Below are positions 1 through 64,000 of a stretch of 64,000 bases of DNA, in pieces. The stretch covers positions 7,502,014 to 7,566,013 of the forward strand of contig OY743169.1 of assembly GCA_963555705.1 (NCBI GenBank), written 5' to 3'. The position numbers and the translations under genes were made by a program. Positions within the stretch are counted from its first letter, which is position 1. Each line of letters starts with the position of its first letter. The notes under the pieces were generated by a model. That model was not told the origin of the DNA. It was given only the letters and a program-made list of their open reading frames with translations, and ran no database searches. This DNA is from Ligustrum vulgare (taxonomy: Eukaryota; Streptophyta; Magnoliopsida; Lamiales; Oleaceae).

Positions 1-703
1 CCAACAACTATTGCTCCATTCAACCTTACAATAATTATAAGTAAAACAAGTAATAAACAAAAAATCATTTTTTCTTTTAGTAGTTCTGTCATTCAACTTC
101 AATCCCTCAGCCATCAAGCCTTCAATCTTCGGTTCTTAAAAAATTAACAAACAAGAGATATTCAATATCCATCTCAAAATCAGTTGCTACCTTATTTTCA
201 AGGATTTGTTGGACTTGTGCAACCGTTCCTTAAAAAAGTGGAGAATTACGAGCAAAAATGAAGAATTTTTTCGCGAAGGATATACACGCAGATGAGGAGA
301 TACGTTACTGTCTGAAAGAGGGTGGATATTTTGATGTCAAGGACAAAGATGACGGTTGTATTCACATATTGATCAAGGTTGATGACCTTACCATCTTACG
401 ATTCTTACTAGCCGAAATCTACTATCGTTTCATCGCTTAAATTTGAAAATTTTAGTTTAGAAAATCGGAACCTGAACCAGAACCAAAGGAATCGAACGAT
501 TAGATTCCGGTTCGGTTCTTCTCTTACAAAAAGAATAACGGTTCTTAGTTCGATTTGGTTTGATTCGCTGAGAACCAGAACCATATGGAACAACGCCCAC
601 GTCTATTGAAAGAGGAATAGCTAAATGCACATGTCCTCTTCACAAGTTGATTGATTTGTCCTTTGGGAAATTTTTTTCTAATAAGATTTTAACGGAGCTT
701 AAT
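1..703. other. Intergenic, no gene seen
   Basis: This is AT-rich sequence downstream of the PDR transporter. A 60-codon open frame at 258-440 has no recognisable domain. A stretch at about 450-590 repeats GAACC/GGTTC-like words, as seen in decayed repeats. No RNA gene or promoter could be recognised. Confidence 0.5.
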
Positions 704-704
704 T

Positions 705-873
705 AAGCCTTCGTTTGGCAAAACATGTTTTTAAACATGTTTTTTCCTACACAATTCTCTAAATCATTTTTTAATCACAAACATTTTCTCTCTCCATTTT
801 TCAACCACACATTTTATCTAAAAAACATAAAAAAAAATATTTTTAAATAATTTTTTTTTAACAAACAGAGGCT
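705..873. mobile_element. Tourist-like MITE
   Basis: The left end reads GCCTTCGTTTGG and the right end CAAACAGAGGC, imperfect inverted repeats flanked by TTAA/TTA-type target sequence. The interior is AT-rich and non-coding. The same terminal words recur in many short elements of this window, which supports a PIF/Harbinger-type MITE family. Confidence 0.6.
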
Positions 874-1020
874 TAAAGATCATAGCGTGTTTTTCCTATT
901 TTTGTACTCATTGCATCGATAATAGCCTCCGTTATAGACTACTAATAACTATAAAATTAGAAACTGATATATTTTATCAAAATGGCTCAAATTTTTATTA
1001 GTATACACATCTAGAAGGGA

Positions 1021-4000
1021 TTATCTTTTCTGGAAGTTAAACGCCCTTATTGAGAATGCAAAGATGAAGCCGAAGAGAACTGATATTCCCGTTATAATTA
1101 TTGCTACGTATCCCACGAAGTCGTGTCTGAAATCAAAGTAACTTCTTATAAAGTGCTCCACTGTTTCATTTCCTTCAAGCTCATCCTGGAAATCTCCAAA
1201 TTGGGAAGCAACTAATCCATACAATGTCCAAGAAATTGGACATACATAATAGTACCATCTCCACCACACTGGGATTCTCTGTCCCAAAAAAAAAAAAAAA
1301 ACCAGAAAAAGAATGAGTTTTAATACGTTGAATTACATTTTGATCGAGTTATGGTAAGAAATATACCGTCTTTGGAATGATGAATCCTGAAAAGAGGTTC
1401 CATAATGCGTAGAATGCCGATGAAACTATAGCAGCTATATTATGATTCGGTGTTACGGCCACTGTCATCATTCCGTAGAATGTGAAGTACAACAAGGTGA
1501 AGTACATGAAGAAGAGGTACCAAAAGAACTTGGCGATAGTCCACTCAAATCCGATCATGGCATACACTATGACGCCATAAATGAGCGTTTGAAAGAATAG
1601 GTACGGGAGTTCAATCACCACCTGCAAGCCAAGTAATTTCATGACGATTTATTTGTTCATATAATTCTTACTATTAAAGCTCTATGTTGGATTTTTTTGA
1701 TACTCAATAAATCCTGGCAATTATGTTAAAACGGTTGTGGAATTATATTGACACCAAACCGACTCGATAATGGTCTACTTGGTAAGGCCCGATTGTGGTG
1801 GTCTTGTGTTTAGTGTTTGGACTTGGTTTGTTGGCTCATTTGTTGGTTGTTGTCTTGGACTTGTTGAAATGACCCATGTGTAAAACTAGCCCAACTAAGG
1901 TGATGTATTCATATACCCGTCCTGGAGCTTTGTAGCCTTCCATTATTGTCTTCTTCTTCCTTTATCCCTTTGTAATATGGTTCATCTCCCTCAACTAGTA
2001 AAATTGGAGCAATCAAGGTGAGGTTATTTATTGTGAGTCGAGCTTCATGTTTGGTGTCTGTTTTGGAGTGCTAACTGAGCCCGGTTTGGAGTGTTAAAGA
2101 CCCAACATTTTTCAACACTATTTAAGCAAGAAACCGAAGTCTAATTTCTTGCAGAATCACTAGAAGTACCTGTCCAAAAGCATAAGGCAAAGCAGAATAC
2201 ATCCCTGCTGCTCTTTCCCTATAGAAAACGGTTCTCTCAATAGCCACTACTGGCTGCACCGATGTAGCATTTTGTACACCAAGAAACAGAACAGCAGCAT
2301 ACATGGAACCCATGGCATTAAAGAGATCTTGCTTCTTTTGCCTAAAATCACAGATACAAATGTGTCAAAGGATTGGTTTTCCAGAGAAAGAATCAAGATA
2401 ATTGAGGGTTCGGGTCGGGTCGGTTTCAACTTTCAACATCTCTTTACCTTTTGGAGCCAAGATCCCAGAATATAGTTCCAAACATTACGGCTATAAACGT
2501 CGTAAATAGAAGTCTCACTGCAGTGTAAGGCGGATTTCGCCAATATGACCAGTGCTGTTTCTGAAGGCAAGCCATGCATTGGGTGAAGAAAGACTGTGCA
2601 TACTGTGTATGAAAATATAGGTCTTTTGAACCAGGAAATGGTTTACTGAGTTCCTCGATCACTTCTTTGTTTTTCCTGATTTATTATCCACCAAAGATGT
2701 ATGTAAACAAATCAATTTTAAGTAATAATTGAGTAAATTACTTAAGTACCTGTGTAGTTCTGAGTTCTTGTACAGTTCTGCAAAATTAACTCCAAGAGCT
2801 GCTTCTTGTGCTGTTGAAGTTACATCTAGCATCCATGTTGCTGGATTATAACCTTCTTTAATTCTATGGACTCCATCGATTCCCTGGAGTGGAGGGATTG
2901 AAATCAAAATATGTACACATCAGACAGAGCTTAGTCAATGTTATGAATTTTTAAAAACGTCATTTGCTAATTATGTCACCTCGAAGTAGTCGATGAGCTC
3001 AGATGAGAGCCTTCCCAATGGCCCGACATATATTTCTTCGCCTCCACGTTTTAGTAGTAGTAGCTGCAATTATTTGTAGTCGCGCTTTAGTTTTCTTTAT
3101 TAGCATAGGAAAGGAATCACGGAGCTTATACCGTATCCGTGTACTAACCTCATCAAAAGCATCAAATATGTCGATGCTAGGTTGATGGATGGTGCATACC
3201 ACGGTCCGACCAGTATCCACCGTGTTTCTCACTGTTCTCATTACAATGGCAGCTGCCCTCGCGTCAAGCCCCGAGGTTGGCTCGTCCATAAAAATTATGG
3301 ACGGGTTGGCTACGAGCTCTACTGCTATGGTTAATCTCTTCCTTTGCTCGGTTGAAAGACCGTTCACTCCAGGCAACCCTACGAGTGCTTCCCTCAATGG
3401 AGTGAGCTCGACTAACTCCATCACCTCTTCGATAAACATCTAAAATTTATTTGATAATTTAGGATATGTAATAACATTAAGCCCCTGTTTGATTTTGATT
3501 AAAATTTGATTTTAATTTCAAGTCAAAGTCAATAATTAACTTTAACGTCTCATTTCATAGAATCCACAACTTTTCAACTATACACTCCATCAACTTATAT
3601 CAAAATTTACAAAAAAATCTGATTTTAATCTCCGTCAAACAGGGGCTAAATAAATGGCAGAACTTTAGGAGCAATTTTGGATGTAGGAACAACCTTTTGT
3701 TTTGCAGCGTCGACCTCCAGAGGCAAACGAAGCAATGCAGAAAACTGCAAGGATTCGTATACTGTAACATGAGGAGAGTGAATGTCAGTTTGCTCGCAGT
3801 AGCCTGCTATGCGCGCAAATGTTTCTTGCTTCTTTGGGTATCCCGATATCGTGATCCTTCCGTCAATATATCCACCTGTTTTTCGACCTGCCAACACGTC
3901 CATTAAAGTCGTCTTTCCAGCCCCACTAACGCCCATCAGAGCGGTCAAAACTCCTGGTCGGAAAGCACCGCTGACGCCTTTCAAAAGCTCTAGTCTATCC

Positions 4001-7000
4001 TCTTCAATTCCTTGAGCTTTCATTTCCTGCAAGCATAAACGTGATGTAAATATAGCCCCTGTTTGGTGGGGATTAAAATTAGATATTATTTAGTAAATTT
4101 TGATAGAAGTGTGATATTAAAAAGTTGTAGATCCCATAAAATGTGTAGTTGATATTAATTGTTGACTTTGACTTAAATAAAAATCTAAATTATAATCCTT
4201 ACCAAACCGGGGACGAATAGGACTCGAAATTATAATGGAGAAGATATTAGCTTCTTTTTCTTTATCAGTATTGTCCAGTGCTATCGAATAAGTATTGAAT
4301 ATACCTCTGGCATATCTACTGCATAATGGATATCATCAAAAGTGAGTGAAAGAGGCTCAAAGGGTAAAACCATTCCTCTCTTCCTGTTTGGATCTGCTTC
4401 ATTAATGCTGCCAACTCTTGATGAAATAGACCTTGACGATATATTGTGGCGAGAATCGATCTCTCGTCCTGCATTCATAATATTAGAGACGACCCTCGAA
4501 TTTCTTTAAACACGACAAAAACATAATGAATAATTACCTGAAGCGCTCTTCTCGCATCTTTTGCTGCCATTTCTTTCTGCTAATGTTTCTTCTGATAGAA
4601 TTGCTTGGGGCTTTCCAAATGCTGCATCAAACATACTTATTTCCTCAACATGTTTGAACCATATTGACTTTGAATCCAAAGAGATGAACACTTACGGTTG
4701 AGATAAGTAAGAGCCAAGATCACTAAAATATTGAACAGGAAAACATATCCAATCTGAGCTCCTAACCCAATCCAGTACCAACGCGCTTCAGGAAAAATCC
4801 CTCGAGACTTCAAGACTGATACCCCGACTGATTCTGTCGAACCTGGAGGGACCTGCAATACAGATATTTCAGTGATGTTATATTATCTCCATCTCATTAT
4901 TTTATCTTCTCCTTACAAAACTCCAAATGTGTAGAAGATGGCTTACATAGCTCCAACTTTTCCCAAGAAATTCATTCACTGCTATAGCATTCTGTGCATA
5001 CATCAAAGGTGAGAACCAGTAACCCCAGATCCACCAACTTTTTATATCGTCTGATTGACAATCATCAGTCATCAGTGTTTTTAGGAAACCAGAAAAAATT
5101 AATAGTTGTACGATTTAGTGAGTCCACATCTGTCTGCTTAGTTGTTCACCCAATTAAAATTGTACACGTATACATGTCAGTAAACATGTTTTAAATCTAT
5201 ACAAACATTTACATTCAAAAGTAATAATGTGTACAATTTTAATTGAGTTGACAGCTAAGGAGACAGCATTCTGGGACAATAGTGTGAACTCCGATTTAGT
5301 CTAGTTTAGTACGTAAAGAAGTCTTAGAAATACAAAATTCTGTCTACCTCGTGATAAGATGAATCCACCCATTACGAGAACTGTGAGTAATGCAAAGGAT
5401 CCAAATGTATTTGCAACTATGATATTTCTGCCTATAGCTCCCATGAAACGAAACAGCGCAGACGCCATCTGGTTAACACATATGAGCAGCAGTAGTTGTT
5501 TGAAAAACCTGCGATTTCGTACATTAACAAAATCAGGAAACTGAAATCTTTACGCTCGTAAATGAATTAGTTATTACCTTCCTGCATCAGAATCAAATCC
5601 TGAAGTATAATAAGTCAGAAACACCCAAATTGCAACTTCAACAAGTGTGACTGGAATTTTCAGAATCCACGCAGGCAAAGAGTATGCCCATGGAGGAAAA
5701 AAGAGAAGGTCTCTTTGCTTGTAAAAGACTGGAAGTTTCATAATACTGAGGGCAAGCTCTGAAAATCCATTAAACATAATCATAATGACTGCATAAAAGA
5801 GAGCACCCATGAAAATTCCACCATCTGTTACTGTATTCTTGGGCATCTTGATGCGTAGAAATACGGTCATGGATATGCTAGCCATAAGGGTAAGCTGGAA
5901 ATAAGAATTGCAACCGTTAGTAAATTTAATTAAATCGCGACAGGATCATGGAATTATTGCATGGGACTCACTTGCATCATCTTGAATATATAGACAAATG
6001 AATTCCTCTTCATAAGAAGGTACTCTCTGGATATGCAAGCTCGTAGAAGTTCCTTCTTGTTAACGCCGTATTTTTTTCTGGTTAAGGCAGCTGGGTGACT
6101 CTTCTCCTTGTCGAAAGGAATGGAAAGTTCGTCGCCAAGTTTCCGACCAACAGGGAATGACTGAAATGCTTCAGAAAATTCCCTGGCAGAAACATAAGAA
6201 TAAGGTTCATCTCTATGTGTCCAATATTGCTCTTGATCTTTCCTTGATGTCACCTATTATTAGAAGCAGTCAGTAACTTTTTCAATCACAATTTTTTAAG
6301 GATATTCAGCCAAAAAGTGATGAAGAGATTGGATTTACTTCTTGAAGAAAATCTGCTGCTCCTTTTCTCTCAGGGCATCTGAATCCCATATATTCGAAAA
6401 ATTCTAATACGTTTTCACGGGGACCTTGATACACAATTTGCCCATCTGATAAAAGAACTATGTCATCAAATAGGTTGTATGTTTCTGGGGCAGGCTGCAG
6501 GAGTGAGATTATAGCAGTTCCTTGGAGAATGTGGATAGACTGTCTTATCGAATTTACTATCTGATAAGTCGTTGAACTGTCCAAACCAGTCGATATCTCA
6601 TCCATGAAAAGTGCTCTCGCCGGTCCAACCATCATTTCTCCTGATTTACATTTGATTTTGAACAAATGAAAACCTTAATTAGAATGCTTGATTAGTATGA
6701 ACATGAAGGATAAGGTGTCCAATGTGTGTTATGGTGCTCATCGTGGTCATGATGCTGACAGTAGAGGCGGGTCCAGGGGTAGTCAGACTCAGCCCTGACC
6801 CACCCCATTTTGGAAAAACCTTTGAAATTCAATAAAAAATAAAATAAAAAAATCATAAAGGCTGCCCCAGTCCATTTATTTGGGCTGGCTCCACCCCTGG
6901 CTGACAGCATGTTGTCCACGGAGGGAACCATAACTCACTCCCACCATTAACACCATATCCTTGCTGTTAGTATGAATATGTTCAAGTTATTACCTGTGGT

Positions 7001-8633
7001 CAGTCTCTTTCGCTGTCCTCCTGAAATCCCGCGAAACATTTCATCTCCAACCAAGGTATCAGCACAAACTTCAAGACCCAAGATCTGAAATTTAGATATA
7101 CAAGTCTTAGGAGATTTCTACTTAATTTTTTTTCATCATTTCTAACTGTCTTTGACAAATCTGGAAGTGGTTACCTTGATAATATAATCTGTTACAACAC
7201 TTGCCTCCTGCCCTTCAATCGATGCTGCCTGTACGACGAAAGATTTTATAGATTTTTTTTTACATGCAATCAGAAATAGAAGAAATTGAATATTCTGTGA
7301 AGAGAAGAGACTGTCTCTGTAGTTATTTGCACCTTCATGAAAATATCAATATCAGGATCTGGCTTAATATTTGCCTCCTTCTCTCTTCTTGATAATTCTG
7401 TCAACATATCTGCAATTTTCAAACAAACAATTCAATTATACTCAGGATTCGACCTCGTGCAATCGCTTTACCAAACATGCCAAAGTAACTGAAATCGTTA
7501 CCGACCATAACGATCTCCAACTCCTTGACATCTTGCTGAAAATGCTAATGTTTCTCTAACTGTCAATTCTCCTATGTGCAGGTCATGCTGACTTATATAA
7601 GCCGACGTTCTTTGTGGTACGAACTCGTGCATTTCATGACCATTGTATGTTACTCTTCCTGATGCCTGTGGACTCAGCAAATAAGATTAAATTTTCTGAA
7701 ATTTCAGTTTCCTTTTTCCAGGATCAGAACATACAAAGGAACATATTTCCTTACTTTTAATTGTGGGTCAAGTTTCCCTGCCAATGCTAACAGCAATGTA
7801 GTTTTGCCAGAAGTTGGTGGCCCTAAAAGCAATGTCATTCTGCAAAACCAGATAACCAGATTTATTTCCCCAGATGTTCTTGGAGTTGGTGTAGGACATG
7901 GAAAAGGACTATCTGCTCACCTTCCAGGCTTGATGATTCCACTGACATCATGAAGAATTGGCAATGGTTTCTTTGGACTTGGGAGAATATGTAGATAACT
8001 AAAGAAACCCTTTACAGAAGTAAAAACAGACAAGAAAAAGGTTAAGAATCCAGATAAACTTCATTTTGCAATATGAATATAAGAACTCAAAAGATTAATA
8101 AAATCACCTCCAACATATTAACAGTGAAGTTAAATATTGTAGGCAGGGCTCTGCTGCCAACATAAGCTTCTGCATCAACATTTAAATGCTCGAACCGAAC
8201 TTCAATAGTTGGAAGATTAAGACCAACTCTGGAAACTTCATCAAGTTAGAAATTCTAATCCAGAGAACAAAAGAAATGCAAAATCTAGTTATTCCTGTTC
8301 AAATTACCTGTCAATGCGTTTCTTCAGTTTCAACAAGAACTTCTCATTGTCTTCTTCTGCAATTTTCAATAGCCTTTCCACAAGATTTTTCCTCTCTACT
8401 AATCCAAGATTTTTTATATCAATTTCTCTTGGTTGTCCCTCTTCTTCTGTAAGTATACCTCTCCTTACACGAAGATAAGTCGGGAGTTTCTCTAGAGCAG
8501 CCCATTTCAATGCTTCTTCGTCATCAACCTCGAATGATGATCTCGAGAAAATTTCCCTCCCGCTGTTTCTCCATATGTTTGAACTACTTATACGTGCACT
8601 GCTGACTCGAAATCTGTCACTACCTTCAGTCAT
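1021..8633 (-). CDS. PDR-type ABCG transporter, 24 exons, complete
   Basis: Full-size plasma-membrane ABC exporter of the plant pleiotropic drug resistance family (PDR1/ABCG40-like), which exports terpenoids, hormones or defence compounds using ATP. The exons read off GT-AG borders are 8633-8308, 8228-8108, 8009-7921, 7839-7755, 7665-7506, 7409-7333, 7228-7175, 7084-6994, 6640-6339, 6253-5972, 5894-5578, 5508-5348, 5050-4947, 4852-4696, 4621-4538, 4468-4305, 4026-3694, 3439-3149, 3063-2980, 2883-2750, 2675-2448, 2341-2170, 1621-1367 and 1278-1021. They total 4329 bp, a whole number of codons (1442 aa), the usual family length. NBD1 has Walker [10 protein letters not shown] and signature [12 protein letters not shown]2 has [10 protein letters not shown] and the PDR-type variant [12 protein letters not shown], then [15 protein letters not shown]. 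Each NBD precedes a hydrophobic domain (NBD-TMD-NBD-TMD), and the protein ends in the family-typical FNFQKR. The start at 8633 (MTEGSDRF) fits family N-termini; the frame continues upstream without an ATG. No break was seen. The substrate is unknown. Confidence 0.95.
3481..3646. mobile_element. Tourist-like MITE in PDR intron 17
   Basis: 166 bp with perfect 12-bp terminal inverted repeats (GCCCCTGTTTGA) and a TAA target duplication at 3478-3480 and 3647-3649. It fills most of the intron between the exons for NBD2 Walker A and NBD2 signature. It shares an internal AAGTCAAAGTCAA word with the copies at 4055 and 13612. Confidence 0.85.
4055..4214. mobile_element. Tourist-like MITE in PDR intron 16
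   Basis: Ends GCCCCTGTTTGGT and ACCAAACCGGGGAC are degenerate inverted repeats. The interior contains the TTGACTTTGACTT word also found, in one orientation or the other, in the neighbouring intron copy and at 13612. No clean target duplication remains, so it is an older copy. Confidence 0.7.
6762..6899. mobile_element. hAT-type MITE in PDR intron 8
   Basis: 138 bp. The terminal repeats are TAGAGGCGGGTCCAG and, inverted, CAGGGGTGGAGCCAG. Both sides carry a perfect 8-bp target duplication GCTGACAG (6754-6761 and 6900-6907), the length made by hAT transposases. It is non-coding. Confidence 0.85.
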
Positions 8634-8748
8634 TGTTTCATTAAGCGACGGTGGAGCTCGTGAAAGGTTTGACACCTCGATGTTGGCTCTTTGCCACCTG
8701 ATGCTGGTACAAGAGAAAATGGATCAATTATGCTGTGCCTGTCTTTCT

Positions 8749-8755
8749 CTTTATA
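8749..8755 (-). promoter_or_regulatory. Candidate TATA box of the PDR gene
   Basis: On the minus strand the sequence reads AGTATAAAGAG about 115 bases upstream of the chosen start codon. That spacing leaves room for a 5' UTR of roughly 85-90 bases. This is inferred from position and motif only. Confidence 0.45.
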
Positions 8756-8859
8756 CTCTCTTTTGATCCTTCTGTTAGCATATAAAGTTGAATTTTCAAG
8801 GGATTTGAATTCTTGATGAATATTATAACATCTGAAGCACAAGAGGTCAATTTATTATT

Positions 8860-9919
8860 GCTGTGGGTGATGTCAGGATTGATGTAATTGCAATAAAACC
8901 TCAATCAAATAACTCAGGATGCGCACTTTTCTATGTCTTGCACTTAGCATTTCAATCATATCTTGCTGTCTGAATATGCTTCCATTTTCACCTACTTCTA
9001 TCTTATTTGCCTAATCTTGCCTGCCAGTTCGTGCAGGTTTGATTCACAGTATTTTTATGTAGTTACCACCAAACAAGATTATAAGTTACTTTTGAGCGTC
9101 TTTTTGGTAAAATTTGTTTATAAATAAGCACGTGCCAACATTGGACATTTAATAAAAAAAAAAATCAACAAATTTTGCTAGACAAAGATTCTTGCCCGCC
9201 TTCTTTTTACTTTTCAAAAAAATAGGCCAACGAAATGTTGACACATTGCTATTTATAAACAATCGTCTATAAACGATTTAACAAACAGAGGCTAAGTAGC
9301 TTTTTTTCTGTACGGCGGCATGTTTGAGGTAGTTTGGGAAGTTACTTTTGCTTTTACAAAGTCTTACTTTTTCTTAAGCTTCAAGTACTCTTTACTTAGT
9401 CCAAACTATATGAACGTGGCACTAGCTTCCTCGTAAAATAAAGTTAAATGAATCGTGTGGTATCCTCAAATGATGCAAAAATCTCAGTATTTTTAGTATG
9501 TGTCTCCTTCACCAACTCGAATTAGGAGGGTCAGGGATATGTTCTGTCCAAGATCAGATTTGTGTATACAGAAATAGCTGTAATGCACATGCATAGCAGA
9601 TCAGTATATCTGACTAGTAATTTTATTTTATTTTTATTTCTTTGCCTATAATTTAGGGTTCTAAACTATAAATTCTATGGAACTTTTGCAGGAATTTGGC
9701 TGTGGTAATTGTTTATTTTTATTTCTTGAGACATAATTTTAACAACCCTTTTTTCTTTCATTTGAATTTTGCCAAAAAATTTCGAATTTGAACGCTCCGA
9801 ACCCTGGCATTCCTGTACAAGTAATGATATTTATCATTAGTAGAGATAGATCTCTACTCTAATTGACACATATTTATTGAAAAATAAAAATACGTGCTAT
9901 CGTTTGATACTTAAAGGAA
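8860..9919. other. Intergenic, upstream of PDR gene
   Basis: AT-rich, with no gene found. A probable Tourist-like MITE occupies about 9098-9293: its left end is near GCGTCTTTTTGG and its right end reads CAAACAGAGGC followed by TAA. The 8.86-9.09 kb part should include the PDR promoter, but no specific element could be named. Confidence 0.5.
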
Positions 9920-10547
9920 GGGTTAATAGCACAAAACGTCCCTACATTTGACATGTATTGTGCAAAACATCCCAATATTTTGATTTTTGACGCTGAACGT
10001 GAAATCAATTTACGTTAATCAATTATGCCATAACAAAATAAGTATCTACAATACAAAAGTCAAAACGAAATGTTTAATAAATGAGCACATGATACATCAT
10101 AAGAAAGATGGTTGAATTTGGAGTTCAACGCAAAAAACGAAGTGCAATTCGGAGTTGTAGATCAAAAGTTATACACGTTTGAAGACAATGACCTTTAAAT
10201 CAAATACGGAATGACTAACTTGAAAGAAAAGTAAAATTTGGGGACTAATCTGGAAAGAAAATCTAAAAGTATGGACGTTATTCGCAAAAAAAATGAACGT
10301 AGGGATTTTTTCCACAATGAGTGCCAAACGTAGGGACGTTTTGTGCCAATTACCTTTAAGAAATGAATTAAAAATGGAATTGGACAAAAATGCCCCTCAT
10401 TTAACGTTGAAATAGGGTTAAATATAACGAAAAGGACGTCTCCAACAAGAAAATGTAAAGGTTGAGACGTTCAGCGTAAAAAATCAAAACGTTGGGATGT
10501 TTTACACAATACATGTCAAAGGTTTGGACATTTTGTGTTATTAACCC
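9920..10547. mobile_element. Mutator-type MITE with long TIRs
   Basis: 628 bp. The first and last ~82 bases are inverted repeats with about 90% identity (left end GGGTTAATAGCACAAAACGT, right end inverted GGGTTAATAACACAAAATGT). A perfect 9-bp target duplication TTAAAGGAA flanks it (9911-9919 and 10548-10556), the hallmark length of Mutator-like transposition. A further inverted copy of the TIR words at about 10296-10360 suggests internal rearrangement. No ORF of note is present. Confidence 0.9.
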
Positions 10548-10559
10548 TTAAAGGAATTG

Positions 10560-12329
10560 TGGGAAAAATAAGAGGAAAGAATCTGGAAAAGGCAAAATGT
10601 GCGGAACACAAGGAAAGAGAAATATAAAATATTGTTTAATGCTTCAGAGTCGAATATCTATAGAGTTGAGGTACGACATGTCATGCATAATTGCCTCAAT
10701 TGCAAAGGTGATCTGTCTCCCTTCTAGAAGGAATTGATTTTTGGTTCATAATTTCATAAAATGATGTTGATTTTCAATGTTTAAAGAAAAATCACTCCCC
10801 TTCATTTATTGGGTAAGGAACTTGGACTTGGTACTTGGTAGGGTTGCTTTATGATGATTCGAACTTACTTCATTTATTTAAGAGGTGTAAATTTGAATAG
10901 TTGCGTCTTTTTTCTTGACATGACTTAGGAAGTAGGGTTTAAAATTATTGTTTTCAAAAAAAAAAAAAAAAAAAAAAAGTTAATTAATTCTCACTAAACA
11001 CAAATATTACTAATTATTAATATACAATTAATAAAAACTTTCATATATATAACTAAAATAATTATAATAATATTACATATATAATTAACTTGAAATTGTA
11101 GAGATTAATAAGTTGATTAATATTAATACATATAATTAATGATAATGAAATTACATAATTCAATTACATTTGTCTTTACTTTAATATTACATTATATAAA
11201 AAATATTGCATTTGTTTATTAATCTGATAAATACATTTTATGAAGTTAATATGAATATTCAGGAGTACATTTAGAAAATTATTGCTTAATCTCGTGTAAA
11301 TATTGTTTATGATAAAAACTTGATGTTGAATGTGATTTGGAGAAAATAAACTACAACTAAGCTAAAAAGATGGAGTTTATGTTTAATTTTGAAAGATGAA
11401 ACCAACTGGACGAGAATTAAAATATCGAGGATTGAATTGTAAATACAATGGATATGAGATGACCAAAAAAATAAAAATCAGATACCAAATTTATGGTTGA
11501 TTTGAGAGAGATTTTGTGACTAAATATTGTATTTATAGTGCATATTTGGTTATACTTTCATTTCTTTATATATATATTTTTTTTGTAGTTACATTATATG
11601 TTTGATCGATGATTTTAATTTTTGGTAATTACTGTTATTTTATTAATTGTCTTTTGGACATATTTATTATTTGTGAGTGAGATGGAAAGAGATTCATAAT
11701 TAATTATGTAATATTTTAAAAAAGCATAAAAGAAGGAAGATAATTTTGAGATTAAGTATTGTAAATGTGAGTAACAATTTATTTGTGTATCCATGTTAGA
11801 TTTATTATATTCTACATTATTTAGTTCTCTAGAATGAATATTTAGGGTTTTTTTGTCATAAGTTAGACAATGCATAAATGGTGGGGATTTTCATTTTCGA
11901 GATGTAAATATTTTAAAAAGATAAATTTTAGGATGAATATTTTCATATATTATAAGATAATTTTTAAAGAATATAATTTTTAATAACAAAATAAAAAAGC
12001 ATAAAATATATAATTTTTGTCATATCTATGACCCTGTTTGAGACCCATTATTTCAATAATGTGATTTGTAATAATAAATTTTTTCAGATATGTGTGTGGT
12101 TAAAAAACAGAGAATCCAAAAAAATTTATATGTAAATTATTTTATTAATAAAATATATGATTGAAAATGAGTTTTAAGAAAAAAATAAAATTTTGAATAA
12201 TAGATATCAAATAGGGGCATAACGTCCAAAGTTCGTGTTTAAGAAAACCAGTAATCCTAAAATATATATATGAACGATGATGACGAGGGTTCGTATATAT
12301 TTGTTCACAAACCTCCCGAAAAACCAAAC
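10560..12329. other. AT-rich intergenic DNA
   Basis: Low-complexity AT-rich sequence with a ~22-base poly-A run near 10957 and no coding signal on either strand. Confidence 0.5.
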
Positions 12330-12332
12330 TAA

Positions 12333-12503
12333 GAATCTATTTGGTAATGGTGGTTTTAGAGGAATTTTGAGTTTTTTTTTTTTAAAGAATATATGTGGTT
12401 GAAAAGTGATAAAAAATATTAAAAAATGACGAATCTAGTAAAAATGTGTAATTAGAAATGAACGTTAGGTTAGTAAAAACAATGTCCATTACCAAATAGG
12501 CTC
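12333..12503. mobile_element. Tourist-like MITE
   Basis: 171 bp. The 18-bp terminal repeats (GAATCTATTTGGTAATGG and inverted GAGCCTATTTGGTAATGG) differ at two positions. A TAA duplication lies at 12330-12332 and 12504-12506. Non-coding. Confidence 0.85.
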
Positions 12504-12506
12504 TAA

Positions 12507-13608
12507 ATCAAAATTGAAATAACTTTTTTTCTAAATTTCATGCTAACTGCATCATGATGAGTTATTATTAACCAACCTTTACTATTATTAACATCACAAT
12601 TCACAACAATATTCAACTTCATTAGCTCAAAACTCCCATGTAAATTTTAATCCTAACTGGGATTTGTAGATCACACGCAAACAAGTAATTATCATTAAAT
12701 TCATCAATAATAATTAACCAAGATTTTTGAACAGTCTGAAATCGATCGGAATCATGATCATCTACACCCCATGTGTACTAAATCCCATTTAATCCTAAGA
12801 AGATTTGTCGGTCCATAGTCAACTTAATTACTATAATATAGAAATAATTTTTTTTGGTAAAATATTTATTTATAAGATACACGCATCCAACTTCAGTATA
12901 TGTCCATGTGTGGCCAAACAAAGCTGACATCAAATTTAATTAAAATTTTAAAAAGAATAAAACTATTCAATATTAAAAACCAGTGCTGGCCAAAATATTA
13001 GGCACTGACTCTGATAAAATAAATTTGAATTTCTGGAATTGTGTTGACATTTAAGAATCTGTAGTTTGGTGGTAAAATCCTCCACAGAAAGAAGTTGGGG
13101 TCTTTTGATGCCTCTTTTGTACTGTAGTCCATACTATTTTATTTTCTTTTAAAGGAATTTTTTCTTTGAAGTGTGACATATACCATCAACAAGACGACAT
13201 GTACGATTCAATTTCTTTTTGTCTTTAATTCATTATCAATTTATTCTCTCAAACTTTACATCCAGTCATGTTTGGGCTCCAATAAAATGAGGTTTTGCTA
13301 GAAAATATATTTTGAAGTAGTAATTTTTTAAAGAATGTGTGTTAATAAATAAGGAAATTTTTTGAATTTACTTATAATATTATTTTATAAGCATTTTGGA
13401 TAGTTGAAAATAAGTTTTAGAAAAATGTATTTTTTTTTTTTTTAAAAAAAAGGGAGCCAAAACAATAATAGATTAAAAATACGAGTGTATACACGTGTAC
13501 GTTGAATTAGACTCTATACAAATATCTCCGAGACTGTCATAGAAAATTTATTGTGTGACCCTAAGTCAATCCCTTAGCATGTAACTAATTGTTTTCGTTG
13601 CACAATAC
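12507..13608. other. AT-rich intergenic DNA
   Basis: No gene, RNA or clear transposon end was found in this stretch. Poly-T/poly-A tracts lie near 13430-13450. Confidence 0.45.
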
Positions 13609-13611
13609 TTA

Positions 13612-13781
13612 GCCCTTGTTTGGTATAAATTAAAATCATATATTTAGTAGATTTTAAAAAAAAAAAGTTGATGGAATGTGTAATTGAAAAATTGTGGGAC
13701 TCATAGAACGTGTATTTAAGATTAATTATTGACTTTAACTTAAATTTTAATCAAGTTTTTTTAGAGTTACTAAACAGGGAC
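13612..13781. mobile_element. Tourist-like MITE, same family as PDR intron copies
   Basis: 170 bp, ends GCCCTTGTTTGGTA and TAAACAGGGAC, with TTA duplications at 13609-13611 and 13782-13784. The internal TTGACTTTAACTTAAA word matches the copies at 3481 and 4055. Confidence 0.8.
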
Positions 13782-14005
13782 TTAATTTGTGTTGGACTAA
13801 TTTAAATTGTCTATAAAGTTACGTTAATTCCATTAAATTTTAGTTTTATTATATGTATAGGAGTGTATTAAAAAAGAATGATATTTTATGGGTAGTTTTT
13901 TTTTTTTATATATGAACTATTTTATGGGTATTGGGTATTTGAAAGATAGGACAAAAGAGAGAAACAAGATATGATATTGGATTGGACGCAGAGTGTTTCA
14001 AGAAG

Positions 14006-14077
14006 GCGTTTGTAGTCCAACGGTTAGGATAATTGCCTTCCAAGCAATAGACCCGGGTTCGACTCCCGGCAAACGCA
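14006..14077 (+). tRNA. tRNA-Gly (anticodon UCC)
   Basis: 72 nt cloverleaf. The acceptor stem is GCGTTTG/CAAACGC. The D-arm is TAGTCCAACGGTTAGGATA-like. The anticodon stem ATTGC/GCAAT encloses loop CTTCCAA, giving anticodon TCC. The T-arm reads CCGGGTTCGACTCCCGG. The discriminator base is A, and CCA is not encoded, as in nuclear tRNA genes. A T-rich stretch follows as a Pol III stop. There is no intron. Confidence 0.96.
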
Positions 14078-14165
14078 ATTATGACTTGATTGCTTTTATA
14101 CTTTTCTTAATTAGGAATAAGATGCCAAAAGGAATGAAAAGAAAATAATAATAATAATTCATGCT

Positions 14166-16733
14166 TGTTATAAAACTATTGTAAAGTCTAAAGATGAGAG
14201 AAATATGGAGAGGTAAGGAGAATTCTTCTTCTTTCAATCAATGCCCAAATGAGAAGTTAAACCCCATATTTACAGGGGTATAATGATCATTCACTATATT
14301 TTATAACACTCCCCCTTGAAAGATTGATTACCCAATGTCTGCTTCGTTAAAACCTTGTTAAGAAAATTTAGTGGGATAAAACTTAAGCGAAGGAAAAAAA
14401 GTACAGTCATTTTGAAGTATAAAAATAATGCTGCCTCATTAAAACTTTGCTAGGAAAATCTAGTGGAATAAAACCTAGACGAAGGAAAAAGAGTACAGCT
14501 ACTCCCCCTGATATTGGTCATCGTAAATCATTGAGCCGACGCATCCCTATCTCGTGTATCAATTTCTTGAATATAGATGTCGGAAATGCTTTAGTAAATA
14601 AGTCAGCCACATTATCACTTGAACGAATTTGTTGAACATCGATATCTCCTGCTTTCCGAAGCTCATGTGTATAGAAGAATTTGGAGAGATGTGTTTTGTT
14701 CTATCTCTTTTGATATAGCTTCCTTTGAGTTGTACAATACAAGCTGCATTATCTTCATACAATATCGTTGGGCTATCTTTTGTCGAAATTAATCCGCATG
14801 ATGAATGGATATGATGAGTCATGTTTCTCAGCCATATAGATTCTCGACTTGTCTCATGGATTGCAATAATTTGAGTGATTTGAAGATGTTGCTGTCAAAG
14901 TTTGCTTCACAGATCTCCATGATATTACTGTTCCACCACGTGTAAACACATATCTTGTTTGTAAAAAAAAAAAAAAAAAAAAGGTTGAACCCCAATCTTA
15001 GGGGCCCCCACCTGCCCTGCCTTGGGCCTTTGTGAATGATGTAAATTGCAGGTTATGCCTTCCAGAATATAGGGTGAGGACTTACCTTTTAACTTGGTAA
15101 GAGCCGGATTCGAACCCCTGACCAAGTGAGGCTGGTCTTTAAACCATCCTCCCTTTCACCGCTGGGAGATGTGCCCTAGGGGAGTTTTTTTTTTTTCATA
15201 TCCTGTTGGTGATTTGGCTTGATGTGGATCAGATAGATAACCTGCGTATGCATATCCCATTAAAGAAAATCCCAATTTGTGAGAATAAAGTAACCCCATA
15301 TCAATAGTACCTTTTAGGTAACGAAGAATGTGTTTAACATCATTCCAATGCCTTTGAGTTGGTGCAGAACTATATCTCGCGAGAAGATTTACAGAAAATA
15401 ATTTATTGAAATCTCATTATTCTCAGACATCTGTGATTCTGCGGGAACCACGTTCTCACTATTAGGTTGTTTCATTGAAATCTTTGGTTCTTCAGGAATC
15501 ATGTCACCACTATTAGATTGATCAAACTTTTCTAGTATTACTTGTTCAGGAGTCTTTGGTTGGTTTACTTTCCTCTTACGAGGTACAATATCTTTTGAAC
15601 CAACTGGTCTACCACGCTTCTGGTGTATTTGATATTCACTTGCTATACCAATTTGTCCTACAGAGACATCAATCTTTGCTGGAGTATTTTCTGCTGGTAT
15701 ATATGACTTTGTCACATTTCTTGTGTCAACAAATATATCAAGTAATTGATTTGTATCTCTTTGCAAATGAATAACTTTCTCAACCTCTTTCTCACATTGA
15801 TTGTTTCGGGGATCAAAGTAAGATAGAGTTGTTTCATTCCAAGAAATTTTATCATGTTTTTCAGGATGCAACTTTACTTCCCCTAAAATTGGAAAAATCA
15901 TTTCATCAAAATGAAAATCTACAAAACGTGCAGTAAACAAATGACCTGTTAAAGGTTCAAGGTACCTGATAATTGAAGGTGAATCAAAACTAACATAAAT
16001 CCCAAGTCTACGTTGGGGACCCATTTTGGTACGTTGTCGGGGAGATATTGGGACTTCGACAGTACAACCAAAAACCCTTAGGTGAGAAATATTAGGTTCA
16101 TGACCAGATGCAAGTTGTAGAGGTGAGTATTGATAATAAGCAGTTGATAAATGGGAACTTTGATGATCAGGTGAAGGAATTGGAGAGGAGAACTGAAGCT
16201 CAAAAGATGCATAATGCATAAGCGAACTTTGTTTAAGGTGTGGGCATGTTTAATGTGAGATGAAGGGAAAATAGAGGAGGAGGGAGCACAATGTAGAAAC
16301 GAACTTTGTCTAAGGCGTGGGCACGCCTGCAGAAAAATTAATTGAGCAAAAAAAAAATTGTTTTTTTGGAAGAAAAAACTTGGAGAGGATGGGTGAGAGG
16401 GCAGGATACTGCTAGACAGAGTATGGGAGCTGACGGAAGAGATTTTGATGAAATGAAGGGTGGTCGAGCTTAACGGGGGACTATTGAAAAAAATTGTTGG
16501 ATAGAATAACTGACTACTGGATGGGAGGGCTACCAGAACCTATTGGATGGACAAGATTGCAAGAAAGATGAACTGGAAACGGTGAAGGAGAAGGCTGGCT
16601 CCTAGAATTAAAGGGAGGAGGCTGTTTGAGGAAAAAGGGAGAATTGATGAAAAGAGAATGGTAAAAGGAGGCTGCTGGAAGTAAGAAAATTTTGAGCTGC
16701 TCGTGAGAGTCTTAATTTGGCTCTAATACCATG
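14166..16733 (-). mobile_element. Decayed Ty1/copia retrotransposon
   Basis: Read on the minus strand. 14166-14308 is a 143-bp 3' LTR with ends TGTTATAAAA/TTTTATAACA, preceded by the polypurine tract AAGGGGGAG. Two copies of a 3' repeat (AGTACTTTTTTTCCTTCGC-like) lie at about 14336-14500. The end of reverse transcriptase/RNase H follows at about 14510-15380 (RYSSAPTQRHWNDVKHILRY; TILYEDNAACI; frameshifted). An open frame at 15389-16219 encodes the integrase C-terminus (SHLRVFGCTVEVPISPRQRT; GPQRRLGIYVSFDSPSIIRY). Gag, protease, the integrase core and most of RT are missing. At 16717-16733 the minus strand reads TGGTATTAGAGCC, a decayed primer-binding site for initiator tRNA-Met. A matching 5' LTR was not found. 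It is defective. Confidence 0.85.
14963..15196 (-). mobile_element. tRNA-derived SINE (Au-like) inside the copia remnant
   Basis: 234 bp in minus orientation. The Pol III B box is perfect (GGTTCGAATCC) and a degenerate tRNA-like head precedes it. The 3' end is a T-rich run. The target duplication CATATCTTGTTTGT / CATATCCTGTTGGT (14949-14962 and 15197-15210, 12 of 14 matching) lies within the copia coding sequence after SPTGY, and the reading resumes as VFTRGGTVISWRS. Its 3' half is similar to the SINE at 23639. Confidence 0.88.
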
Positions 16734-16740
16734 AAAGAAT

Positions 16741-16862
16741 ATAATGAAGGGAAAATTACACTGTTCCCTGCTTTTCAAAGACATCATTTAAAAATCTTGT
16801 GCCAAAGTATTTTTTTGTAATTATCAGGTGTTAATTCTTTTTCTTTATATAATTAATAATCA

Positions 16863-16943
<81 letters not shown>

Positions 16944-17830
16944 TTACCACTTCCCCCAGGCAACCCCTTTCTCGCTCTCTCGCTCTCCACCAGATCCCAA
17001 ACGGCATTATCACTCGGCAAGCCTCATCGCGGTAGATTTGCCGATCGACGCTAGCAACTATTGGCCCCATAACAAAGCAAATAGATCTAAACTGTCTACA
17101 AGCGGCAAGGCTCCAATTTCAGTACCACTATGAAGGCGGCGGGGCAAGAATTTGAAGCTATCGAAGGTATCTTCGACTCCTTCACGATATCGGTGTAAGT
17201 GCAGTGGTTTGTGATGCAGGCAGTGGTTTTTATGTGCAGTCGGTGGTTTTGTTTGTGTGTGCAACGATAGGAGCCGCTCGATGGCGGCAGGAGCCTTATT
17301 AAGGTAGATTGCTCTGTTTCCAAGCACAGCCAATTTCGTGATATGATGCTTGAGTTTGATGAAATTTCCAAAATCAGATTTCATCTTTTTTCAAATCTGG
17401 ATCGAGAGCAATTGGGTCAAAATTCGCAAGATGTTCGAATTGAAGAGTTCTCCAAGTACAATCAGTATTTTTGCATAGCTTCAAATTCTTTTGTCTTTGT
17501 TCACTATCTGTATGTGGTTTGTGAGTAGAGTTGATTGAGGTATGGACGGTGATGGTGGGAGGTTTATGGAGGAATCATGTCAGCGGTGGTGGAAGAGATG
17601 ATCAATTCTGCTACATGTACTTATAATTTAACATACAGGTTGATATATTGCATGGTTGGCACAATCATAATAATTTACACACCACATCAATTTTTAAATC
17701 AACGTTCACAAACTTGTCAACTCATTTTTTTGTCATCCTCTAAGTACAACTAGCATTTTTGAAGGGATGATTTACTTTGAGTGGAAACGTGGAGTCAAAT
17801 TGGGGGAGAAGAAAGGCCTAGGTGGGGGGT
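16741..17830. other. Unclassified region with CT microsatellite
   Basis: After a (CT)n tract lies about 400 bp of mixed composition (GATCGACGCTAGC-like) resembling a 5' UTR or captured gene piece. It carries only a tiny frame (ATG at 17130, 21 codons). No protein family was recognised. Confidence 0.35.
16866..16940. repeat. (CT)n microsatellite
   Basis: About 75 bases of uninterrupted CT dinucleotide, followed by CT-rich sequence. It opens a serine-leucine frame that is not a gene. Confidence 0.97.
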
Positions 17831-17839
17831 GAATATATT

Positions 17840-19515
17840 GTGATTGATTATGTGTAATTGACTAATTTTGACCAATTATTAGGTAATTGTAATCAAAATG
17901 TCGACTAAATGTGACTTTGTGCGACTTGTGACAAGTACGGAATGTAACAAATTATTATTAGGTAATTGTGACAAAAAATATTAACTAATCTTTTAAAAAA
18001 AGATAAATAAGTTGTGACCAATAAATAGATAATATGTGATCAAATATAAATGATTGTGACCAATTATATTAGAGGTTGTGATCATCTATAACTTTATGTG
18101 ACCATTGGACGAGGACCTGATGTGACTTATAGTTGTGTCAACTATGACTGTGTGACCGAACTATTATACATGTGACGGAACTGTGATCTTGGGTGACCAA
18201 ACTATAATTATATGTGACTTCATGTGATTGATCTGTGACTGGAATGTGACCTCATGTGACCAGACTGTGATCTCATGTGACCTAACTGGAACTTTGTTTG
18301 ACTAAACTGTAACCAACTGGGACTTTTGTGTGACCAACTGTGACCCTAACTGCGACTTTGTGTGACCAAACTGTGACCTTGTGTGACCAATTGTGATTTC
18401 GTGTAACCAACTGTGACTTTGGAAGTGGGGTGAGGTTTATTTGTAATTGTGACTTTGTGTGACCAGCTGTGACTAGACATGAGGGGTGGGTGGGGTCAAT
18501 TTTCCAACTAAATTTTTAATTGTGATCGAATTTTGACTTTGTATGACCAATTGTGACTTTGCATGTGGGAAGAAGTTATGTTGGGTATGTGGGGTTGCGG
18601 TGAAATTTGTGATTAAATTTGTAATTGTGATTTTTTTGACTCAAATATGACTAATTTTTAGGTAAATGTCATCAAAATATTGACTAATTGTGACTTTGTG
18701 CAACTTGTGGCGAGTAAGGAATGTGACAAATTATTAGGTAAATGTGACCAAAATATTGATTAATTGCGATCAATTGTGACTTTGTGTGACCATTAGATGA
18801 TGATGTGATGTGACCTACAGTTGTGTTAAACATGACTTTGTGTGATCGAACTGTGACTTTTTGTGAGCGAATTGTAACCTCCCGCGATCGAACTTTGACT
18901 TTATATGACCTAACTGTGACCTTGTGTGATTGAATTGTAATCTCGTATGATCGAGCTGTGACCTTATGCAATCGAACTGTGACTTTATGTGACCCAACTG
19001 TGATCTCGTGTGATCGAACTGTGACCTTGTGTGATCGAACTGTGACCTCGTGTGACTAGATTGCGACATTGTGTGACCAACTGTGACCTAACTGTGACTT
19101 TGTGTGATGGAACTGTGACCTTGTGTGATCAATTATGACTTTTTGTGACCAACTGTAACTTGGTGTGACCATTGGATGAGGACGTGATGTGACCTACAAT
19201 TATGTCAAATATGACTATGTGTGAGCGAATTGTGACTTTGTAAGAACGAAGTGTGACTTTATGTGATCGACCTGTAACCTCGTGTGATCTAATCGTGACC
19301 TCGTTTGACCTAATTGTGACCTCCTGTGACCTAACTGTGACCTCGTTTGACCAAACTGCGATTTTGTGTGACCGAACTTTGACCTTGTGTGGCCAACTGT
19401 GACTTTGGGGGGTGGGATTTTACAACTAAATTTGTAATTGTAACTCTTTGTGACCTTGTGTGACTTAACTGCGATCTCGTGTCAACTTACGTGACTGACT
19501 GTGATTTTGGGGGTG
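17840..19515 (+). repeat. TGTGAC minisatellite, unit about 21 bp
   Basis: Roughly 1.7 kb of degenerate tandem units of the form AACTGTGACCTTGTGTGAYCG. The 21-bp period is seven codons, so reverse frames stay open and give heptapeptide repeats (SQFDHTR-like). The order is most regular between about 18790 and 19400. The same TGTGAC/GTCACA word is dense in the non-coding parts of the MULE at 25-40 kb. Confidence 0.9.
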
Positions 19516-19529
19516 GGGATGGTGGGGTA

Positions 19530-21030
19530 GAGGGCGGGTGGGACTAGAAAAAGTAGAAGAAATCATTTTATTGTGGTGAGATAGGGTCGAGGTGGGTTGG
19601 TGGGGTGGGATCGAGGTTGAAAAAGTAGAAGAAAAAAATTATTTTTTTGGAGTGGGGTGGGTGGCGGGTAGGGTGGGGTCTAGGTTGGGTTGGGGGTTGG
19701 AAAAAGTAGAAGAAAAAAATTATTTTTTTGGGTGGGGTGGGGTGGGGTGGGTTGAGATGAGGTGGTTGGGGGTGAAGTGTGAAAAAATAGAAGAAAAATA
19801 ATTTTTTGATGGGGTATGGTGGATGGCGGGGTGTGGCGGTTGGGGGGAAGTGTAAAAAAATAGAAGAAAAATCATTTTTGGATGGAGTAGAGATGGTTGG
19901 GTGGGTGTAAAAAATAGAAGAAAAATCATTTTTGGATGGGGGTATGGTGGGATAGGATGGGGCGGTTGAGGTGAAGTGTGAAAAAATAGAAGAAAAATCA
20001 TTTTTGGGTGGGGTGTGAAAATATAGAAGAAAAATCATATTTTTGTGGGGTAGGATGGGGTGGGATGGGGTGGGTAGGTGGGTGGCGAGGTAGGGTCGGG
20101 CGGGGTGGGTAGGGGAGTGAAAAATTAGGAGAAAAAAAATAATTTTGGGTGGGGTGGGGTTGGGGATGAGTGACGGGGTAGGGTCTGGGTGAGTCGTGGA
20201 AAAGTAGTAAAAAAAAAATCATTTTAGATGAGGTGGGTTGGGGTAGGGTCTGGGGCAAGGCTGATGGGGGAGTCGAAAATTAGTGCAAAAAAATTAATTT
20301 TGGATGGGGTAGGTGGCGGGGTAGGATATGGTAGGGTCTTGGTGAGTTGTGGAAAAGTAGTAGAAAAAAATCATTTTGGGGTGAGGTGGGGGTGGGATAG
20401 GGTGGGTGGCTGAGATGAGAAAAAAATAGAAGTAAAATCATTTTTGTGGTGTGGTGTGGTGGGTGAGTGGTGGTGGGGTGGGTTGGGATTGGGGTGGAGT
20501 GGGGTGGGGGTGGGGTGGAGTGGGGTGGATAAGTTGGTGTCGGGGGTGGGGTGAGTGTGAAAAAGTAGAAGGAAAAAATTCATTTATTGATTTGAGGTGG
20601 GGTGGATAAGTTGGTGTCGGGTGTGGGGGTGAGTGAAAAAGTAGAAGGAAAAAATTCATTTATTGAGTTGATGTGGGGTGGGGTGGGGTGGGTTTCCGGG
20701 GTGGGGTGAGGTGAGTGCGGGGTTGTGTTGGATTGGGTTGGGATGGAGTGGTGGGTGGGTGTGTGTGATGGGATGGGACTAGTGGGTGGGTGGGGGGAGA
20801 AAAAATAGAAGTAACATCATTCTTGTGGTGGGGTGAGGTTGGGTTGGTGGGTGAGTGAGTGGTGGCGGGGTGGTTGGGTGGTGGGGTTGTGGAGGAGTGT
20901 TGGGTGGAGTGGGTAAGTCGGTGTTGGGGGTGGGGGTGAGTGTGGAAAAGTATAAGGAAAAAAGTTATTTTATGGGGTGGGGTGGGTTCCGGTGGGTGGG
21001 GTGGGTGGAGGGTTGGATTGGGATGGAGTG
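19530..21030 (+). repeat. G-rich minisatellite array
   Basis: About 17 divergent units of 55-90 bp. Each has an A-rich core (GAAAAAGTAGAAGAAAAAAT) followed by ATTTTTGGGTGGGGTGGGG-type G runs. Strand asymmetry is extreme: G on plus, C on minus. Long proline/histidine-rich minus frames here are repeat artefacts. The many GGGG/GGG runs could form G-quadruplexes. Confidence 0.92.
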
Positions 21031-21044
21031 GTTGTGGATTATGT

Positions 21045-22473
21045 ATTGTTTTTATTTTATTATTTAATATTATACATTTGTTTAACAACTCATTATAATT
21101 ATTATAATATTGTATTAATTAATTAACATATTAAGACCTGATTTTTACAAACAAAAAAAAATGTAAGTTTGTTATGTTTAAAAAGTGAAAGTTTTAGTTG
21201 TATAGTTACATACTTTTCCCTATAATGAATGTATAATTTTATTAATGTGTTTGAGCCCAATATATAATGCAAGACTTCCAATACAAAAAGAAAATTAGAT
21301 CAATCTCTATCACTTAAATAAAATATTTCTATGATAAGAATAAAAATACAATTTTTTATGATAAGGATAAGAATATAATGAGTGTGTTTGATTCTAGTTA
21401 AAATTTTTTTTGAAATGAATAACGATTTTTAGGAAAATTGATGTTGAAAAGTCAAATATTGTAGGTTTGACTTTTAATGAATGATTGAAATTGAGTATTG
21501 CAGAAAAATGAGAAATTTTTTAATGCAAACCAAACAATGACAATATAAACATATATTTCCATGTGTAGAATATTCCTTATTGAAGCCGACAGCTATGGTG
21601 ACTCGAAAGCCCTAGAATCGTATAACAATATCGTTTTCGTATTTTCCTTAATGTTTTCGAGCCATAAGTAAAATCAACAATGAGGCCTTTTCAACAACAG
21701 TAATGAAAAATTAATTGAGCAAATGTTTTTATTTATTTATTTTGAACCATTAGCAAATGTCTTCATAAATTTCATCTTCATAATTGATTTATAAACTGAT
21801 TTATTTCTGATTTTGAGGTAAAAAGTAGTGACTGAAAATTGGAGAGAGAAAAATGTATAGTTATAAAGTGATTTGAAAAATTATGTGATTTATAAATTGA
21901 TTTATAAAAGTAGTGATTTATAAAAGTAGTGATTTATAAATTAATTTATAAATCATAAAAAGTACATTTACCAAACAAGGATGATGATTCAGATAGATTT
22001 ACAAACAACAATATCGTTCATATCAGTGATGTTATTGAAAATTATCGACAACATGACGGTGGATGATTTGTACTCCTTCGGTCTGCATTATGACAGGCCA
22101 GAGATCTTATTGAAATCAATATGTGCAGCGATTTATGTTGGTTTTGTTTGGAGGCTGTGGCAGTTATAATCAGTTTATTTTGTATATCTCGAGGTGAATG
22201 TAGAGTTAAAAATTGAAGAGAAAAAAGATGTGTAATTAAAATGTTATATTGAAAATTCACCCCATTCTAAATCGAATTATAAACCGGTTACCGAACAATT
22301 AAGTGTATAGATAGAAATTATAAAAATGAACAAAGAAATAGTTGAAATCAACAAAATGCATGTAAAATCAAATTCTCTTGACAAGAAATCTTCAAAGCTT
22401 TCAAAGTTGGATGACGGTCCAAACCAGACCTTGAAATTTAGTTAAGCGTAAAGGACATAACCATTATATTGAG
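21045..22473. other. AT-rich DNA with MITE-like remnants
   Basis: No gene. Segments at about 21374-21537 and 21745-21980 contain the GTTTGATT...AACCAAACAA ends and the TTTATAAATTGATTTATAAA words shared with MITE copies at 24.2-24.6 kb and 60.3 kb. Confidence 0.45.
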
Positions 22474-22481
22474 TCCATGTT

Positions 22482-23011
22482 CAGGGACGGACTCAAGATG
22501 TTTGTTCAGTGTAAGCGAACGTGAACATTCCGGGAGTTCGGGGGAGGAGCCCCCAATTTTTTTTTAAACGAATTGGGCTCGCGCCACAGGGGGTGCAATC
22601 ACTATTTTAAATCTCAACTTTCATATTTCACATTTGAAACTTTGGGTGAGAATTGTGTGTACATTCTGTTTGTTAAAAGTCTTTGTTTAAAAATATTTTT
22701 TTAATATTTTCTAGGTAAAATGTGTGGTTGAAAAGTGGAGAGAGAAAATGTGTGTAATTAAAAAGTTATTTTGGGAATTTTGTAGAAAAAACGTGTTTAC
22801 CAATCAGAGGCTTAGTTAAATTAAAATTGGGCCCATTATTTGGTCAATTTTAATTGTTCTTGTAGATTAAATAGGCTTCAAAATTTAAAGGGTGACAAAA
22901 AACAAAAATCAGGCATAATTGATCCATTTCAAAAAAAAAAAAAAAAAAAAAATTTAATGAATTTGAGTGCAGGCATATGCCTGCACTCGTCCAACAGTGG
23001 GTCCGCCACTG
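22482..23011. mobile_element. Non-autonomous hAT element
   Basis: 530 bp. The left end is CAGGGACGGACTC and the inverted right end CAGTGGCGGACCC. It is flanked by a perfect 8-bp duplication TCCATGTT (22474-22481 and 23012-23019). The interior includes GC-rich ends, a Tourist-like insert (about 22670-22813, ending CAATCAGAGGC) and a 22-base poly-A. No transposase is present. Confidence 0.9.
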
Positions 23012-23019
23012 TCCATGTT

Positions 23020-23622
23020 TGATGTTCATTTTAAATAGAAAGTAATTTTTGAAATAGTGATTTTTTTGAGAATGTGGTTGAAATGCAAGGAAGTTTTTTG
23101 AATTTGCATAGAAAATATTTTATTATTTGTATGTGTTGTTGAAAATGAATATGAGAAAAATAATTTTTTTTAAAAGGGATTCCATCAAACAAAGGCTAAA
23201 ATTGACTTCTATCGTTACTCGTTACCAAGAAAAACAATACACACACACAATTCATTACGTGGTTTAACATCGTTAAAACTTACAAAAATCCAAAAAGTAG
23301 AGCGAGATTAGTCTTGACACTTACCTACAACATTGAAAAGCACTAAAAGATGAAATTAGAAAATAATGTTTCGATTATAAACTCTAATTAATTAAAACTT
23401 ACATCTCTCGAGGTTTAATTAAGATTACTTTCCAATTTAATTCGATCACTTTTGTACATAGAACCTCCTTAGATAAAATGCAAAACTTGTTTCAACCACC
23501 CAAGAATATAACATTTCGTTGACTTCCAAGACCAAGAATATATTTTAGTAAAATAAGTAATAACGTGTCATTTCATGAAAAATCTATGAAGCACATGAGT
23601 AATTAACCACTTTCTCTATGTT
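23020..23622. other. AT-rich DNA, MITE-like start
   Basis: The first ~180 bases end in CAAACAAAGGCTAA and resemble a Tourist-like MITE whose left end abuts the hAT target duplication. The rest shows no gene. Confidence 0.4.
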
Positions 23623-23638
23623 CGTGAAAGGGTGACCA

Positions 23639-23882
23639 GTGGCCCCCAGGCACAGCTCAACAGATAAAGGTTGAGTGGACATAATGTCAATTTCATTGAA
23701 AATTTACATGGTGGGGAGTTCGAGTCCTGATAGCAACGCTTTGAACTTGACTTTCTTGTAAATTTGATTAGTGGTCTACCTTTCAGTTCCTGAACAGTTG
23801 AGACATATCTCGCGATTTACATCTTCCACCAAAGTTCAGGGCAGGGGAAGTGGGAGCCCTCAAGGTGAGGGCTTCACTTTTT
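23639..23882 (+). mobile_element. tRNA-derived SINE (Au-like)
   Basis: 244 bp, plus strand. The tRNA-like head contains an A-box-like CACAGCTCAACAG and a B box GAGTTCGAGTCC. The target duplication GTGAAAGGGTGACCA / GTGAAAGGGTGATCA (23624-23638 and 23883-23897) differs at one base. The 3' half (GATTTACATC...GGGCAGG...GGGAGCCC) aligns with the SINE at 14963-15196, so the two belong to one family. Confidence 0.88.
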
Positions 23883-24205
23883 GTGAAAGGGTGATCATTG
23901 TCTTCTGAAAATGATTATCGACTTGAAATTCTTTAAGAGGTAGAACAAAAAAACAGTACAAACACCAAGGATTGGCAAATGAGAGAGAACCAATAATGCT
24001 ACCGTAAAATGTTGTTAAGTTGGAAAGCAATAACAAAGTTAATTCATTTTCGTTGAAATTTATTTTACTTTCATGGGGTAAACATGATTCGACTCTTGAA
24101 ATAAAGGTAAACTCGGGTAGAACTATGGCTTAATACAGGCCCTACCCAATGTGTTTCTCAACGCCCACCCCCTTTTAGCCCAACTTTATTTTTTTTCCGT
24201 CTTTA

Positions 24206-24710
24206 GACTTTTGTTTGGTAATATTGTTAAATTTATAAATTGATTTATTTATGATTTTGAGATAAAAAATAGTTATTAAAAATTGAAAAGAGAAAATATA
24301 TGTGATAAAAAAACGATTTAGAAAATTGTGTAGTTTATAAACTAATTTATAAATCAATTTATTTGATTTATCAAACAGATGCTATACATTAGTATAATAA
24401 AAAAATTCCTATACCCTGGTTCAACCATGGCGGTTGGCTTGGTTCCGTACCTTCCCCTAACCCATGCTTTGTTTGATTTATAAATTAATTTATTTATGAT
24501 TTTGAGGTAAAAAGTAATTATTGAAAAGAGAAAATGTAGGTGGTAAAAAAAATGATTTAGGAAATTGTGTAGCGTATAAACTAATTTATAAATCAGTTTA
24601 TTTGATTTATCAAACAGATGCGTATACATTAGTATAATAAAAAAATTCCTATACCCTGGTTCAACCATGGCGGTTGGCCTGGTTCCGTCCCTTCCCCTAA
24701 CCCATGCTTG
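24206..24710 (+). repeat. Tandem duplication of ~241 bp including a MITE
   Basis: The block beginning ATACATTAGTATAATAAAAA and containing CCTGGTTCAACCATGGCGGT occurs at about 24386 and again at about 24627 with only a few differences. Between and before them lie two near-identical MITE copies (about 24206-24382 and 24469-24622) with TTTATAAATTGATTTAT ends. The MITE plus flank was duplicated in tandem. Confidence 0.8.
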
Positions 24711-24714
24711 TGCA

Positions 24715-25300
24715 TAAACATTTATTCTTGACTATTTATATGTTGCTTATTATTATTGTTCATGTTCTTTCATCTATATATCTAATGACAACTGAAATTC
24801 TTATCAATTAATTTAACCAGGATCTTAATTTTCAACAGATTCTCATGATTTTGCCCATTCAAATTTTGTAAATTTCATTTTTCTTTTTGGCAATTTATTT
24901 TCGTTTAACGAGTATACATGGAGTTGCATAGTTACTTTGAGTTAGTGGGTTAGTGGACAGTTTACATGTTAATTGGGTACTTAAATAATTATAAGAGAAA
25001 AATATGTATATCAGGTACTAATAGATAACATATCAAAAATAAGGTTGATCCCAAAAATATTCAATTATCAGGTGTGTTTTAGTGTGTGTGTATATATATA
25101 TATATATAGTAACGGAAATCAAGGAAGATATGCAGGCCAATTATTACGGTGACGGTTACAAAAAATATTCTTCCCATATTGATATTCCTTATCAACGCAA
25201 CAATTCAGCGAAACAATGTCATTTTAAATAGGAAAAAATAGGGAATCAATGTTGGCCTGAAGAACTAAATGCAGAGTTTGAGAAGACGATGAAGATGATG
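24715..25300. other. AT-rich DNA left of the MULE
   Basis: No gene. A (TA)n tract lies at about 25088-25107. The left border of the MULE is not visible as a long inverted repeat. Confidence 0.4.
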
Positions 25301-25371
25301 TCAAAATTGCGAAATCGAACAGCATAAGATAAACTGTTTGTTTGACAGTAATCCAGGATTAAATTAGGCTG

Positions 25372-25625
25372 TGAAGTCGACATACGGTAAGCTATCATTT
25401 TATGCAATCACGTTGATTTTCTGAGGTCACTTACAGAAATGAACAGAAATATACTGTAATGTTCACAATCATCAGCATGCATCTAATGTGAGTAAAATGA
25501 GGCCGTGAAGTCCAACTACTGTTAGCTGTAATTGTATGCAATCACGGTGTTATTTGTGGTCACTTACGAAAATGAACAGAAGTTTACAGTCAGGTTCGAA
25601 ACTATCGAACGGATCTAATGCGAGG
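25372..25625 (+). repeat. Two-copy tandem repeat in MULE 5' region
   Basis: Two ~120-bp units (about 25372-25490 and 25500-25620) share the order GTGAAGTC, TATGCAATCACG, GGTCACTTAC, AATGAACAGAA. They are diverged but clearly related, and lie just upstream of the transposase frame. Confidence 0.7.
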
Positions 25626-26636
25626 TCACATGTAGACATGTAGTAAAATTGATGATCTATGTAATTGGTTAAAGAAGTTAGCGTAATATGTTGTAATTAC
25701 AGGTCACATACTTGCAGAGTTTTTCATTTTACGCTTCGAATGAGGGTGCATTTATATAGATTTGGTCACATTATTAAATTGATGACAGTTTGGTCACATA
25801 TTGAATAGATGTACGTGTGGTCACTTTAATGAATCGATGTTTGTATGGTCACATTATTGCATTTATGTACGGTGACAATGCTATTTGTTATACTATAGTG
25901 TTATTAACAATTGTTACAATGTTGTTGTGATGTGTTTATAAGTGAGATATGCATCGACTGACGTCCTTGTGAATAATGTACATGTATGGGCTATTTACAT
26001 GTTTGTGTGATTTTGGGATCTCAGTCTGCCTTGTTAATAATTGATGAAGGAAGCCGCTATTCGGAACTTGTGGACTCAGTAGTTAGAGAATTTGGTTTTG
26101 ACATTAACAAGGTTGCAGTCTCCATGAGTTATGAACTGAGCAGTGACATACAACCCATCAAACTAAAAAATGACAATAGTGTCCTGTCGTATCTCACACT
26201 GAAGAAAGATTATAAGGATCCTACAAAATATCCCATTATGATTGAGGTCACAGAAGTGGATAAAGTTCGTGATCACGGAGCCTTCAACTTCATGGAGCTA
26301 GTTGGAGTTAGTCAAGACGGCAATGAGGGAACTTATTCAATGTCTTCAAACATATGCGCTTTAACAAATGAGCCATTGGGAATATCGGATGATAGTGTGG
26401 AGACTACTGTAACAAATCCAATTGCCAGGGATATAGAGTTGAACAGGGTTTTCAGGAATAAAGAGGTACTGAAATTGAGCATGGCATTTTATGCAATTCA
26501 GGAGATGTTCAAATTTATGGTTCTAAGGTCGGACAAGAAGGAATATGTTGTGAGGTGCTCAAATAATACCTGTAATTGGGTTTGCAAGTCATCAAGATTG
26601 GGGAAAACAGATCTATTCAAAATTAGATACATTCAC

Positions 26637-27315
26637 TAATGAGAATCACGAGGGTCCAACTTCATTGCACGAACCTGTGATCCACAATGTTGCAAGATCA
26701 AAGTTCAAGGAGTTTCACGACAGTGCATTCAAGCAAGATTCGAGGTCGAATCATTTTCAAGAGGGAGGGGATGATGAGAATCGAGAAAGTCAAACCTCGA
26801 TGCACGTGCCCGTGGGACCCATGACGAGATCCAAAGTTGAAGAGATTCAGGATCGAGGATAAACAATGTGAATAAATCAAAAAAAGAAGCCAAGAATCAA
26901 GTTGGAGTCAAAATTGGAGTTTCAGCCACTTTCGGTCGACCGAACTTTCTTCCGGTCGACCGATCTTCTGCAGAGGAATTTTGATCCAGCCTCAGTCGCT
27001 TTCGGCTGAGTGGCGGTCGACCGAAAGTCCCATTTCGGTCGACCCAGTGGTCGACGGAAATAGTTTCGGTCGACCAGTTCGATTGACCGAAACACTCCGT
27101 TTTACAAAAAACGGGGTTTTTCTTGTAAATACCGAAATTGCACAATTTACCCATTTTGTACCTTTTAAACACATTTCTTGTTTATTTGTAAAAAAACTTG
27201 GTTGTTCATTTGAGCTTGGTCTTAAGAGAGACTCCTTGAGGTAAGGTTAACCTCATTTGTCTTGTATTATCTTTGGAATTTCTTCAACTAAATCTAGGTA
27301 TTATTATTCTTGTGT
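26637..27315 (+). repeat. Inverted partial LTR plus internal sequence
   Basis: This segment is the reverse complement of about 27520-28115: most of LTR1 and ~125 bp of adjacent internal sequence. It ends abruptly where LTR1 begins, so the first ~200 bases of LTR1 have no inverted partner. It forms a large imperfect palindrome with LTR1. The outer border abuts the TTCAC duplication, so it integrated with the element. Confidence 0.85.
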
Positions 27316-27991
27316 TGATGCGAACCCCTTCAGTGTGTTGACCGAAAATTCCCACAACAATTTTAATATCAACCCAAGAAAGCTAAAGTGGTAAAATAAA
27401 GGATAAACACCTTAACCCAAGTTTAAATCTAACTCAAAATTCAAGGATTAACAAACCCTAGCCCAATGGAAAGAAATAAACAAATTCCAAGGTGGCGGAA
27501 ATCAACAACAAACACAAGAATAATAATACCCTAGATTTAGTTGAAGAAATTCCAAAGATAATACAGGACAAAGGAGGTTAACCTTACCTCAAGGAGTCTC
27601 TCTTAAGACCAAGCTCAAATGAATAACCAAGTTTTTTTACAAATGAACAAGAAATGTGTTTACAAGGTACAAAATGGGTAAATTGTGCAATTTCGGTATT
27701 TACAAGAAAAATCCCGTTTTTTGTAAAACGGAGTGTTTCGGTCGACCGCCACTCAGCCGAAAGCGACTGAGGCTGGATCAAAATTCCTCTGCAGAAGATC
27801 GGTCGACCGGAAGAAAGTTCGATCGACCGAAAGTGGCTGAAACTCCAATTTTGGCTCCAACTTGATTCTTGGCTTCTTTTCTTGATTTATTCACATTGTT
27901 TAACCTCGAATCCTGAACCTCTTCAACTTTGGATCTCGTCATGGGTCCCACGGGCACGTGCATCGAGGTTTGACTTTCCCGATTCTCATCA
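27316..27991 (-). repeat. 3' LTR of gypsy element
   Basis: 676 bp, TG...CA ends (TGATGCGAACC / GATTCTCATCA in plus orientation). It lacks 52 bp present in the other LTR near the CGGTCGACCG palindromes. Confidence 0.9.
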
Positions 27992-28515
27992 TCCCCTCCC
28001 TCTTGAAAAGGATTCGACCTCGAATCTTGCTTGAATGCACTGTCGTGAAACTCCTTGAACTTTGATCTTGCAACATTGTGGATCACAGGTTCGTGCAATG
28101 AAGTTGGACCCTCGTGATTCTCATCATCTCCTCCATTTTGAAAGAGATTCGACCACGAATCGACACCTATAATAAAAATAGAAAATTCAGACACAATAAA
28201 TGTTACTGAAATTTCATACTCACCGTGTAAAATCAATTTGTAGGCGTTGCGAAGAACTTGAGAGGTGCCAACGTCGCAGGGTAGCATTTTGGATTTTAAT
28301 CGATCGGGAACCCATTCTCCCCTTGAAAAGAACCATTTCCAACCACCCGGATCAAATACGAATCGCCTCCTACCATGATTGGCATGGAAAGGACATTGTA
28401 GGCCAATCCCCTCAGATAGAGGCACGAGCCTCCTATGAAGGGGTTTAACCAAATGTGCATTCTTGTGCCCACCTAAACCAACTCTTTCTCCAATAAATAT
28501 ATGCATAAATTTCAA
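27778..28515 (-). CDS. Gypsy pol C-terminal ORF running into the 3' LTR
   Basis: 245 codons beginning two codons after the gag-pol stop, in the same reading direction. The first ~130 residues are unrecognised. Residues ~130-200 hold two repeats of a GGDDEN...-type acidic segment, then VPVGPMTRSKVEEVQD, a tail typical of plant gypsy pol proteins. The last ~70 codons lie inside the 3' LTR. It is probably the decayed C-terminus of the original polyprotein. Confidence 0.6.
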   Translation of the reverse strand: MKFMHIFIGERVGLGGHKNAHLVKPLHRRLVPLSEGIGLQCPFHANHGRRRFVFDPGGWKWFFSRGEWVPDRLKSKMLPCDVGTSQVLRNAYKLILHGEYEISVTFIVSEFSIFIIGVDSWSNLFQNGGDDENHEGPTSLHEPVIHNVARSKFKEFHDSAFKQDSRSNPFQEGGDDENRESQTSMHVPVGPMTRSKVEEVQDSRLNNVNKSRKEAKNQVGAKIGVSATFGRSNFLPVDRSSAEEF

Positions 28516-28520
28516 CAGAG

Positions 28521-30935
28521 TTAATAGGTTAAAGTCATAACAATTTTAAGTGGAGACAATTTTCTAATATGATGAACAATTAAATTGCAAGCAAATTTAA
28601 CAACCACAAAATTAGCACCAACTTCGTGCAAATGCACGACCTCCCGAAAGAAAAGATTAGCTAGGTTGATGACCTTGTTGGTTTCATGGCATGCAATCAA
28701 ACGTGACATTTTAATTCTCCTACCAACAATCACAAAAATAGCTTCATTTTCTTTCTTTGTTCCAAGTAAACCCACTATAAAATTTATAGAAGTAGTAGTC
28801 CAAGGTTTACTCATGATGGGCAGATATGCATTGAATTCTTGAGGTAAAAACTTGAGTTTAGCCATTTTGCAAGTTCGACATTTACTACAAGTGTAAACAT
28901 GTTCAACACCAATCTTCAAAATAGGCCAATAAAATTGATCACATAATACCCATAAAACCCCATTGATTTTAAATCGCCCCATCAGAAAATTATCATGTAC
29001 TCCTCCCACTAGCAATTCGTGCATGGCACATTTAGAAACAAACAATCCAACTTTCCAAAACAAATAGTTATCATGCCCATAAAATCCATCAAAATATTGC
29101 TCACAGCACGATTCACAAATGTTTAACAAATTCAGGTTATTAACATGGATGCCCTTAACATGCTCAATACAAAATGAGTTGACACTTAGACAATTAGGCA
29201 CACATAAAAATTTGAATTTACAAATGAGGAATTTATCATGCCAAGGACCTTCCTTACATGCAACATTTCCACATGACAAAATTTCATTTTTCAAGTCCAC
29301 ATCAATGTCATACAATCCTTTGATGTATTCCAAATATAATAACCTTGCTCTCGAAGAAGTGTTAGGAGCGTACCTCCTAGATGTTGCATCGGTTACCACA
29401 TTTTCTTTACCTTGATTGTATTTGCTGTGGTATGAAAATATCTCCATAAAGTTCTTCCACTCGGCATGACTTTTGAGTTCTTGGTTGCTTTGATAAGTCG
29501 GTCTCACGATCTCCTGCAATAAAGAAGTAACCAAGCTAGGGAGGGCATTGTTAGAAAATTCAAGAGTAAATAACATTTTGGGGTGATCTTTTCTCTCAAT
29601 TTTCTTGGTGGCACTCATCACTTCCTCACCTTTTTCTGAGGTAAGAACCCCAACTCTTGATTCTTCTCTTACCTCTCCTTTTTCTGGAGTCGTGGCTCCA
29701 ACCCTCATCGCCTCTCCTTTTTCTAGGAACATGGCCCCAACTCTCATGCTCTCATTTTTATTTTCTTCAATTTTATCAATTGAAGGTTCTTTTGTTTTCC
29801 TATCCTCCCTTTCTTTCTCTTCTTTTTCCTTCTCCTTCTCCTTTTCTTCCTCGAATTCCTTCTTGAGCTTCATTTGATCTTTGCATACTTCTTCCGGGCT
29901 CAAAGATAGGATCACAACCTTTTTTTCATTCATTTTGAAGCTACACCGGTTCCTTCTCCTATCAAGATTCACATTTCGCTCACATTGCCAAAGTCTCCCC
30001 AAGATTATGTGAGTAGTGTGTAAGGGAACCACATCACATAATATTTGATCACTATAAGTACCAATGTGAAAAGTAAGAAGAACTTGTTCACTTACCCTCA
30101 CCTCCCCATAGTCATTCAACATTTGCAATACATAGGGATTAGGATGCTTCATAACCGGTAACCCCAATTTATCCACCCTACTAGCACTCACCAAATTAGT
30201 GCCAATCTCCCCATCTATCATGAGACTACATGGTTTATCACTCACTAGGCACCTAGTGTAGAAATTATCCTCTCCATGTTCCTCCATCTCATTAGCATGG
30301 GCCAAAGATTGTGATGGCCTAGCATTCATCTCCTTCACTACTTCTCTACCTCCACTACCGTCCCTCCTATGGAATGATGAAGCATTCATTTGCTCAATAT
30401 TAACCTTCTCATCAATCCCATCTCCACTCCTATCTACCCATTCTTTTCGTCTTCTACCCATTCTCCAATCTTCTTCCACTTCTCCACTTCTACCCATTCC
30501 ATGGAGTGATGAATTTTGCATTCTCGCACTATCAATATTTTCATCAATTCCATTTCTCCTATCATCTAACCACTCTCTACTTTTCCTATTCATACTCCCA
30601 TTTTGTTCACCATCACCATCACCTTCACCTTCCCACATATCCATTCTAATTTTCCTATTCAAACTCCCATTTTGTTTTCTACTTCCATCCCTATACACAA
30701 TGTTCCCACATTTATCCCTCAACCTTCTCCTACCATCCCATTTTTCTTCACCACTACTAGTTGATGTACTCTCTCCTCTTGTTCCTAAATTTTCCAACTC
30801 ACCCCTACTTTTCTCCATTTGTTTAGCCATGGTGGTTGAAAGATTTTGTAACAAGTACTTCAAATCTTGAATTTGAGCATTGGAATTTGACATGGTGTGC
30901 AAGTGTGAAAGTGTTCTCACAAGAATAATTTCCAC
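28521..30935 (-). CDS. Gypsy gag-pol ORF lacking reverse transcriptase
   Basis: 804 codons, uninterrupted. Residues ~1-200 are charged and repetitive (gag-like, no zinc knuckle seen). About 225-330 resembles the retropepsin region (CSLMIDGEIGTNLVSASRVD; the usual DGG/DSG triad is altered). About 370-440 is a Lys/Glu-rich linker (EEEKEKEKEKEEKERE). About 490-520 matches the end of RNase H (YNQGKENVVTDATSRRY). About 620-760 is integrase, with an HHCC finger (CSKCRTCKMAK) and the start of the core (TTTSINFIVGLLGTKKENE), where the first catalytic Asp is Asn. No YxDD reverse transcriptase motif exists: the RT and most of RNase H were deleted in frame. It probably depends on enzymes from another element, if it is active at all. 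Confidence 0.85.
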   Translation of the reverse strand: MEIILVRTLSHLHTMSNSNAQIQDLKYLLQNLSTTMAKQMEKSRGELENLGTRGESTSTSSGEEKWDGRRRLRDKCGNIVYRDGSRKQNGSLNRKIRMDMWEGEGDGDGEQNGSMNRKSREWLDDRRNGIDENIDSARMQNSSLHGMGRSGEVEEDWRMGRRRKEWVDRSGDGIDEKVNIEQMNASSFHRRDGSGGREVVKEMNARPSQSLAHANEMEEHGEDNFYTRCLVSDKPCSLMIDGEIGTNLVSASRVDKLGLPVMKHPNPYVLQMLNDYGEVRVSEQVLLTFHIGTYSDQILCDVVPLHTTHIILGRLWQCERNVNLDRRRNRCSFKMNEKKVVILSLSPEEVCKDQMKLKKEFEEEKEKEKEKEEKEREDRKTKEPSIDKIEENKNESMRVGAMFLEKGEAMRVGATTPEKGEVREESRVGVLTSEKGEEVMSATKKIERKDHPKMLFTLEFSNNALPSLVTSLLQEIVRPTYQSNQELKSHAEWKNFMEIFSYHSKYNQGKENVVTDATSRRYAPNTSSRARLLYLEYIKGLYDIDVDLKNEILSCGNVACKEGPWHDKFLICKFKFLCVPNCLSVNSFCIEHVKGIHVNNLNLLNICESCCEQYFDGFYGHDNYLFWKVGLFVSKCAMHELLVGGVHDNFLMGRFKINGVLWVLCDQFYWPILKIGVEHVYTCSKCRTCKMAKLKFLPQEFNAYLPIMSKPWTTTSINFIVGLLGTKKENEAIFVIVGRRIKMSRLIACHETNKVINLANLFFREVVHLHEVGANFVVVKFACNLIVHHIRKLSPLKIVMTLTY

Positions 30936-31765
30936 TCGTGTTTCACTCGATTTAGGCTTTTACCCTCTAATGAGCTCACCACTCTTATCTTTTTTCACTC
31001 AAAATCTCCTTTCTCAAGTTCTCCAAGGAAGGTAATCAACTAAACCAAAAAGTATAATTCTTGTGGAGTTAAAGAAATCACCAACAAGGAAGAAGGAATT
31101 TAGAACAAGTAGACACAAATAGCAAGTAGAATTTATGTGCTTGCTATATTCAAAAGGAACAATGTTTATGTGGGATAAGATGCTAGGATCACAATTTCAA
31201 CAATGGGATTGAATAACCACAAGTATTAGGCAAGGCATATATGTAGAGCAAATAAGCACAAGAGTGTAAATTTCAATGAGGCAATTTATCAATCAACTTG
31301 TACTCAATCTTTGAATGACCTTGAATGTGGATAATGTGGATATATGAATAAATCTCCAACAACCCAAATGTGGCAAGGAATGAATGATCAACAATTATCC
31401 AATGGATGAAGCAAGTGATATATGAAATAAAATGTTGATAACACAATCTCAATGATGAGAATTGGATAGCCCCAAGTAATTAGCAATGTATGGGCATTGA
31501 ACAACAAAGCACTAATGGAGTATTTTTCTTTGGAACAATTTATCAAACACTTGGTGGCACACTTTTGAACACATAGAAATGCAAGTGTATGACTAATGGA
31601 ATTCCCCAATAAGTTCAACAATCAAAATGCTCAATATGTGGAGTTCAACAAATGATCAAGAACAACAAATTTCCACAATTTTTTTCTCAATTTTCGGAAT
31701 TATTTTTTTTTTTTTTTTTGAATAACAACAACAATAATGTAAAGGATATGTTTACCAAATTAGAG

Positions 31766-31783
31766 CCAAGCTCTGATACCAAA
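31766..31783 (-). promoter_or_regulatory. Primer-binding site, initiator tRNA-Met
   Basis: Minus strand reads TTTGGTATCAGAGCTTGG directly after the 5' LTR end. It is complementary to the 3' end of plant initiator tRNA-Met, the usual primer of chromovirus-type gypsy elements. Confidence 0.9.
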
Positions 31784-32511
31784 TGATGCGAACCCCTTCG
31801 GTGTGTTGACCGAAAATTCCCACAACAATTTTAATATCAACCCAAGAAAGCTAAAGTGGTAAAATAAAGGATAAACACCTTAACCCAAGTTTAAATCTAA
31901 CCCAAAATTCAAGGATTAACAAACCCTAGCCCATGGAAAGAAATAAACAAATTCCAAGGTGGCGGAAATCAACAACAAACACAAGAATAATAATACCCTA
32001 GATTTAGTTGAAGAAATTTCAAAGATAATACAAGACAAAGGAGGTTAACCTTACCTCAAGGAGTCTCTCTTAAGACCAAGCTCAAATGAACAACCAAGTT
32101 TTTTTACAAATGAACAAGAAATGTGTTTAAAAGGTACAAAATGGGTAAATTGTGCAATTTCGGTATTTACAAGAAAATTCCCGTTTTTTGTAAAACGGAG
32201 TGTTTCGATCGACCAAAATAGTTTCGGTCGACCACTGGGTCGATCGAAATGGGACTCTCGGTCGACCGCCACTCATCTGAAAGCGACTGAGGCTGGATCA
32301 AAATTCCTCTGCAGAAGATCGATCGACCGGAAGAAAGTTCGGTCGACCGAAAGTGGCTGAAACTCCAATTTTGGCTCCAACTTGATTCTTGGCTTCTTTT
32401 CTTGATTTATTCACATTGTTTAGCCTCGAATCCTGAACCTCTTCAACTTCGGATCTCGTCATGGGTCCCACGGACACGTGCATCGAGGTTTGACTTTCCC
32501 GATTCTCATCA
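31784..32511 (-). repeat. 5' LTR of gypsy element
   Basis: 728 bp, same ends as the partner LTR. It contains several copies of the palindromic word CGGTCGACCG or one-base variants (about 32206-32350). The primer-binding site abuts its low-coordinate edge, which fixes the element on the minus strand. Confidence 0.92.
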
Positions 32512-34794
32512 TTCACCAAGGGCATACATGTGGTTCAAATATAGTCTTGGGGCAAGTATCCACTGAAGTTGTGTCCTCATGTATAAAATACAAATTCAAC
32601 TCGAACCGCACAACATATACCCCAAATGACATATGCAACGACATGTTGCACACATATGGTGTTTCGATGAATTACGTGAAAGCATGGAGATCAAGGGAGA
32701 AGACATTGAGATTGATAAGGGGAGATCCATCTGAGTCGTTTCAAGTGGTACCGGGTTTTTTGCATATACTTCGAAAATGTAACCCAGGATCTGTCGCAGG
32801 GATAGAAATTGACAATGAAAATAGGTTCAAATATTGTTTCATGGCACTTGGTGCATCAATTCGAGGATGGAAGCATTGTAGGCCTGTTATTGTAGTTGAT
32901 GGAACTTATTTGAATGGGAAATACGGTGGTACTTTGTTCACTGCGTGTACAGAGGATGTAAGTAATAGGATTTTTGTACTTGCATTTGGTATTGGGGATA
33001 GTGAGAATGACAGGTCGTGGAAATGGTTTTTTGAGAACTTGAAGAAGGCGTATTGTAGCAGAGAAGGACTGTGTTTTGTATCGGATCGCCACGAAAGTAT
33101 CTGAAAGGCTATAGAATGTGTCTACCCTGGAACATGTCATGGTATATGTTCATACCACTTACTGCAAAACGTGAAGAAGCATTATGGGAATTCAGGTCAC
33201 AATATCACAGAACCTTTTAATAATGTTGTCCGTGCATACACATTTTCGGAGTTCGAGTACCAGATGTTACAGTTGGACGCTATTGACAAAGGTATTAGGG
33301 GTTATTTGGTAAGAACACTGAACCTACCAATTAGTAATTTGTTTCCATGTACAACCTCATGTCAAAGTAATGTATATTTTTCCTGCTAATTACATGCAGA
33401 GTGAAGTCGTACGAGAAGTGGTCAAGATTCCACATGCCCGAAAATAGTTATTCAACGATGACGTCTAACATTGTAGAATCGGTGAATGCTGTAACAAAAT
33501 CAGCAAAGAACTTTCCTATAGTGTCGTTGTTAGAGTCTTTAAGACAACTAGTACAAAATTGGTTTTGCAAAAATATGGACTACGCACATGGAACATTTAC
33601 CAAGCTTTCAAGTAAGTATGAGAAGGTGTTGAGAGAAAGTAGTATACAAGTGAGGGCGCTAAGGGTATGCGTATACTTTATTGACTTAATTTTATTTAGC
33701 ATGTGCTAATGTACCATTAAATTTTAATTGGCTGGAAAAGCTTACAGGTGTCTCCATCAAATCAAACAATGTTTTCAGTTAAAGACGAATGCACCTCATT
33801 TATGGTAGATATAGAGCAACGTAAGTGTACACGTAGAATGATTCAAGTTCACCAGATGCAGTGTCCACATGCTCTAGCTGTGATAGCCTTCACGAAGAGG
33901 GATCCATACAAATATTGTTCATACTATTACACATGCAATGCTTATAAGGCTGCCTATCAGGAAAGTGTTTTCCCGCTGGGCAGTCCGAGCGAGTGGAAAT
34001 TTCCTAATGAAGTAAATGAATTGGTTGTATTACCTCCCAACCAAAAAAGGAGTTCAGGCAGACCATCAGAGAAGAGGAAAAGATCGGCTTGTGAAGGAAA
34101 ACCAAAGATGAAATGCGGACGGTATGGCGGAAGGGGGCACAATCGATGGAGTTGTACAAGTTTGTTTTCCATTATTCGGAATAGTGGTAGTCAAAGAAGC
34201 AAATAAAATGTTAACTCTATTTGTTAATTGTTTAAAAAATTTTCATTGTGATGTCGTCAGTGGGTGAATTGATATTTGATTGTGGTTCATTATTTCGAAA
34301 AAAGGAAACGATGAAAGATTATCTAATGAATACTTTATTTCTATTGGAAAGACGTGTCATGTTATGTTGGGTGTACTGTATCACAGATTGATGTCTGTGA
34401 GAAAGGATAACTGATGAATGTATTAAAACTGAACATGATGTTATCGAATGTGACCTGAATGTGTTTGTCCAACTGTTATTGCAGACAGTGAAAACTTATA
34501 TGATGTTAGAATGGGTTGATTACATGATTTTATGTGCATGTCATCTGTGGAGGGGGGATTAAGTGGCTATGAATGTGGTGTTAATGGTTGAATGTGTGAC
34601 CTTGTTGTATTAGTGTATCATACAGAAATTATAGGATTTAGTGGTCTGGCAAGTATGAAAGGCAAGTTATAGCAGCAGAGATACTGATGAATGTGACCTC
34701 GTCGGATATTAATGTGACTTGACTTGAGATTTACATGATTTACTGTGCGTGACTCTGTGGAGGGATTTAGCAGCTATGAATGCGCTGTGAACGG

Positions 34795-35105
34795 TGAAAT
34801 GTGCATACATAATTAATTTTTGGTTGGTCACAAAGATCCCACTATCACAGTATCACTATCAATAATTTACATATCAGACATGCATACATCATTCAAAAGT
34901 TGTTAGGTCACAAAATGTATCACTTAGGCTAACCCTTTGGAGAACCAGGTCACAGTAATCACTTTCAATATATTACATATCATAACATGCATACATCATC
35001 TTCGGTAGGTCGCAATGTTCACACCATCACAACATCATTGTCCAAAAACTAGTCCTTCATTGTTCTTAATGCGGGTTGAATTTGATAGGGTCACATTTGT
35101 TAATC
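34795..35105 (+). repeat. MULE internal direct repeat, copy 1
   Basis: Shares the ordered words GTGCATACAT, TTTTTGGTTGGTCACAA, AGATCCCACTATC, TTACATATCAG, CATGCATACATCATTC, GGCTAACCCTTT, GCGGGTTGAATTTGA and GTCACATTTGTTAATCTAT with 39955-40330, in the same orientation. Confidence 0.8.
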
Positions 35106-35659
35106 TATGAGGTCACATATGGCGTAGTGGTGACCTAATCAGATATTAATGTGACCTGACTTGAGTTTTACATGATTTAGCGTGCATGTCATCTGTGGAG
35201 GGGGCATGCAGTTGGTAAGAATGTGTTGCGATTGGTTGAATGTGTGAACTTTTTTTATTAGTGCATCATACAGAAATCATATGGCGTAGTGGTGTCTGGA
35301 AAGATTGACAGGGAAGATACAGCACCAGGGAGTGTGATCAATGTGACCTAATGGGATATTAATGTGACTTGAGTATGAAACTGTACAGCATTAGGCTCTG
35401 TGATCAATGTGACCTAATAAATAAATCATTCAACTGGAGTGCTTCACAATTAAATTATTTCTAAAGTAGAAAACATTGGATAACTATTAATAGTAAAAAA
35501 AAATGTCATTTCATTACATTGACATGATGAGTTTAAATATCCACAAATTATAACGTGGTTGCCTACACATGACATATATCCACTAAAACCAGTTAGCTTC
35601 TAATGTAACAAAAGATGATATTTTCTTGCTATCCGTTCTAGAATTAAGAAAACAGGAAA

Positions 35660-38600
35660 TCAAGCATCATCTATTACAATGCTTTCAACATTTGGTGGTA
35701 TTGGCTCTGTGCTTTTTCTAATTTGACAGTGCTTGAACAGGTCAACAGCTATGTCCATACGTGCAGCTTTGGCATCAAAGACCATAGGCATCTTTTTCAA
35801 GTTCGCATGTAGTAGGTACAATGCGTAATCAAGCACGAATATATCACAATCGTGACTGTAATAAAAAAATATGTACATGTTAGGGGGGTGTATTAATTAA
35901 ATAAATTTGATACTGTGAGTAAATAAAAAATACATACCCATTTTGCTGCTGGGGAATGCTGTATGCCATGTCCAAACTGAGATCGGTCTGATCTGTCTTC
36001 GGCAAATGTGATGCGCTGCTTCAAATCTCAGTTTCTTTCATCAATGCAGGGATAAGTACGTAGAATGGTTGAACCCCCTCGTAAACCATGTTTCCTCTAT
36101 ATGTCCTGCAACATGAGTTGAAGATTACCATTCTGTGACTTTTTACATTGAGCAAAGCAAGCATCCAATGTGCCTTGTTCGTTGGCAATATTGGAATTAG
36201 GACGTAATCAACGTCAGCCCATGGGGAGTTGAGCTCCAAACGTCCTCCTGTCATGATTTCTTTGAAGTAAGATGCAGAAGAGAGAACGACCGGGTCTTTC
36301 ATGTACTCTATGTACAATGGTTTCATTAGCCCTTAGAATGTGCAGTCCGTTGTGGTAAACATTCTCTTTACATTAGGCCCTTATTTTGCTAAATGCCGAA
36401 TGTAATGGAAGCATGCGTCCATATGCTGCAAAATATAGGAAACTGAAAAAATTATTACTTGTGATTAAAGCGTGACCTCATTAGCAGTAGGGCATTACAT
36501 GTGCATTATGTGTAATCGTAATTTAATTGTAAATTGTGGGGGTGGATGGACTCGTCTGACCGTGCTAGATAGGGAAGAGTTAGAGTTAATAAGATCGTGC
36601 CACCAGGTTTTTGAACCAACTGGGATCGGTCCTAACATAAATGGAGGTTTTATCTTGTCATCTTCCTCACTAAATTTTTTCTTACAGATTTAAAATTTTT
36701 TCAAAGTCAGTAATCATATGAGATATGATAGACCATTGGAAGCATTGAAAATGTTAACGGTTTCTTGCTTGTTGTTTGGTTTGTAGCCTCGATTCAACAA
36801 GTTCTTGAAAGTAGTGATGTCCACATCATCAGCATGACGGTCGTAGTTCTGGAAGACTAAAATCTTATCCAGTTGCTTCAGTTGTTTGCCTTCGCCAGCC
36901 ACAAATGGTGAGCGCAGTGATCTAGGAAGTCTGGTTGCCCTCTTCACGGGAAGTTCTGGTGTCGACTGCAATTGGTACATATGTAAAGTAGCGTAAATGC
37001 AACAAAATCAATAGATACATATTGTAAAGGATGGTTGGCTATATATGAGGCTAAAAAAAAAGCTGTATATTTGAATGCAGTGATATCTGTGAATTGTTCC
37101 TGAGGTTTATGAATGTGTCCTGAACATTATGTAATTGATACATTTATAATGATGTATCTGAATGTGTCCTGACAGATTAGTATTATGATATCTGCATCTG
37201 TATTGATTGTGACCTGATCTATTATGAATGTGTCATGACATATTGTGAATGTGTCCTGAATTTTTACCTAAAGGAGACATATATAATATTGAATATGAAC
37301 ATGTCCTGAACTATTATTGTATGTGATTTGAATGTTGTGAGTGTGAAGTACCGAAATGCATAAATACCAGAAACAAATACTTGTGTCTATTGCACAGTTA
37401 CGAAACATTTACCTTCCGGTTGACGTCTTCACATTCCTGCACAACCGCAGCTACTATTTTGTCAAGATTTCCAATTTCTTCGCCTCGACTACTCAGGTGA
37501 GCAGGCGTATTGGGAGATGCCTGCGTCTGGGTGAAGCCCACTCCTAGATTAAAAGATGGGGTCTGACTAGAAGGCTCGACCACATCATCAGATGCATGAG
37601 ACCTACCCTTTCCCATGGATTCAGACTTCTCCTGTGACTTTGGAGCCTAAGTTGAATAAAATGAAAACAGGGTAAAAATGGGGGTATAATTTGATATACA
37701 TACCGTACATTTGTATAAAAATCAGTAGTACCTTAGCCAACTCGGGACCCCGATCGTCATGACTCTTACTATTGTCCATAAAATTCTTCTGGACAGATTC
37801 AAATGAACTTGATATCATTTCATAGATTGTTTCGGACATGAAAGATACTCCAGACTTCAAATCAATAAGCTCCTTTTTAATATCTAGTTGTGACCTCATT
37901 ATGGATTTCATTGCATGTGTCCTGTCAGATTTCATAAGTTGGACCTGTGATCTCAGTTGATGAACCTCCTCAGTTAGTTCCTTGTTTTGCGTTTGGAGTT
38001 GGGAGATTTGATCCTGAATCTCATTCTTCCAGCGCATATTTTCCTGCTTAAAAAACATATTGTAAATTTATTATAAAAATGTGTAATTACCTAATGAAAT
38101 AGGTAATTAATGGCCACTTACATTGGATGCTGGAGCCTCTTCAGACTATGTGTCATTGGGATGCATCGTAGGAATATAATCAGGTTCAGTTGAGTGCACA
38201 AAGTCTAACTCATCTAGTGCCAACCTCTCCTAGTATGACATACTGTCATACTCATTACCAGGCTTATGTGTTGTTGGCGGGGGATTCACAAAATCATCAT
38301 CATCGTCATCTTTTATATCACTTACGTGCCCAACACTTCCGTCGGTAATCATCAACAACCTTGGCACGGATTTCGATGCTGACTTGAATGCATTAGCTGC
38401 ATCATGCCCTAGTTGTCTTGGGGTCACGTATTGGACACCATCCATGTAAGACTGTGAGATCTCCAAAACATTTGGATCAAGGTCCAGAACTTCAATGTAC
38501 AAGATAAACGTTAAAAGAATGTTATTTGTGACCTAATCAACATAGGATGTGACCTGACAGTATGCATAGTTTTCAATCAAATTGATTGTGACTTGAGTTG

Positions 38601-39917
38601 AAAATTAGACAATGGGGTTTACATGCTATAGCAGGATTATCACCTAGTGAGATAATATGATAAGCTAATAAGTTAAGTCATTTGACTTGATAATTTTTAA
38701 ACATGTGTTACAAATGTGTGCCAGTAAGTATATGTTATATTTCATTTTTTATCTTAGTTGCACAGATGTTAATGTCATTTGTGAGTTAATAAGCATAGAA
38801 TGCGGCATGACAATATGCTTATTTTGTTGCAAGGGGCAAGAGCTTTTCATATGTTGCGTGTGACTTCAATCAAATTGAATGTGACTTGATTTGAAAAATA
38901 GACAATGGGGTATACATTTTGTAGCATAATTATCACCAAGTGATATAAATTGATAAGCTAATAACTTCAATCATGTGACTTGATACTTTTATCATATGTG
39001 TCAGAAAATGTGTACCATAAAATATATATAAGATTTAATTGGTGATCTTAGTTGCTCAGCATTTAAGTTTCATTTCATCAAAACACTTACGTTTGTTTCA
39101 GAAAGGATCTTTTCTTCCAAGGTAGAATACACATGTATCTTCTCTGCACGCCAGTTGAGTACTCGAGGATATGTAGTCCTAATTCTTGTTGCAACTCTAC
39201 CGTTTAAAATTGTCCAAACTTGAAAACCAACTAGAAATCCACCCAGTCTGTAATGAGGATTACACTTCTTTAGTGCATCTTTGAGCGATGTAACTGATAT
39301 GTCGAATAGGTTCTTACCCCAAAGGTGCCTTGCCATTGCATCATAATTCTCAACTAGGGGAAACAGAAATTCTTCAGCAGCTTTCTTGTATGACGTGGAG
39401 AATAGGTATGATGTAATCAAGTATAGGATGCCAAGCCGAACTATATCATTGTCAGGTGCGTCGGAGATCCCCAAGAACACATCTCTGATATCTTCATTTG
39501 TTATTGTGTGCAAGTGACTGAAGTATGTCACTTTTATCCGTGATGGTAAGTTCTCAAGGTTTCTCCGATCATCCACTCCATCGTACCTCAAGCCAGTGAC
39601 TAACGTGAACTCCGGCAGTGCATATCGTATATATCGACCACCAATGAGAAACCACAATTCTTGAGGGTTCGGTTGTTCAACCATTCTAAGAAGGAAATAA
39701 TGAATTAACTGCGGCTAGATAATTATCTCATTGCACTCAACATAGTGTGAAAAACATGTTTGCGCCAGTATCTCCTTCTGAGCATCATTGAATTTGGATT
39801 TGAAATGAGTTCATCACAACATTTGTAGTGATTTTCCCCGAGAACCATTCCTCTTCTGGGATAACATATGGCCACACCTGAATGAAAGGATGGACTCAGA
39901 TTACTATCATTACACAC
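35660..39917 (-). CDS. DUF1985-Ulp1 (C48) protease-like gene of the MULE
   Basis: Multi-exon minus-strand gene; exact splicing is partly uncertain. 39917-39723: N-terminal part (SNPNSMMLRRRYWRKHVFHT). 39684-39092: DUF1985 (ELWFLIGGRYIRYALPEFTL, VTGLRYDG). 38511-38230: acidic linker. 38058-37735: coiled coil (NEIQDQISQLQTQNKELTEE). 37642-37398 and 36980-36714: low-complexity and basic linkers. 36326-36021: C48 core with catalytic His in NKAHWMLALLNV, while the usual catalytic Asp position reads FNS (Asn). 35855-35660, joined to an exon ending PQQQNG at 35938, gives the Cys box HDCDIFVLDYALYLL (Cys kept, following Gly replaced by Asp). Proteins of this family resemble SUMO proteases and are carried by plant MULEs. 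In-frame stops near 36021 and 36330 may reflect missed splice sites or decay. Confidence 0.75.
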
Positions 39918-39954
39918 AAAGGCCTGTAGTGTGAACTTGCTAGGTCACATTATA

Positions 39955-40330
39955 TAATTTCATAATGTGCATACATCAGTCATTTTTGGTTGGTCACAAG
40001 ATCCCACTATCGTTTCACTGTCAATAAATTACATATCAGAACATGCATACATCATTCCAATTTGTTATTTCACAAAAGCTAACCATTAGGCTAACCCTTT
40101 AGAGAATCAGGTCACAGGATCGCATCTTTCAGGTTGCAACTAAGTCACAAATTGCACATGGTCCAAATACTACTCCATTATCTGTTCTTATTGCGGGTTG
40201 AATTTGAAAATGTCACATTTGTTAATCTATTAGGTCACAAGGACACACAGTCACAATTATACATATTATAATGTGCATACATCAATAAAATTCGGTAGGT
40301 CACAATGTTCGCACCATCTCAACAAGGACG
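39955..40330 (+). repeat. MULE internal direct repeat, copy 2
   Basis: Second copy of the repeat at 34795-35105. The pair brackets the DUF1985-Ulp1 gene. Frames predicted across this stretch (for example 40371-40592) are not supported as genes. Confidence 0.8.
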
Positions 40331-40694
40331 GTCACTGAGCAACACTAAATAGCAATGTTTACCATCCAAGTCACATGAATACTTCTTTTAGGTCACAATA
40401 ACAACTATATGAACCATTTATGTAGTCGGGCGATTCAAATACATAAATATGCCGCTGGACAGTCGGCAAAAGAGACCACATCAGAATTACTTTGTTTTTG
40501 TGCTTCCCTATTTGTGCATAGCCATAAAGGTCTAGGTCACATAAATAAATTTTTTTATTTTCTTCGCAGTTACCGGTAGGCATAATGCTCAAAAGTCACA
40601 ATTTCTAAAATATTTTTTTCCTCTTAAATTATACGGATATACCCATGAACCAGTGTGCGTGCTCAAGTCACAATACTGACAATCAGATGAATAT

Positions 40695-41790
40695 TAAAAC
40701 TCACCTCTATTTTTTTGTTTTTCCTACCACTTCCAATTGCAAGAATTGCGGTCGATTGGACGGATCTCTTCCTTTTCTTGTGCGGCGATTTCTTCTCCGA
40801 CATTTCGTCAGTTCTCTGATTCGTATTAGAAATTGTATTGTATCGCCACGATTGTTCAATGGCCGTGTAGGTTTTATATTTCCACTGTTATGCAGTTATG
40901 CAATGGGTGGGGAGGTTTTGTTTAGGTTTTGGAGTAGTGGGATGAAGATGGTTATTATCAATTCCTAAAATTTAGGTATTTTTTTATTTGAGTTTAGTTA
41001 TTTCGAATAATATCTTTCTACCGTTATGAACGAAAATGGCGCAACTTACCCAAAAAAATATTTTATATTTCAAATTCATTTTAATACTATTAACAATATT
41101 AAATTCGTATTTATAACTTGAATATTGAATAAAATTCTATTTGTTCTTATTTTTGAATATGAAACATAAATAGTAGGGTTGCCTGTAATTTCCACTAATT
41201 ATAATTATCCTTTAAAACTCATCCTCAAGCGGCGACTCCACCTCATTTCGACACACACCGCCTCCGCCTCCACTGCTGAGCCCACTACCACTTCTTCCTC
41301 TACGACCATTCTCTTTGATCAAACATTCACCAGGGCCGCCTATTTTCCCTTTCGAAGTATCCGTCCCAGGAAAAGCCCGCAGCAAGCACTCTCGCGCCTC
41401 ACCCTGTGACTACTGACTAGTCCTCCCACTGCCAACTCCTCCTCTCTGCCCCTACCTCCCTCCACCTCCTACACTCACTACAACAATATCAGCACAAACT
41501 CCAACCCGAAGGCTGTGAAAATGACGCCAACTAAGAATAGGGAGCCAACTAAAAACCCAGACCGTAAAAATTGATGAAATTCGGATGAGTTGCGTTGGTG
41601 AGTTGTCTTCGTCATCACCGAGTTCGTGCGGTTTTTTGAGGGATGAAATGATGAAAAGGGAAACTATGGTGAGGTTGAAGATGTAAGATAATTTTACTTT
41701 GTTGAGGACGAATCTGGTTTGCTCAGTTTTTGATTTCGTTTCCCATTATTATTACTCAAAAAATTAGGAATTTGGGGCTTAATTTTGTAA
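40695..41790. other. Unclassified, right of the MULE
   Basis: AT-rich, with a 350-bp mixed-composition stretch (about 41220-41570) holding a 76-codon serine/threonine-rich frame of unknown nature. No domain or transposon end was identified. Confidence 0.35.
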
Positions 41791-41819
41791 CAACTTGTGC
41801 AGGAAAATTCTTAGAATAC

Positions 41820-42510
41820 ATTGGATATTGATCCGACCATTTTCTCGTCACCTCAATGTGGGCCTTTGATTTGGGATACGCCGGGTCGGTTTATCCCGAC
41901 CATACCATTTCCCGGCCTCTTAGTTTATCAGGTATAAATTTTCTCAAGATGGAATAGTAGCCCGACCTTACCTCTATCAAAGGTCGGGTATGCCCGGCCT
42001 TATCAAAGGTCGGTTCGTGACATGTTACTGTGGCCGGCCTAATCCGGTCACTTCACTCTAGATAGCCCGATACAAGATGGACTCCAAGTACTCATTGTCT
42101 ATGGGTCTTGCCCATGGGCCCCCTCAAAGGAAGAAAGAAGTCCTAACCTACGAGGGAGCCTCCTGAAAAAGGGGAAAATCACTCATTGTAATAATGGAAT
42201 TCTTCATAAAAGGTAAGTTTATATCAAAAGGACTCATTCCTTAACCAAAATAGGTTATGGGCTCTTAAGCCCTATAAATACAGTCTCTTTGATCATATAT
42301 TATTTATTCATTATTCTCTACGTTTTTCAGTTAAATATTCTCTCTACTTTTCTCCAGAAAACTAATTCTCACACCGGAGGGGCGACGGGGAGAATCCTCA
42401 TCGCCTTTTTTGCAGGTCAACCAAGGCGAATTCATTGGTCTTTTCCAGCAATCAAGTATCATCAGATCTTGATACGTCAAGGTTAGGATTTTTTACAGAA
42501 TCAGATATCA
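41820..42510 (+). mobile_element. Probable solo LTR (gypsy-like)
   Basis: Contains a promoter-like CCCTATAAATACAGT at about 42269, then a pyrimidine-rich leader and the block CACCGGAGGGGCGACGGGGA...TTTTTGCAGGTCAA that is characteristic of plant gypsy LTR 3' parts. The upstream half has repeated CCCGACC/GGTCGGG words. Borders and a target duplication could not be fixed, and no internal domain follows. Confidence 0.5.
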
Positions 42511-44598
42511 TGGGGTGGAGCTACAAGGGTCCAGGACCCCCCAATTTTCTTTAAAGAATTTTTTATTTAATTTTCAGGATCAAATATATATATTTTGGAA
42601 TGTGTTATTTTAATCTACTAGGAAAGTAGAAGAATTATAAGGAAAAATTGTAATAAAATATTAATTTTTTTATCATTACTATTTAAATTTTTTTTATAAT
42701 TACTATTTTTTTAAAAAGTAAATTCTAAATGGGATTCAAGCAAGATTGTAATATGGATAATCTTAATTAGTTGTTACACAAATACGCGGTATCTAAATCA
42801 CCTGAATAGTTTTTTAATAAACGACATGGATGTTGATCATTAGAAGTTAATTTTCAATTATCATTCAAACTGTATCCCATTGTGGTGGTGGTCTCCTTTC
42901 TCAAACATGAATGTGGGACAGAATGATCAGTTTACACATCAAGTTGCTCCATAATTGAGTACTTGATTGAAAGCCAAGAGTGTGTATTGAGTCAGTATGT
43001 ACCATCAGAGTGATTATAAATCTTTTTTTTTTTTTTTTTAGTGATTAGAAACAGATTAATGAAAAGAGTAAGGTGAAGTTACATGTCTATTTGTTGCAAA
43101 AAAGATAGCAATGTTATATAAAATTATGAGAGTAGCAAGACCAACGGTCTTGGTAATGTGACTAATGTCCACAAGGATGATGAGATAACCGCTGTGGAGA
43201 GAAGACGGAAAAAACTGGCTCTTCGTGCAAAATTTGATACCCAATATCCTTCTCTTAGATATAATATTTTATATCATCGTTTAAGACATGAAGTTACAAA
43301 GGGATTTCTCAACAACCTCGGTTGTGTTGGCTAATCATGAGATTAAAGCTGCCAAAATTCGTATTCATATCTGCATTAAAATGCTTGATTTTTCTCTTTA
43401 CGACTTGACTTAAATATGACAAACCTTTAATTATGAGATGTGCTAACCGAATGTTAATGCATAATAATATTCGTGTCTCATCATGTAAAATGTTAAAAAT
43501 TTTCCATAATAATATCATGAACTGCCTCCATTAGTTCAGATGAATGGAAGAAATGACATTTGAATAAACTGATGGTGTGGTGAAATTAAGCCTCAACGTG
43601 TTTTTAAACATATTTTTTACAATACAATTTCCCAAATCAATTTTTAACCACACATATTTTCTTTTTTCTCACTTTTCAAACATATATTTTACCTAAAATA
43701 TATAAAAAAAACTTGTTTTGAAACAAAAAACTTTTAACAAACCATTATTGATTAGAAACCTCTGTATTTAATTCATTTAGATCAAGTTAATTCTATTGGG
43801 ACCATTGGGTGAGCCTTTTGGTCACTTCTTCATTTATTTGCATTTTCATTGTTAGATATTATTGATTGTTGATTTTGTCTATGTCGTTGATGTGTTATTA
43901 ATGTAATTATTAACGAGTTATGTAAGATGCTTATTGCTAATGTTAAGAGTTATAACAAGTGATAGACCGACAATATCTATGAAGTAAGTGACGGATCCAA
44001 TCGATAACTCTAGTTAGAGCGTTGACCGTTGACTTCGTCGGCGTTGACTGTTGACCGACAAACGTCAACGATTGCAGTAACGAAATTGTGAATATTATTT
44101 AAAAATGAATAAGTAGGTATAGAAATAAAATAAAAAGTTGTAGTAAAATTTATGAAATTATATGACTCGATTGGGGGTCGTTTCCCTGGATTCGACACAA
44201 GTTCATTCATATTGAATTCATTAAATCTCAATTCACAACCTAAAGATCCATAATCAACATATTTTCATCAAATCTCAATTCACAAATCACAACTTATAAA
44301 TCAATAATCACAATTAACAAATCAAATCATATTTTTATCCCAATAATCACAAATCACAAATCTAACCACATTGCAAAAACTTAAATATAATATTTATGCA
44401 TAGTTTCCAAATCAATTATAACGAATCAAGGTTTAGCTGCATTACTTGATAATTGAAATGAGAAATCACAAATGGATCAAAAATTGGAGAATGACAATGG
44501 GCAATGGACAGCTGAGTAATCTAACAAAAAAAAAAAAAAAAGAGAAATCAAACATCAACATTACTGATTAAAATGGTTAAAACTTAGATACTCACAAA
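42511..44598. other. AT-rich intergenic repeats
   Basis: No gene. 43590-43745 resembles a Tourist-like MITE (AAGCCTCAACGTG...AACAAACCATTA). 44230-44460 is an AATCACAA-rich low-complexity stretch. Confidence 0.4.
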
Positions 44599-44657
44599 TC
44601 ACATCAAATTACAAAATCTGAAAATTACAAAACCAAAAAATATATTGGTTTTGTAAT

Positions 44658-44681
44658 ATATATATATATATATATATATAT
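44658..44681. repeat. (TA)n microsatellite
   Basis: About 12 TA dinucleotides, with a 20-base A run close by at 44719-44738. Confidence 0.95.
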
Positions 44682-44739
44682 CAACAACAGAGATATCATA
44701 ATTGTAATACATTAAGTCAAAAAAAAAAAAAAAAAAAAT

Positions 44740-45053
44740 TGCATTACCGTCTTTGAACAAACCAATAGGCATTGGCGCACTGGGTAGTGGGGTGGTCCAG
44801 GTGGAGACTGTGGAGTGGAACAGTGGCGAGTCGGCGACGACGACAGAAACGCTGATCCTGGCTTGGAGGCTGGAGCGGCGATTCATGGAAGGGTTGAGCT
44901 TCATCAGAGCTTGAGAGCGTGGACAATTCAGTTGTTTGGGCGAAAAAAAAAAAGAGATCTCTTTGCGCAGCGCCACAGCCGGCGCCAATGGCGGTCCACC
45001 GACGACCAGGTAACTCGGCCGCGCTACCTCGCCTAATGGTGGATCCGCCACTT
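44740..45053. other. GC-rich island with a hAT-like end
   Basis: Much higher GC than the surroundings. On the minus strand it begins AGTGGCGGATCCACC, similar to hAT termini, and continues into GC-rich sequence with open frames but no recognisable domain. It may be a transposon end or a captured gene fragment; the other end was not found. Confidence 0.3.
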
Positions 45054-45167
45054 TATGAAGTGACTTAAGTAAAAGAAATATATGAGCATGATATGTTATT
45101 TAATAGATAGATGGTATTCCACGTGAATTTGGTAGTAAATGAATTGTTGAATAAGAATTTTAATATG

Positions 45168-45200
45168 TCCGTGCATCGCATCGTACGAGTATGAATCTAG
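45168..45200 (+). mobile_element. Degenerate Helitron 3' end
   Basis: The hairpin-like CCGTGCATCGCATCGTACG is followed after about ten bases by CTAG and then T, the order seen at Helitron 3' termini. It is similar to the cleaner copy ending at 59536. The 5' end was not located. Confidence 0.45.
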
Positions 45201-45570
45201 TAATAAATCATGCGAAGAGAGAAATTTGATATCACGTCTGTCACTGTGTATGTGGGAGAGAGAATCTTTGATTCTGTAGTAGGGGGTTGGGAAGACAACA
45301 GGAATGATCATTTGTAGTTATCAAATTATTACAAGTCACGACAGGGATACCCAGTTAATTCTCACGTTAAACTTTGTCCCACGTCAATTATATTTATATA
45401 TACATGCAGAAAGCTGTAATTATATCTTTACACGACCAACTAGTTTGGGTAGCTCTAGTTACAACATCTATTACATATATGTACAGAAGCTTAATATTTT
45501 TGACGCTCCAACCGCGTGGCACACGGTACGATTAATTGAGAGTCTGCCGTGTCTGAGCTGGGTGATACGT

Positions 45571-48500
45571 TCAGTATGCCACGCCACTAGAAAAGCTATC
45601 TCCGTCGTGGAGGAGAGATTCTGTCAGCCAATATCCATCCCAAGAACCACCAACTCTCTGAAAATCAGAAGCCACGAGTGAGTTTAATTATCAAGAAGTG
45701 GAGAGAACGAGGATTTGTACCTTCCATTATAAGAAAAGATATTTGAAGAAAAAGATAATTGGAGAAGGAAAATGTAAAACATACGAAATGCAAATTGAAA
45801 CCCCAATATTTAACTCCACTTTTGTGGATTCTACAACAATGCAATAATTTATTTGTGAGGGAAAAAGAACCCACAAAATAAATCTCACTGAGGAATTTTC
45901 AAATAATGAGATGACGAGATTCCACCCGTTGACGGGGTATGCGATGCGTTTATGTTCACAGTTGACAAATCATGGCGTAGCCCGTCAACACAAGGATTGT
46001 TCCATAAGAAGAATTTTTGTCCCAGTTGACTGGATAGTTCCTCAAGGATTCAAACCCTTAACATAAGATGTTTGTTGGGTGATCGGTGATCCCCGGTACC
46101 CCATCTCATATCCTGGTCGAATCATGTAATCTTCAACAGCCATATTTAAAGTTCCCAGTTCTTGATGTCAAACTGTAACCCTCAGTTAAATACTTAAATT
46201 TGTTTTGATCAAGAAGTAATTAAAACGGTTCCTTAAACTTGCTGCATCAAAAAGCCAGCAACCATTGGCTAGACTTGCTATGGATTAAAATAACAAATGC
46301 TGTCATAATATTTTGGTCAAGAGATGCTCATCGGGAAGACAAGGTTTAGAATAATAATTTGATAATATAAGTTCAGGGTTATCTTAAATTGTATCAGTTT
46401 CTACCATGTTCATATCCTTGGCATGAGGATCTGAAGATAAATGTCAGTAATCAAAAGCAATGCACACACCTGAACCATCGTAAATTGAAATATTTCTTCT
46501 TCCTCAGGTCGAGCTCCTCGCACCCAAACTCGCTGTTTATAGCGATTCTGTTTCACATATACTTACCTTCAGAAGAAAGATAATGTAAGTTGTTATACGG
46601 ACAAAACAGAACTCAATTACCTCCTTCACAAATAAACTGCTTAAGACCTTTCTTTCATGGTGACCTAACAAAACTCGGTAGCTTGAATGGTGGAAGATCC
46701 GCCTGAACCGTTCAAACTGCTCAAATTACCAGTCAATATTTTAGGAACAATGCGTTTAGTGCATCAGGGACTTGGATGATTGAGCAAATCTGAAGTGCTC
46801 CTGCTAGTACTTCACGTTCCACATATATTTAGTAGTACAACACTTTCCAAGTGGTGGCAGCCAAAAATAGTGGAGAATTGTAAAAACTAAAAACAGCCAA
46901 ATTAGATTTCTAAATACTTCACTGACCTGCCCTAAATCAAAGAAGGGTCCAAAATAGGTAGATCTTTCAAAAGGATCAAATCCAGCAAACTGATGGGACA
47001 TAACATCAATGTGATCATGATACAACAGGTGAAAAATATCATATCAAAATCAACAAATACCAAGTAACAGTTTCAAGATTACAAAGTACCCTATACATGA
47101 CCTCAATCCCATAATCTTGGCGAGGTTGATCATTTAACATCAATGCATCAAGCTGGTATCGTACAGCTTCCTCTGCACTAAACTATTACAATATAGATTT
47201 TAATCAACGTGCTAAAAGATAAAGGCAGCAGCATGTGCTTGAATGAGTTCTATGGTTTGAAGATTACACTCAATCTAGGACCAGAAGGTCTTTTCCTGTG
47301 AGACTCACTCCTGCAAATGTACATTGAAATAAATCAGAAAATATGTTGATCTGGCAAAAAATCATGCAGTGTCAAGGGTCTAGATTTTATGGCCCAATGA
47401 TTTTAAACTAAGCCCATCTAATATATTATTAATGGTTTGATATTCATATAATTATTTAAATTGCTAAATCCTATTGTTTAATATTTAAGAAAGAGGTGTC
47501 CTTGGCAAATTGGTTTCTGTAATAGACATGTCTTGATGGAATACACATTTTCATATATTCACAATATGGTTCCTCTGTACCTATTTCACAATACGGTGTT
47601 TTCAGTCACTTGCTTATATAAATTTAAGAGGTTTAAGATTTAAAAAAAAAATAGATTTATTCTTCTATCAACTTCTATGTTCAATTTTGAATTAATTGTA
47701 GAGAGATCTCGTTGAAGACTTATCGAGAATTGATCAATGATGGATCAAGGTATGTCTTTCTATTCAACAAATATTGTGAAAATCTAAGTTCTAAGATTCT
47801 GAATTTTAGGTCATGTATTTACTGTTTATGTGTGAATTAAAAATTACAAAGAGAAATTAAATACCAAATTTGAAGAACTATAAATCCAAGCCAAAAGGGA
47901 ACTATAATACTAGTTTCCAAAGATATCTGTGCAAGAAGACAACAACCATTACAGAGTCCTATGGATTGGAAGTCTTGAGAACAGATCCCCTCTCATAATT
48001 ATTTCCACTTTCCAAGAAAAGAAGCATACAACATAAGTTTCCGGCTAAGTTTCTTTTAGGTGAAAAATTAAGGTTGTGGAATTCATGTTTGGATACATTT
48101 TGCTTATAAGTAAAAGCAAACTTATGATTGGAGATGTTAGTTACTTTAAAGCCAAATGGAGATGTCAATTGCAAAATGCACTTCTTGTTGTTTACCAAAC
48201 AATAAATTTTACATCACCCATTTTTTTTCATAGCCTTCAAAACCATTCTCATCTCCAGGTTTCCTGTGAGATGAAGAACTTTAATCAAACTGGTCTTATT
48301 CTTGCTGAAAAATTGTCTTTCAATTCTTTTATTTTTTCCATTCTTTAGGGAAAGGAATCAAATTTAGAGTCTGCACCCATCTGAAGACATGCATTTTCTT
48401 GACAAATTTTGAGAGTTTCAGATAGTGGGTTTGTAGGGATTTGTTGAAAGAGACATTGCCTAGTTGGGGTCAGAACTAGCATTTCTGCCACCGTCATCCA

Positions 48501-51500
48501 CCAGATCCAGTACTTCACCACCAGAAATAAGCTACAATTTTTTTACACTGCAAGGCGGTTGGAGGTTATTTAGTCGGTCTTCGATCTCCTTTTGCCTTAA
48601 AAAGAAGTATCTTATTCTTTAAAAAGATGCTTAATAGCATGCTATGAACAAGCTGAAAATGAAGACTGTGACTTTTAATGAGTTTGTGCTTTATGGAAGA
48701 ATAAAAGAAAGAAAAACACTTAAGAGCTTTTTTGGTAATGTGAAAATTTTTGGTTTTTGTGGGGTTTTTTTTTTTTTTTTATGAATGTGTAGTTTAAAAA
48801 TGTTTAAAAAGTCAAAATTTGTTGGCTTGATTAAGAATGGATGATTGAGATTGAGTTTGAAAAGTTTTGATAAATTTTTTTTACTTTACCAAACAAGCAC
48901 TTAATTAGAAACCCTCTACAACTAAATGCATCGAGGATACAAAAACTTGTTTACACAACACCGTGAATAAATTAAGAAACCCTTAAAGCCAACCTACTAT
49001 TGTCTTCCTTTATATTACAAAATAACCAAATATTCTCAACTATGATGCACTGACGCGGATACGTGTATCTGACACTATGTATGTCGGACAAGTCGACACA
49101 CAATTTTTCAAAAAAAGTACCGACACGACACGTTGTCAACGTGTTAATTAAAATATTTAAAATTCTTCATTTATATAGTATAAATTTAGTTTTATACTTA
49201 TTATTAATTTTGTTTGCTGAAATCTTTTATATTTGAATACCTATTTTTTATTTTATAATAATTTTTTTGAGTTAAGAAATATATGATTTCTCTTATAAAG
49301 AAAGAAAAATGACCATAGTAGAGCGTCATAAGATTGTCGTATCCAACACGTATTTCTTAAACTAATGTCCTTATGTAGGCTTCAGGGTTTTTCTTTGCCT
49401 AGATTTTCAATTTAAACACTTTATCCATTATCTGTTATAAAATATATGAAAATTAGGCAAAAGTTAGGCACATTTAGGTAAAATTAGGTGAATTCCATAT
49501 TACCATTATGCCCCTGTAAAATTTACATATTACGATTATACCATTATCCGCCCCCCTATAAATAGGGCACCATATATTCATTTGTAAGATGTACCAATTC
49601 TTTGGAATGAAGAATTCTCCTCCTTCTCCCTAGCTCTCAATCTCTCTCTATAATTCTTGGTTAGAATTTTGATAGTTTTACAACACGTTATCAGCACGAG
49701 TCTCTACCCTATTGAGTAATATGACGGGAGTATGCTCTACAGTTGCATCTAAATGATGAACCTCTGTATCAGAAACCAGATTATTATTAATCATCATTTA
49801 TACATCATAGATTAGAAGATCAATTCCAAATACGTAGAAAAATTGAAGAAATTGTATAATCCGAAACTTCCAAACCAAATTCACGCCAATCCGTTTATCC
49901 AAATGATGATCGGAGACCGGATCCATGACCACGGCGACCGGACGATTCTTCCGAACCGGCGCGTGTCGACGGCACCGGCACCGGCGCGGCGGCGCGTGAC
50001 GCGCGTGAAGACCACGAGCAGACATCGAGGCGGCGCGTGCGGCGGAATCAGGCGACGACGTCAACAGGAAGTTTGTTCATATCGACGATCTTGATTTTTC
50101 TATGATCTTACTTTTCTGTTTTGTGCAGTTCTGAGATTTTCCGGCGATCGAACGTGGCGGTTTTCTTAAAAATCGTTTTTGAAGCACTTCCGACGGGATT
50201 TTGAACTTCGGACCAAAAGTAAGTTTGTTCTAAATTAAAGTTCAAACCTATTGAAGGTTTTGATTTATCCATATGAGCAACATATTAAAATATGGACAAT
50301 TTTACCCTTGGTAATACATAAAAGTAAATTAATCGAAAATTAACGATTAATATGTGATCAACAAGATAAATTAAAGATTTTAAACAAAGTATAATTAAAA
50401 ATAATCATTGTCATACCGTGACGGATTAAGTTATTATGGACTGAATTTATACCGCAACGGATTGGACTATTATGAGTACCTTGACTGGATTTTGACAATA
50501 TGACTTGATCACTATTATGAATACCTTGACTGGAGGATATGACTCGCTCACTCATGAAAGGTAATTATTTCATTATGTTGACACCGCCTATATGGTCGGT
50601 TTACGGAATACTTTACATATATTCATATTCTATATTATTTCAAAAACACCTCAATTGTTGGTTAATTCTAACATATTAGAGGATGTTGTCAACATATATA
50701 CGTGGTGATATTATTATTGTTTAACCTATATACATGGTGATATTATTGTTATTTGATACTTCATCAAATGATACCAGAAGTTATCATTACCAAAAATTTG
50801 GTAAATGTTGATAAAAATATTTCATCCAATGGTACCAGAAGTTACCAATATCTGAATTTGAATTGGTAAATGAAAATTATTCAACAAAAGAATGTTGATG
50901 TATGATAAGATAATATCACATGATAGCTCGGATATGGCTAATGTGAAAATAATCTCATCAATATTATGAGATGAATATTAGATGATAAAGTGTCTGGAAA
51001 TGTTCTTGCACGAGCACTTATGTATTCCAGAAGAAGTACATATTTACTCCAGAAGAAGTAAAAATTATCATCTAAACATACTGAAATGATATTATTATTA
51101 TTGCTCCTGAAGAAGTATAAACGAGACATACATGCAAAACGCAAAAGGGGGAAACATTAATGATCCTCAAAATGAGAGATGTGTTTCGGGAGTAGCCGTA
51201 TCCTACCACCTCTGAACTTTTGAGGAAATAAAGAAAAAGGTGTGTTTCAAGAGTAAGAAATACTCCATACTCTACCACCTTAAATCTTTGAGGTACACAA
51301 GATTAAACATAAACAAAATCCTAGAAATTTATGGTGTGTCTCAAGAGTGAGAATACTCCGTACTCTACCACCACCTATTCTAGGGTTCACAAAGATAAAT
51401 TTACATTAACCGGACTCCATTTTCGCTTGATTCCCCTTCCTTGCGACCAATCTATCTTTACTCCTGCTGGATCTTGTATTGGAATATATGATTGCAACTT

Positions 51501-54500
51501 ATCCAGCAGTTCCTCGATAGTAGGAGCAGAAATAAGGATTCTCCTAGAAAATGGAGAGATGAATCCCTGTTCCACAGCATAATCAAGAAATGTTAGCAAA
51601 CCATCAAAGAAATTGTTTACATTTAAAAGCCCAATAGGCTTAGTATGGAGATCTAGTTGAGCCCATGAGGTAATATTAAAGATTTCTTCTAAAGTACCAA
51701 AACCTCCAGGCAGAGCTATGAAGGCATCAGAACCATATAGCATGCAAGTTATGCGTTCATGGATAGATAAGGTTTGTACTTCATGCCCTCGTGTTTTGCT
51801 TGCGATATCAGCTAAAGGAGTAGGTATAACACCTATCACTCTTGCTTTCTCTGCTAGAGCAGATTGTGAAACACAACCCATCAATCCACTGCTACCTCCT
51901 CCATACACGAGAGTGATACCTTTCTCTCCCAATTTCTTTCCTAAATCCACGGCTGCTTCTAGATACCCAAAACCTTTTCCTACTTTTGATCCACAAAATA
52001 CACAGATAATTTTGATGTGTCGAAGTTTTGATCCTTCCATCTTTGAAAGAATAAGGAAAAACTTACAAGAAAATGTTATTTTGGGATGCATAAACTGTAA
52101 AAATCATTGGCTTTTTAAACTTGAAAAACTTCACTATTTACTACTCGTATTTCGAAAAAGTGAAGATTTACTTTTGACAAAATCACCATACTCACCTTTC
52201 GGTGATTTAATATTTAACCAGCCTTTATCAAAACTCGTGAAAGAAAACAGAAAAATATTATATATATATATATATTTAATGATTTACCTTGTATTAATGC
52301 TGCATAGCCAAAACATCATTGTTTATAACAGCCTGGCAAACAGGATCTTTTGCTATTATATTTTTGAGACTATAATGCTCTTTATCGCTGATGAATTTAG
52401 CCCATAAAGATAGTAGCTCACGCTGCACATACCCACTAGGGTGCGTCTCAAGAGTCAATCGGATATCATCCAATGACTCCTTACTCAGCCCACCCTTAAT
52501 GAAGTCTATCTTATCATCTCGATTTATAGATGAATACCCTATTGACTTACAACGGGTATCACATGTCCATCGAGCACATTTGTAGCAACTATTTAATCTT
52601 TTTGCTCTTCGCTTCTTTGCAAAAGTACTCTTACCTAAGCCAGGTTTGTGCTTAGAAAATGAATCTGGTAATTCACCAGCTAATCGAACTTTCGCTTCGA
52701 TCAACCAGCGAACATCTTCTGGGATGCCATGATCCATCAGCAACCTCAATCTTTCGAGCCTAATTCGATAAATTTTTCTCAAATCATTTACTGGAAGATT
52801 GGAATAATATTTGCGAATATTTGAAAGTATGATATCCATTTTTGATGCATCTAACCTTCTTCCCAAATCATCTATTTAAATGCATTATTCAACGTGTGAA
52901 AGAGCGATAGCTCCGCGTGTCAGTGATATCGATTCCATTAAGAGATAATGGAATAAATTATTGAAAATGTGAGAACAATGAGATAATGCGTCATTACCTT
53001 TTTCGATATAAGGGAAGATTTGGCGACAAGATTGAGATATTTTCATTGGATATTGTACCTGATTTTTCCGGTATAAAAGTAATAAAGGTATGCTGATTTG
53101 AACTGTACAGAAATACGTACTGATGAAATGAATACTGTATTGAACCAGAAGTTCATACATATGTACAAGTGAAATATCTTGTTGAACCAGAAGTTCTATA
53201 ATGATTGGTTAGATTCCAATTCAATAATGAGATTTATTGAGAATGAATAATGGCATTCATTAAAGAACCAGAAGATTGTTATCATTGCTGCTTGTTCTCA
53301 AAAGCAAATTAATTATCTCACTAAATGAATGACTGATTATTTGCTCAAGTAATGATATTACGAGCAAAGTGATAAATGCTAGCATGAATATATCTTAAAG
53401 TCATTAATGATTTTACGAATTAGTTGAGATAATAGAATATTATATTGCTAATGGTTTAGCAGATTAAAAGCCTCAAGTTATTTTCTATGAGAACAATTTG
53501 ATTATGCAGCAATATTCTACATATAAATATGTCAATACGATGAAATAATGATTTGCTTGTAAAACTTTATGATTTCTAAGAAGTGCGATATCTATATACA
53601 CTCCAACAATACGCACTTGATATATGATTGTATGACATGTGTTGCGGCATTTTAGTCGATTGATATAATATAAGATTTGTGAATATTATGGGGAAAACAC
53701 GCTTAAAGCGTAATTATGCCTGAAGCATAATGAGAATCGATTCCAAAAATAAATATCTCTTGAATGATTGAGATAATCCCTTTAAGGCTGAATACTCATA
53801 GTGAGTATAAGGGACATAGTTAAAAGAGATTCAGGTACCTGATGATAGAACATATACAGAGATCTCTCTATGTTATATTGAGTTGAAATGGAATCGATAA
53901 ATAAGTCGACTACATACAACCCTCTTATGAAAATGAGGTTGATGAAATTATAATACTTTGGCCAAGTATATAACCCCAATGTAGGGATTATTATTCAAGG
54001 ACCAGAAGTCCAAATGCTTAAATGTAAAGCCAGTAATTATATGTATAAATGAAAAATATTTCACAGTCGTAGATGACGACTCGTTGCGCGCAAGATTTTT
54101 CATTGAACTGGCATGACATATGGTGGATGTGACTATAATCTAAATCACTAGCTTGAGCTCTTTGATATACCAATGAGTGAGATCAAAAAAGTGTGATTCT
54201 CATCTCGGTATTTTGAGGGTATTCTTTGATGTACCAGTTGATCGCGGTACGTTGAGATTTCAAGTAAAATGATTGTAGATTATATGTCAAAATTGATATC
54301 TATTTCAATGATTGATTATGCTCCTGCAAATTAGAAATTGCAGTTTATAAAGTGCAAGAACATACATGTATAAATCATTGAAAGATTCAATATGCCCAGA
54401 TTAGTATCACTATAGAATGATACAAATGACCTCATAATATAATATGTTGAAATTGAAATTGGAGTGTACTATTATTATATTTGAATATTTGGGCATGCAA

Positions 54501-56260
54501 TTGATTTTCAATATGCAAAATTATATTATCCACCGGAAATTGATTATTCACCAGAAGTGAATATGAAAATGAATATTTAATTATTCATCAGATGTGAATT
54601 CTAGATTTTGATAGAAGTGAATCAATTCTAGATTTGAGTAATGCAATCAGTCAACTAAATAAACATTGCTTGGTATAACATGTTCAGTACATCATAAATA
54701 AACTATGACATCATAAATGAGCTATGAATGATTTATATAAAGCTCATCATGAATGATATGTTTTGATGAAAAGATATGATATTGCATCAATATACTTGTG
54801 ATATTCCATGAAAAGGAATAAATACGCGTTGCACTCTTTTTCCCTTAGCTGAGGTTTTTCCCACAGGGTTTTCCTAGCAAGGTTTTTAATGAGGCAACAG
54901 TTGAGGCGTATTGATGAAAACTAATGAGAATAATGTACTCTTTTTCCCTTCGCTGAGGTTTTGTCCCACAGGGTTTTCCTAGCAAAGGTTTTTGAGGTAT
55001 CATCATAGCTATCAACAAGCTATAATTAACAACACATTGTTATACTGGAATGATATCAATAAATGAAGAAAATCATACACATCTTATGAAGAATGTTATG
55101 ATATCGGCTACACACAAGAAGATTTTCATATATATTCCAGACGAAAGATGATATCAATGTTCGAGAAATTCATGAATCCTCAATTGCACACTTCAGGGGG
55201 AGAATCATGCTGTACTCTTTTTCCTTCGTCCAGGTTTTGTCCTACTAGGTTTTCCTGACAAGGTTTTAACGAGGCAGCAGCTGTACTCTTTTTCCTTGAT
55301 TCAGATTTTATCCCACTGGGTTTTACTGACAAGGTTTTAATGAGGCAGCACTTCAGAACTTCAAAATTCAGTACATGATTTGTTGGAATGTCAGACTCAA
55401 TGATTCACTATGGCCAACATCAGGGGGAGCAACTGTACTCTTTTTCCTTCGCTCAAGTTTTATCCCACTGGGTTTTCTTAGCAAGGTTTTAACGAGGCAG
55501 ACAATTGAGCAAGCGAGTAATATGTCATTCAAGGGGGAGTGTTATAAAATATATGAAAATTAGGCAAAAGTTAGGCACATTTAGGTAAAATTAGGTGAAT
55601 TCCATATTACCATTATGCCCCTGTAAAATTTACATATTACGATTATACCATTATCCGCCCCCCTATAAATAGGGCACCATATATTCATTTGTAAGATGTA
55701 CCAATTCTTTGGAATGAAGAATTCTCCTCCTTCTCTCTAGCTCTCAATCTCTCTCTATAATTCTTGGTTAGAATTTTGATAGTTTTACAACATTATCAAT
55801 ATTATCATATTAGTTGGTTGTTTATTAATAAAATTTTGAGAGTTTCTCAATTCTTCTATTTTTAGAGTATTCAGAGTGAAACAATGAATATTTGATGCCC
55901 AAATCCTCAGTATTCAACTAATTTAACAAGTTTTTGGAGTGCTAATCACATTCCACATAATTTCCGCTGGATCACTCAAGCAACTTGTTTTGAGTAGAAA
56001 TCAATAGGTAAATACACATATAACATGAACTGTAGAGTTCCAAGTGCATATAATTACCATTGGTAAAACAGAAATTTCCCAAAAATTATATAAATATATA
56101 TATAGAGCTTCATATATGTGCAGAGATATATAAATTGTAGACAGTAGAGAGAAACCTACCAGTCAGGAGAGAGAAAATCGGGAACGTTGGAAGCTGAAGC
56201 TCGAATACGGGGGCCGAGAGGCTTGCAAGGTGTGGAGAGTAGAGGTGCAGCAAACGACAT
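45571..56260 (-). CDS. Conserved plant protein, probably chloroplast-targeted, 7 exons
   Basis: Exons: 56260-56160, 47310-47268, 47182-47090, 46989-46927, 46716-46621, 46547-46470 and 45657-45571. All have GT-AG borders and join in frame to 186 aa plus TGA. The N-terminus (MSFAAPLLSTPCKPLGPRIR...) is Ser/Ala/Arg-rich and lacks acids, like a plastid transit peptide. The mature part contains SAEEAVRYQLDAL, NDQPRQDYGIEVMYRFAG, FDPFERSTYFGPFFDLGQ, FERFRRIFHHSSYRVLL, RGARPEEEEIFQFTMVQ and GGSWDGYWLTESLLHDGD, recognised as a conserved protein of green plants whose biochemical role I cannot state (possibly NTF2-like fold). Intron 1 is 8.85 kb because an LTR element (49433-55792) inserted in it; without it the intron would be about 2.5 kb. 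No coding damage was seen. Confidence 0.9.
47311..49427. other. Intron 1 of the chloroplast protein gene, part before the LTR element
   Basis: AT-rich with no additional gene. A MITE with ends GAGCTTTTTTGGTAA and inverted GTGCTTGTTTGGTAA lies at about 48724-48900. At about 49050-49360 GGATACGTGTATCTGACAC and an inverted relative suggest another decayed DNA element. Confidence 0.5.
49433..49685 (+). repeat. 5' LTR
   Basis: 253 bp. It holds a clear TATA box TATAAATA at 49557-49564 in a CCCCCCTATAAATAGGGC context. It begins TGTTATAAAATATATG and ends GTTTTACAACA. Confidence 0.95.
49557..49564 (+). promoter_or_regulatory. LTR TATA box
   Basis: TATAAATA within the 5' LTR, about 120 bases before the LTR end, the expected place for the element's own promoter. 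Confidence 0.7.
49686..49700 (+). promoter_or_regulatory. Primer-binding site-like sequence
   Basis: CGTTATCAGCACGAG directly follows the 5' LTR, a sequence commonly seen at this place in plant copia elements. The exact primer tRNA cannot be named from here. Confidence 0.6.
49701..51386 (+). other. 5' internal non-coding part of the LTR element
   Basis: No retroviral domain. 49930-50060 is a GC-rich patch (GGCACCGGCACCGGCGCGG). Three related copies of GTGTTTCAAGAGTAAGAAA...TACTCTACCACC lie at about 51178, 51240 and 51335, just before the LOG-like stop codon. Confidence 0.6.
51387..52040 (-). CDS. Intronless LOG-like cytokinin-activating enzyme inside the LTR element
   Basis: 217 aa from the ATG at 52040 (MEGSKLRHIKIICVFCGS; an in-frame ATG 17 codons upstream is less family-like). 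LOG enzymes split cytokinin riboside 5'-monophosphates into free cytokinin and ribose 5-phosphate in the cytosol. Seen here: ICVFCGSKVGKG near the N-terminus, nucleotide-binding LVYGGGSSGLMG at ~45-56, a conserved Arg in IHERITCM, the signature PGGFGTLEE at ~115, then TSWAQLDLHTKPIGLLNV. Length fits plant LOGs. Plant LOG genes are normally split by several introns, while this one is a single exon. It lies antisense between the LTRs of a young element and in the sense of the surrounding host gene. The open frame is intact. Whether it is expressed is unknown. Confidence 0.9.
   Translation of the reverse strand: MEGSKLRHIKIICVFCGSKVGKGFGYLEAAVDLGKKLGEKGITLVYGGGSSGLMGCVSQSALAEKARVIGVIPTPLADIASKTRGHEVQTLSIHERITCMLYGSDAFIALPGGFGTLEEIFNITSWAQLDLHTKPIGLLNVNNFFDGLLTFLDYAVEQGFISPFSRRILISAPTIEELLDKLQSYIPIQDPAGVKIDWSQGRGIKRKWSPVNVNLSL
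52294..52866 (-). CDS. 190-aa protein with a carlavirus NABP-like basic/Cys core
   Basis: Complete 190-codon frame, same strand as the LOG-like gene and 253 bp upstream of it. Residues ~30-70 are amphipathic (RLERLRLLMDHGIPEDVRWL). Residues ~80-125 contain a basic stretch AKKRRAKR directly followed by a Cys cluster (C-x2-C-x4-C-x3-C) and an aromatic/Asn segment. This order resembles the nucleic-acid-binding, Cys-rich protein family of carlaviruses and relatives (Betaflexiviridae), proteins that bind RNA and act as silencing or transcription modulators. The second half of the Cys motif is spaced differently from the viral family, and the ~65 C-terminal residues are unrecognised. If the match holds, this is an endogenised viral-type gene. 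Otherwise it is an orphan zinc-finger protein. Confidence 0.5.
   Translation of the reverse strand: MGRRLDASKMDIILSNIRKYYSNLPVNDLRKIYRIRLERLRLLMDHGIPEDVRWLIEAKVRLAGELPDSFSKHKPGLGKSTFAKKRRAKRLNSCYKCARWTCDTRCKSIGYSSINRDDKIDFIKGGLSKESLDDIRLTLETHPSGYVQRELLSLWAKFISDKEHYSLKNIIAKDPVCQAVINNDVLAMQH
52867..54828 (+). other. 3' internal AT-rich part of the LTR element
   Basis: About 2 kb, AT-rich, with scattered CCAGAAG words and no recognisable domain on either strand. Small frames here (for example 52885-53160 minus, 53782-53979 minus) are not supported. Confidence 0.5.
54829..55501 (+). repeat. Five ~68-bp repeats in the 3' region of the LTR element
   Basis: Copies at about 54829, 54936, 55211, 55281 and 55433 share TACTCTTTTTCCTTCGCT, CCCACTGGGTTTTCCTAGCA and AGGTTTTAACGAGGCAGC. 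Inverted relatives occur at 14336-14500 in the copia remnant, so they mark the family. Confidence 0.9.
55540..55792 (+). repeat. 3' LTR
   Basis: 253 bp, identical to the 5' LTR except for one C/T difference in CCTTCTCYCTAG. Its TATA box is at 55664-55671. The polypurine tract AAGGGGGAG lies at 55531-55539. Confidence 0.95.
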
Positions 56261-56349
56261 CGCTTCCTCTGCCACTGGAAACAATTGTTTTTCGTTTCAA
56301 CCCTGGTGGAAGATGAAATGGAATGAGGGAAAGTGTCGTTTGTGCACAT

Positions 56350-58010
56350 ACTGAAGTCGCAATTCCAACCTCAATTGTGGTACGATGAAAATGTAAATTG
56401 TCAAAAGTATTTTTTTTATAGGTAAAATATTTGAGGACACAAATTTTATTCTTCATATTTTTCATTCCATATCTTAATTCAGAAGAAAATAAGTTTCTTG
56501 AGTTTTTTTTTTCGAATCACATTGAATAAAAATCACATAATTCTTCCAATCTTTGTTGCAAAGTCGATAAATTATATTTACAATACAATTTTTACTAATT
56601 TATTATATTTTAAAATAATGGAGGTTCTTAAATTTTGTTTGTTACTATATTTATATCTCCAATTTTTTTTTCCTCTCATTTTCTCCGCAATGTTCTTTAA
56701 TATATCACATATTGACATTTATATAATATATAAAAGTAGCTGAATCAACCTCAGTTAACTTCACTGTTTCCATCCAAAACTCTTGTGCTATGTGCAGATT
56801 TTATTTATTTATTTTTCCAATTTTTGAGGACTTCAATATTTATCATGTTCACATTACTCATATCTCTCATCCAATAATCAACTTCAAAACCCACTTCAAA
56901 AATAGTTGGGCCTTCAATATTTATTTATTATTTTCAAAATCATTGACGTCTACTTACATTCTTTAATATTTATTGTATTTATATGGCTTCTATTTCCCGC
57001 TGCCTAATTATACTGAAAAACCAGTTTTTTTTTTTTTCCTTTTTCGCTTTTTTAGAATTTGTTTCATTTTTTTCCCGTTTTTCAAAATCTGTTTATTCAT
57101 TTTTGTTTTCTATATCCCTTTTTTTCCATTTCCCGATATACAACATCTTTCATTTATGTTATATATAATTATTATGAAGATATACACAATAATAAAAGAT
57201 TCAATTAAAGAGTTATTTCTTTGAAAAAATGTGTACTGTTTAACATGATTCCTCTACTCCACCTTTTATTTATCACGTTTTATGATTCAAAACTCATTTT
57301 GCGGTGGTAATGCTTATTAGTTATTAATATTACAAACCAATTAAAAATAAAAAATCGTAAATTATTTTTTGAAAAAGTAAAAAGGATTGGCACCACTATT
57401 TTCTTCAAAACCTGTGATATTTTGAGTCGTTGAACATAGATTTGGATTTCTGACAAAAAAGAAAAAATATTAAAACAATAATATTGTAGAGAAAGCTTCG
57501 AAAACAATATAGAATGCAAAATTTTTTTGGATTAATAAGAGGATTTGTTAATAGTCTATTTATATTATGTTCTAGATTTCTCTGTTGGGGTTGCAATGTG
57601 TTAATTAATGTTGGGTTATTTAGAATAGTTTTGGGTTGAATAGATATGTTAATGGTTTCGGCCGTTTAGTAAGGAATAAACATATTATTCATGGGTCAAT
57701 ATATATATTTGATGAAATTGTATATCATATTGTATAAAAAATAATAAAAATAAGAAACTAGAATTATTATTTTTTTTTAAATTTGTTTTTATCGAGAAGT
57801 TGTTTTTTTTTATGATATAAGAACGATAATTTGTTTTGTTTTACTTATTTATATTTGAATTTTTTGTGTCAAAATATCTCTTTTCATAAAAAAAAATGTG
57901 TTCTTCTAACGTTTTCAATCTTACAAATAAATATTTGTGTTCAGTTATACAAATCCAAAGTAAAATTTTTAGTTAAAAATTATGTCGAAATTTTATTACT
58001 AGATAATATT
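56350..58010. other. AT-rich intergenic DNA upstream of the chloroplast protein gene
   Basis: Low-complexity T-rich sequence with no gene. The promoter of the gene starting at 56260 should lie at its low end, but no confident element was seen. Confidence 0.45.
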
Positions 58011-58168
58011 CTCTCCGTCCTACAAAGATAGTCCACTATTTCTTTTTTGTCCGTCTAAAAAAGATAGTCTACTTTATTTTTTAAGAGTGAAATTAATATT
58101 TTATATTCCTTTTTATCCTTAATCTGTTTGAAAATGAGTAGATGACTATCTTTATGAGACGTAGGGAG
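58011..58168. mobile_element. Stowaway-like MITE
   Basis: 158 bp. The left end CTCTCCGTCCTACAAAGATA and the inverted right end CTCCCTACGTCTCATAAAGA match the Tc1/mariner Stowaway terminus. A TA follows on the right side. Confidence 0.8.
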
Positions 58169-58169
58169 T

Positions 58170-59500
58170 ACTAAAATATAAATCACATCATACGTATAGT
58201 TTTTTTTATAAATAATCTTATTTTTAGCTATTTAGTACATCTAAAAATTGGAGCTCTTTTTTATAGCGTATTATTAAATTATTAAATATTTTTTATAGAT
58301 AATTACATTTAATACGTAATTAATTTCTTATAATAATTGTGATATTTTATTGGTCTTAATTTTATGGATAAATATTTGGTTCAGTCATAAAGATCCAATG
58401 TCAAATTCTCAGTTAAAATTATATTTAAAATTTATACAAATTCGTATTTTTATAAATCACGTTGTATTGAAATTTTTATAACTAAATCTTATTTTTAAGT
58501 TATTTATTACATATACATATTAAAGTTCTTTCCTATTTTGCATTATTTATCAAAATTATTTCAATGACAATTACATTTAATTCTTAATTAATTTTTTATT
58601 CCAAAAAGTCTCATATCACATTTTTTAACATTAACAGTTAACAAATTTATCTATATTGTTTGAAATAATATAGTTATTAATGGTTTTTGTCCTAACTGTT
58701 AATTTTAAAATTTCAAAAAACAATTAACCATACCAAGATATTCTTTACTATATTTTAATTCAAATTTTATGATATTTTTTTTGCAATAATATATAAATTG
58801 ACTCCCAATTTACTTAACTAAAAATTGAGATGATCAATACTAAATTATAATTTCAATCAGAAAATAATTACGTTGTATAAATATTTAAAATCTAAAATAT
58901 CATAAATTTGATGCAATATCTTTGTCAACCTCGCAATTTTTTTATTTTGTTTTTTATTATTATTATTATTATTATTGTTATACATGTTGTTTTTCATTGT
59001 CAATGGTCAAAATATTGAATTTTATCTTTTATATGCATGATCTCTATTATTAACTTTTTCATCTATTGTTTGAATGTTCAGAGTACATGAATACTGAAGA
59101 TCCTACATTTAAGTGTTCATTTTGCAAGGCGAATTTTTGGCTCGAGAATATAGTGAATAATAGTTACAAAACTTGATGATCATATTCTATAAGGTCAAAT
59201 TCTATTTGACAGTAATGCAGGACACAAGTTCTTTATTTCAAGGATATCGTTGAGCCATTCGAATTTTAGGATACTTATTAGATTTCAAAAAAAAAAAAAA
59301 ACAATTTTCATTGAAGGTGTCATATGTCATGACTATCAATAAGAGTCAGACACAATAATTTTCGCATGTATGATTTCTCCCTAAAAGGTTGATGTTTATA
59401 CATGAAACTAATAAATGATGAACTTATCTCTTATTTGTGAATGTTATTTATTTTGTTTAAGGACTAATTTAGTTTCGAATATGATTATTTTTATTTAAAT
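58170..59500. other. AT-rich intergenic DNA
   Basis: No gene recognised. The rightmost part may belong to the Helitron that ends at 59536. Confidence 0.4.
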
Positions 59501-59504
59501 GTTT

Positions 59505-59536
59505 CTTCCCGTGCATCGCACGAGATGATTCACTAG
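59505..59536 (+). mobile_element. Helitron 3' end
   Basis: The hairpin CGTGC-ATC-GCACG (59510-59522) is followed ten bases later by CTAG at 59533-59536 and then T, the expected Helitron 3' terminus. The 5' TC end was not located, so the element's length is unknown. No Rep/helicase is visible nearby. Confidence 0.6.
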
Positions 59537-59539
59537 TTG

Positions 59540-60990
59540 TTATTGATGAGAGTATCCATCCAAAATGGCATAAAAAGACTCTCATATAAGAATATTAGGG
59601 GAAAAAACAAAAAGTTCGATATCACCATCATAGTCAAAACGTGATGTCGTGATGATTAATTGAAAGTTAATGATCGAAAACAAAAGTTAGGGATCCTTAT
59701 TGCAATTAAAATACAATGTGGATAGCAAAATCTGTGGCTTGAATATAATTATCTAATATTTAATTCTACTTTATTAAAAGCATTTTTGCTATTTTACTTT
59801 TTATCCACTATAAATACATATTTAGTCAGTATTTGATTCTGTTAAAAATTGAGTTATTTAAGTCAAAGTCAACAAATAATTTTAAACACATATTTCATGA
59901 AACCTATAACTTTTAATCACATCATTTTTAATCAAAATTTACTAAAAATCTGATTTTACCAGATCAAAAAAAGGAGTTTAAGTGGAAGAAGGTGTTTGTT
60001 TGGGAGGGTTTCTTGAGAGTTCAAAAATACTTTTAAAATGTCAAAAGCACTTTCCTTATGAAAATGCTATGTTACTTGAATATAAATGTTGGTAATGTAG
60101 TTGTTTTTCTTCTGAAGTGTTGTTTATATGTTTGTTTTGTGACAATGGATTCTTTGATTATTCCAGGATTTCATGAAATTTTGAGCTGAGTTTATCAAAT
60201 TTTCTATGAAACATACATTCTTGAATCGTATATAATTTTTATCTATACTTGGTTTAATGTGGTTTTTAAAAACCTCCCTTGTTAAGATTATAAGTTGCTT
60301 GCTGTTCTCTCATATTTATGGTGAATCATGTTGAAAAATCTCCGTTTGGTAATCGTATTTTTATTTATTTAATAAATCAGTTTATAAACTATACAATTTC
60401 TCAAACCACTTTTTTACCATACACATTTCAACCGTTATTTTTTACCTTATAATCATAAATAAATCAGTTTATAAACCAAACATAGCTTAATTATGTCAAG
60501 TTTGGGCATGATTTTGTGGGAACCATTTTTCATCCATGGAAGATGAAAGTTATGCTTGGGTGAATGAGGAGTTGAGCTCAAAAGTGGGAGTAGGAAATGG
60601 TGGAGGGAATAGCAAGTGCAAATCCCACGTAGAAAAATTAGAAAATTAGAAATGGTGGAGCTCAAAAGCACTTCCTGGTATATATATACGACCACGACCA
60701 CGGTCCACCTATCCAATGTGCTCCAAATAATTTATTGATTAATGCTACTTGTATTTGTAAGTTGACAAATAAGGTGACAAAAAATGAGGTGGCGAGATTT
60801 TGTGTTTTTTAATTACTTAGGAGTTGATATGATGGGTAAAGTGATAGAATTGCATCATCTATGTATTAAGTCAACCTCCAAGTACAAGTAGCATTATTCA
60901 ATTTTATTTCCTCCGTCTAGTTCTTGTGATATCATATTCCAGAAAATTGAAGTAAAATCCAAAATATGAGTGAATTTGAAGTTAAAACAC
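59540..60990. other. Intergenic with MITE remnants
   Basis: 59818-59970 resembles the Tourist-like family of the PDR introns (AAGTCAAAGTCAACAAATAA). 60340-60488 is another MITE (TCCGTTTGGTAAT...AAACCAAACATAGC, with CAGTTTATAAACTA words). No gene is supported. Confidence 0.5.
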
Positions 60991-61003
60991 CCTATATTCT
61001 TTG

Positions 61004-61341
61004 CAGAGTCGTACCTGAGATTCTTGGGGTCCAAGACAAACAGTATATCTTGAAAAAATTGGGTCATTGCTTGTCATAGACAGACATGTACATGAGTTCA
61101 GGGCGCTAAATTAACAATTTCGCATTTTATGATTAGTCAACAGTCAATACGCGTAACGATTAACAAATTAAGTAGTAAGTACTAACGACTAAGCAGTGAG
61201 ATTTTTTTCTTTCAAAGATTTAGGTTTTTAATTGAGGATTTTGAAATTTTGTTTTCTTTTATTGAAGAAAATGAGGAACGAGTAGAACGATTCATTCCAA
61301 ATATAACATTATTTGGTCCTTTGGGTTATGGCCCATATTTC

Positions 61342-61376
<35 letters not shown>

Positions 61377-61450
61377 AAAAAAACATGGCCCCTTACTTGG
61401 ATGAGGCTCAAGGAGCGATCCTGCTTTGTCTTTAGGCAGGTCCGACTTTG
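61004..61450. mobile_element. Non-autonomous hAT-like element
   Basis: 447 bp. Terminal repeats CAGAGTCGTACCTG and inverted CAAAGTCGGACCTG match at 12 of 14 positions. Flanks ATTCTTTG (60996-61003) and ATCCTTTG (61451-61458) are an 8-bp duplication with one change. It contains a ~30-base T run and no ORF. Confidence 0.7.
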
Positions 61451-61557
61451 ATCCTTTGGGATCATATCAGTTATAGTATGCTTGGCCATCTTGGGTTTTT
61501 TTGTCAACGGTGTATTTATTAGTACATCCTCGCCCTACGTACCTTCTCATGTTATAT

Positions 61558-61830
61558 GCGCGAAGAAGATAGGAAATGCAGTAGGCAGGCTTTCATGGAG
61601 ATATTACGGTTGACTGGTTCATTTACTAAGGAAAATATTGAGTTTGAGACGAAGATTATTGAGAGGTCGGGACTTGGTGACTTGACTGATCTCATTGATG
61701 ATGTGTTCAGAGTACCACCAAATTTGTAAATGGAAGAAGTGAGGAAAGAAGCGGTAAGTTTTGTTGCCATTGATGAACTTCTTTCCAAAGCCTCTCAAGG
61801 AATTTGGAATTTTGATTGTGAACTGAAACT
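61558..61830 (+). pseudogene. 3-ketoacyl-CoA synthase (KCS) fragment
   Basis: The plus strand reads FMEILRLTGSFTKENIEFET, KIIERSGLGDLTDLI and FRVPPNL, then an in-frame TAA where KCS proteins continue, then MEEVRKEAVSFVAIDELLSK. A frameshift follows before LKEFGILIVN. KCS enzymes elongate very-long-chain fatty acids for wax and sphingolipids. Only a piece of the region before the active-site Cys remains, with one stop and one frameshift and no catalytic residues. It is a dead fragment; no introns or 3' part were found. Confidence 0.85.
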
Positions 61831-61839
61831 TGTTTAATC

Positions 61840-62345
61840 TGTTAATTAAGATTTGAAGTTTCATCTTAAAATGTCAACATTATTAAAAGTAGCAAACCGA
61901 ATCCTTATAAATTGATCTATGTTTTCATTTTTATTCGATGTGATACTTTTTAACACACAAAGGTTTAGATAATGAATGCTTTTCTTGTGTAACCAGTAAC
62001 CCAATGGAAAAATCGGGTTTTCTCTCTCGTGGAACCTCTTGGTGATATATCTTGACCTGAATTACTTAACGAATGCCTTGTGCTTCTACTTTCTCATTTT
62101 TATCACTTAACTAATTCAACAAGCGCATGAAAATAAGGCAATGATAAGGACGCTAAAACCATCTCACACATAAGAAAACTGGTTTGCCCATGCATGCAGT
62201 GGTGCATTAACGCGATACAATTGAAATGGACATACATATGAGATGGCTGAAAGAAAACCAATGATTCATTGTTTGCGTCAAAGCATGGCACAAATATAAA
62301 ATCTGCAGTCTACACAGCTTAAGCCTAATAGAACTAACAAGTATC
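61840..62345. other. Spacer between KCS fragment and H2A.Z
   Basis: No gene seen. The high-coordinate end should contain the H2A.Z 3' UTR and poly(A) region. Confidence 0.45.
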
Positions 62346-62347
62346 GT

Positions 62348-62644
62348 CTATTCCTTGGAGGATTTATTGATCAGTGACTTGTGTATATGAGGGATCACTC
62401 CACCACCGGCTATGGTTCCTTTGATGAGAGTGTCGAGTTCCTCATCTCCACGTATAGCCAGCTGCAAATGCCTTGGCGTGATACGCTTCACTTTCAAGTC
62501 CTTGCTTGCATTACCAGCCAACTCCAACACTTCAGCAGTAAGGTACTCCAAAATAGCTGCAGAATAGACAGCAGCCGTAGCACCTACTCTTCCATGAGCA
62601 GTAACTCTTGACTTCAGAAGTCGGTGGATACGTCCCACGGGGAA
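62348..62644 (-). CDS. Histone H2A.Z, last coding exon (partial)
   Basis: 98 codons from [20 protein letters not shown] to the C-terminus [16 protein letters not shown]2A.Z replaces H2A in nucleosomes near transcription starts. The variant is shown by [16 protein letters not shown], the acidic-patch region and the H2A.Z-type C-terminal tail, which lacks the SQEF motif of H2A.X. An AG acceptor (ACTTCTGTCTACAG) stands directly before FPVG, where the codon for the preceding Gln would close the first exon. The basic N-terminal exon was not found between 62645 and 64000, so it lies beyond the window (intron of at least 1.36 kb) or is lost. All visible coding sequence is intact. Confidence 0.9.
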
Positions 62645-64000
62645 CTGTAGACAGAAGTAATAAGTTAGAATCTCGTCTATTTCTACAACATGGAACTCGA
62701 AAAATTGGAAAGAGTAAAAAATATGCAATCAAGTTTGTGAGAGAACGGCAGAAAATGAAGATTTCGATGGTTATAATAATTTTCGCCCATGAAATGAATC
62801 GAAAATATTTGGACCAGGGATAAAGTACATAATGTCCACAAGTGAAAACTAATCTTAAAGTCAACGAGGACTAGTTATAAAAACACCCAACAAATTGTTT
62901 TTACGTGTTATCATGAATTTGAACTAGAGCGGTATCTAGGGATAGTGTATCATCCCATAGGAAAGTGATACAGCAAAAGGTGTCACATAAACACAGAGAG
63001 ACTTGAGTAGCCCATCTAGTATTAACTTGACAATTGGCAACTTAACTGAGTTTTTGTATATGCTTTTAAGGCCATCTCCAACCCATTTATTTTCACTAAA
63101 ATGGTGCAACTTTCACCTCCATCTTTTTAGTCATCTCCAACCCATTACACCAAATGTTTCCTTGTCCTTTATTTCTCAACAATTAATTTACTCAAAAAAT
63201 TTAGCCCATGTTTGGCCCCCATTAAAATTAAAATCCATTTTCTCTTTCCAAATTTCAACCACACATTTTTCCATAAAATAATATTAAACATAAACCCAAA
63301 AATTCTCATTATTTTTTAACCACGCATTCTCCAAAAAATACTATTCAAAAACTCATTTTTCCTTAATAATGAGGCTCAAACAAGTGCTACGTTTCTGTTA
63401 CTATTAAACTTACTGAGTTAAAATAAAATTATTTCCTTTATTAATAAATTTAAAACAAAAGCATTACACCTAATACCACATAAAAAATATTACCTTTAAC
63501 ATCACAATATAAAAAATAGCATATATTAACAATAAAATAGAAAGAAAAAAAAAATCATAAGTAATAAAAGGATATACGGGAATTATAATCTGTTGTGATA
63601 TAGAATGAATGAAAATATGAAATATGAAAAACTCAGATAAACGGTTTTGCAACAAAAGTGCAACAATGTTCATTACACCAAATTGGTGTCATGATTTGAA
63701 GTTGAGTTGGATGAGCATCTTTTGAAACAAAAGAGGAAAAAAGAGCCATTGAAGCACGTCAATGGTCAATATATATATTCCAAATCTGGAAATCTGATCC
63801 TCAAGAATGGACTAATATTTTTAGTACCTACTGACATGGCAAAAATGAAGTAGAAGTGACTAGTGAGTGAATTTCTATATGAGAATTAAATGTTTATCCT
63901 AATGACTTGAATGTTAACTTTTATAGTTCACACTTCACAGCAATCAGAGAGATCTAGTACATATCAAATAAGATTAAATTCCTAAAGCCTCAAGAAAACA
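62645..64000. other. Probable H2A.Z intron / right edge
   Basis: AT-rich, no exon found. 63206-63380 resembles a Tourist-like MITE start (GCCCATGTTTGGCCCC). The word CCATCTCCAACCCATT occurs twice at about 63072-63148 with minor changes. Confidence 0.4.

What the first reader, a model, noticed from the sequence alone, without database searches (positions are those of the whole stretch)
51387..52866. LTR element carrying an intact, intronless LOG-like gene plus a viral-NABP-like gene, antisense to the element
Between two 253-bp LTRs that differ at a single base lie two full-length minus-strand ORFs and no gag or pol. One is a LOG-type cytokinin-activating enzyme with all signature motifs in one exon. 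The other has a basic stretch and Cys cluster like carlavirus nucleic-acid-binding proteins. Intact frames in a very young element suggest recent capture through RNA. A mobile cassette pairing a cytokinin activator with a viral-type nucleic-acid-binding protein is, to my knowledge, not described.
Basis: partly seen in the sequence, partly recalled or inferred. Interest (0 to 1): 0.93.

Follow-up and report, generated by a model that had tools for sequence, protein, structure and literature searches.

The report
Retrotransposon with viral-type and LOG genes
A plant jumping gene with no recognisable copying genes of its own carries, pointing backwards, two intact genes whose relatives also lie side by side in other plants: one resembles a plant-virus nucleic-acid-binding protein, the other a hormone-activating enzyme whose substrate pocket has changed and whose family keeps a tail that likely lets it act as a gene silencer in the nucleus.

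Summary
Window 49433-55792 is an LTR element: 253-bp LTRs with one mismatch, TSD TTATC, PPT, no gag/pol domain in the frames scanned. Two intact antisense genes lie inside: NABP (52294-52839, 181 aa) and a LOG-fold protein (51387-52040, 217 aa). The 3' end matches a Copia remnant in the same window; the primer site resembles the half-tRNA-Ile type reported for Bianca Copia elements.

"Recent capture" fails: NABP is a large family, NABP and LOG are joined in gene models of Orobanche and Citrus, and NABP follows an integrase in sense in L001. NABP shows purifying selection (one pair, dN/dS 0.29).

"Cytokinin activator" is weakened: the proposed catalytic Arg and Glu remain, but pocket residues changed (Lys to Ile, Glu to Asn); one Orobanche lineage lost the Arg too. 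What persists in the clade is a tail, KRK-LDLxLxL, like a basic signal plus EAR repression motif, slightly degenerate here. I infer a nuclear accessory pair. LOG-type domains in Citrus and Populus Gypsy elements were already reported; my searches found no report of the NABP pairing or tail.

The parts
49428..49432 (.). target-site duplication TTATC, 5' copy
49433..49685 (+). 5' LTR, 253 bp, TG...CA
   Evidence: one mismatch to the 3' LTR
49686..49700 (+). primer-binding-site-like CGTTATCAGCACGAG, directly after the 5' LTR; half-tRNA-Ile type (inferred)
   Evidence: sequence; PMC6317226 passage says Bianca Copia elements use half-tRNA-Ile; the tRNA-Ile anticodon arm is recalled, from no call
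51387..52040 (-). LOG-fold protein, 217 aa, one exon, antisense to the element; catalytic Arg96/Glu119 kept, Lys100-equivalent is Ile97, Glu125-equivalent is Asn122; C-terminal KRKWSPVNVNLSL
52095..52287 (-). possible intron of a two-gene antisense transcript (GTAAAT...TTTTTACAG); inferred from sequence only
   Evidence: sequence
52294..52839 (-). NABP: 181 aa, basic stretch KKRRAKR plus C-x2-C-x4-C-x3-C
52873..52880 (-). TATA-like TTTAAATA upstream of the NABP ATG; candidate antisense promoter element (inferred)
   Evidence: sequence
54821..55500 (+). 3' internal repeats (CTCTTTTTCC...GAGGCA), partly shared with a Copia remnant at 14.3-14.5 kb
55530..55539 (+). polypurine tract CAAGGGGGAG
   Evidence: sequence; same tract before the LTR of the Copia remnant
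55540..55792 (+). 3' LTR, 253 bp
55793..55797 (.). target-site duplication TTATC, 3' copy

Best explanation
This is an LTR retrotransposon with near-identical LTRs and no recognisable gag-pol, most likely a Copia (Bianca-like) derivative moved by a full relative, that carries antisense to itself the two intact genes of a recurring NABP-LOG cassette, whose products likely act together in the nucleus as accessory factors of the element rather than as a cytokinin-making enzyme. Shown: LTRs, TSD, PPT, absence of gag/pol domains in the frames scanned, both ORFs, the 3' end shared with a Copia remnant, joined NABP-LOG gene models in Orobanche and Citrus, the changed LOG pocket, the conserved basic plus LxLxL tail of the LOG clade, purifying selection on NABP (one pair). 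Inferred: the pair is expressed from an antisense promoter upstream of NABP, perhaps as one transcript with an intron between the genes. NABP, with a basic stretch and a four-Cys cluster, would bind nucleic acid and, as carlavirus proteins of that type do, blunt silencing or alter transcription. The LOG-fold protein would enter the nucleus through its basic tail and recruit a TOPLESS-type corepressor, with its nucleotide pocket as a sensor, a platform or a leftover.
For: Structure and TSD; no gag/pol; shared 3' repeats, PPT and LTR start with a Copia remnant. Recurrence: 22 of 120 listed hits (of 150) carry both domains by the precomputed Pfam column, 20 Orobanche (the query P0028 among them) and 2 Citrus; consecutive tags OROGR_009121 LOG / 009122 NABP and OROGR_021006 NABP (joined to Copia-type gag) / 021007 LOG. 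Selection: NABP window against L001, NG86 dN 0.29, dS 1.00; LWL85 0.26, 0.66. LOG drift: 40 of 120 listed hits lack the Lys, 32 of these 40 end in LxLxL against 1 of the 80 with Lys; tail Leu at -1 in 34, -3 in 35, -5 in 33 of 35 counted tails, basic at -10 in 33. In one Orobanche lineage the Arg is replaced in 27 of 27 rows with that column (29 rows), while 19 of 29 still end in LxLxL. Arg99 and Lys100 are AMP-site residues whose replacement by Ala is reported to nearly abolish CgLOG activity (PMC4979012 passages); LxLxL recruits TOPLESS (PMC10942257 passages).
Against: No expression, localisation or binding data. In the window's own LOG one tail Leu is Val (VNLSL), so the motif is imperfect just here. 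The window LOG keeps the proposed catalytic Arg and Glu, so some nucleotidase activity may remain. A second Orobanche lineage (P0265, P0268) keeps Arg and Glu and ends DAFLSL, not LxLxL. The one non-Copia locus (L001) has NABP in sense and no LOG, so the two genes are not always paired. Four of 41 clade rows stop right after the basic stretch without LxLxL. The Citrus joined models fall below Pfam's curated cut-offs in my own scan and lack the segment with Arg and PGG, by deletion or by the annotator's intron. NABP's model is poor (pLDDT 66, pTM 0.30), and its Cys spacing differs from the carlavirus finger given in PMC8839810. Whether the other LOG rows of the clade sit in transposons is inferred, except where joined models or cluster sizes speak for it.
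Confidence: 0.5

Rival explanations
1. The LOG is a working cytokinin activator: the element raises active cytokinin in cells that express it, which would favour division and transmission of new insertions through meristem cells; NABP would add silencing suppression.
For: LOG fold predicted with confidence (pLDDT 87, pTM 0.83), best PDB match AtLOG3 2a33; PGGxGTxxE, Arg and Glu kept. The carlavirus NABP of chrysanthemum virus B is linked to cell proliferation (PMC8839810 passage).
Against: Lys100 to Ile, Met96 to Ile and Glu125 to Asn; alanine changes at AMP-site residues nearly abolished CgLOG activity (PMC4979012 passages). A related Orobanche lineage has lost the Arg as well.
Confidence: 0.15
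2. The cassette is a passenger: a piece of another element was picked up by a non-autonomous Copia derivative, and its frames are open only because the copy is young.
For: One LTR mismatch in 253 leaves little time for decay; NABP occurs without LOG in L001; the window's tail motif and NABP C-terminus diverge from relatives.
Against: NABP evolves under constraint between two element types (dN/dS 0.29, one pair); the pair recurs in Orobanche and Citrus gene models; tail and finger residues are conserved in distant rows.
Confidence: 0.22
3. The antisense RNA matters, not the proteins: convergent transcription makes double-stranded RNA that tunes the element's own silencing.
For: Proposed for antisense ORFs of plant LTR elements in PMC7264820 (parts 1 and 2 of 3 read).
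Against: Protein-level conservation of NABP and of the LOG tail is not expected for an RNA-only role.
Confidence: 0.1
4. Assembly join or chimera rather than a real element.
For: Only one copy is in the window and the genome could not be searched.
Against: Perfect TSD and regular PPT/LTR junctions; NABP before LOG also in the joined models of Orobanche and Citrus.
Confidence: 0.02

Closest known systems
LTR elements with a YgdH (LOG-type) extra domain in Citrus and Populus (PMC9289625; Steinbauerova et al. 2011 as cited there, not read)
   Same: LOG-type domain inside plant LTR retrotransposons
   Different: Reported in consensus sequences found through the reverse transcriptase; section 12 says that all 15 extra domains passing its filter were in Gypsy-type, not Copia-type, elements. 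No NABP partner, tail or pocket change appears in the section I read. Here: a Copia-like element without gag-pol, with NABP and LOG antisense.
Antisense accessory ORFs of Grande, RIRE2, Retand, PvRetro13 (PMC7264820 parts 1-2, PMC11963269 passages)
   Same: Antisense, conserved extra genes in plant LTR elements, with proposed nuclear or regulatory roles
   Different: PMC7264820 states no similarity of those ORFs to viruses or to genes outside transposons; here one protein matches viral NABP models and the other the LOG family.
Nucleic-acid-binding proteins of plant RNA viruses (Pfam Viral_NABP, Carla_C4)
   Same: Basic stretch followed by a four-Cys cluster; Pfam matches in 47 and 46 of 53 members; the top, though not significant, BFVD hit is a Garlic virus A NABP (E 0.64)
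   Different: Encoded by a retrotransposon; spacing C-x2-C-x4-C-x3-C rather than the C-x2-C-x12-C-x4-C given for jasmine virus C.
LONELY GUY (LOG) phosphoribohydrolases
   Same: Fold and PGGxGTxxE motif, catalytic Arg/Glu
   Different: One exon, in a transposon, separate clade (support 100/98), Lys/Glu pocket residues replaced, basic plus EAR-like tail in the clade.

Membership tests
Non-autonomous LTR retrotransposon | paired LTRs with TG..CA ends, 5-bp TSD and PPT | tested here: met
Non-autonomous LTR retrotransposon | no gag or pol coding domain inside | tested here: met
   three + frames each side of the cassette, stops as X; only one unrelated hit at E 0.03; minus frames there not scanned
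Copia, Bianca lineage | half-tRNA-Ile primer site | tested here: inconclusive
   sequence CGTTATCAGCACGAG fits the description in PMC6317226; tRNA sequence recalled, not aligned
Copia, Bianca lineage | reverse transcriptase phylogeny | not testable with these tools
   the element has no RT; the link to Copia rests on its 3' end
LOG cytokinin-activating enzyme | PGGxGTxxE motif and catalytic Arg and Glu | tested here: met
LOG cytokinin-activating enzyme | adenine/prenyl pocket residues Met96, Lys100, Glu125 | tested here: not met
   Ile, Ile, Asn in the window
LOG cytokinin-activating enzyme | phosphoribohydrolase activity | not tested
   needs protein
Viral NABP family | match above the Pfam gathering score | tested here: met
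   Viral_NABP 37.1 against 23, Carla_C4 24.6 against 20.9
Viral NABP family | carlavirus-type finger spacing C-x2-C-x12-C-x4-C (as given for jasmine virus C) | tested here: not met
   C-x2-C-x4-C-x3-C in the alignment; spacing in other viral genera not tested
EAR-motif repressor | LxLxL motif in the window's own protein | tested here: not met
   window tail is VNVNLSL, one Leu replaced; strict LxLxL in 33 of the 120 listed LOG hits
EAR-motif repressor | TOPLESS binding | not tested
   needs a binding assay
Antisense accessory ORF of plant LTR elements | antisense to gag-pol, between pol and the 3' LTR | tested here: inconclusive
   antisense to the PBS-to-PPT direction is met; position relative to pol cannot be judged without pol

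The most novel reading that the evidence does not exclude
Plant LTR retrotransposons of both superfamilies share a mobile two-gene accessory cassette that joins an RNA-virus-type nucleic-acid-binding protein with a LOG enzyme remade into a nuclear, corepressor-recruiting pseudoenzyme: a transposon effector pair that reprograms host transcription or silencing, and a record of gene exchange between RNA viruses and retrotransposons.
Probability: 0.3. Interest if true: 0.88.

Novelty: new variant of a known kind. Interest (0 to 1): 0.66.

Why it matters
What antisense accessory genes do in plant retrotransposons is an open question; the review read here (PMC7264820, parts 1 and 2) calls the origin of most of them and their functions unknown. 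This family gives two testable proteins with recognisable ancestry, one shared with plant RNA viruses, and a series from an intact LOG pocket to a lost catalytic Arg while a repression-motif tail persists. There is also a practical point: members of the clade are annotated as host LOG genes (Diospyros lotus LOGL10, Primulina eburnea LOG3-like), so LOG gene-family surveys may count transposon copies.

Tried and rejected
Searching the window's own genome: the genome search did not complete, so copy number, sibling copies and the parental LOG in this genome are unknown. Viral contigs: two scans with the NABP found no relative. Genome contigs: one scan gave one plant-like contig, L001. PDB by sequence for NABP: nothing significant (best E 0.33). 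NABP fold: low confidence, no significant structural match. NCBIfam LOG equivalog cut-off: the window scores 108 against 300, but two canonical plant LOGs score 127 and 135, so it does not discriminate. Matching contig lengths between NABP and LOG hits was considered as linkage evidence and not used, since chance matches are likely. YN00 dN/dS failed with a math error; NG86 and LWL85 are reported. A first regular-expression count of pocket residues was misaligned and replaced; its count of LxLxL tails (33 of 120) agrees. Literature: nine paper searches. One search (retrotransposon, carlavirus, LOG terms) gave no paper; (Pfam names of the NABP families) gave two glyoxalase surveys, not opened; (retrotransposon with EAR terms) listed five papers, none on a transposon-encoded EAR protein by title, one opened for its passages on TOPLESS. 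Steinbauerova 2011 was not looked up or read; the Lukhovitskaya paper is not held.
Full report
Observation. The window holds a complete LTR element at 49433-55792. The LTRs are 253 bp, TG...CA, with one difference; the flanks carry TTATC twice. PPT CAAGGGGGAG sits against the 3' LTR and CGTTATCAGCACGAG follows the 5' LTR. At a recalled rate of 1.3e-8 per site per year one mismatch in 253 gives roughly 0.15 million years. Inside are two minus-strand ORFs that shuffled sequence does not give (0 of 2000 each). No gag or pol domain was found in three + frames on either side of them; minus frames there were not scanned.

Gene boundaries. Relatives of the NABP mostly begin MDxxL or MExxL and are about 176-186 aa; relatives of the LOG mostly begin MEG or similar and are 212-220 aa. 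The likely starts are therefore ATG 52839 and ATG 52040. Between the genes lies an AT-rich stretch with a GTAAAT donor right after the NABP stop and a TTTTTACAG acceptor before ATG 52091, so one spliced two-gene transcript is possible; this is inference.

Which element. The last part of the element (3' repeats, PPT, first LTR bases) matches 14290-14535 on the minus strand at 72-85% over seven pieces. That region is the 3' end of a Copia remnant with integrase-side and RNase H-like pieces (Pfam SH3_retrovirus; the other pieces by eye). Neumann et al. (PMC6317226, passages) report half-tRNA-Ile primer sites for Bianca Copia elements; the sequence after the 5' LTR fits, using a recalled tRNA. I call the element a probable Bianca-like non-autonomous Copia.

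The cassette is old and recurs. NABP: 402 hits at E 1 or better among 526 candidates, 120 listed, 14 of them with species names, all plants (Orobanche, Populus, Xanthoceras, Acer, Rhamnella), and clusters of up to 566 sequences (the cluster count may span assemblies). A search seeded with an Orobanche joined model listed 120 of 150 hits; 22 carry both NABP and LOG domains by the precomputed column, 20 from Orobanche species (the query included) and 2 from Citrus x changshan-huyou. In my own scan the Citrus models score just below the curated cut-offs, and a third Citrus model (P0283) looks the same; all three lack the segment with Arg and PGG but end in LDLTLRL or LDLTLGL. An Acer model (P0286) has NABP-like sequence before LOG (by eye). 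Two Orobanche pairs have consecutive locus tags, and one NABP model is joined to a Copia-type gag. L001, a 3330-bp contig filed in a bacterial MAG record, has an integrase ORF (rve, Integrase_H2C2), which I read as Gypsy-type from recalled domain order, followed in the same sense by an intact NABP; no LOG was found in it. Its NABP is 63% identical to the window's, with NG86 dN 0.29 and dS 1.00. So NABP travels in at least two kinds of LTR element and is under constraint; this is one pair only.

The LOG has changed. In CgLOG, Arg99 and Glu122 are the proposed catalytic residues, Met96, Lys100 and Glu121 form the adenine site, and Met96, His97, Lys100, Glu125 and Trp129 line the prenyl site; alanine changes at the AMP-site residues nearly abolished activity, with one exception, Ser19 (PMC4979012 passages). 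The window has Arg, both Glu of the motif, His and Trp, but Ile for Met96, Ile for Lys100 and Asn for Glu125. Of 120 listed LOG hits (of 7997), 40 lack the Lys; 32 of these 40 end in strict LxLxL, against 1 (P0156) of the 80 that keep it, most of which are host-type LOGs. In the tree 39 of the 40 (P0131 was among the 7 of 121 rows dropped by length), P0156 and the window make one clade of 41 rows (support 100/98; bootstrap not fully settled, root at midpoint). In 35 countable tails of the 41 rows Leu stands at -1 in 34, -3 in 35 and -5 in 33, basic residues at -10 in 33, and positions -2, -4 and -6 are not aliphatic but for one row at -4. This is the form of a basic signal plus an LxLxL EAR motif, which recruits TOPLESS in plant repressors (PMC10942257 passages). 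The window and its 92% relative P0121 have Val at -5. In an Orobanche lineage of 29 rows the Arg is Asn or Ser in all 27 rows that have the column, while 19 of 29 keep strict LxLxL, two have one Leu replaced and eight end elsewhere. Rows of one genus are not independent. A second Orobanche type (P0265, P0268) keeps Arg and Glu and ends DAFLSL. In the first lineage the tail thus outlives the active site. The predicted LOG model is confident except for its ends (pLDDT 87) and matches AtLOG3 2a33 best.

NABP. At E 0.001 Viral_NABP matches 47 and Carla_C4 46 of 53 aligned family members, nothing else. The window's match covers about 100 residues, not only the Cys cluster. KKRRAKR and four Cys (C-x2-C-x4-C-x3-C) are nearly invariant. 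Carlavirus proteins of this type bind nucleic acid, act as weak silencing suppressors, and in chrysanthemum virus B are linked to a host transcription factor and cell proliferation (PMC8839810 passage). Who gave the gene to whom is open. The structure model is weak.

Mechanism. I propose nuclear accessory proteins made from the antisense strand: NABP on nucleic acid or silencing, the LOG-fold protein as corepressor recruiter. The location and all interactions are predicted, none shown. A surviving enzyme function of the window LOG is not excluded.

Prior work. LOG-type YgdH domains in Citrus and Populus LTR elements are in print (PMC9289625 section 12, citing Steinbauerova 2011, not read); that survey reports its 15 filtered extra domains in Gypsy-type elements, not Copia. 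Antisense accessory ORFs are reviewed in PMC7264820 (parts 1 and 2 of 3 read) and studied in PMC11963269 (passages). My searches for the NABP pairing and for an EAR motif in retrotransposons showed no such report; subscription papers are not covered.

Check against the calls.

Noticed in passing
window 14200-16250, minus strand: Decayed Copia remnant (integrase-side ORF 15389-16219, RNase H-like end near 14520) whose 3' repeats, PPT and LTR start match the element; its LTR end lies close to a tRNA-Gly gene at 14006-14077.
   Followed up: partly
L001 194-2347: Integrase ORF, Gypsy-type by my reading, followed in sense by an NABP gene, in a contig filed under a Candidatus Nomurabacteria MAG (DAIEQH010000041.1), so that record probably holds plant contamination.
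   Followed up: yes
window 51180-51373: Three related stretches of about 40 bp (TGTGTxTC...CTACCACC on the + strand) just downstream of the LOG stop on the antisense strand; two have AGAGT/ACTCT inverted arms; role unknown.
   Followed up: no
window 19000-21000: Strongly strand-biased low-complexity tract (GC skew 0.87 at 20001-21000).
   Followed up: no
P0127, P0168: Cassette-clade proteins annotated as host LOG genes in Diospyros lotus and Primulina eburnea.
   Followed up: partly
P0151, P0160, P0161, P0166, P0171, P0174, P0178, P0201: A sister group, Xanthoceras where named and like the Acer model P0286 in its tail, keeps the full LOG pocket and ends in a basic stretch without LxLxL; it may show the state before the change.
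   Followed up: partly
P0258 (OROGR_021006): NABP gene model joined to Copia-type gag and zinc knuckle in Orobanche gracilis, with a LOG gene model at the next locus tag.
   Followed up: partly
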